Source of the DNA: Mongoliibacter sp.
Lineage (GTDB): Bacteria; Bacteroidota; Bacteroidia; Cytophagales; Cyclobacteriaceae
Length of the DNA: 34,132 nt
Assembly (NCBI RefSeq): GCF_007692705.1
Contig: NZ_REBN01000073.1
Coordinates: 1-34,132 of the forward strand
Reading direction: 5' to 3'
In this document: positions 1-34,132 of the stretch, in pieces
Numbering within the stretch: the stretch's first letter is position 1
Layout: every line of letters begins with the position of its first letter
The notes under the pieces: generated by a model
What the model saw: only the letters and a program-made list of their open reading frames with translations
The model's database searches: none
Told to the model about the DNA's origin: nothing
Translations under genes and position numbers: made by a program

Positions 1-66
1 TTATTTAAACAATAAAAACACATTTTTTTACAAATACGTTAAGTAAAAGCTAAGTATTTTACATTA

Positions 67-98
67 TTTGTAATTATTTGGAACATGTTTTACCTTTG
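67..98 (+). promoter_or_regulatory. Bacteroidota-type promoter for the first secreted-protein gene
   Basis: A TTTG box at 67-70 and TACCTTTG at 91-98 are separated by 20 bases, matching the Bacteroidota -33/-7 consensus (TTTG, TAnnTTTG). Transcription would start a few bases after 98 and leave a leader of about 120 bases before the ATG at 224. That leader holds a small hairpin, TTCGG/CCGAA with a 5-base loop, at 160-174. The consensus match is direct; activity is inferred. Confidence 0.6.
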
Positions 99-223
99 AA
101 GCGTTGAAATACTGTAAATCAACAATCCCCCACAATAACCTGCCTTCAATTATTTGATATTCGGAATGTCCGAAAAGAAGGTAAATCAAAAAGTAATTTT
201 AAAACCTATTAAATAAAACTATT

Positions 224-814
224 ATGAAAACGTTAATCGCAATGATTGTCGCATTAGGTGTTTTTACAAATACCTTTGCAGAAAAAAGAAGTGATGAGAC
301 AACTGTTAAGTCTCCGGTATCCATAAGAAAAGTGGATGATAACAAAGTTCAATTACTTTTTGGCATGGTGCCAAACGGTAGTGTCTTGGTGAAGATCTAT
401 GATGAGTCAAGTAAATTGGTTCAAAAGGATAGAATCTACAAAAATGAGGCTTTTGCCAAATATTATGATTTCTCTTTATTGAAAGGTGGAAAGTATAACA
501 TTGAGGTGCTTGAAAGCAATCAGATTATTGAAAAATTTGAGCTAGATGTAAGGAGTAATGTAGCCGTTCCAGTAATCTATTCAAAAGTGGAAACTGTTGG
601 AGATAACAAGTATAAGCTTTTGGTGAACTCTCTTTTACCAGCTGATTTATCCATCTTAGTATATGAAAATGGGAATTTGGTCCATGAAGAAAGCGTTAAC
701 AACGTGAATGGATTTCAGAAACTTTACTCTTTCGTAAAATTCAATCCAAATGCTAACATCGAGTTTGTTGTTCAAACTCAAAATGGCTTCAATAAAATGA
801 TGGCTGTAAAATAA
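224..814 (+). CDS. Secreted protein of unknown function, two tandem Ig-like repeats (paralogue A)
   Basis: This 196-residue protein begins with a signal peptide (KT followed by a hydrophobic stretch, cleavage likely after residue 19 in AFA-E), so it is exported. The mature part has two similar halves, about residues 39-106 and 127-196. Both run DNK-x2-LL, then P, Y-D/E, LV and F-x-K-x-Y-x-F at nearly constant spacing. This looks like a duplicated beta-sandwich, resembling the Ig-like secretion domains common in Bacteroidota. It is paralogous to the next gene (1173-1757); the stretch around FAKYYDFS is shared almost exactly. It has its own promoter and a strong terminator, so it is probably monocistronic. 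I do not recognise a named family and assign no function. No lipobox or transmembrane segment follows the signal peptide, suggesting a periplasmic or released protein. Confidence 0.85.
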   Translation: MKTLIAMIVALGVFTNTFAEKRSDETTVKSPVSIRKVDDNKVQLLFGMVPNGSVLVKIYDESSKLVQKDRIYKNEAFAKYYDFSLLKGGKYNIEVLESNQIIEKFELDVRSNVAVPVIYSKVETVGDNKYKLLVNSLLPADLSILVYENGNLVHEESVNNVNGFQKLYSFVKFNPNANIEFVVQTQNGFNKMMAVK

Positions 815-853
815 AACCAAAGGGGTAAAATTGACCCTTTAATTAACTATAAC

Positions 854-890
854 AAAAGAGCTGTAGCAATACAGCTCTTTTATTTTTTTT
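854..890 (+). terminator. Intrinsic terminator after paralogue A
   Basis: Perfect 12-bp stem (854-865 with 870-881, loop GCAA) followed by a run of T to 890. A weaker hairpin, AAAGGG/CCCTTT at 819-840, lies just after the stop codon. From here to 1036 the sequence is very AT-rich and I see no gene in it. Confidence 0.9.
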
Positions 891-1036
891 ATGGCCACTC
901 TAAATAAAATTAATATAGTAGTCATTACATGCGAATTCTTTAAAAATTGGTTTTTTTAACTTACGTCTTATTAATAAGTGATTCAAATAATAAAATGTAA
1001 TATTTAATAATTTTTTATACCTATTAATCAAAATAA

Positions 1037-1044
1037 TATTTTTG
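1037..1044 (+). promoter_or_regulatory. Candidate -7 element for paralogue B
   Basis: TATTTTTG fits TAnnTTTG and lies about 130 bases before the ATG at 1173. No good TTTG/TTG box sits about 20 bases upstream, only AT-rich sequence, so the assignment is weak. This is the only recognisable signal in the 359-base stretch between the two paralogues apart from the terminator at 854-890. Confidence 0.35.
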
Positions 1045-1172
1045 TTTCACGGTTTTTTTAAAATAGATCAAAAAATATACTTTCCTGATACCCTGGCTCA
1101 AAATCGTTAAACTCATTAAAACCTTGAATATACAAGTCCGTGGAAGCTGGTGAAAACCAATTATTTAAAGCC

Positions 1173-1757
1173 ATGAAAAACTTGTTATCCATTGCCTTAG
1201 TGTTAGGCATAGTCTCGCTTTCAATTGCTAAAAATGAAGAACCAAGAGTAGCTCCTGTATCAGTAAAGCTAACTGAAGATGGGAAGGCCCTGTTTAGGTA
1301 CAAATCTGCTCCACAGAGTCCTATAACAGTAAAAATTTACGACGCTGAACAGAGAGTTATCAAATCACAAAAGCTTGAAAAAAGTAATTCTTTTGCCAAG
1401 TATTATGATTTTTCAACTTTGGGTCCGGGAAAATATACAGTCGAAGTACTTGAGAAGGGTATGGCAGCAAAAAAAATTCCGGTTATGTATGAAGGTGAAA
1501 GGAATATAAAACCGGTGGCTTTTTCAGACCTTAAGAGAATGGAAGGGAATAAAGTCAAAATGATTTTTAATTCCTTATTACCTACAGACATTACTGTATA
1601 TGCATTTGAGGATGGCAAATTGATTCACCAGGAGAAAATAACTTCTGTGTCAGGAGTGGAAAGAATGTATAAATTGAAAGGTGTGAGTCCAAGGGCTGAA
1701 ATTGAGCTTGCTATTCAAACCTCTGATGGTTATAGCAATAGATTCAAAGTCAATTGA
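1173..1757 (+). CDS. Secreted protein of unknown function, two tandem Ig-like repeats (paralogue B)
   Basis: This protein has 194 residues from the ATG at 1173. A longer frame opens at 1140, but only the 1173 start places a normal signal peptide (MKNLLSIAL..., cleavage near residue 20) at the N-terminus. Like paralogue A it consists of two related halves. The first contains VKIYD and FAKYYDFSTL-x-PGKY, the second NSLLP, FEDGKLIH and AIQT-x-DGY. The same landmarks occur in A at the same spacing, so the pair arose by gene duplication. B is more basic and has diverged most in the region linking the halves. It is transcribed alone, with a bidirectional terminator downstream. Function is unknown. 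Export is supported by the signal peptide; the Ig-like fold is inferred from beta-strand-like alternation only. Confidence 0.85.
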   Translation: MKNLLSIALVLGIVSLSIAKNEEPRVAPVSVKLTEDGKALFRYKSAPQSPITVKIYDAEQRVIKSQKLEKSNSFAKYYDFSTLGPGKYTVEVLEKGMAAKKIPVMYEGERNIKPVAFSDLKRMEGNKVKMIFNSLLPTDITVYAFEDGKLIHQEKITSVSGVERMYKLKGVSPRAEIELAIQTSDGYSNRFKVN

Positions 1758-1830
1758 TGACTAGAAAATCCCGGTTTCCCTTGCTTTAATTGGGAAAACA
1801 GTGTAAAGCTAATTGCTTATCTCATACAAT

Positions 1831-1868
1831 AAACAAAGGCCGATAGGAATACCTATTGGCCTTTGTTT
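1831..1868. terminator. Bidirectional terminator between convergent genes
   Basis: Near-perfect 17-bp inverted repeat (1831-1847 and 1852-1868, 4-base loop, one G-T pair). Its ends are AAAC and GTTT, so it can act on both strands. It lies between the convergent stops of paralogue B (1757) and the pseudouridine synthase (1892). Confidence 0.85.
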
Positions 1869-1891
1869 GTAAATGTAGAATATAAGATCTT

Positions 1892-3037
1892 TTAGGTGAA
1901 GAACTTCAGTCTAACAACCTCTTTTTCTGCAAGGAACCTGTATCTTCCTCTAGGGAGATCCTTCTTATCAAGACCAGCATAGAGAACCCTGTCTAGGGCA
2001 ATGACATCATAACCGAGGTGTGCAAAAATTCTTCTTACAATTCGGTTTCTACCGACATGGATTTCCAAACCTAAAATAGTCCTATCTTTTGAGAGGACCT
2101 GCATGTCGTCTACCTGCACGGCGCCATCTTCTAAGGTAAGTCCCTCCAAAATTGATTTCTCATCATTTTGGGTTAGTGGCTTATCTAGAGTTACCTGGTA
2201 AATTTTCTTAATCTGATTTGAAGGATGTGATAGCTTAGCGGCCAGTTCTCCATCGTTGGTAAATAGGAGAAGACCTGTAGTATTTCTGTCTAGCCTTCCT
2301 ACTGGAAAGACCCTTTCATCACAGGCTTTTTCGATAAGATTCATTACTGTCTTACGCTCCATAGGATCGTCTGTGGTAGTTATAAAATCTTTCGGTTTGT
2401 TGAGTAGGATATAAACGGGTTTTTCAGGATTGAGCAATTTACCTTTGTAGGTAACTTTATCTCCACGCTGAACTTTAAATCCCAATTCTGTTACGATTTC
2501 ACCATTGACTGTAACAAGGCCTTTGCCAATCAAAGTATCGGCTTCTCTTCGGGAACATACTCCTGAATTGGCAATGTATTTATTCAATCTCGTCTCATCT
2601 GAATTGCCTTTGCTGCGCTCTTTCTCGATTTTTTCAAAATTATATTTAGGCTTTTCTCCTACTTCTTCATTCCCAAATGGATTTTTAAATCTTCTTTTGG
2701 GACGATTATCCTTATCTAATTCTGATTTATGGACCTTTTCGAATATAGGTTTTTGATTTTTGCCTCTACCTTTATAAACATTTTTATAATCAGCGTCATC
2801 ACTGCTGATATCCTTATTGTTTTTATTTTGATCTTTCAAGCTGCTGTTCTCTTTCCAGCTGCTCTTTTTCTTAAAGTCATCCTGAGGGCGGTTACCAGCT
2901 TTTGAAAATCGGGAATCTCCCTCTTTTTTCCTTTTTGGATCAAAGTCACCTTTTTGGCCCTCTCTTTTGGGGTTTTTGCTACCCTTCTGTCCGCCTTCTC
3001 TTTTGGAATCGGAATTCTTGTTGTCGTATTTTTTCAT
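1892..3037 (-). CDS. rluB: 23S rRNA pseudouridine synthase, RsuA/RluB/E/F family, with long basic N-terminal extension
   Basis: This enzyme isomerises uridine to pseudouridine in rRNA. Family features are an S4 RNA-binding domain from about residue 149 (RLNKYIANSGVCSRREAD) and the catalytic domain with the RsuA-type motif GRLDRNTTG, where D250 is the catalytic aspartate. The C-terminal KKIYQV and RNRIVRR segments are also typical. The first 148 residues are a low-complexity extension rich in K, D, N, S, G and R, probably disordered; such extensions are common on this protein in Bacteroidota. At 381 residues it is far longer than the roughly 250-290 of the E. coli relatives because of that tail. 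The exact target (RluB versus RluF or RsuA type) cannot be settled from sequence alone; rluB is the usual label. It is transcribed alone, with a promoter at 3112-3119. Confidence 0.88.
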   Translation of the reverse strand: MKKYDNKNSDSKREGGQKGSKNPKREGQKGDFDPKRKKEGDSRFSKAGNRPQDDFKKKSSWKENSSLKDQNKNNKDISSDDADYKNVYKGRGKNQKPIFEKVHKSELDKDNRPKRRFKNPFGNEEVGEKPKYNFEKIEKERSKGNSDETRLNKYIANSGVCSRREADTLIGKGLVTVNGEIVTELGFKVQRGDKVTYKGKLLNPEKPVYILLNKPKDFITTTDDPMERKTVMNLIEKACDERVFPVGRLDRNTTGLLLFTNDGELAAKLSHPSNQIKKIYQVTLDKPLTQNDEKSILEGLTLEDGAVQVDDMQVLSKDRTILGLEIHVGRNRIVRRIFAHLGYDVIALDRVLYAGLDKKDLPRGRYRFLAEKEVVRLKFFT

Positions 3038-3071
3038 TTTCTTGCAGCATCTCTGCTGGATTATAGTATTT

Positions 3072-3107
3072 CCATTTGAAGATACCTAAGTACCTGATTT
3101 CAAATGG
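3072..3107. repeat. Inverted repeat in the leader of the pseudouridine synthase gene
   Basis: CCATTTGAA (3072-3080) and TTCAAATGG (3099-3107) form a perfect 9-bp inverted repeat with an 18-base spacer. It lies just downstream of the -7 box of the minus-strand gene, so it would be at the very 5' end of the mRNA or act as an operator. Confidence 0.55.
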
Positions 3108-3111
3108 GGAG

Positions 3112-3119
3112 CAAAGGTA
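3112..3119 (-). promoter_or_regulatory. -7 element of the rluB-like gene
   Basis: On the minus strand this reads TACCTTTG, a full match to TAnnTTTG. The leader to the start at 3037 would be about 70 bases. No clear -33 TTG was seen at the usual distance. Confidence 0.5.
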
Positions 3120-3140
3120 CGGAAAGAATAATTAAAAAAA

Positions 3141-3947
3141 TCATTTACTGTAAAATGAAGCAACTGCTGCTCTCACCGATCCATGTTTCATCAAGGATTC
3201 CTTGGCGGCTAGCTCCTCTAGTCCGGTGGCCTCCATTATCATTCTTGTACCTCTTTTCACTAGCTTTTCATTTGAAAGCTGCATGTCTACCATTTTATTC
3301 CCCTTTACCCTTCCAAGTTTGATCATGGTGGTAGTGGATATCATATTCAGCACAAGTTTTTGTGCAGTTCCTGATTTCATTCTGGTACTTCCTGTTACAA
3401 ATTCAGGGCCTACGACTACTTCAATGGGATATTCCACAGCAGCTGCCAAAGGAGATCCGGTATTACAGGTAATACAACCTGTAAGGAGACCAGCTTCTTT
3501 GGATGCTTTTACCCCTCCAATCACATAAGGCGTAGTTCCAGATGCCGCTATTCCTATTACGGTATCCTGCTCATTGAACCCAAATTCTTGAATATCCTTC
3601 CAGGCTTGCTCAGGGTCGTCTTCAGCATTTTCTACAGCTTTTCTAATTGCTTTATCTCCACCGGCTATTATACCTACTACCCAATCAAAAGGAACCCCAT
3701 AAGTAGGTGGACATTCTGAAGCATCCAAAATCCCAAGTCTCCCACTTGTACCTGCTCCAATATAAAACAAGCGCCCTCCCTTTTTCATCCTTGGGACTAT
3801 CTGCGAAATCAGCGATTCAATAGAAGTCAATTCTTTTTCTACAGCTACTGCTACTTTTTGGTCTTCCTTATTGATGTTTTCCAAGAGAGACCTGATATCC
3901 ATCTCATCTAAGGCGTCATAAAGTGATGTGCTTTCGGTAGTGCTCAT
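3141..3947 (-). CDS. murQ: N-acetylmuramic acid 6-phosphate etherase MurQ
   Basis: MurQ cleaves the lactyl ether of MurNAc-6-phosphate to give GlcNAc-6-phosphate and D-lactate in the cytoplasm, a key step in peptidoglycan recycling. This is a SIS-domain protein with the signature IGAGTSGRLGILDASE (about residues 63-78), ECPPTYG, then GIIAGGDKA and ENAEDD. E78 and E109 occupy the positions of the two catalytic glutamates known from E. coli MurQ and keep the same 31-residue separation. The C-terminal VTGSTRMKSGTAQK is also characteristic. At 268 residues it is slightly shorter than E. coli MurQ (298). It is the last gene of a four-gene operon; its ATG overlaps the stop of the upstream kinase as ATGA, so the two are probably translationally coupled. 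Confidence 0.95.
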   Translation of the reverse strand: MSTTESTSLYDALDEMDIRSLLENINKEDQKVAVAVEKELTSIESLISQIVPRMKKGGRLFYIGAGTSGRLGILDASECPPTYGVPFDWVVGIIAGGDKAIRKAVENAEDDPEQAWKDIQEFGFNEQDTVIGIAASGTTPYVIGGVKASKEAGLLTGCITCNTGSPLAAAVEYPIEVVVGPEFVTGSTRMKSGTAQKLVLNMISTTTMIKLGRVKGNKMVDMQLSNEKLVKRGTRMIMEATGLEELAAKESLMKHGSVRAAVASFYSK

Positions 3948-4786
3948 AATTTATTTTGGTGATAAAGTGTAAGCCCTGCTATTGGGCCTTCAATAATCAT
4001 ATTTACTTTGATATCTGCATCATAAGCAGCATTTCTTAATATATCACTATTATAAAAAGCAATGGAACCAACAAAATTCACCGGCTTCTTTTTATAATCA
4101 TCGTATTTCATGACATGCTTTTTGAAAAAATCCTGAAAAGCCTCATAATAGAGCATATAGCAATAAGGATCACTTTTGTTTTCTGTTATGAACCTACAAA
4201 AACTGGCCATGTACCTTCCGGGAAAAGGTCTCTGGTAAATGTTCTCAATTATCATTTGATTTTCTAATTGAAAAGCGTCCAATACTTTTTCTCGAACCTT
4301 CTTAGGCATTTCCTCATGGATAAAATCCGCCAAAAATTTTCTTCCAATGTATGATCCACTTCCTTCATCTCCAAGAATATAACCAGGTGCTGGTCTTTTG
4401 GCGATTATGATATCTCCATCGTAGTCGCAGCTATTGGAGCCAGTACCCAATATGCAGGCAATTCCTGCCTCACTGCCACACGTTGCCCGGGCTGCTGCCA
4501 TCAGGTCATGGTCAATGTTAATTTCCGCATGTTTGAATAAACTTCTCAAAGCATTTTCTACCTGCTGCCTATTTTTACCTGAGGTACATCCTGCACCATA
4601 ATAATAGATAGTTTCGACATCAGCCCTTAAGTCCAGCAAAAAATCATCCTGGAGCTCACTTGCCATTTCAGCTGCAGTTTGATAATTCGGATTAAAACCT
4701 ATTCCTCTATGTTGACCGATATCTCCTTTGTCATCGATTACTCTCCAGTCTGTCTTGCTGGCGCCGCTGTCTGCTATTAAAATCAT
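3944..4786 (-). CDS. BadF/BadG/BcrA/BcrD-family amino-sugar kinase (MurNAc/GlcNAc kinase, MurK/NagK-like)
   Basis: A cytoplasmic kinase of the ASKHA fold, predicted to phosphorylate GlcNAc or MurNAc. It shows the phosphate-1 loop DSGASKTDWR (residues 6-15), phosphate-2 loop GTGSNS (114-119), GYILGDEGSGSYIGR (about 135-149) and an adenosine-type glycine segment (VNFVGSIAF) near the C-terminus. Its 280 residues fit the family. The 4-bp overlap with murQ strongly suggests that its product feeds MurQ, i.e. MurNAc to MurNAc-6-P. In Tannerella forsythia, MurK of this family is encoded with MurQ, from memory. Substrate preference between MurNAc and GlcNAc cannot be read from the sequence. The upstream neighbour is the cytochrome b5-like gene, 5 bases away. 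Confidence 0.85.
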   Translation of the reverse strand: MILIADSGASKTDWRVIDDKGDIGQHRGIGFNPNYQTAAEMASELQDDFLLDLRADVETIYYYGAGCTSGKNRQQVENALRSLFKHAEINIDHDLMAAARATCGSEAGIACILGTGSNSCDYDGDIIIAKRPAPGYILGDEGSGSYIGRKFLADFIHEEMPKKVREKVLDAFQLENQMIIENIYQRPFPGRYMASFCRFITENKSDPYCYMLYYEAFQDFFKKHVMKYDDYKKKPVNFVGSIAFYNSDILRNAAYDADIKVNMIIEGPIAGLTLYHQNKL

Positions 4787-4791
4787 ATCAA

Positions 4792-5022
4792 TTAATTCTT
4801 CAATAATCCAATGGGCTGAAATTTTTTAAATACCTCAGATGTGTGGGGAGCGTCTATTAATTCATCTGTAAGGTCTTGACCAGCCCAGTGCTCATAATGC
4901 TTCCCATTTTTCCACAACCTTGATGCTGAAACATCGTAAATCAGCCCTTTGTACGCTACCCAGATTTCAGGTTTGTCTTGACCGTTTCGGAGTGCCAGTT
5001 GTTGCTTGGTATAAGTTTTCAT
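4792..5022 (-). CDS. Small cytochrome b5-like heme/steroid-binding domain protein
   Basis: This 76-residue protein consists of one cytochrome b5-like domain and no signal peptide or membrane anchor. Visible landmarks are WVAYKGLIYDVSASRLWKNGKHY (first half), HWAGQDLT, and a late DAPHTSEVF segment. These match the short prokaryotic relatives of the membrane-associated progesterone receptor branch (predicted heme/steroid-binding proteins). The classical HPGG heme motif of true cytochrome b5 is absent; family members instead use a tyrosine or other ligand, so heme binding is plausible but unproven. The gene starts at the base directly after the stop of the arginase-family gene and ends 5 bases before the kinase, so it is cotranscribed. 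Its role beside sugar recycling genes is unclear. Confidence 0.8.
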   Translation of the reverse strand: MKTYTKQQLALRNGQDKPEIWVAYKGLIYDVSASRLWKNGKHYEHWAGQDLTDELIDAPHTSEVFKKFQPIGLLKN

Positions 5023-6174
5023 TTAGAAGAGCTTCAACTGGGCATTTACCCATCTCTCTGGTATTTCGCCCGTCTGGGCCATTTGGTAATCCTTGTAACT
5101 GCAAGGCACGATCATAGAGCGTTCAAACTTGTCTTGATCTGATTGTGGGACTTCCATCCACCACTTTTCACTTCTCTTACTTTTGTAAAAAACAATAATC
5201 GAAGGTTTGGTATCCAAAGATACAGTATATTTCACATATTCGCTTCCCTTAAAGGATAGACTGTCTTTTCGGTTATAAAAGCCCTCAATAAAATACCAAA
5301 TCATAGTGGCAACCACAGAGGCGGTCTTGTTTCGGTTGTCATCATAATAAGGTTGATACCCGTAGATGCCAATAGAGGATAGTTTTTCATTCATTCCGGC
5401 AAACCTACAAATTTGACAAGCATCTTCTCCGCTTAGCCCAAAAGGCTGTGCATCCAAGGCCCCCGGGGCATCTGAAGATTGTATGGCACTGATATCAAAA
5501 CTCAATAAATCTGCATTTCTAATAATTGGCTCGGCATCTTTCAAGTTATTTTTCAAGCTTCCTAACCGTATGTGATCAAAATATAGTTTTTCCATGACAT
5601 TGACCAAGTCTTTATCATTGAGGAAACTTTGGTAACCAATATGCCCATAATTGAACAAAAAATTAGGTTGATGTAAAATGATTTCCTGAGAATGGATTTC
5701 TGAAGCCTGCCCCTCTTCTTCCATATCAATTTTAGCATCCACTGTGACTAATGAGACTAATTTTTTCATTCCTTCATAGGAGAGATACTGCCCATAATCG
5801 AGGTCATGTGTACCTCCAAAATAAATCGGTAAGATCTGTTTTTTCATCAAAAACTCACCAACCGATTTTAAGTACTGTATAGTTTCTTCTCTGGTTGATC
5901 CGATTTTCAAATCACCTAGGTCCACTACCTTGTAAAGCGCCTCTGCTTTTTTCAAGTGAAATAACTTTTCCCTGATTTCCGCACTTGCCCTTTCAACGGT
6001 ATCCCCCATCTTGACCCCTCTACTATCTTTTAATCCAATCAATGCAATTTGAGCCCCTTTGATATCAGGAAATACATTTCCATGATAATGTATGTAATTG
6101 AAAAATGAATTGTGTGAATAGTCTTGTTCTATGACATATTCTGGGATAGGGTCAAAGAAGGATTTAAGATTCAT
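5023..6174 (-). CDS. Arginase/agmatinase/formimidoylglutamase-family protein with degenerate metal site
   Basis: A 383-residue member of the ureohydrolase (arginase) superfamily, usually annotated in Bacteroidota as formimidoylglutamase or arginase family. The family motifs are recognisable but altered. GGDHS appears as GGTHD (H123 kept). DAHxD appears as DAKID (D146 and D150 kept, ligand His replaced by K148). SxDxDxxDP appears as SFDISAIQSSDAPG (D227 kept, second Asp replaced by S229). Two of the six ligands of the binuclear manganese site are therefore missing, and classical hydrolase activity is doubtful. The C-terminal part (SIGIYGYQPYYDDN) is typical of the lineage-specific branch. It is the first gene of the operon with cytochrome b5-like, kinase and murQ genes, with a good promoter at 6196-6225. 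The substrate is unknown. Confidence 0.8.
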   Translation of the reverse strand: MNLKSFFDPIPEYVIEQDYSHNSFFNYIHYHGNVFPDIKGAQIALIGLKDSRGVKMGDTVERASAEIREKLFHLKKAEALYKVVDLGDLKIGSTREETIQYLKSVGEFLMKKQILPIYFGGTHDLDYGQYLSYEGMKKLVSLVTVDAKIDMEEEGQASEIHSQEIILHQPNFLFNYGHIGYQSFLNDKDLVNVMEKLYFDHIRLGSLKNNLKDAEPIIRNADLLSFDISAIQSSDAPGALDAQPFGLSGEDACQICRFAGMNEKLSSIGIYGYQPYYDDNRNKTASVVATMIWYFIEGFYNRKDSLSFKGSEYVKYTVSLDTKPSIIVFYKSKRSEKWWMEVPQSDQDKFERSMIVPCSYKDYQMAQTGEIPERWVNAQLKLF

Positions 6175-6195
6175 AGTCTATAGGGATGCTTCAAT

Positions 6196-6225
6196 CAAAA
6201 ATAAATAAAAAAATGAGAGGGCAAA
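6196..6225 (-). promoter_or_regulatory. Promoter of the arginase-like / murQ operon
   Basis: On the minus strand TTTG (6225-6222), 18 bases, then TATTTTTG (6203-6196). The start codon at 6174 is about 20 bases on, giving a very short leader. The promoter lies immediately behind the nqrF terminator. Confidence 0.6.
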
Positions 6226-6230
6226 TAAAA

Positions 6231-6250
6231 AGTCCCGCTTGAGCGGGACT
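6231..6250 (-). terminator. Intrinsic terminator of nqrF
   Basis: AGTCCCGC and GCGGGACT form an 8-9 bp GC-rich stem with a tiny loop, about 11 bases after the nqrF stop and followed on the minus strand by TTTTTATTT. Confidence 0.88.
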
Positions 6251-6261
6251 TGATTGTTTTT

Positions 6262-7560
6262 TTATCCTCCGAAATCATCAAATCTGATATTTTCTTCAGG
6301 TATTCCCATGTCATCCAAAAGCTTGAGAACTGCTGCGTTCATCAACGGTGGTCCACAAAGGTAATATTCTACCTCATCCGGTTCAGGATGATCTTTCAGG
6401 TAATTGTCATAAAGTACCTGGTGTATAAATCCAATGTATCCATCACCCTCTTTATCATCTAGAGATTTCTTTATCTTCCAATCATCTTCAGGCATCGGCT
6501 CTGATAAGCCAATGTGGAAGTTGAAATTAGGGAAGTCTTTTTCTATATCTCTAAAATGAGGAGTATAGAACAGTTCTTTTTTAGATCGACCACCATACCA
6601 ATAAGATACTTTTCTATCAGTTTTTTCAGTATGGAAAAGGTGGAATATATGAGATCTCAATGGAGCCATTCCTGCACCACCTCCAATATAAATCATTTCT
6701 CTTTCGGTTGGGTTAATATGGAATTCTCCATAAGGACCTGAGATGGTAACTTTGTCTCCCGGTTTTCTATCGAAAACATAAGAAGAACATATTCCTGGGT
6801 TCACATCCATCCATTTGTTGTTCGCTCTATCCCAAGGTGGAGTAGCTATACGAATCGTCAGCATAACGATATTACCTTCAGCAGGGTGGTTTGCCATTGA
6901 GTAAGCTCTGAATATCTCTTCGTCATTTTTCATGACAAGGTCCCAAAGACCAAACTTATCCCATTCGCTCTTGTAAACATCATCAGGGTGACCCAATTCC
7001 GGATGTGGAGTAATATCTATATCCTTGAAATTAACCGTCACAACTGGAACATCTATTTGAATGTATCCACCTGATTCGAAATCTAAGGTCTCACCTTCAG
7101 GAAGTTTTACTTTAAATTCTTTGATAAAAGTAGAGACGTTGTAGTTGGAAATAACTTCGCATTCCCACTTCTTGATACCGAATATTTCATCAGGAATCCT
7201 GATTTTCATATCCTGTTTTACTTTTACCTGGCAGGTTAACCTTACTTGTGACTGCTTTTCAGCACGGCTGAGGTGACCCTCTTCTGTAGGCAATACTTCG
7301 CCTCCTCCTTCTTCGATTACACACTTGCACATCGCACAAGTACCTCCACCTCCACAGGCAGAAGGAAGAAAGATTTTGTTATTACCCAGGGTGCTTAGCA
7401 AAGTAGAACCCGCAGAAGTAGTTATGGTCTTCTCGTTATTGATAACGATCTGAACATCCCCTGAAGCAACTAACTTGGACTGGGCAAACAACAAGATAAA
7501 AACAAGTAGCAACAAGATCACTGTAAATGCTACTATCGATGTGATAATTACTGAACCCAT
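6262..7560 (-). CDS. nqrF: Na+-translocating NADH:quinone reductase subunit F (NADH-oxidising, 2Fe-2S/FAD)
   Basis: NqrF is the electron-input subunit of the Na+-NQR complex in the inner membrane; it oxidises NADH and passes electrons through FAD and a 2Fe-2S centre. Here an N-terminal transmembrane helix (residues 4-27) is followed by a plant-type ferredoxin domain with C69, C75, C78 and C110 ([10 protein letters not shown] ... C). Next come the FAD domain (RAYSMAN) and the NAD domain ([23 protein letters not shown]), ending in FDDFGG. At 432 residues it is complete; Vibrio NqrF has about 408. NqrA-E are not adjacent: the upstream gene is accD and the downstream operon is unrelated. It has its own -7 element at 7613-7620 and a terminator, so it is transcribed as a single gene here. 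Confidence 0.95.
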
Positions 7561-7612
7561 TTAATGTTTGTTTTACTTTTAAATTTCAGTGTTGGAACCT
7601 GATTTAGGCTCA

Positions 7613-7620
7613 CAAATATA
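7613..7620 (-). promoter_or_regulatory. -7 element of nqrF
   Basis: Minus strand TATATTTG, matching TAnnTTTG, about 50 bases before the nqrF start. No convincing TTG box was seen at the expected distance, so it is a candidate only. Confidence 0.45.
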
Positions 7621-7698
7621 TTTATAAATCAATTAATCCGGGAATAATAAGCTTTTATTTTCCCCTTTTATCTCACTATGTGATAACGAACTGAGCGC

Positions 7699-8541
7699 TT
7701 AATTGTTAAGTAATTTGAGTAAAGTTGTAAGTCTGTTTTTCAACTGCCTCCTATCGATGATGAAATCCAAGAAGCCATGTTCTAAAACAAACTCTGAACT
7801 TTGGAAGCCTTTTGGCAAGTCTTTACCTATTGTCTCTCTGATAACTCTTGGCCCTGCAAAACCTATCAAAGCCCCTGGTTCGGCAATGTTAAAATCTCCT
7901 AGCATGGCATAAGAGGCTGTAACGCCACCCGTAGTAGGATCTGTGAGTAGTGAGATGTATGGAATGCCTGCTTTTTCCAGCAATGCTAATTTGGCTGAGG
8001 TTTTTGCCATCTGCATCAGACTAAATCCTGCTTCCATCATCCTGGCACCCCCCGATTTCGATATCATCAAAAAAGGAATTTTATTTTTTAAAGAGTGATC
8101 AATAGCCCTAGCTATCTTCTCTCCAACGACTGAACCCATTGAGCCACCAATAAAACTGAAGTCCATACAGGCTATCACGATATCAAAGCCATTCATTTTC
8201 CCTACTGCTGCCCTTACGGCGTCATTGAGTTCCGTTTTGCTTATCGTAGCTTCAATCCGAGAATGATATGGTTTACTGTCTACAAAATTCAAAGGATCAC
8301 CGGACTTCATGTTTTTATCCAGCTCTTTGAAATTATTTCCATCAAAAAGTATTTCGAAGTACTCTTTCGACCCGATTTTCACATGATAATCATCATCGGG
8401 GCAAACGAAAGAATTATTTTTCAGTTCCCGGGTATGGATGATGTTTCCCTTGGGAGTTTTAAACCAAAGTCCATCAGGTGCATCCTTTTTTTCCTCTGTG
8501 GACGTTTTAATGCCTTTATCTGTTCTTTTAAACCAAGCCAT
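7699..8541 (-). CDS. accD: Acetyl-CoA carboxylase carboxyltransferase subunit beta, lacking the zinc ribbon
   Basis: AccD with AccA transfers the carboxyl group from biotin to acetyl-CoA, making malonyl-CoA for fatty acid synthesis. The crotonase-like core is intact: [52 protein letters not shown] chose the ATG at 8541 ([10 protein letters not shown], 280 residues); the frame could open 6 bases earlier with TTG but the ATG matches the family start. The N-terminal zinc ribbon has lost three of its four cysteines: KCPSC of E. coli corresponds to KTPKG, and VCPKC to VCPDD. This seems common in Bacteroidota from memory and implies a metal-free N-terminal domain. The gene is divergent from cstA and followed after 138 bases by nqrF. 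Confidence 0.95.
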
Positions 8542-8581
8542 AGTCAATTGTTTTATCCCCGAACTATTGTTTCAGGGACTA

Positions 8582-8589
8582 CAAATTTA
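8582..8589 (-). promoter_or_regulatory. -7 element of accD
   Basis: Minus strand TAAATTTG, a consensus TAnnTTTG, about 40 bases upstream of the chosen accD ATG. The -33 region is AT-rich without a clear TTG. Confidence 0.45.
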
Positions 8590-8613
8590 TAGGTATTCTT
8601 CATTAAATAAAAT

Positions 8614-8714
8614 TTGCCATCTTATCTTACATGATCGGATGGCAATTCTCTATCTTAGGGAAGACTAAATAGTCGAAAAGAAATCTTTTAGAAGCCTTAT
8701 GACTATTCTAAAAG
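8614..8714. repeat. Cluster of three inverted repeats between accD and cstA
   Basis: TTGCCATC (8614-8621) pairs with GATGGCAA (8638-8645). GACTA-AA-TAGTC is a small palindrome at 8663-8674. CTTTTAGAA (8685-8693) pairs with TTCTAAAAG (8706-8714), with TAGTC/GACTA again flanking part of it (8670-8674, 8701-8705). They lie in the divergent promoter region and could be operators or leader hairpins. Confidence 0.45.
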
Positions 8715-8734
8715 GGTTCTTATTATCAAACATA

Positions 8735-8742
8735 TAAATTTG
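8735..8742 (+). promoter_or_regulatory. Candidate -7 element of cstA
   Basis: TAAATTTG matches TAnnTTTG, about 55 bases before the ATG at 8797. No TTG is seen at the normal spacing upstream; instead the arm of an inverted repeat (8706-8714) occupies that region, which could suggest an activator-dependent promoter. Confidence 0.4.
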
Positions 8743-8796
8743 ATTTGTTTTTTTGTTGTTTTAGCCCAATTTAAGGATTGATAACATAATCTCCTC

Positions 8797-10428
8797 ATGA
8801 ATTTAATCATACTTCTAAGTGTGTCGGCTATTGTGCTTTTTATTGCTTACTTCACCTATGGGAAGTATGTCTGCAAAAAGTTTAGACTTGATGATAAGAG
8901 AAAAGCTCCTTCTCATGTTTTTGAGGACGGCATTGATTATGTTCCTAGCAAACCTATAATTGTATTAGGTCATCACTTTGCCTCCATCGCCGGTGCCGGG
9001 CCAATTGTTGGGCCAATTATCGCAGTTACTTTCGGTTGGATTCCTGCAGTAATTTGGATCCTTGTGGGAGGAATCTTTTTTGGAGCCGTGCATGATCTCG
9101 GCAGCATGGCAGCTTCTTTGAGAAATGAAGGGAAGTCTATTGGCGTGATTATTCAAAATAATATTGGCCAAAAAGGAAAACAGCTCTTTATTATTTTCAG
9201 TTTTTCAACCTTAATCTTAATTATAGGTGTTTTTGCAGACATCATCGCCAAGACTTTTGTGAGTAATGCAGGTGTGGCCTCAGCTTCTATTCTTTTTATA
9301 CTTTTGGCGGTGGCCTTTGGAATCGTCAGCAGGTTTATCGGGAGTAGTAAAAAGGCTTTTGTAATTATCTCAGTTATTGGAATCGTCCTGATGTATTATT
9401 TTGTCTATTTAGGTATGCAATTGCCTTTTGTTTTGGATTACCAAATATGGATATATATACTGCTAGCTTATGCTTTTATAGCTTCTGTAACTCCTATTTC
9501 AATGCTATTGCAGCCAAGAGATTACCTCAACAGCTTTTTGCTCTACGGACTCATTATTTCAGCAGTAATTGGTGTCTTTGTAGCCAATCCTGAAATAAAG
9601 ATGGAAAATGACATTCATATCAGTGCAGACAATTTGGGATATCTTTTCCCAGTATTATTTGTGACGATTGCTTGCGGAGCAATAAGTGGGTTTCATTCTC
9701 TTGTGGCCTCAGGGACTACTTCCAAGCAATTGGATAAAGAAAGTGATGCGAAAATAGTCGGTTTTGGAGGGATGCTTATCGAATCCTTTTTAGCTATTAT
9801 TTCTGTTGGAGCCGTCATTGTATTGAGTAGGGGGGAATATTTGGAGAGGTTAGGTGGAGAAGGTCCTGTGCCTCTTTTTGCAAGTGGATTGGGCGGTATG
9901 ATTTCTAGTCTTGGTATTTCTGAAAATTTTGCTGTTGGTTTTGTAGCCCTGACTGTATCAGCATTTGCGCTTACTACACTCGATACCTGCACTAGACTGG
10001 CAAGATTTACTTTGCAGGAATACTTCGAAGATGTCAAAAATCCAGTAGGAGCCACACTTTCCAAAAATCGGTATATTTCTACTTCCGTAGTCGTCGTATT
10101 GTCTGTTTTATTGTTGGCTTCAGGTGGATTTAGTACACTTTGGCCAATTTTCGGTTCTGCAAATCAACTTTTGGCAGCTTTAGCACTCCTAGCGATAGCA
10201 GTATGGTTAATCAGGAAAAAAATAAACGCCACTTTTGTGACCATCCCCATGTTTTTCATGTTCACCGTCACACTTACCTCTCTAGGCTTGTTTGCATGGA
10301 ACAATTACAAAAGTGAAACTTATATACTTTCGGTAATTGCAGCTCTTTTATTTATTCTATCCATTGCCCTGATTGTCCTCGCCTCCAAAAGCCTGAAGAA
10401 AGAAGTGAATGAAACCATAAAAGCATAA
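8797..10428 (+). CDS. cstA: CstA-family carbon starvation protein / pyruvate transporter
   Basis: A polytopic inner-membrane transporter of the CstA family; E. coli members (CstA, BtsT) import pyruvate, and peptide uptake has also been proposed. Diagnostic segments are the N-terminal DGIDYVPSKPIIVLGHHFASIAGAGPIVGP (about residues 45-75), then GAVHDLGSMAASLRNEGKSIG, GFHSLVASGTTSKQL and SAFALTTLDTCTRLARF. Many hydrophobic helices span the full 543 residues. It is shorter than E. coli CstA (701) and closer to the compact form seen in many Gram-positives and Bacteroidota. It is transcribed alone, between a promoter region shared divergently with accD and a terminator directly over its stop. Substrate in this organism is inferred from the family. 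Confidence 0.93.
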   Translation: MNLIILLSVSAIVLFIAYFTYGKYVCKKFRLDDKRKAPSHVFEDGIDYVPSKPIIVLGHHFASIAGAGPIVGPIIAVTFGWIPAVIWILVGGIFFGAVHDLGSMAASLRNEGKSIGVIIQNNIGQKGKQLFIIFSFSTLILIIGVFADIIAKTFVSNAGVASASILFILLAVAFGIVSRFIGSSKKAFVIISVIGIVLMYYFVYLGMQLPFVLDYQIWIYILLAYAFIASVTPISMLLQPRDYLNSFLLYGLIISAVIGVFVANPEIKMENDIHISADNLGYLFPVLFVTIACGAISGFHSLVASGTTSKQLDKESDAKIVGFGGMLIESFLAIISVGAVIVLSRGEYLERLGGEGPVPLFASGLGGMISSLGISENFAVGFVALTVSAFALTTLDTCTRLARFTLQEYFEDVKNPVGATLSKNRYISTSVVVVLSVLLLASGGFSTLWPIFGSANQLLAALALLAIAVWLIRKKINATFVTIPMFFMFTVTLTSLGLFAWNNYKSETYILSVIAALLFILSIALIVLASKSLKKEVNETIKA

Positions 10429-10457
10429 AAGTCCGACAGCAATACCGTCAGACTTTT
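10427..10457 (+). terminator. Intrinsic terminator of cstA
   Basis: AAAAGTC-C-GAC and GTC-A-GACTTTT form a stem with one internal mismatch and a 9-base loop. The hairpin begins at the cstA stop codon itself. Confidence 0.75.
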
Positions 10458-10637
10458 AAATCTGTTAACTCTAAGTTAAAAAGATTTGTGGCTTATTTGA
10501 TGGATGTTTTTGGAATAATCAGAATTCCTGAAGTACGTCTGCCTACAGGAAAACTATAACTTCATTTTGCAATGATTTACCTTCAAATTGTATTTACCCG
10601 AAATCAGCCTGTCTTTTTTCCAGTTGAAATTTCGGAA

Positions 10638-10662
10638 AAACCCTTCTTTTAAAAGCGGGTTT
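10638..10662 (-). terminator. Terminator of the PAP2 lipoprotein gene
   Basis: AAACCC (10638-10643) pairs with GGGTTT (10657-10662) around CTTTTAAAAG, 3 bases after the stop, and the minus strand continues with TTTTTCC. The stem is imperfect. The rest of the 237 bases between the cstA and PAP2 stops holds only short inverted repeats, such as TTCCTG/CAGGAA at 10525-10551. Confidence 0.55.
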
Positions 10663-10665
10663 CAA

Positions 10666-12207
10666 TCATCTTGCTCCATCATCTTTGGCTCTTTTGACTG
10701 CATAGGTTCCTACTTTTTTACCCTGATCTATTCCCACTTCAGCATCAAATCTATAATGTATTCCCCCATAAATTCTTGATACAGCTGCTTCTTCAGCCCA
10801 AAGTCTGAATTGAGTAGCATCATCCGGGAAAAAATAAGAAAGCACTTCTGCAGCAGCAGCGGAGAAAGTACTATGCCCTGAAGTATAGGCTGGAAAATTC
10901 GGTGTACCGAGAATGGTCTTGAAGCCGGGAATCGTCTCCACAGGTCTTGGGTAATGGTAATAGTATTTAGTGTCCCAGCAAGCTACACCTGCATCCATGA
11001 TTGCCGTATTCATATATGCAAATACCCTCGCTGACCGCAAAGGGTTGAACTTGTTTTTTACTATAGATTCTTTGGCAAACTTGTTCCAATGTCCTGGAGG
11101 TGTATAAGAACCAATTCCATCCTCCCACCAATTGGCGATTCTGCGTTGATTTAATGTCATATGAGAAGCAAATTTTTTAAGCTCTTGAACATCCCTTTCA
11201 AAGTCCTCTGATCCTGGAGAAGGAGGTGGTCCGGGCCTGACTTCCTCCACTGTCGGTACATTCCACATTTTTACCTGACCAAATAAAGGTGTCAAGCCAA
11301 CAGGTCTTTGTGGTGTTTCCATATTCTGCCATTTCCATCCAAATCTTTCAAAAGCTGAATTGGCAATTGAGTCAGATACTGGCTTTGGTGTTTGGGCTTT
11401 TGACATGCCATCAGTGGAAGCGCGTTGTCTCGCTAATTTAACCACTTCCTCTCCTATGCTTATTCCAGCTTCAATATCACTTGGAACGTTTATGCCAGAA
11501 TTAATCAGACTTTCTAGATGTTCTTGATATTTGGTTTCCAGATAGGTGAATTCCAAAGGAAACATGGTCTTTAGGATTTCCTTGGAAACAGCAGCAACAG
11601 TGGCACCATCTGATGGGTAGGAAGGGAGTTGGCTTGTTGCATAGGCAGGTACAATACTGTTGTCAATGTGATATGGTGCCATTCTATTGTATTCAAATTT
11701 GTAGTGCCAGGCCACTACCAAAGCATCAAATTGGGCTACACTCAAGTAAGCCAACATTCTACTCGTATAAGGCGGATGTGCAAATGGAAATGCTGGAGGG
11801 CCTTCAGGGTTTGTGGCATTGGGTAAGGTATAGGTGCCGTCTGGATTTGGGCCAGGAATCAGGTTATATTTTGCCGCAAGCTCTAAGGCTATTTCATTCC
11901 ATCTCAAAATAGGATTGTTGGTCCAATATTCCACGGCTTCTTTTTGAGAGGTAGAAAGCCCCGACATACGTTGCTTCAGTAAGTTTAGCTCTTCTTGATA
12001 AGCAGCAGAACTTATTGATTCCGGCTCAGAAATATTGATTTGGGTAGGATTTGAGACCAATATGGTCTTCCAAGTGCCTCCATTTTCATCCATATTTTCG
12101 AATTGATAACCCTCAAACTCATAGAAGTTTGGGGTTTCCTCAAGGCAAGAACTCAGCACTACAATAAACAATAGAAGCGCTAAAGGATATATTTTTAGAT
12201 TTTTCAT
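10666..12207 (-). CDS. PAP2/vanadium-haloperoxidase-like lipoprotein with internal duplication
   Basis: This 513-residue protein has a lipoprotein signal (LLLFIVVLSSC, lipidated C21), so it is membrane-anchored outside the cytoplasm. The C-terminal domain carries the three phosphatase/haloperoxidase motifs: K414-x6-R421-P422, S443-G444-H445, and S477-R478 with H484 and D488. Members hydrolyse phosphate esters or, with vanadate, oxidise halides; which applies is unknown. Residues 150-268 align without a gap to 394-512 (offset 244; I count 38 identities in 119), but the N-terminal copy lacks the key Arg, Gly-His and His. Two four-helix bundles are known in vanadium haloperoxidases, so this may be an old family duplication that stays unusually visible here. 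It starts 12 bases after the outer-membrane barrel gene, so the two form an operon. Confidence 0.85.
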   Translation of the reverse strand: MKNLKIYPLALLLFIVVLSSCLEETPNFYEFEGYQFENMDENGGTWKTILVSNPTQINISEPESISSAAYQEELNLLKQRMSGLSTSQKEAVEYWTNNPILRWNEIALELAAKYNLIPGPNPDGTYTLPNATNPEGPPAFPFAHPPYTSRMLAYLSVAQFDALVVAWHYKFEYNRMAPYHIDNSIVPAYATSQLPSYPSDGATVAAVSKEILKTMFPLEFTYLETKYQEHLESLINSGINVPSDIEAGISIGEEVVKLARQRASTDGMSKAQTPKPVSDSIANSAFERFGWKWQNMETPQRPVGLTPLFGQVKMWNVPTVEEVRPGPPPSPGSEDFERDVQELKKFASHMTLNQRRIANWWEDGIGSYTPPGHWNKFAKESIVKNKFNPLRSARVFAYMNTAIMDAGVACWDTKYYYHYPRPVETIPGFKTILGTPNFPAYTSGHSTFSAAAAEVLSYFFPDDATQFRLWAEEAAVSRIYGGIHYRFDAEVGIDQGKKVGTYAVKRAKDDGAR

Positions 12208-12219
12208 TGATCATTCAGG

Positions 12220-13140
12220 TTAATAAACTTTGAATTGGTAAGTTAGTCCAAGGCCCAATGTGGTAGCATTTCCCATATTTCGGCCACTGATGGTTTGGTT
12301 GAAATAAACCAAGGCTCCTAAGCCGCGGTCCGCCTTAATATAATACTGGGCCCAAGCCCCTACTTGACTGACTTCTGTTTTATTGGTTGGCTGAGGCCTG
12401 TTGTAAGACCTTATATCATCTCCTGTGAGACAATTCAAGCTCATGTAAGTAGCTTCTAACCTTAGCCTGTTTTCTAAAGCCCAATATCCTATAGCAGCAT
12501 GAAAATTAAGTGCATTTGGTACATTCATATATTGAGAGTAGACACTTCCATTTTCATAATAATAATTCCTCTCAATCTCTGTCTGCCCTCTCCATAGGTA
12601 AGCAAGGCCAGCTCTAAAAACCAAGCCGTTATCCAATTTGAATGCCCCAATTCCTCTCAAACCAATCTCAGGGGCACCAAATCCAATACTGAAAGGCATA
12701 TAGTCAGAAAGGTAATTCCCCATTGGTCTTCCAAAATGAGTATTGGTGAGGAAAAGTAAATTTCCTTTTCCCATTTGTTTCTGAAGCCAGTTTACTTTGA
12801 CAGATATACTGAGGTCCTGAATCCCCCGTTGACCTACTTGAGTACCACTTGAGGGATTGGTACTTACATATGGCAGAGAGGCAATGATATTGACATTTTG
12901 GGTCAGACCCATAGCAATCATAGGCATTCCCATTTGTCTCGTAAACGTGCCGATATTGGCATTTTCACGCAGGTAGGTTCCCTCCCAATATTGATCCCAT
13001 GAGGAATGTTCATAAATTAAGGCAGCACAGATTTCCCCCTTTTCCATCATGACTTCGTCCCAAGGGGTTTGTGCGTTGGATTTAAAATGTGAAATACCCA
13101 AAATCACCAATCCCATGATTATTGGTAATAATTTTTTCAT
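12220..13140 (-). CDS. Outer-membrane beta-barrel protein (phenol-degradation MetA-like transporter family)
   Basis: 306 residues with a signal peptide ending near SNAQ (residue 24). The remainder shows amphipathic beta-strand alternation with many aromatic residues at strand ends, finishing in GLGLTYQFKVY, a typical outer-membrane barrel C-terminus. The pattern (GMPMIAMGLTQNVNIIASLPYV, GIQDLSISVKVNWL) resembles the family annotated as transporter or MetA-pathway of phenol degradation; substrate is unknown. It is upstream of the PAP2 lipoprotein in the same operon, which suggests that the two act together at the envelope. No consensus promoter was recognised in the roughly 270 bases upstream (13141-13410), where I see no gene, only an AT-rich region with a weak CCACC/GGTGG inverted repeat at 13211-13234. 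Confidence 0.75.
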   Translation of the reverse strand: MKKLLPIIMGLVILGISHFKSNAQTPWDEVMMEKGEICAALIYEHSSWDQYWEGTYLRENANIGTFTRQMGMPMIAMGLTQNVNIIASLPYVSTNPSSGTQVGQRGIQDLSISVKVNWLQKQMGKGNLLFLTNTHFGRPMGNYLSDYMPFSIGFGAPEIGLRGIGAFKLDNGLVFRAGLAYLWRGQTEIERNYYYENGSVYSQYMNVPNALNFHAAIGYWALENRLRLEATYMSLNCLTGDDIRSYNRPQPTNKTEVSQVGAWAQYYIKADRGLGALVYFNQTISGRNMGNATTLGLGLTYQFKVY

Positions 13141-13410
13141 ATAATAGTTGAATTAAATTTTGAACTTATTTGGTAAAAAAATCAGCTGGATTTGAAATTG
13201 AGATTAAACTCCACCAACTTTTTCAAGCCGGTGGGACTTAATTAAAATCATTTTACAATCTTGATTTAGCTTAATGAATTATGCACTCCATACAGCTTTC
13301 TCAATAATTAACGATGCAACAAACCCATTGAAAACATCGGAATTATCTCAATTTGCTGTACTTAATTGCACAGATTTTAGAAAAAGAAAATCAAATTAAC
13401 CAGCTGAAAA

Positions 13411-13956
13411 TCAAACAAGCTCTGGAGGAGGGGTGTTGAGGTTTATGATTTGCATTTTGTAAGCTGAAAAAATAAACCCTATCAATTTGTTTTCTTCGCC
13501 GGTAAACGGTTCTAGCTGAAAATCATTAAACGGTTGTGTGTAATCTTTTGCAAAAATTTTCGTGATCAGGCTGCTGTTGCTTCCATCTGGTAATTCATCT
13601 TGGATCAAAGAACTCACCCACTGCTTGATGGTATTGTCTAAGTTGTTTTTGGCCGAATCAGTAACATAAATGAGTTGAAGTGTGTCTTTGACATAGCGCT
13701 GTTTAATCGCCCTGTAAGTTTGCCCATTCTTTTCAAATGTAGTATTGGAGGGTCTAAACTCCTCTTCGTCGGCCATATAAGGCAAAGAAAGCGGAATTTC
13801 CAAAAGTCTTTCCTCCAATTCATCAGCATTGTCACTGTATATTTTCTCAACCCATTGACTTTCTAGCTGTAGGTTGAATGAAAAGTACACCACATAATAC
13901 CCGAAATGGTACAATCCGAAACAAAATAGAAGGAATATGGCCAGTACTTTTCTCAA
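13411..13956 (-). CDS. Membrane-anchored hypothetical protein
   Basis: 181 residues. Residues 4-26 form one hydrophobic helix (AIFLLFCFGLYHFGYYVVYF), either an uncleaved signal anchor or a signal peptide. The rest is soluble with mixed charge and ends in a proline cluster, LNTPPPELV. Short proteins with this layout, a single N-terminal helix containing GYY and a PPP tail, occur in Bacteroidota as far as I recall, but I know no function. A well-formed promoter precedes it (13976-14004), giving a leader of about 15-20 bases. No clear terminator was seen. It lies apart from its neighbours and gives no functional context. Confidence 0.7.
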   Translation of the reverse strand: MRKVLAIFLLFCFGLYHFGYYVVYFSFNLQLESQWVEKIYSDNADELEERLLEIPLSLPYMADEEEFRPSNTTFEKNGQTYRAIKQRYVKDTLQLIYVTDSAKNNLDNTIKQWVSSLIQDELPDGSNSSLITKIFAKDYTQPFNDFQLEPFTGEENKLIGFIFSAYKMQIINLNTPPPELV

Positions 13957-13975
13957 AACTGTAGTTGTTTGAGAT

Positions 13976-14004
13976 CAAAATTACTTTTTTAAATGTAAAA
14001 TCAA
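13976..14004 (-). promoter_or_regulatory. Promoter of the membrane-anchored hypothetical gene
   Basis: Minus strand TTG (14004-14002), 18 bases, TAATTTTG (13983-13976). Both elements match the Bacteroidota consensus and the start codon follows at 13956. Confidence 0.6.
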
Positions 14005-14007
14005 TGT

Positions 14008-14199
14008 TTAAAGAATAAATTTCTTTAATAGAATCAAGATTAAAAATAATATGACTGCTGACATCCCATAATACTTAATAACCTTTTGCCTATTGAATCT
14101 GTCTAAAAACCAAAGAGAAATCACAGGTCTAATCAGACCCAAAATCAAAAATACAATTGCAATACAGAAAGCAATCTTAAAGAAAAGAATTATTGACAT
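14008..14199 (-). CDS. Small two-helix membrane protein
   Basis: 63 residues with two transmembrane helices (about 5-30 and 46-60) joined by a basic loop, FLDRFNRQKVIKYYG. The RPVISLWFLDRFNR-type segment recurs in small hypothetical proteins of Bacteroidota as I recall, which supports a real gene; function is unknown. It lies between the infB terminator and the promoter of the next gene. The only promoter-like element, TATTTTTG (14211-14204 on the minus strand), ends 4 bases before the ATG, which would imply a nearly leaderless mRNA, unless it is expressed by read-through from infB. Confidence 0.6.
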   Translation of the reverse strand: MSIILFFKIAFCIAIVFLILGLIRPVISLWFLDRFNRQKVIKYYGMSAVILFLILILLKKFIL

Positions 14200-14214
14200 T
14201 GCTCAAAAATAAAA

Positions 14215-14244
14215 AAAGGAAGCAAATAATTATCTGCTTCCTTT
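14215..14244 (-). terminator. Terminator of the rimP-nusA-infB operon
   Basis: AAAGGAAGCA (14215-14224) and TGCTTCCTTT (14235-14244) form a perfect 10-bp stem, followed on the minus strand by a T run. It lies 19 bases after the infB stop. Confidence 0.85.
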
Positions 14245-14263
14245 CAAATTATAATTTCAAATT

Positions 14264-17188
14264 TTATTTCTTCTTCTTGATTTCCTGCATCATGTAACCT
14301 TCTATGGTGTCGTCTACCAAGATGTCATTGAATTTCTTGATAGAAATACCACATTCATATCCGGCTTTGACTTCAGCTACATCATCTTTAAACCGTTTCA
14401 ATTGGTCTATTTCTCCGTCATGAATAACAATACCATCTCTGATGATCCTGATTTTATTCTTTCTGGTGACATATCCGTCTGTAACATAACAACCGGCAAC
14501 GGTACCTATTTTAGAGATTTTAAATACTTCTCTAACTTGGACATTTCCTGTAATGATCTCTTCAAATTCAGGTTCAAGCATTCCCTCGATAGCATCTTTG
14601 ATTTGATTGATCGCATCATAGATGATAGAGTAATGTCTGATCTCAATTTCTTCCTGCTCTGCCAATCTTTTGGCATTGGTAGAAGGCCTAACCTGGAAGC
14701 CTAGAATAATGGCATCAGATGCAGAGGCTAAGAGTACATCAGATTCTGAAATCTGACCCACTCCTTTGTGGATGATATTTACCGAGACCTCTTCTTTAGA
14801 AAGTTTAAGCAATGAATCTGAAAGTGCTTCAACAGATCCATCAACGTCACCCTTGACGATAATATTGAGTTCTTTGAAGCTACCAATAGCCAGTCTTCTT
14901 CCGATCTCATCTAAAGTGATGTGCTTTTTGGTACGCATGCTCTGTTCTCTGAGAATCTGCTCTCTTGAATTGGCTATTTCTCTTGCTTCGCGCTCGCCAT
15001 CATACACTTTAAATGTATCTCCTGCTTGTGGCGCTCCGCTTAGCCCAAGTACCTGCACGGGAGTTGAAGGTCCTGCTTTTGAAAGCTTTTTACCTTTGTG
15101 ATCCGTCATGGCCTTTACTTTGCCGTAATGCTGACCTGCAAGTAAAACGTCTCCAATTTTCAATGTTCCTGCCTGTACCATTACTGTAGTAACATAACCA
15201 CGTCCTTTATCAAGAGAGGCTTCCACTACCGTACCCACAGCATTTTTAGATGCATTGGCAGTAAGTTCAAGAACTTCAGCTTCCAACAATACTTTTTCCA
15301 AAAGATCATCAATGCCAAGACCTGTTTTAGCGGAAATATCCTGGGATTGGTATTTACCACCCCATTCTTCTACCAAAAGGTTCATGTTGGCAAGCTGTTC
15401 TTTAATTTTATTTGGATTGGCGTTAGGCTTATCAATTTTATTGATGGCGAAAATCATTGGCACATTCGCCACCTGAGCGTGGTTAATGGCTTCTTTTGTC
15501 TGCGGCATGATATCGTCATCAGCAGCAATCACAATGATAGCGACATCTGTAATTTTTGCACCTCTGGCTCTCATGGCCGTAAAAGCCTCGTGACCTGGAG
15601 TATCCAAGAAAGCGATTTTTTCACCTGTAGAAGTGGTTACATCATATGCACCAATGTGTTGGGTGATTCCACCTGCTTCTGCATCGGTAACTTTTGACAT
15701 CCTGATATAGTCCAGTAAGGAAGTTTTACCATGATCTACGTGTCCCATGATGGTGACAATAGGAGCCCTAGGCTTGAGATCATCAGGGCTATCGACTTCC
15801 TCTATTACATTTTCTTCTTCATCAGGCTTGGTGAATTCAACTTCATAGTCAAATTCATCTGCAATGATGGTAATGGCTTCTGCATCCAACCTTTGGTTGA
15901 TGGAAACAAACATTCCTAAAGACATACATGCAGAAATAACTTGATTCACAGTAATGTCCATCAAAGAAGCCAAATCATTTGCCGAGATAAACTCAGTCAC
16001 TTTAAGGATTTTTGTTTCCTCAGCACCCTCAAATTCATCTCTGGTTTTTTCAACCCTTTTATCTCTTCTTTTTGATTTTCCTCCTCCGGATTTACCACCT
16101 CCCTGCAGTCTTGCAAGGGTTTGTTTGATCTGATCTTGGATTTCTTTTTGAGTAGGTTCAGCTTTTTGCACCCTACCGGTATTTGGTCCTTTGCCTTTGA
16201 CACCTTGGTTTCTTCGGTCTCTGGTATTTGGGTTTCCACCTTGAGCTGGACGTCCACCTGGTCCACCTGGTCTGGCTTGTTGGTTTTGATTTGGACCGCC
16301 TGTATTTTTGTCTATCCTTTTTCTAGGCCTCTTTTTCTTTTCTTTTCCTTTTTCATCCGAAGATGCGACTGGCTTACCTTTCTTCTTGGATTTGTCTTCA
16401 GGAAGCTCGATTTTGCCTAATACAGTAAGCCCTTTAAGGGCATCTGCTTTCGCTGAAATAACCTTATTTTCCTTCGGCTGAATTCCTTCAGGCATTTCTT
16501 TAGGCTTCACCGGACCTGCTACGGAATCTTTTTTAGGCTCCTCTTTTTTTACAGGAGTTTCCTTTTTTTCTTCTGCTACTTTTTCTTTTTTGATCTCAGT
16601 TTTTGCGTCGTCAGTAGGCTGAGGCTTCACAGCCTGAGGTTTTGGTTCTTCTTTTTTGGCTTCAGGTTTGGCAGTTTTTTCCTTTACCTTAGGTTTTGGT
16701 TCTTCTTTTTTCTCTGGCTTTGGCTCCTCTTTTTTGGGAGCTTCTTTTTTAGGGTTGAGATCAATTTTCCCCAACACCTTTATGCCTTGCAGTTTGGGTG
16801 CTTCAGCAGCAACTTTATCCACTTCCTTCACTTCTTCCTTTGCTGGAGCTGACTCTTTGGCTGGCTCAGGTTTGGGTTCAGGCTTGGCAATTTCTTTCTC
16901 CTTGGCTTCTGGTTCAGGCTTTTTCTCTTCCTTCGCATCAGATTCCGCCTCAATGGTAAAGGTTTCATGGTGACGCTTACCAATAGAGAGATGAGACGCC
17001 TCTTCTTTTTCCATAGCAGAGGACTTAAACTCCTTGGCCAACATGTTAAACTGCTCCATGTTGATTTTGGAGTTGGGATTATTTTCTACTTCGAAGCCTT
17101 TTTTGGCCATAGAATCTACAATCGTAGATATTCCTACGTTGAGTTTCCTGGCTACTTGGCCCAATCTCATTGTTCTTTCTTCCGACAT
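14264..17188 (-). CDS. infB: Translation initiation factor IF-2
   Basis: IF-2 is the GTPase that places fMet-tRNA on the 30S subunit and promotes 50S joining. Domain order: a first IF2-N subdomain (residues 1-52, [12 protein letters not shown]), a long Lys/Glu/Pro-rich linker (about 75-390), and a second IF2-N segment (about 395-450). The G domain follows with G1 GHVDHGKT (482-489), [12 protein letters not shown] and SAKTG, then domains II-IV. At 974 residues it is complete; the linker makes it longer than E. coli IF-2 (890). Repeated KKEEPKP-like units make the linker DNA (about 16000-16960) locally repetitive. It ends the rimP-nusA-infB operon, 68 bases after nusA, and is followed by a strong terminator. 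Confidence 0.97.
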
Positions 17189-17256
17189 ACGCTAAAAACT
17201 CTCTATAATATAGTTTTGGCAAATATAGGCCAATTATTGTGGAAATTGGCCTATAA

Positions 17257-18501
17257 TTATTGTTCAAATTCCTGTTTTAAGATTTTAAATACTTCATCTA
17301 TAGTCTCTTCCTCTAGTTCTGTTCTTCTCAACAAATCTTCTTTGGTCAAAGACAATACACTTTTTGCAGTATCTAATCCTGTTTTTTTCAACTCATCAAT
17401 CACCCAATTGTCTATTTCATCAATGAATTCTTCGATGTCCACATCTTCCTCTTCAGCATCACTCAATTCTCTGAACACGTCGATTTCGTAACCAACCAAT
17501 CGGGAAGCCAGTCTGATATTGAAACCACCTTTACCTATTGCCATAGACACTTGGTCTGGCTTGAGGTAAACAGAAAGTCTTTTCTTTTCTGCATCTGCTG
17601 CAATTGAACTCACTTTAGCAGGACTCAAAGCCCTTGCCACGTATAGTTCCAGATTATCTGTGTAATTGATAACATCAATATTTTCGTTCTGCAATTCTCT
17701 GACGATGGCATGAATCCTACTTCCTTTCATACCCACACATGCTCCCACAGGATCAATCCTGTCGTCATAAGATTCCACAGCTACTTTAGCTCTTTCTCCG
17801 GGTTCCCTGACAATTTTTCTGATGGTAATCAATCCGTCAAATACCTCAGGTACTTCATTTTCAAATAATCTTTCTAAGAAAATCGGGGAAGTTCTGGATA
17901 AGATAATCCTAGGATTACCATTTACCATTTCCACTTTGTGAACTATTGCACGTGCCGTGTCACCTTTTCTAAAGCGGTCTTTAGGAATCTGTTCTCCTTT
18001 TGGAAGAATCAGTTCATTTCCCTCACCATCTATTAAAAGCACTTCTCTTCCGAGTATCTGATATACTTCGGCAGATATGATTTCTCCAACCAATTCTTCA
18101 TACTGATTGAACAACAAATCTTTTTCAAGGTCTTTGATTCTCTGAATCAGAGTCTGTCTTGCCATCATGACTGCCCTTCTTCCGAATTCCTCTAACTCGA
18201 TCTTTTCGTAAACTTCTTCGCCAACTTCAAAATCCGGCTCAATCTTTTGAGCATCGGAAAGGCTGATTTTATCGAAATCCCAAATATCTTCAGAATTGTC
18301 ATCAACGATTTCCCTAATTCTCAAAATTTCCAAGTCACCTTTATCAGCATTGATGGTCACATCAAAATTTTCGTCAGTTTCATATTTCTTGCGAATCATC
18401 GCTCTAAATACATCTTCAAGTATCCGGATCATTGTTGGACGATCCACATTTTTAGACCTTGCAAACTCTGCAAATGATTCTATTAGAACTTTAGCATCCA
18501 T
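17257..18501 (-). CDS. nusA: Transcription termination/antitermination factor NusA
   Basis: NusA binds RNA polymerase and nascent RNA and modulates pausing, termination and antitermination. The N-terminal polymerase-binding domain (about 1-125) is followed by an S1 domain (about 130-200; GEIISAEVYQI) and two KH domains containing GACVGMKGSRI and AIGKGGFNIRLA. A short acidic, helical C-terminal segment has the two-helix pattern LDTAKSVLSL/LLRRTELEEE. At 414 residues it is shorter than E. coli NusA (495), lacking one of the two acidic repeats, as in many non-proteobacteria. It starts 5 bases after rimP, so it is cotranscribed and likely coupled. The rimP-nusA-infB order is the standard bacterial arrangement. 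Confidence 0.97.
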   Translation of the reverse strand: MDAKVLIESFAEFARSKNVDRPTMIRILEDVFRAMIRKKYETDENFDVTINADKGDLEILRIREIVDDNSEDIWDFDKISLSDAQKIEPDFEVGEEVYEKIELEEFGRRAVMMARQTLIQRIKDLEKDLLFNQYEELVGEIISAEVYQILGREVLLIDGEGNELILPKGEQIPKDRFRKGDTARAIVHKVEMVNGNPRIILSRTSPIFLERLFENEVPEVFDGLITIRKIVREPGERAKVAVESYDDRIDPVGACVGMKGSRIHAIVRELQNENIDVINYTDNLELYVARALSPAKVSSIAADAEKKRLSVYLKPDQVSMAIGKGGFNIRLASRLVGYEIDVFRELSDAEEEDVDIEEFIDEIDNWVIDELKKTGLDTAKSVLSLTKEDLLRRTELEEETIDEVFKILKQEFEQ

Positions 18502-18506
18502 TTTTT

Positions 18507-18977
18507 TTATTTAAAAGAGACTAACACAATTGATTTTTTAATCTGGTCAAAAGCTACTGAAATGGTCTGCTCAGTTGCTTTTTTTCCTTTTTCCTTCACT
18601 ATAATTTTAAGCTCCAAACCTTCAGGTTCAACAGCCATCAATTCGCCCTCAATCTCCTTGCCGTCTTCAAGACTTACCTTAATTTTCCTGCCAATATTTT
18701 TCTGATATTGCCTTTTGGAAGAAAGAGGGAAATCCAATCCAGGGGAGGAAACTTCCAACACATACGCTTTTTCCAACAATTCCTTGGCCTCAATTTCTTC
18801 TCCTACTTGCCTGCTTACAGTCGCACAGGTGTCTATATTGAGACCATCATCAGCGTCTATGAGTATTTTTACCTGAGACTTAGTGCCTTTGTCTATAATT
18901 TGCACGTCCACCACAAAGTGGCTTTCGTCTGGCAAATGCTTTTCAACTATTTCTTCAATGGCTTGCTTGGTATTCAT
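18507..18977 (-). CDS. rimP: Ribosome maturation factor RimP
   Basis: RimP assists late maturation of the 30S subunit. I set the start at the ATG at 18977 (MNTKQAIEEIV), giving 156 residues, the normal size. The open frame extends another 36 codons upstream, but that extension runs through the promoter and leader hairpin and has no family character. Typical segments are VVDVQI, LIDADDGLNIDTCATVSRQVGEEIE and YVLEVSSPGLDFPLSS (the conserved VSSPG.D.PL motif), followed by a small Sm-like C-terminal domain (GELMAVEPEGLEL). It is first in the rimP-nusA-infB operon, divergent from mreB, with a structured leader at 19004-19056. Confidence 0.95.
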   Translation of the reverse strand: MNTKQAIEEIVEKHLPDESHFVVDVQIIDKGTKSQVKILIDADDGLNIDTCATVSRQVGEEIEAKELLEKAYVLEVSSPGLDFPLSSKRQYQKNIGRKIKVSLEDGKEIEGELMAVEPEGLELKIIVKEKGKKATEQTISVAFDQIKKSIVLVSFK

Positions 18978-19003
18978 ATTGCTAATTAGGCTAGTAAACG
19001 AAA

Positions 19004-19023
19004 GAGGGGACTCATGTCCCCTC
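19004..19023 (-). promoter_or_regulatory. Hairpin in the rimP leader
   Basis: GAGGGGAC (19004-19011) and GTCCCCTC (19016-19023) form a perfect 8-bp, 4-base-loop hairpin 26 bases before the rimP ATG and within its likely mRNA leader. It has no T run on the minus strand, so it is not a standard terminator. Confidence 0.6.
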
Positions 19024-19025
19024 CT

Positions 19026-19056
19026 GTTACCTTGGATAATACGATACAAAGGTAAC
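19026..19056 (-). promoter_or_regulatory. rimP promoter with overlapping inverted repeat
   Basis: Minus strand TACCTTTG (19054-19047) is a consensus -7 element. GTTACCTT (19026-19033) and AAGGTAAC (19049-19056) form a perfect 8-bp inverted repeat with a 15-base spacer, and one arm coincides with the -7 box, as an operator might. A TTTG (19073-19070) upstream is at a shorter than usual spacing of 15. Confidence 0.5.
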
Positions 19057-19130
19057 AAAATTATTCCCACAAAAAAAAACAGCATTCTTGTAATAAATTG
19101 AGAATTAGGTAATAATTTTGCCAGCCCACG

Positions 19131-19162
19131 TTGAATCTTCTGCGCAGATTGTGCTAAGTTTG
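19131..19162 (+). promoter_or_regulatory. Promoter of the mre operon
   Basis: TTG (19131-19133), 21 bases, TAAGTTTG (19155-19162). The leader to the mreB ATG at 19201 would be about 35 bases. A second -7-like TAATTTTG lies at 19113-19120. Confidence 0.5.
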
Positions 19163-19200
19163 ACCTTTAATTCAAAGCCAAATTCTATCTAAAAACTATA

Positions 19201-20229
19201 ATGGGATTATTCGATTTTTTTTCAAGTGATATTGCTATAGATCTAGGTACAGCGAATACGCTGATCATACATAAAGATAAAATAGTTGTGGACGAGCCAT
19301 CAATCATTGCGATTGATAGGACGACCAATAGGGTTCTCGCGGTTGGCAAAGATGCCATGAACATGCATGAGAAGACCCATGAAAATATTAAAACTATCCG
19401 ACCCCTCAAGGATGGTGTGATAGCTGATTTCTATGCAGCAGAGCAGATGATCAGGGGACTGATCAAAATGATCCCTGGGCATAAAAAGAGTTTTTTCCCG
19501 AAATCTCACCGCATGGTGATTTGTATTCCTTCAGGTATTACCGAAGTGGAAAAAAGAGCTGTAAGGGATTCTGCTGAACATGCCGGAGCAAAGGAAGTTT
19601 ATATGGTCTACGAACCAATAGCAGCAGCAATTGGTATTGGAATAGACATAGAAAAACCTATGGGATCCATGATTGTGGATATCGGTGGAGGTACCACAGA
19701 AATTGCTCTGATAGCCCTTTCGGGTATAGTTGCCGATCAGTCTATTCGCGTGGCCGGAGATACATTTACCAAAGATATCCTTGACTACATGAGAAGACAA
19801 CATAATCTTCTTATAGGTGAGCGTTCTGCGGAAAAAGTGAAAATCGCTATAGGGTCTGCTTTGACGGAACTTGACGATGCTCCTGAAGATTATGAAATCC
19901 GAGGAAGAGATTTAATGACAGGTATTCCTAAAGTAATCAAGGTTTCTTATTCTGAAATTGCTTTTGCCCTCGACAAATCTGTTTCCAAAATAGAAGAGGC
20001 GGTTTTAAAGGCCTTAGAGATTGCACCCCCCGAACTTTCTGCTGATATTTATGACAATGGGATCCACCTCACGGGAGGAGGGGCATTGTTGAAAGGTCTG
20101 GACAAAAGATTACATCAAAAAACCAAACTTCCTATCCACATTGCCGAGGATCCTTTAAGAGCTGTGGTGAGAGGTACTGGCACCGCACTGAAAAATATCA
20201 ATAATTTCAGAACCGTTTTGATGACCTAA
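19201..20229 (+). CDS. mreB: Rod shape-determining protein MreB
   Basis: Bacterial actin homologue that forms membrane-associated filaments and directs side-wall peptidoglycan synthesis. The actin fold is shown by phosphate-1 DLGTANTLI (residues 14-22), phosphate-2 VDIGGGTTEIA and the adenosine motif HLTGGGALLKG. The MreB signatures SGITEVEKRAVRDSAEHAGA and EPIAAAIG are present. An N-terminal amphipathic stretch, GLFDFFSSD, probably binds the membrane. The length of 342 residues is standard. It is the first gene of mreB-mreC-mreD-mrdA-rodA, divergent from rimP. Confidence 0.97.
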   Translation: MGLFDFFSSDIAIDLGTANTLIIHKDKIVVDEPSIIAIDRTTNRVLAVGKDAMNMHEKTHENIKTIRPLKDGVIADFYAAEQMIRGLIKMIPGHKKSFFPKSHRMVICIPSGITEVEKRAVRDSAEHAGAKEVYMVYEPIAAAIGIGIDIEKPMGSMIVDIGGGTTEIALIALSGIVADQSIRVAGDTFTKDILDYMRRQHNLLIGERSAEKVKIAIGSALTELDDAPEDYEIRGRDLMTGIPKVIKVSYSEIAFALDKSVSKIEEAVLKALEIAPPELSADIYDNGIHLTGGGALLKGLDKRLHQKTKLPIHIAEDPLRAVVRGTGTALKNINNFRTVLMT

Positions 20230-20236
20230 TGTCTGG

Positions 20237-21070
20237 ATGCAACGCATTTTATTATTCTTATTTAGGGTAAGGGCTTTCTTACTGTTTTTATTTCTGGAGG
20301 GAATCGCCATTTGGCTGATTGTTTCCTATAACTCTCAGCAAGGCTCTGCTTTTTTTAATAGTTCAAACCAACTCAGTGGTTCTGTTCTTACTGCCCAAAA
20401 CAATGTGGTAGAGTATTTTTCATTGGCTTCTGTCAACAGAAATTTGGTGGAAAAAAATGCGGAACTACTGGCCGAGCTCGAAAAATATCAAAAGCCAGCT
20501 GACAGTGTATTTATCGAATTAGACAGCCTATTGCTGCACAGTTTTCAATTTAAAGGAGCGAAAGTCATCAATAATTCCATCAACCTATCTCAGAATTTCA
20601 TCACCCTCAACAAAGGTTCCAACCATGGTATTAGAGAGGGTATGGGCGTTTTTAACGAAGAAGGCGTTGTTGGTAGGGTGAAGGGAGTGACTAAAAATTT
20701 CGCGTCAGTCATTTCCATCCTTCACACAGACCTTTTGATTTCTTCAAAAATAACTTCTTCGGAAGTCTTCGGGTCCACAAAGTGGGATGGTAAAAATCCC
20801 AAGCAAGCCAAACTTCTTTATGTACCTAGGCACGTCACCATCGAAGTAGGAGATGAAGTGGTCACTTCGGGGTATAATGCGGTTTTTCCTGAAGGGATAT
20901 CCATTGGTCATGTCTTAGAAGTGAAACAAGGTACAGATACCAATTACCTTGATATTACCATTGAGCTAACTGCGGATTTAAGCCGCATCTCTTACGTTTA
21001 TTTGGTCGAAAACAACCAAGAGGAAGAACTCGACGAACTCTATCAATCTAACGGAATCAGCAATGAGTAG
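20237..21070 (+). CDS. mreC: Rod shape-determining protein MreC
   Basis: MreC is an elongasome scaffold anchored in the inner membrane by one N-terminal helix (residues 7-31 here, FLFRVRAFLLFLFLEGIAIW), with a periplasmic coiled coil (about 70-90, NAELLAELEKY) and a beta-barrel C-terminal domain containing NKGSNHGIREGMGV, GVVGRV and VTSGYNAVFPEGISIG, all typical of the family. 277 residues. It starts 7 bases after mreB and overlaps mreD by 8 bases. MreC is thought to activate PBP2, encoded two genes downstream. Confidence 0.93.
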   Translation: MQRILLFLFRVRAFLLFLFLEGIAIWLIVSYNSQQGSAFFNSSNQLSGSVLTAQNNVVEYFSLASVNRNLVEKNAELLAELEKYQKPADSVFIELDSLLLHSFQFKGAKVINNSINLSQNFITLNKGSNHGIREGMGVFNEEGVVGRVKGVTKNFASVISILHTDLLISSKITSSEVFGSTKWDGKNPKQAKLLYVPRHVTIEVGDEVVTSGYNAVFPEGISIGHVLEVKQGTDTNYLDITIELTADLSRISYVYLVENNQEEELDELYQSNGISNE

Positions 21071-21584
21071 TAGGAGGGTATTTTTATTGGTAGTTGGATT
21101 TGTGCTTTACCTTATCATTCAGGTAATGTTATTGAAAAATCTGGTTCTTTTTGGGACAGCATTTTGCTTTTTATATGTCCTTTATATCCTCCTCTTACCT
21201 GTAGATTTCAAGACGGTCCCTGCTATGCTAATCGCATTTGCACTTGGATTAGGCGTGGATTTGTTCTATGATACACTTGGGATTCATACGGCTAGCATAG
21301 TTGCTTTGGCTTTTGTAAGGGCTGGATGGCTGAAAATACTTACCCCAACAGGAGGCTATGATGATGACCTGCAACCCTCTATGCTCAACATGGGTTTCGG
21401 GTGGTTTTTGACATATAGTTTACCCTTATTCTTACTTCATCATCTATTGTTTTTTTATATCGAAAATTTAGGCACTAATTTATTCCTTCCTGTCGTTCAA
21501 AAAATTGTATACAGTACTATTTTTGTGTTTATAATGAGTATTATTGCTCAACTGTTGTTTTACAGGAGAAGAAGGGGAATTTAA
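21063..21584 (+). CDS. mreD: Rod shape-determining protein MreD
   Basis: A 173-residue integral membrane protein with about five to six predicted helices. MreD sequences diverge strongly; the call rests on size, hydrophobicity, the ALGLGVDLFYDTLGIHT segment (typical Bacteroidota MreD, G-x-D-x-F-x-D-x-L-G-x-H) and its position between mreC and mrdA. It overlaps mreC by 8 bases and mrdA by one base (TAATG), which suggests translational coupling. MreD works with MreC in controlling PBP2/RodA. Confidence 0.92.
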   Translation: MSSRRVFLLVVGFVLYLIIQVMLLKNLVLFGTAFCFLYVLYILLLPVDFKTVPAMLIAFALGLGVDLFYDTLGIHTASIVALAFVRAGWLKILTPTGGYDDDLQPSMLNMGFGWFLTYSLPLFLLHHLLFFYIENLGTNLFLPVVQKIVYSTIFVFIMSIIAQLLFYRRRRGI

Positions 21585-23383
21585 TGAACGACCAAAGGCC
21601 AATTACCATCGTTATTGCCATCGTATTGGTGGGGGTGGTGTTGCTGACCAAATTATTTTTGATTCAGGTAGCTGACGACAGCTTCTTGAAAAGAGCAGAA
21701 AGAAACGCCATCCAAAGAGTGGTAGATCATCCTTATAGAGGACTGGTCAATGACCGTAATGGGAACATTATGGTCTACAATAACCCTATTTTTGATTTGA
21801 TGATCATTCCTAAGGAATTCTCTGTGAGGGATACTTCAAGATTTTGTGAAATCTTTCAAATCAGTAAAGAAGAATTAATAGAAGGCTACACCGCTGCCAG
21901 AAAATACTCAAGTGTGAAACCTTCACCTTTGATCAAACAAATTTCTACTTCTGAATTTGCAAAAATTCAAGATTACCTAATCGATTATCCGGGCCTTTTT
22001 GTCATGACCCGCGCAGTCCGGTCTTATCCTCAACCAAGTGCTGCCAATGCCCTTGGGTATATAGGTGAAATCAGTGCTACCCAACTAGAGCGCGATACCC
22101 TTAAATACTACCGCCAAGGAGACTATGTCGGACTTAGTGGAATAGAAGGTTTTTATGAGAAGGAATTGAGGGGTAAAAAAGGGGTGAAATATAAAATGGT
22201 CAATGTGAGGGGTATAGATAAAGGATCCTTCAAAGGCGGTGAGCTTGATACAGCTTCTATTGCCGGACATAACCTGACCTCTACCATTGATATTGAACTC
22301 CAGAAATATGGAGAAATGCTGATGGAAGGGAAAAGAGGCTCCGTTGTAGCTATAGAGCCCAAAACAGGAGAAATCCTCTCCATGATCTCAGCACCCAGTT
22401 ATGATCCGAATGTGCTTACAGGTTCCAAATTTGGGACCAATTATCTACTCTTGAATAGGGATGAAAGCAGGCCTTTGTTCAATAGGCCAATCATGGCCAT
22501 GTATCCTCCTGGTTCTATTTTTAAGATTGTCCAGTCTTTGGTAGGTCTTCAGATGGGGGTTTTGACCCCAAATACTACATATGCTTGTAACCGATCTTTA
22601 GTAGCCTGTCATAACCATTCCAGTCCTGTCAATTTGTTCGGAGCTATTAGAAACTCATGCAACCCCTATTATCATCAGGCTTATCGAGCAATGATCAACA
22701 GAGAAGTTTCAAGCAGTACTTTTAAGGATACTGAAATCGGCCTGAATGCCTGGAGGGAATATGTTCTGAAATTTGGACTCGGAGGCCCACTTGGTATTGA
22801 TATGTATAATGAAAAAGGAGGGTCGATTCCATCCAGTACTTTGTATGATAGGGTGTATGGTCCAGGAAGATGGAAGTACTCTACTATTTATTCCCTATCC
22901 ATTGGACAAGGTGAAATGCTGGTAACACCACTTCAAATGGCCAACTTAGCAGCTATTTTTGCCAATAAGGGCTATTACTACGTACCACACCTAATCAAGG
23001 CTATCGATGGGGATAGCAGGAGAATTCCTGAAAAGTACAGAACAAAAGTAGAGGTTGGAGTGGATGCGCATCACTTTGACATGGTTCAGGATGCTATGGA
23101 GCAAGCTATTTTCGGTACTGCAGCAAGAGCGGCCATCAAAGACATTGCAATTGCCGGTAAAACTGGAACTGCTCAAAACCCCCAAGGAGAAGACCACTCT
23201 GTATTTATTGCATTTGCGCCGAAAGAAGACCCAAAAATTGCCATTGCAGTCTATGTTGAAAATGCTGGATGGGGAGGAAGGGCTGCGGCAAGTACAGCAA
23301 GCTTAATGATTGAGAAATACCTGAGAGGGGAAATAACACGCCCATCTTTGGAAGAATACGTGTTGGCAGGTAAATTTATGTGA
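21584..23383 (+). CDS. mrdA: Penicillin-binding protein 2 (peptidoglycan transpeptidase)
   Basis: Class B penicillin-binding protein that cross-links peptidoglycan during elongation, paired with RodA. An N-terminal anchor helix (residues 7-29) is followed by a dimerisation/pedestal domain with RGLVNDRNG and GYIGEIS (about 55-250) and the transpeptidase domain. The catalytic motifs are S311-I-F-K314, S358-C-N360 and K526-T-G528, all intact. A zinc-binding insertion seen in some PBP2 proteins is partly recalled by Cys/His around NTTYACNRSLVACHNH (before the SCN motif), although its role here is unproven. 599 residues, complete. It overlaps mreD by one base, and rodA begins one base after its stop. 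Confidence 0.96.
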   Translation: MNDQRPITIVIAIVLVGVVLLTKLFLIQVADDSFLKRAERNAIQRVVDHPYRGLVNDRNGNIMVYNNPIFDLMIIPKEFSVRDTSRFCEIFQISKEELIEGYTAARKYSSVKPSPLIKQISTSEFAKIQDYLIDYPGLFVMTRAVRSYPQPSAANALGYIGEISATQLERDTLKYYRQGDYVGLSGIEGFYEKELRGKKGVKYKMVNVRGIDKGSFKGGELDTASIAGHNLTSTIDIELQKYGEMLMEGKRGSVVAIEPKTGEILSMISAPSYDPNVLTGSKFGTNYLLLNRDESRPLFNRPIMAMYPPGSIFKIVQSLVGLQMGVLTPNTTYACNRSLVACHNHSSPVNLFGAIRNSCNPYYHQAYRAMINREVSSSTFKDTEIGLNAWREYVLKFGLGGPLGIDMYNEKGGSIPSSTLYDRVYGPGRWKYSTIYSLSIGQGEMLVTPLQMANLAAIFANKGYYYVPHLIKAIDGDSRRIPEKYRTKVEVGVDAHHFDMVQDAMEQAIFGTAARAAIKDIAIAGKTGTAQNPQGEDHSVFIAFAPKEDPKIAIAVYVENAGWGGRAAASTASLMIEKYLRGEITRPSLEEYVLAGKFM

Positions 23384-23384
23384 A

Positions 23385-24659
23385 GTGAGACAGGACGATT
23401 TATATATCAATAAAATAGATTGGGTTACAATAGCTATTTATGCGGTATTGTTACTAATCGGCTGGATCAATATCTATGCTGCAGTATATGATGAACAATT
23501 TCCCAAAAGCATTTTTGATCTGTCTATCAACTCAGGGCAACAGCTGGTAAGAATAGGGGCAGCAGTCCTTATCATACTTTTAATCATGGTGGCGGATTAT
23601 AGGCTATTTGAAAACCTATCTTGGATATTGTATTTCATATTTTTGGCATTTTTGATTGTAACTCCTTTTATAGGAAAAGAAGTAAATGGTCAGACTCTTT
23701 CAGTTGGAATTGGGTCTTTTCGTATTCAACCTGCTGAGTTTGCAAAATTTACCACGGCACTGGCACTAGCCAAGTTTATGGAAAGACCAAGCTTTGACCT
23801 GAGTAAAGTCAAGCATCAAATGCAGGCTTTGGCTATCATCATGTTGCCAGTTGTCTTCATCATGCTCCAACCGGATACCGGTACGGCAATGGTATATTCT
23901 GCTTTTTTTATCATGTTGTACAGAGAAGGGATGCCTCAGCGTTACTATGCTCTTGGACTGACATTTATAGCAATTTCCCTTCTGGCACTGGGCTTAGAAA
24001 ACAACCTATATCTGGTCGGAGGGGTAATAGTGGTGATCTTTACCCTTATCATGATTGGAAAGAAAAAAGTATCTAAAGTTATTGGCTTTTCACTTTTGGG
24101 TTTGGCCATTATAGCCTACAGTTACAGCTTGGACTATGTTGTGTCCAAGTTGCCTGAGCACCAACAAAATAGGATTATGATCCTATTCAACCCCGATCTT
24201 GATCCTCTTGGGGCAGGATGGAATGTGACCCAATCTAAGATCGCTATCGGTTCTGGTGGTTTTTTTGGTAAGGGTTATCTGGAAGGTACTCAAACCAAGT
24301 TTGATTTCGTACCTGAACAGCACACAGATTTTATCTTTTGTACATTGGGTGAGGAGTTTGGCTGGCTCGGGAGCCTGGTAGTTGTTGTACTCTTTTGCGC
24401 ATTATTGATTCGCCTGGTAATGTTGGCAGAAAGACAAAAAAACAGATTTTCGAGGGTGTACGGATATTGCGTAATTTCCATCCTCTTTTTTCACTTTATG
24501 ATCAATATTGCCATGACCATTGGGCTGTTTCCTGTGGTCGGTATTCCTTTGCCTTTCTTCAGTTATGGAGGATCTTCGCTCTGGTCTTTCACGATATTGC
24601 TCTTCATTTTCATCAAATTGGATTCGCACAGAATACAATTATTAGGAAGAATGGGATAA
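23385..24659 (+). CDS. rodA: RodA, peptidoglycan glycosyltransferase of the elongasome (SEDS family)
   Basis: A SEDS-family inner-membrane glycosyltransferase that polymerises lipid II with PBP2. About ten hydrophobic helices; family landmarks are RIQPAEFAKFTTALALAKFM, LQPDTGTAMVY (the conserved Q/K-PDxGTA), GSGGFFGKGYLEGTQTKFDFVPEQHTDFIF and VVGIPLPFFSYGGSSLW near the C-terminus. 424 residues. The start is GTG at 23385, one base after the mrdA stop, which supports coupling. It ends the mre operon, convergent with the next gene; a hairpin at 24666-24682 follows. Confidence 0.96.
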   Translation: MRQDDLYINKIDWVTIAIYAVLLLIGWINIYAAVYDEQFPKSIFDLSINSGQQLVRIGAAVLIILLIMVADYRLFENLSWILYFIFLAFLIVTPFIGKEVNGQTLSVGIGSFRIQPAEFAKFTTALALAKFMERPSFDLSKVKHQMQALAIIMLPVVFIMLQPDTGTAMVYSAFFIMLYREGMPQRYYALGLTFIAISLLALGLENNLYLVGGVIVVIFTLIMIGKKKVSKVIGFSLLGLAIIAYSYSLDYVVSKLPEHQQNRIMILFNPDLDPLGAGWNVTQSKIAIGSGGFFGKGYLEGTQTKFDFVPEQHTDFIFCTLGEEFGWLGSLVVVVLFCALLIRLVMLAERQKNRFSRVYGYCVISILFFHFMINIAMTIGLFPVVGIPLPFFSYGGSSLWSFTILLFIFIKLDSHRIQLLGRMG

Positions 24660-24665
24660 AAAAAT

Positions 24666-24682
24666 AGGGGTTTTTAACCCCT
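24666..24682 (-). terminator. Terminator overlapping the stop codon of the convergent hypothetical gene
   Basis: AGGGGTT (24666-24672) and AACCCCT (24676-24682) form a 7-bp stem. On the minus strand it is followed by ATTTTTTTAT, giving a good intrinsic terminator whose stem includes the TAA stop (24674-24676) and the last codons of the minus-strand gene. It may also help to stop rodA transcription. Confidence 0.75.
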
Positions 24683-25798
24683 GTGATCAAATTTCCTAAA
24701 TACCAATTGTAGGAACTCATTTACTGAGTCGGATTCCTTTTCCCATCCTAATTCTGTAACATACCTCTGGTTGATTACTTCTATTGCTTCGACAAAATTC
24801 TCGCACTTGTCAATAGATTTCAGAGCATGTGTCAACAGATCAGGGTTCCCCTCAAACAATTCCTTGGTGAACATGATTTTCTGATTGATTCCAAGGCTTT
24901 CTGAAAGTTCCTTGATAGTGCCTTTCATGATGCTATATTCTTCATTTTCAAATCTGGCCCAAGCTTTTAATGGATCTATACCTTTTCCGGGTGCGTAGTT
25001 TGATACTTTTACTTCCACATCCTTTCTGACTTTTACCTCAGTAACAACCTCTTCTTTCGGCTGTTCTAAAACCTCTTCTTTCACATCAGCCTGTTCTACC
25101 GTCACTTTAGAAGTAGGTGCTTCCAGTTCCACTTTTGGAGCAATTTTTTCCGGTGCTTGTTTTACCTCTGACTGCTCATCGAGGGAAAGCTTGGAAAAAT
25201 CCAGAGGGATGACGGCGTCCATACTTTTTAATAGAGATTCCGCCTTTTCTAGACTTTCTTTTTGTTGCTCAAAATTATGTGAAACAGCCGATTTATAAGC
25301 CTTTACAGAGTAGCCAAGCCCAGCCCTATCCATCAAGCTGTTGATCAAAGAGGTATGCCATTTGAAATATTTTTTATTCTCCCTGATGTAATTAGGTAAA
25401 TGCTCTTCGGGCGTTTTTTCAAATTCCTCGGAGAAATAGGCCACTGGGTCAACAGCCAATAAAATAGAATAAGCAGCAGCCTCTGCCAAAAGTGGCTCGA
25501 AATGCTTCCTTTCTATTTTTATGGTTCGGGATAGTACATTCATAAATTCCTTCAGTGCCTCATGGACATTTTTGTCTCTATAGTCGAAATATGGATTACT
25601 TTTGAGTTTTTCCAATTCAAGCTGCCAGGCTTCAAACAAGGATTTGATTACAAAAAAGTTGACTTGTGGCGATGCTGTCAGCTGCATGATTTCCTGGCCC
25701 GTCATGTACTTTTTCTGTGAAAAATAGGTTTCACAAACTTTCTGTGAATATTGGGCAGCGTAGTTTTCTACGTATTGACTGTTTAACTTAGCGTTCAT
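24674..25798 (-). CDS. Cytoplasmic helical protein of unknown function
   Basis: 374 residues, no signal peptide or membrane segment. The first ~190 residues look all-helical (QKVCETYFSQKKYMTGQEIM, FFVIKSLFEAWQLELEKLK). Residues ~205-265 form a charged Glu/Lys/Val-rich linker. The last ~95 form a compact domain with LGINQKIMFTKELFEGN and GWEKESDSVNEFLQLVFRKF. The C-terminal pattern (I-N-x-K/R-x2-F-x-K-E-L-F-x-G-N, ending L-V-x-R-K-F) recurs in hypothetical proteins of Bacteroidota in my memory, but I know no function. It is convergent with rodA and divergent from the ferredoxin operon with only 38 bases between starts. Terminated by the hairpin at 24666-24682. Confidence 0.8.
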   Translation of the reverse strand: MNAKLNSQYVENYAAQYSQKVCETYFSQKKYMTGQEIMQLTASPQVNFFVIKSLFEAWQLELEKLKSNPYFDYRDKNVHEALKEFMNVLSRTIKIERKHFEPLLAEAAAYSILLAVDPVAYFSEEFEKTPEEHLPNYIRENKKYFKWHTSLINSLMDRAGLGYSVKAYKSAVSHNFEQQKESLEKAESLLKSMDAVIPLDFSKLSLDEQSEVKQAPEKIAPKVELEAPTSKVTVEQADVKEEVLEQPKEEVVTEVKVRKDVEVKVSNYAPGKGIDPLKAWARFENEEYSIMKGTIKELSESLGINQKIMFTKELFEGNPDLLTHALKSIDKCENFVEAIEVINQRYVTELGWEKESDSVNEFLQLVFRKFDHRG

Positions 25799-25836
25799 TT
25801 CCTGAAAATTGTTTGTATAGATTAGAAACGAAAATA

Positions 25837-26163
25837 ATGCCGAAAATTATTATTGAAAATCTTAATCATCTGGAAATTATTTCCGCTGAACCAAATCGTA
25901 AAGTTATTGAATTAATCCATGAAAGCTACATCGACTGGATGCATGCCTGTGGTAAAAAGGGGCGTTGCACAACATGTAAAATGATTGTAATGGATGGTAT
26001 AGAAAATCTCTCTGCTCCGAATGAACGGGAGGAATTTTTCAGGTCAAAGGGCAGGTTAAACAATTTCGAAAGATTATCTTGCCAAGCAAAATTGCAAAAA
26101 GGAGAAATTATCATCCGTGTGGCAGAGGAAAATAAGTTCCCGCATATGGAATACAGCGAATAA
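25837..26163 (+). CDS. 2Fe-2S ferredoxin
   Basis: Small electron carrier of the plant/adrenodoxin type, 108 residues from the ATG at 25837. The frame opens 8 codons earlier, but the MPKIIIENL start fits the family. Cluster ligands are C38, C44, C47 and C82 (ACGKKGRCTTC ... SC). No membrane anchor. Its redox partner is unknown. It is the first gene of a packed operon: tdk starts one base after its stop, then porZ and recO. No consensus promoter was recognised in the 38 bases separating it from the divergent hypothetical gene, so the promoter may lie inside that gene. Confidence 0.9.
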   Translation: MPKIIIENLNHLEIISAEPNRKVIELIHESYIDWMHACGKKGRCTTCKMIVMDGIENLSAPNEREEFFRSKGRLNNFERLSCQAKLQKGEIIIRVAEENKFPHMEYSE

Positions 26164-26164
26164 T

Positions 26165-26752
26165 ATGTTTATTGAACCTTCCATAGGTAAATCCAACCCA
26201 AGAGATAAAAAAGGCCATATTGAAGTAATATGTGGATCCATGTTTTCGGGCAAAACCGAAGAGCTTATCCGAAGACTCAACAGGGCTTTAATTGCTAAGC
26301 AACGGGTAGAAATTTTCAAACCCTCCGTGGATAAAAGATACCACGAATTTGATGTGGTATCACATAATGAAACAGCGATCCGGTCTACTCCAGTACAATT
26401 TGCTGAAGATATTATATTACTAGCGGGGAACTGTGAAGTGGTGGGGATCGACGAAGTACAGTTTTTTGATAATAGAATAATTCATGTCGCCACAGTGTTG
26501 GCCAATTCAGGTAAAAGGGTGATTCTTGCAGGTTTGGATATGGATTTTGAAGGAAATGCCTTTGAACCAATGCCTCAGCTTTTATCTATTGCGGAATATG
26601 TAACAAAGGTACATGCCATCTGCATGAAATGCGGAGATTTGGCTTCTTACTCCTTCAGACTAAGCACAACAAAGGAGAAGGTCCTTTTAGGAGAAAAAGA
26701 GAGTTATGAGGCCCGTTGCAGAAAATGCTTCTTTGAAGACAATAATAAGTGA
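26165..26752 (+). CDS. tdk: Thymidine kinase
   Basis: Type II thymidine kinase, phosphorylates thymidine to dTMP in the salvage pathway. 195 residues from the ATG at 26165, one base after the ferredoxin stop; an earlier in-frame start at 26117 would overlap the ferredoxin gene and adds nothing conserved. P-loop GSMFSGKT (24-31), DEVQFF with the catalytic E97 (96-101), and the structural zinc site C153-x2-C156 with C185-x2-C188 are all present. The enzyme is therefore complete. porZ follows 4 bases after the stop. Confidence 0.96.
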   Translation: MFIEPSIGKSNPRDKKGHIEVICGSMFSGKTEELIRRLNRALIAKQRVEIFKPSVDKRYHEFDVVSHNETAIRSTPVQFAEDIILLAGNCEVVGIDEVQFFDNRIIHVATVLANSGKRVILAGLDMDFEGNAFEPMPQLLSIAEYVTKVHAICMKCGDLASYSFRLSTTKEKVLLGEKESYEARCRKCFFEDNNK

Positions 26753-26756
26753 ACTG

Positions 26757-28964
26757 ATGGAGCAAAGAGATCCAAAAGTTTACCGGTTATTTTTAAGTAA
26801 AAATCGATTTTGGATCATTGCTCTTTTTGCCATTTTGATTTACCAGAGAGGGTTCGCCCAATCCAATATTCCCGTAGGTACTTGGCAAGTTTACAATTCC
26901 TATCTTGATAGCGGGAAACTTACAGGGACAGAAACTTCTGTTTTTTCAATCTCCCAGAATGCGGTTTTTTATCTTAATGTAGCTTCCAAAGAAGTCAATA
27001 CATTGACTGTTTTGGATGGGCTATATGACCAAAATTTCACCGCAGCTTCCTTTGTTCCGAATACCAAAAAGCTCATCTTGGCTTATCCGGACGGTACTGT
27101 GCAATTGGTTGGTGAAAGAAGTATCAGTACACTGACTGCGTTGAGGGATAATGTGCAAATCCCCTTAAAAAAAATCAATGCCTTTGAGGTAAAAGGCGAT
27201 TTGGTCTTGGTGGCAGGAGCCTTTGGTATGTCTCTGATAAATTCCAAAAATGAAAACTTTGAAGCCTCATTCACCAATTTAGGAAGAAATGGGGAAGCTT
27301 TGGAGATTTTGGACCTTACTGAGGACAGCTCAAGATTTTATTTGGCGACCGAGGACGGGTTGCTTATCGGAAATAAATCAAGCAACCTGAATGATTTTCG
27401 AAATTGGGCAAGAGTAAGGTACGATGGTTTTCTGTTAAAAGAAATAGGTATAACTGAAGGTCAGGTTTTCCTGATTGATGAAAACGGGTTTTTGTTTCTT
27501 CTGGATAAAGAAAGTCTGGTTTTAGAGCCCATTTTGGGAGTAAGCAATGCTAAAAACATGCGTTTTTTTGGGGAGAGGCTGTTCTTTCAGATGGAAAATG
27601 CTGTCTATACCATTAATGGAAATGGCTCATGGAATTTGTACTACAGTAAGCAAGAAGGTGACTTTTCAGACTATTTCATCTCCAACAGCGGTTTTTTCCT
27701 GCAGGTGCAAGGTGAAGGAATAGTCACGGAGAATGGCACTTCTTTTTCCCCCAATGCGCCCTCCTCAAAACTCAAGAATATTGTTCCCAGTACAGAGGGT
27801 TTCATTGGTATCCCTTACTTTCAAAACATCAGGGGCAATATTTTGACAAGCGAAAGACAAATCACAAGCACACTTTTCCAAGGGAGATGGGAAGAGGTTG
27901 ATGCTCCTGAGGAAATTCTTTCAGTGGCTCAACTGAATCAGGATATATACTTTGGCACCAACTCGGGACTATGGAAAAAGAGCAGGGGAAAACTAGAGCC
28001 TATCAGGCTCAATGGACAGCAAAACCAAATGTCGGTCCAAGTATTACATACCGACCAAACCGGAAATTTATGGATCGGGCTTAGGGATGATGCTCAGAGA
28101 CTTTTCAAATTGAATAGTAGTGGAGCTCTGGAGCAGGTAAATGTTCCTGGATTGGCCTTCCCTCATAAAATCCTTTCTGATCGGTCTGCAAACCTGTGGA
28201 TCCTGCAAAAAACACAAACAGGAAATACCAGGCTTCAGGTATTTAATGCAAACACCGAGCTTAATCGCTTCATAGGAAATACAGAGGGCTTTTTAACTTC
28301 TACCATTCTGGATATGGATTTAGATTCCAATCAACAACTTTGGTTGGGGCACGAGAATGGTGTCATTTACCTTCCCAACGTAAGTGGGATCAATGCTGGA
28401 AGTACTATAAATGCGATAACCCCCATATTTCAAGGTAGGCCTTTGCTATCAGGGATTTCAGTGACACAAGTAAAAGTAGCACCTGACCAGACCAAGTGGT
28501 TTGGTACTGAGAGGGAAGGACTTTGGAGATTCTCGGAGTTTGGGGATGTCCTTTTGGAGCAATTCGGAAGAAACAACAGCCCTTTGGTGAGTAACCGCAT
28601 AGAGAACTTGAATCTTGACCCGCTGTCTGGTGAAGTGCTCATAGTACAGGGAAATGCTGCATTTTCATACAGGGGGACAAGTATGGAATCATTTGAATCT
28701 CTGGAAAGTCTCAAAATCTTTCCAAATCCAGTAAGACCGGAATTCAATGGAGAATTGAGTATTGAAGGACTTACAGATTTCGCCAATTTAAAGATCACTT
28801 CTGCTGCAGGAAGAGTGGTGCATTCAGCACAGGTGAGGGGAGGAAAGGCAACTTGGAACCTGTCATCATTGGTAGGAGGACGGGTGCAGCCAGGAGTTTA
28901 TTTGGTGTATGTTTCAGATGAATCTGGAAGAGAGAGGGTGGCAGGTAAATTTGTTGTTTTATAA
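26757..28964 (+). CDS. porZ: PorZ-like type IX secretion attachment-complex protein (two-propeller protein with C-terminal sorting domain)
   Basis: A 735-residue exported protein. I prefer the ATG at 26757, 4 bases after tdk, over one at 26706 inside tdk. The signal peptide lies near residues 18-35 (FWIIALFAILIYQRGFAQ). The body has beta-propeller repeats with patterns such as D-x-S-x-x-F-Y-L-A-T-E-D-G, TGNLWIGLRDD, NQQLWLGHENG and TKWFGTEREG, as in sensor-type propellers. The C-terminus is a T9SS type A sorting domain (LKIFPNPVRPEFNG... VQPGVYLVYV). This matches PorZ of Porphyromonas gingivalis (two propellers plus sorting domain), a cell-surface protein that delivers anionic LPS to the PorU sortase. 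Identification is by architecture and remembered linkage with recO, so a different propeller protein remains possible. recO overlaps its stop by one base. Confidence 0.7.
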   Translation: MEQRDPKVYRLFLSKNRFWIIALFAILIYQRGFAQSNIPVGTWQVYNSYLDSGKLTGTETSVFSISQNAVFYLNVASKEVNTLTVLDGLYDQNFTAASFVPNTKKLILAYPDGTVQLVGERSISTLTALRDNVQIPLKKINAFEVKGDLVLVAGAFGMSLINSKNENFEASFTNLGRNGEALEILDLTEDSSRFYLATEDGLLIGNKSSNLNDFRNWARVRYDGFLLKEIGITEGQVFLIDENGFLFLLDKESLVLEPILGVSNAKNMRFFGERLFFQMENAVYTINGNGSWNLYYSKQEGDFSDYFISNSGFFLQVQGEGIVTENGTSFSPNAPSSKLKNIVPSTEGFIGIPYFQNIRGNILTSERQITSTLFQGRWEEVDAPEEILSVAQLNQDIYFGTNSGLWKKSRGKLEPIRLNGQQNQMSVQVLHTDQTGNLWIGLRDDAQRLFKLNSSGALEQVNVPGLAFPHKILSDRSANLWILQKTQTGNTRLQVFNANTELNRFIGNTEGFLTSTILDMDLDSNQQLWLGHENGVIYLPNVSGINAGSTINAITPIFQGRPLLSGISVTQVKVAPDQTKWFGTEREGLWRFSEFGDVLLEQFGRNNSPLVSNRIENLNLDPLSGEVLIVQGNAAFSYRGTSMESFESLESLKIFPNPVRPEFNGELSIEGLTDFANLKITSAAGRVVHSAQVRGGKATWNLSSLVGGRVQPGVYLVYVSDESGRERVAGKFVVL

Positions 28965-29653
28965 TGCTGAAAAAAACTGAAGGAATCGTGTTTTCATTTC
29001 TGAGGTACCAAGAGTCCTCTATTATTTCCAAGATCTTCACACGGGAACTGGGGCTTAAAAGCTATATCATCAATGGAGTGCGCAGCAGTAAAAGTAAAGG
29101 CAAAATAGCCCTTTATCAGCCGCTTACTATTTTGGATATGGTAGTTTATGAAAAAGGGAATGCCAACCTCAATAGGATTTCAGAGACCAAACTTCAGCAT
29201 GCTTTTCAGACGATTCCATTTGACTTTTACAAATCAGGAATTGCCATGTTTATGGCTGAGGTATTGTCAAAATCAATTTATGAAAGCTATCAGAATGAGG
29301 ATCTTTTTGATTTTTTGGTTCAGGCTATCATGTTTTTGGACAGTGAAGAGGTACACTTAAGTCATTTTCCTTTGGTATTTCTTTGGGAGACGTCGAAATA
29401 CCTAGGCTTTTCACCTGGCAATGCTGAGGAATTTTTTGAAGAGATTCAGGAGAATATTACCAGGCAGATTGACTGGGGTGCGGAAATGCAATCGCTCAAT
29501 ATTATTATTGAACAGTCTTTTGAATGCAGTGTGAAAATCCCCGCCAAAATCCGTAGAGACCTTTTGGATCACATGCTTGCCTTATATAGCAAGCATTTGG
29601 ATTTTGGAGGAGAGTGGAAATCGGTGAAAGTGTTGCGCCAGTTGATGCACTAA
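28964..29653 (+). CDS. recO: DNA repair protein RecO
   Basis: RecO helps load RecA on SSB-coated single-stranded DNA in the RecFOR pathway and anneals DNA. The N-terminal OB domain begins with KKTEGIVFSFLRYQESSIISKIFTRELGLKSYI-like sequence (T-x-G-I-V-L/F, then E-x-S-x-I, F-T-x-x-x-G), standard for RecO, followed by the mostly helical C-terminal domain. 229 residues, close to E. coli RecO (242). The zinc-binding cysteines of some RecO proteins are absent: only one Cys is present. It overlaps porZ by one base (TAATG) and ends the operon. Confidence 0.93.
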   Translation: MLKKTEGIVFSFLRYQESSIISKIFTRELGLKSYIINGVRSSKSKGKIALYQPLTILDMVVYEKGNANLNRISETKLQHAFQTIPFDFYKSGIAMFMAEVLSKSIYESYQNEDLFDFLVQAIMFLDSEEVHLSHFPLVFLWETSKYLGFSPGNAEEFFEEIQENITRQIDWGAEMQSLNIIIEQSFECSVKIPAKIRRDLLDHMLALYSKHLDFGGEWKSVKVLRQLMH

Positions 29654-29659
29654 CTGTAT

Positions 29660-29667
29660 TAAATTTG
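29660..29667 (+). promoter_or_regulatory. Candidate -7 element for rho, giving a long leader
   Basis: TAAATTTG lies just after the recO stop, with TTG sequences upstream at non-ideal spacing. It would give a rho leader of about 245 bases. Within 29654-29917 there is no gene; it holds two palindromic elements, TATTAA/TTAATA (29754-29776) and TCCCCGGGGA (29807-29816). Confidence 0.35.
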
Positions 29668-29917
29668 AGAATACTTGGTGAAAAAATGATGATTTAAACA
29701 AAAGAAAGGCAAGATATCTCATTATGATGGTGATAAGAGTCCAAAAACTTGCGTATTAAGTATTGATACGTTAATATTGTGGAATAAGAGTATTTGAAGA
29801 ATCCTCTCCCCGGGGATTTTGACTATCCTGAATATCTTTTTACTTCAGTTCAATAGTAATCAATACACCATCATTTCAATTTACATCTCATTATTAATTT
29901 AATTTCGTAAGCTTTTT

Positions 29918-31666
29918 ATGTATAACATAGAAGAATTAAGGATCAGACTTCTATCAGAATTGAAGGAGATCGCAGAGGAATTGGGAGTGAAAAACTTCAA
30001 AAACCTCAAAAAAGATGACCTGGTTTATGCCATATTGGACCAACAGGCCATCACTCCAGAGCAAGCCCTCCCGAAAAAGAAGCCTTCCGTCACTGAGGAC
30101 GAACCCAAGAAGGAAGAGAAACAAAAGGAGCAAAAAGAGGCAACTCCCAAAGCTGAAGCTCCTGAAAACAATGCCAAGTTCAGAAGACAAAACGTAACTG
30201 AACTCCCTAAAGAAGCTCCAAAGGAAAAACCTAAAGGAGAAACCAAACCTAGGAAACAGGAAGCCCCCAAGCCTAATCCAAGAAAAGAAGAGTCTGCACC
30301 TAAAGAGGAAAAAAAGCCGATTCCAGCCCCAAAACCTACTCCACCGCAACCAGAAGCTGAAGAAAAGCCAAAGTTTATCCGACCAAGAAAAAAGGTAGTG
30401 GAAGTAGAACCTACTCCGGCTCCGGAGAAATCCCAAGAGCAGGAAGTTGAAATCCCAAGAAGAAAAAATATCAGGGACAGTGAAGAAGCTCATATCCCTT
30501 CTGCCGATGTAGTGTCATCCAGAAAGAAGCCTTATGTGAGCCCAAAAGAATTTGAAGGCATCATTGAAAATGAAGGTGTTCTTGAAATCATGTCCGAGGG
30601 ATACGGTTTTATGAGGTCTTTGGATTACAATTATCTTGCTTCCCCAGATGATATTTATGTATCACCTTCTCAAATCAAACTTTTTGGACTGAAAACCGGA
30701 GATCACGTCAAGGGTTCAATCAGACCGCCTAAAGAAGGAGAAAAATATTTTGCCCTACTTAAAGTGATTACGGTTAACGGTAAAACAACCGAAGAAATCA
30801 GGGACAGAATTCCATTTGAATATTTAACACCTCTATTTCCGGAAGAGAGGTTAAACCTTTCTACCAAATCAGGGAATTACTCAACCCGTATCTTGGATCT
30901 TTTCGCTCCAATAGGAAAAGGACAAAGAGGAATGATTGTGGCACAGCCGAAAACAGGTAAAACTGTTTTACTTCAGCAAATTGCCAATGCGATCGCCGAA
31001 AATCATCCTGAAGTGCATTTGATGATTCTTTTGGTAGATGAAAGGCCTGAAGAAGTAACAGATATGGCCCGTTCGGTAAAGGCAGAGGTGATATCTTCCA
31101 CCTTTGACGAACAAGCAGAACGTCATGTAAAGGTAGCTACCATAGTACTTGAGAAAGCCAAAAGAATGGTAGAATGCGGGCATGATGTTGTTATTCTATT
31201 AGATTCAATCACAAGATTGGCAAGAGCATACAATACCGTAGTACCATCCTCAGGAAAGATTCTCTCAGGTGGTGTAGATGCCAATGCATTACACAAACCA
31301 AAGAGATTCTTCGGAGCAGCCAGGAATGTGGAGAATGGAGGTTCTTTGACCATTATCGCTACAGCCTTGGTAGAAACAGGGTCTAAAATGGACGAGGTGA
31401 TCTTTGAAGAATTCAAAGGTACCGGTAACATGGAATTGGCACTGGACAGAAAACTTTCCAACAGAAGAATCTATCCAGCTATCGACGTTCCAGGTTCAGG
31501 AACCAGAAGAGAAGATCTATTGATGGACAAAGAAGAAATGCAAAGGGTATGGATCCTGCGCAAGTTGATGTCCGACATGACCTCTCAGGAAGCCATGGAA
31601 TTCCTCTTGCAGAGAATGAAAGGAACAAGAGACAATACAGAGTTTTTGATATCCATGAATGGATAA
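29918..31666 (+). CDS. rho: Transcription termination factor Rho with disordered insertion
   Basis: Hexameric RNA-dependent ATPase that terminates transcription. The N-terminal helical Rho-N segment (residues 1-45, [14 protein letters not shown]...) is followed by a Lys/Glu/Pro-rich low-complexity insertion (about 48-205) absent from E. coli Rho. Next come the cold-shock-like RNA-binding domain ([16 protein letters not shown]), the ATPase with P-loop A342-QPKTGKT-349, Walker [17 protein letters not shown] and the Q/R-loop region. 582 residues versus 419 in E. coli. Such insertions are known in Bacteroidota; in Bacteroides thetaiotaomicron the Rho disordered region promotes phase separation. 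It is flanked by a long leader and an intrinsic terminator. Confidence 0.97.
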
Positions 31667-31691
31667 TTTTTAAAAACTAAGTCATCATAAC

Positions 31692-31723
31692 AAAGGCCAG
31701 CTGATTCAGCTGGCCTTTTTTTT
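31692..31723 (+). terminator. Intrinsic terminator of rho
   Basis: AAAGGCCAGCTGA (31692-31704) and TCAGCTGGCCTTT (31706-31718) form a long GC-rich hairpin ending in a T run to 31723, 26 bases after the rho stop. Confidence 0.92.
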
Positions 31724-31800
31724 AGAATTTAATTTGGTTTGAAATACATTATTTTTTATGTAAAAAACATAATTTATTTTTTTATTAAAACACTTTGATT

Positions 31801-31808
31801 TACTTTTG
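31801..31808 (+). promoter_or_regulatory. Candidate -7 element for the glycine-rich protein
   Basis: TACTTTTG matches TAnnTTTG, about 45 bases before the ATG at 31853. The upstream 50 bases are AT-rich, with no clear TTTG at normal distance. Confidence 0.45.
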
Positions 31809-31852
31809 TGTTGCCTATCTAATTGATTCACCCCTATCACTTAATAGTATAC

Positions 31853-34042
31853 ATGACATTTTCACTTGTAAACCAAAATTTAGTTAAGGTTACTTTACGG
31901 TTTAAGTCATTTTTTATAGTTTTTTTGCTATTTTTTTTATTTGATGGACTATTAGCCCAAACTTGCAACGTATGCGACCATACCGTAGGGGCAACAGGAG
32001 GTCCGAGTCCGGCAATACCAAATAATGCTAACGGAATCACTGTCTGTATTGCCGCAAACAGGACAAATGGAATAAATTTTAACAATGCCCAAAATGTCAC
32101 GGTTTGTATTCCTGAAGGAGTTACTGTAAATGCAAATTTCAACAGCCTTACTAGCTTGGCCCAATTAAACAATTATGGAACCTTTACAGCCAGGGCTGAC
32201 TACAATGGGAGTTGGACAATAAATAATTTTGGTTCCATGACTCTTAATTTTGGAAATCTTAATAGTGGCAAAACAATCAACAATTCCGGAGTAATAAATA
32301 GAACCGGAAACTTTACAATTAACGGGAACTTTAACTCCGCTCAAGGAGCAACTAACTTTTCAGCAAATTTGACTGTCAACAGTAGTGGTACTTTTAATAT
32401 AGGTGAAGGTAATGTAGGAGGAAATATTCAAAACAATGGCAATATCAACATTCATGGAACTCTTGATGTCCAAGGCAATGTCACCATGAATAGTGGTTCT
32501 AATATTTCTGCGGGAGATGACAATCAAGTAAATTATTTGTCTGTAGGAGGAAGCCTTAACGGTGCTGGCTGTTTAAATGGCATCAATGGATTATTATTTT
32601 CAAATTTACAGTGGAATTGCGGCAATGGAGAGGTTTATCTAGGTGTTGGTTCTGGATGTCTAGAAATTATTGAGACAAATCCTTATCAACAGGGAGGGGA
32701 TGAATTTTTTGATAGGATATATATTTTTAGGTGCAGTACAGGTTGGACTGTACCAAATAATACTGAAACCGAGGAAGTAATTGACGCTGTTGATATACTT
32801 GTCGTTGCCGGTGGTGGAGGTGGTGGAAGAGGATCTAGCGCAGGTGGAGGAGGAGGTGGTGGCTTGATAGAGGAAAGTCCTGTACTGACCCCTGGATCCA
32901 ATCTTCCTGTAATTGTTGGTGTTGGTGGAGCTGGCTCTACCAATGAAAATAATAGAGGTTTAAAAGGTAGTAACTCTTCTTTTTTTGGTTTCACTGCTGA
33001 AGGTGGAGGAGGTGGTGGATCTTCTGGCAATCAAAGAGCAGGCCAGAATGGGGGATCAGGTGGCGGTGGTGCCTTTGCAAATGGGAACCTTGGTGGAAAT
33101 GGCTCCCAAGGAAATAATGGTGGTGCCGGAAGTAGTAATGGCCCTTTTAATAACGGGGGAGGAGGAGGAGGTAGTTTTTCCGCTGGAAGCAATGCCCAAA
33201 ACGGAAATAATCCAGGAGGGAATGGAGGGAATGGAACTCTAAAAAATATTTCCGGTTCAGAAGTTATTTATTCAGCTGGCGGTGGAGGTACAGGGCCAAA
33301 TGGTGGTGGAAATGGCGGTTCTGGAGTTGGTGGCAATGGTAATTCATCCGGCCCTGGAGAAAATGGCAATACCCCTGGTTCTGGAGGTGGTGCCGGTTCG
33401 ACCAGAGGTGGTAACGGGGCAAACGGAATAGTCATTATCAGCCAGACTTTCAAAATACTTCCAGTTGAATTTTTACATATTACCGCTGAATTTTCCCAGG
33501 AAGAAAGAGTCAGTATGGTAAGTTGGGCTACCGCCAAGGAATGGGAAAACTCTCATTTTGAGGTAGAAAGATCTATCGATAATGTTAAGTCTTTTACCAA
33601 ATTAGGTGAAGTGGAAGGAATAGGCTATACAGACGACAGGTCAGACTATAGCTTTAAAGATAATGATCTTCCATTACGTGGAGGGATGGCTTATTATAGG
33701 TTGAAGCAAGTGGACTTTTCGGGAACTTATGCCTACAGTGAGATTGTAGGAGTGAGAATCCCATCTATGAACGTCACCAATGGCGTTTGGCGCGCATTCC
33801 CCAACCCAACCAAAGGAAATAAACTCACCATTGATTTGGTCAACGCCCAAGAATATACCAATGAAAAAATCACGGCCCGATTGGTATCCTCTCTTGTGGG
33901 CAGTAGTTTAATCGAGGGTAAAAATATTCGGGAGGTGTCAGAAAAACTCTCCGATAAACTTCAGGCTTCACCAAATGGACTTTATATCATTGAAGTCTAC
34001 TGGGGAGAAAAGAGAGAATATTTAAAAGTCTTAAAAAACTAA
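31853..34042 (+). CDS. T9SS-exported glycine-rich surface protein (adhesin-like)
   Basis: 729 residues from the ATG at 31853; the frame opens with TTG at 31823, but the later ATG gives a better signal peptide (hydrophobic FFIVFLLFFLFDGLLAQ). After the signal come a Cys-containing segment (CNVCDHTVG) and an Asn/Gly/Thr-rich repetitive region (about 70-245, NNSG/NGN repeats) suggestive of a beta-helix. A glycine-rich domain opening with VDILVVAGGGGGG and closing with GANGIVII resembles the polyglycine domains of phage tail adhesins. It is followed by a fibronectin-like linker typical of T9SS cargo (KILPVEFLHI ... YYRLKQVD) and a T9SS type A sorting domain (WRAFPNPTKGN ... GLYIIEV). Export to the surface is well supported; a binding or adhesion role is inferred. 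It follows rho but has its own promoter and terminator. Confidence 0.85.
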   Translation: MTFSLVNQNLVKVTLRFKSFFIVFLLFFLFDGLLAQTCNVCDHTVGATGGPSPAIPNNANGITVCIAANRTNGINFNNAQNVTVCIPEGVTVNANFNSLTSLAQLNNYGTFTARADYNGSWTINNFGSMTLNFGNLNSGKTINNSGVINRTGNFTINGNFNSAQGATNFSANLTVNSSGTFNIGEGNVGGNIQNNGNINIHGTLDVQGNVTMNSGSNISAGDDNQVNYLSVGGSLNGAGCLNGINGLLFSNLQWNCGNGEVYLGVGSGCLEIIETNPYQQGGDEFFDRIYIFRCSTGWTVPNNTETEEVIDAVDILVVAGGGGGGRGSSAGGGGGGGLIEESPVLTPGSNLPVIVGVGGAGSTNENNRGLKGSNSSFFGFTAEGGGGGGSSGNQRAGQNGGSGGGGAFANGNLGGNGSQGNNGGAGSSNGPFNNGGGGGGSFSAGSNAQNGNNPGGNGGNGTLKNISGSEVIYSAGGGGTGPNGGGNGGSGVGGNGNSSGPGENGNTPGSGGGAGSTRGGNGANGIVIISQTFKILPVEFLHITAEFSQEERVSMVSWATAKEWENSHFEVERSIDNVKSFTKLGEVEGIGYTDDRSDYSFKDNDLPLRGGMAYYRLKQVDFSGTYAYSEIVGVRIPSMNVTNGVWRAFPNPTKGNKLTIDLVNAQEYTNEKITARLVSSLVGSSLIEGKNIREVSEKLSDKLQASPNGLYIIEVYWGEKREYLKVLKN
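32808..33426 (+). repeat. Glycine-codon-rich low-complexity tract (polyglycine domain)
   Basis: GGT/GGA/GGN codon repeats encode runs of G interspersed with N, S and A (for example SAGGGGGGGL, NGGGGGGSF, GGGTGPNGGG). The tract spans about 205 codons inside the surface-protein gene. It is not a simple tandem array: unit length varies and interleaved non-glycine residues are conserved in style, as in glycine-rich phage adhesin domains. Confidence 0.75.
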
Positions 34043-34065
34043 ATAGCACCTACTATTAAAATTTA

Positions 34066-34102
34066 AAAGGGTCAGACTTGTGAAAATCTGACCCTTTATT
34101 TT
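34066..34102. terminator. Terminator between the glycine-rich gene and the convergent partial gene
   Basis: AAAGGGTCAGA (34066-34076) and TCTGACCCTTT (34087-34097) form a perfect 11-bp stem with a 10-base loop, with T/A-rich tails on both sides. It can serve both convergent transcripts. Confidence 0.85.
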
Positions 34103-34132
34103 TACATATCATCTTCATCAAAGTCCTCCTCA
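34102..34132 (-). CDS. C-terminal end of an unidentified minus-strand gene with acidic tail
   Basis: Read on the minus strand, the last 31 bases give codons for EEDFDEDDM followed by TAA at 34102-34104. Acidic C-terminal tails of this kind occur on several bacterial proteins and nine residues do not identify the gene. The terminator 5 bases beyond its stop supports a real gene end. Confidence 0.4.
   Translation of the reverse strand, partial: EEDFDEDDM

Follow-up and report, generated by a model that had tools for sequence, protein, structure and literature searches.

A bacteroidotal haloperoxidase-like lipoprotein with two tandem copies of a PAP2-type domain, the first lacking catalytic residues

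Contig NZ_REBN01000073.1 (34,132 nt; the window hereafter means this whole stretch of DNA) encodes a 513-aa lipoprotein in which a PAP2-type domain is present twice, in tandem. We propose, with a probability of about 0.73, that this secreted lipoprotein arose by an ancient duplication and fusion of a whole PAP2-type domain, the C-terminal copy being the enzyme and the N-terminal copy a pseudo-domain. Proteins laid out like the window lipoprotein are called here the 513 type, and their features are listed in Table 1. The LSSC stretch at Cys21, which we take from its motif to be a lipobox, presumably anchors the protein as a lipoprotein. A Pfam scan identified PAP2 (PF01569) in the C-terminal half (E 2.9e-12; 46.9 bits, cut-off 27.2) and VCPO_2nd in the N-terminal half at residues 155-181 (E 2.3e-6), and both domains were matched by all 24 proteins scanned (E up to 1). 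Scanning for promoters and terminators returned 14 and 6 candidates, respectively, against shuffled means of 10.6 (sd 3.8) and 3.1 (sd 2.1).

Table 1. Coordinates of the lipoprotein gene, of the parts of its product, of the partner gene and of related genes in other loci (window positions unless a locus is given).
Feature	Position	Strand	Basis or remark
513-aa tandem-duplicated PAP2/vanadium-haloperoxidase-like lipoprotein gene	10666..12207	-	ORF
Cys21 codon, lipobox-like stretch LSSC	12145..12147	-	Cys21 invariant in 24 rows of the alignment
N copy, leading helices, residues 56-117 (predicted 68-82, 86-96, 99-113)	11857..12042	-	profile alignment and model
Stretch in N copy only, residues 118-144	11776..11856	-	profile alignment
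N copy core, residues 145-268, gapless against 389-512	11404..11775	-	alignment and model
N core predicted helices 145-173, 178-181, 200-215, 217-236, 242-264	within 11404..11775	-	model
S199-D200-G201, dead counterpart of S443-G-H445	11605..11613	-	alignment
N240, counterpart of nucleophile/vanadate-ligand His484	11488..11490	-	His in 0/60 513-type proteins
Linker, residues 269-321, aligned collinearly with that of 450-aa haloperoxidase-like proteins	11245..11403	-	profile alignment
C copy, leading helices, residues 322-388, TPPGHW motif	11044..11244	-	profile alignment and model
C copy catalytic core, residues 389-512; Pfam PAP2 403-496	10672..11043	-	Pfam, alignment, model
Live-site S443-G444-H445 (with K414, R421, R478, H484, D488)	10873..10881	-	alignment
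Outer-membrane-barrel-like partner gene, 306 aa, 12-bp gap	12220..13140	-	just upstream of the lipoprotein gene
Distant barrel relatives beside fasciclin-domain lipoprotein genes	L076:3322-5226; L077:3106-5231
447-type genes	L101:441-1781; L102:675-2012

The original prediction held that residues 150-268 align without gap to residues 394-512 at an offset of 244, and a recount gave exactly the 38 identities in 119 positions that it had claimed. The best ungapped segment at this offset spans residues 144-267 and 388-511 and has a BLOSUM62 score of 152, compared with at most 49 for the best ungapped score in 200 whole-sequence shuffles at offsets of 100-399. Similarly, the gapped local alignment of the N part (21-300) with the C part (301-513) scored 169, compared with at most 59 (mean 33, sd 5) when the C part was shuffled 2000 times. 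Comparing the profiles of the two halves, as had been suggested as a check (31 N rows, 30 C rows), gave a probability of 99.9 and an E-value of 1.4e-31 over 187 columns, and takes in the leading helices (YW...RWN in the N half, WW...HWN in the C half). These data confirm that the tandem repeat is real. The core is gapless, as claimed; however, the repeat is longer than claimed, as residues 56-117 match residues 322-388 upstream of the core with gaps, five additional residues being present in the C copy and about 27 (118-144) in the N copy only. The view that such a repeat is unusual did not hold within the 513 type: N-versus-C scores lie 13.6 to 33 sd over shuffles (200 each) in the first 32 proteins collected, a set that includes that of the window and one protein cut by a contig end. 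Because the halves are 32% identical and the 513-type layout is shared by many families of the phylum, the duplication is old, and a recent tandem duplication is ruled out on the same two grounds. A chance alignment is ruled out by the shuffles and the half-profile comparison, and independently by the sequence match between the N half and acid phosphatases.

The active-site residues paired in the original prediction (K170/K414, A177/R421, S199-D-G201/S443-G-H445, L234/R478, N240/H484 and D244/D488) are all correct. The C copy carries the entire PAP2 motif KX6RP-SGH-SRX5HX3D (K414...R421P, S443GH, SR478...H484...D488), which the N copy lacks: both Arg, both His and the Gly of SGH are gone, so that the prediction that this copy cannot be catalytic is well supported by the sequence. 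Conservation of the two sites was followed in 60 proteins of the 513 type and nine of a second type described below, which are those fetched from a longer list of relatives; L046 and L155 were excluded as truncated at contig ends and L141-L143 as belonging to other types, together with duplicate retrievals of a gene and the genes of L168-L170. Of the 60 513-type proteins, all except L047 have a complete C-copy site (59/60). In the N copy, with the counts below not representing independent events because the set contains close relatives (for example 13 loci), the Lys is kept in 59 proteins, the Ser in 55 (Cys in three, Asn in two), the Arg of KX6RP in five, the His of SGH in one and the second Arg in 36, while the last position is Asp in 56 and Glu in four. 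The position of the nucleophile/vanadate-ligand His is His in none of the 60 and Asn in 52, and the Gly position of SGH is occupied by an acid in 59 (Glu in 42, Asp in 17) and by Asn in the remaining one. A paralogue dead in both copies was also found (L047 / L078:4437-5942; L168:11741-13246), with SDQ in place of SGH and the nucleophile His changed to Ser or Tyr. Its two representatives, L047 and L168:11741-13246, come from two species of one genus, are 75% identical and each have their own barrel gene; an acid at the SGH Gly position is seen again in their separately inactivated C copy.

A second group of two-copy proteins, 440-458 aa long and for which we coined the label 447 type (L101, L115, L102, L144, L145, L146 and L147), was reached by searching with an acid-phosphatase stretch and then with L101. 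Both copies of L101 (E 3.4e-37 and 1.7e-42) and of L102 (E 4.3e-33 and 5.5e-42) clearly match the C-copy profile. Nine rows were collected, seven of which have an alignable first copy; in L117 and L140 the N copy was trimmed, and these two may not belong to the type. The 447 type resembles the 513 type in its tandem order, its dead first copy and the acid at the Gly position (7/7), loss of the nucleophile His and acquisition of this acid being common to both types. It differs in that its first copy keeps more of the site residues: Lys and Asp are present in all seven, as is the second Arg, the Arg of KX6RP in five and the His of SGH in four, whereas Cys replaces Ser and Glu replaces Gly in all seven, and the nucleophile His is replaced throughout, by V, A or Q. 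The 447 first copies are thus less decayed than the 513-type N copies. At the SGH position they read CEH in four cases, CES in one and CEW in two, and from this signature the site has possibly been repurposed. In the C copy of the 447 type, AGH is found in place of SGH in three of the nine proteins, including L146 and L147.

At the level of predicted structure, the full-length AF2 model (24 rows; pLDDT 88.5, pTM 0.89) contains eight pairs of helices that correspond one to one between the halves: 68-82/334-349, 86-96/352-360, 99-113/370-384, 145-173/389-417, 178-181/422-425, 200-215/444-459, 217-236/461-480 and 242-264/486-509, with an offset of 244 in the core and of 266-271 upstream. The N half folded alone (19 rows; pLDDT 81.3) superposes on the catalytic bundle of 4cit (residues 205-447; Z 18.7, 2.1 Å, 195 residues), best of all on the acid phosphatase 7f17 (Z 19.1, 2.9 Å, 189 residues), and also on the C-terminal catalytic bundles of NapH3, NapH1 and V-CPO; helical bundles can reach Z values of about 13 by their common arrangement, and those of the N half exceed this level. 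Neither of the two outcomes that the original prediction named as refuting it was observed: the comparison of the half profiles is significant, and the N half fits the catalytic bundle of known haloperoxidases, represented here by 4cit and these other structures. The whole model superposes on residues 22-443 of 4cit over both bundles (Z 33.4, 2.8 Å, 353 residues), so that the N copy would occupy the place of the N bundle of ordinary haloperoxidases, and the predicted protein has the vanadium haloperoxidase architecture, a two-bundle chain with the site in the C-terminal bundle. The model also fits both bundles of the two-bundle enzymes fungal vanadium chloroperoxidase (V-CPO; 1vnc etc.), NapH1, NapH3 and XhnO11 (Z 23.7-25.4), to which sequence matches of the window lipoprotein are short (residues 379-425 for V-CPO, 151-181 for NapH3). 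Class A acid phosphatases (7f17, PhoN and the E. blattae enzyme) share the motif, and the N half alone fits their single bundle (Z 18.2-19.1); however, they have one live copy per chain and no dead copy, whereas the window lipoprotein has two copies in one chain and cannot be placed among them.

The closest architecture is that of the Zobellia vanadium-dependent iodoperoxidase (4cit/4usz) and of the 450-aa haloperoxidase-like proteins, which have two bundles and the same live site as the 513 type. The N half of the 450-aa proteins (20 proteins) matches the 513 N half with a probability of 95.9 (E 6.5e-9), compared with 28.4 (E 6.1e-4) for the 513 C half. The full-length 513 and 450-aa profiles are collinear from residue 143 of the window lipoprotein onward to its C-terminus, an alignment of 340 columns that takes in the linker; since collinearity starts at this residue, the 450-aa N half corresponds by alignment to the core of the N copy without the leading helices. 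The 513 N half, in contrast, is a complete copy; the 450-aa C half has inserts that both 513 halves lack. Counting against our reading, the 20-protein profile revealed no detectable similarity between the 450-aa N half and its own C half (probability 6.1).

Three trees of the separate halves (513N and 513C for those of the 513 type) were built. The first comprised 47 rows, drawn from 14 of 32 513-type proteins, 12 of 20 450-aa proteins and seven of eight single PAP2s, without the 447 clade. It left the order of 513N, 513C and the 450-aa C half (450C) undecided (AU p 0.429 and 0.43 for two alternatives), and its best topology placed 513N with 450C at a support of 49/0, which we also count against the preferred explanation. 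The second comprised 16 of 60 513-type, six of nine 447-type and eight of 20 450-aa proteins, together with four of eight single PAP2s and four of five acid phosphatases, L112 being dropped from the latter for its broken frame; the third was the second minus five rows and 11 catalytic columns. In the second tree, for which, as for the third, the program issued a long-branch warning and the groups were chosen after the 447 clade and a tree had been seen, the C copies of the three families form one group (98/89) and the N copies another (93/82), and N and C copies group together (95/80) apart from the four acid phosphatases and four membrane PAP2s. The C-copy group holds in the third tree (99/95), where the N copies do not form a single clade (recovered in 1% of bootstrap trees) and the outgroup branches between them. 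A topology that joins the two halves of the 447 clade is rejected (AU p 0.0142), whereas one that joins 513N with 513C is not (p 0.0858). As the C copies of the three families group apart from the N copies, the duplication most likely predates these families, and a single duplication before the 513, 447 and 450-aa families split is the simplest reading of these sequences. The suggestion that an ancestral duplication may be general among haloperoxidases is therefore favoured by the 450-aa comparison and the two later trees, although the first tree left the order open; overall, the original interpretation is supported.

Two other histories of the N half have to be weighed against this reading. 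The N bundle of the 513 type could have been replaced later by a new duplicate of the C domain of the same protein, in which case the repeat would be uninformative on haloperoxidases generally. In hhalign the 513 N half indeed scores higher against its own C half (203) than against the 450-aa C half (123), and such an event, unrejected by the first tree, is only weakly disfavoured by the third; yet the 450-aa N half prefers the 513 N half over the 513 C half, order and linker are collinear, the C copies cluster apart from the N copies, and the same idea is rejected for the 447 clade. We therefore regard a later, independent duplication as improbable. A fusion, in which an acid-phosphatase-type PAP2 domain was joined as N half to a haloperoxidase domain, would explain why the N-half profile scores the acid phosphatase 7f18 (E 6.2e-12) well over 4cit (E 5.8e-4) among PDB sequences, and would be in line with the outgroup falling among the N copies once the catalytic columns are removed and with the Trp three residues before the catalytic Lys in two of four acid phosphatases. 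However, where the C half has HWN in the leading helices the N half reads RWN, N and C copies form one group apart from acid phosphatases and membrane PAP2s when the catalytic columns are kept, and the match between the halves takes in the leading helices, whereas the match to acid phosphatases covers about 90-100 core residues. This fusion thus appears distinctly improbable, and an ancient duplication of one domain remains the preferred explanation.

What the C copy catalyses is less firmly indicated. A Trp three residues before the Lys and a Phe five residues before the Ser are thought to mark haloperoxidases, as in V-CPO. Phe438 is present in 59 of 60 513-type proteins and in all 12 450-aa C halves, and absent from the seven single-domain PAP2s and the four acid phosphatases. 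Trp411 is present in 60/60 513-type proteins; it does not separate haloperoxidases from phosphatases, because it is also found in two of the four acid phosphatases in the tree (the closely related L109 and L113). The nearest solved relative by sequence is 4cit (E 4.2e-22), compared with 1.2e-9 for the best acid phosphatase. We infer from these sequence signatures that the chemistry would be haloperoxidase-like rather than purely that of a phosphatase. That the C copy is mainly a phosphatase or phosphoesterase nevertheless has a substantial chance, somewhat short of even, as the catalytic motif and the PAP2 Pfam match are common ground for both kinds of enzyme, Trp411 is uninformative, and according to PMC4859513 phosphatase activity has been reported for fungal V-CPO.

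The lipoprotein gene has a near-invariant neighbour. A barrel-like gene lies upstream of it in 30 of the first 31 loci, the partner of L047 being found in the adjoining L009/L078, and in 59 of 60 513-type loci (58 identified by script, plus L015); in L148, with only 192 bases upstream, its presence cannot be judged, in L047 and L103-L108, with flanks of 186-452 bases, it is seen in part, and the gap between the genes reaches 210 bases in L163 and 517 in L159. Among 295 genomes of the class, the same 17 that have a full-length lipoprotein hold a barrel match of E 2.8e-43 or better, and three further genomes have weak matches (E 1.6e-10 to 6.3e-6). In two of these three, a fasciclin-domain lipoprotein gene adjoins the weak barrel relative; the two genes share a strand in G247 but not in G188, where they are on opposite strands and the barrel match carries an in-frame stop. 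No barrel gene was seen upstream of the nine 447-type genes within the short flanks examined. The window partner protein gave only a PdxA match below the cut-off in Pfam (E 0.22), did not match PF13557 or PF05736 at E 0.1 and had no match in NCBIfam; the profile of its family matched no PDB sequence up to E 1. Among 21 members of this family, PF05736 matches three and PF13557 two. Other genes are found nearby: in G145 (L080:6006-9847) the barrel and lipoprotein genes are immediately preceded by a gene for a 451-aa haloperoxidase-like protein, so that both types are clustered, and a similar match is located at the edge of L013. A 181-aa ORF upstream of the pair in the window (13411-13956, minus strand), with no match in NCBIfam, has relatives at this place in 18 of 31 loci, many of the flanks being too short for a judgement.

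The outer membrane is the probable site of action of the lipoprotein enzyme, in partnership with the barrel-like protein encoded upstream. The lipoprotein might instead serve the barrel protein chiefly as a structural or binding partner, with catalysis secondary or lost in some lines. The near-invariance of the pairing, the retention in two species of the doubly dead paralogue together with a barrel gene of its own, and the fasciclin-domain lipoprotein genes beside weak barrel relatives all point in this direction; however, the C-copy site is complete in nearly all 513-type proteins and conservation is higher in the C core than in the N core (mean pairwise identity 65% versus 54% in 30 proteins), which makes a mainly non-enzymatic role unlikely.

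In the model that we prefer, one whole PAP2-type domain would have been duplicated and fused anciently to give the two-copy lipoprotein. The C copy would perform vanadate- or phosphate-dependent chemistry, as suggested by its complete site, whereas the N copy would be a pseudo-domain that keeps the full predicted fold but not the nucleophile/vanadate-ligand His; almost all members are also without the SGH His and the KX6RP Arg, and an acid replaces the SGH Gly. Such a copy could serve as a structural or binding module: it may take the place of the second subunit of dimeric relatives, pack beside the C copy and support, stabilise or cover its active site. The account in PMC9144378, in which fungal V-CPO has two bundles per chain and an algal enzyme is a dimer with one bundle per monomer, fits the N copy standing in for a second subunit. 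The retained Lys, Ser and Asp of the N copy, with the new acid neutralising the Lys, may together make an inert, self-filled anion pocket. Most likely this duplication also underlies the two-bundle architecture of the 450-aa proteins, whose N bundle would be the same copy worn further, and the barrel protein would be the outer-membrane partner of the lipoprotein. A bolder scheme, tentative and as a whole rather doubtful, is that the two-bundle haloperoxidase fold is what remains of one PAP2 duplication of which the 513 and 447 types are living intermediates, that the acid at the SGH Gly made the first-copy site a self-plugged pocket, and that the lipoprotein and its partner form an obligate two-gene device at the outer membrane, in which selection can still maintain even a fully dead version of the lipoprotein.

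A duplication and fusion in the origin of haloperoxidases from acid-phosphatase-like enzymes has been proposed (PMC4859513), the N bundle being termed variable and the C bundle alone conserved in that paper. Relative to it, the sequence-level evidence, the graded intermediates and the barrel-like partner gene in 59/60 loci are new. No earlier paper on the repeat at the sequence level was recognised in the open-access literature, subscription journals lying mostly outside the search, and the two bundles may well have drawn comment in earlier structural work. Taken together, the 513 type and its relatives retain in their sequences an old doubling from which two-bundle haloperoxidases probably arose. 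The likeness of the bundles is visible in one sequence, over a whole domain, and as relatives stand at different stages of active-site decay, the order of events becomes testable, i.e. which residue was lost first and how the dead half serves the live half. The near-invariant partner gene provides a handle on the cellular role of bacteroidotal haloperoxidase-like proteins.
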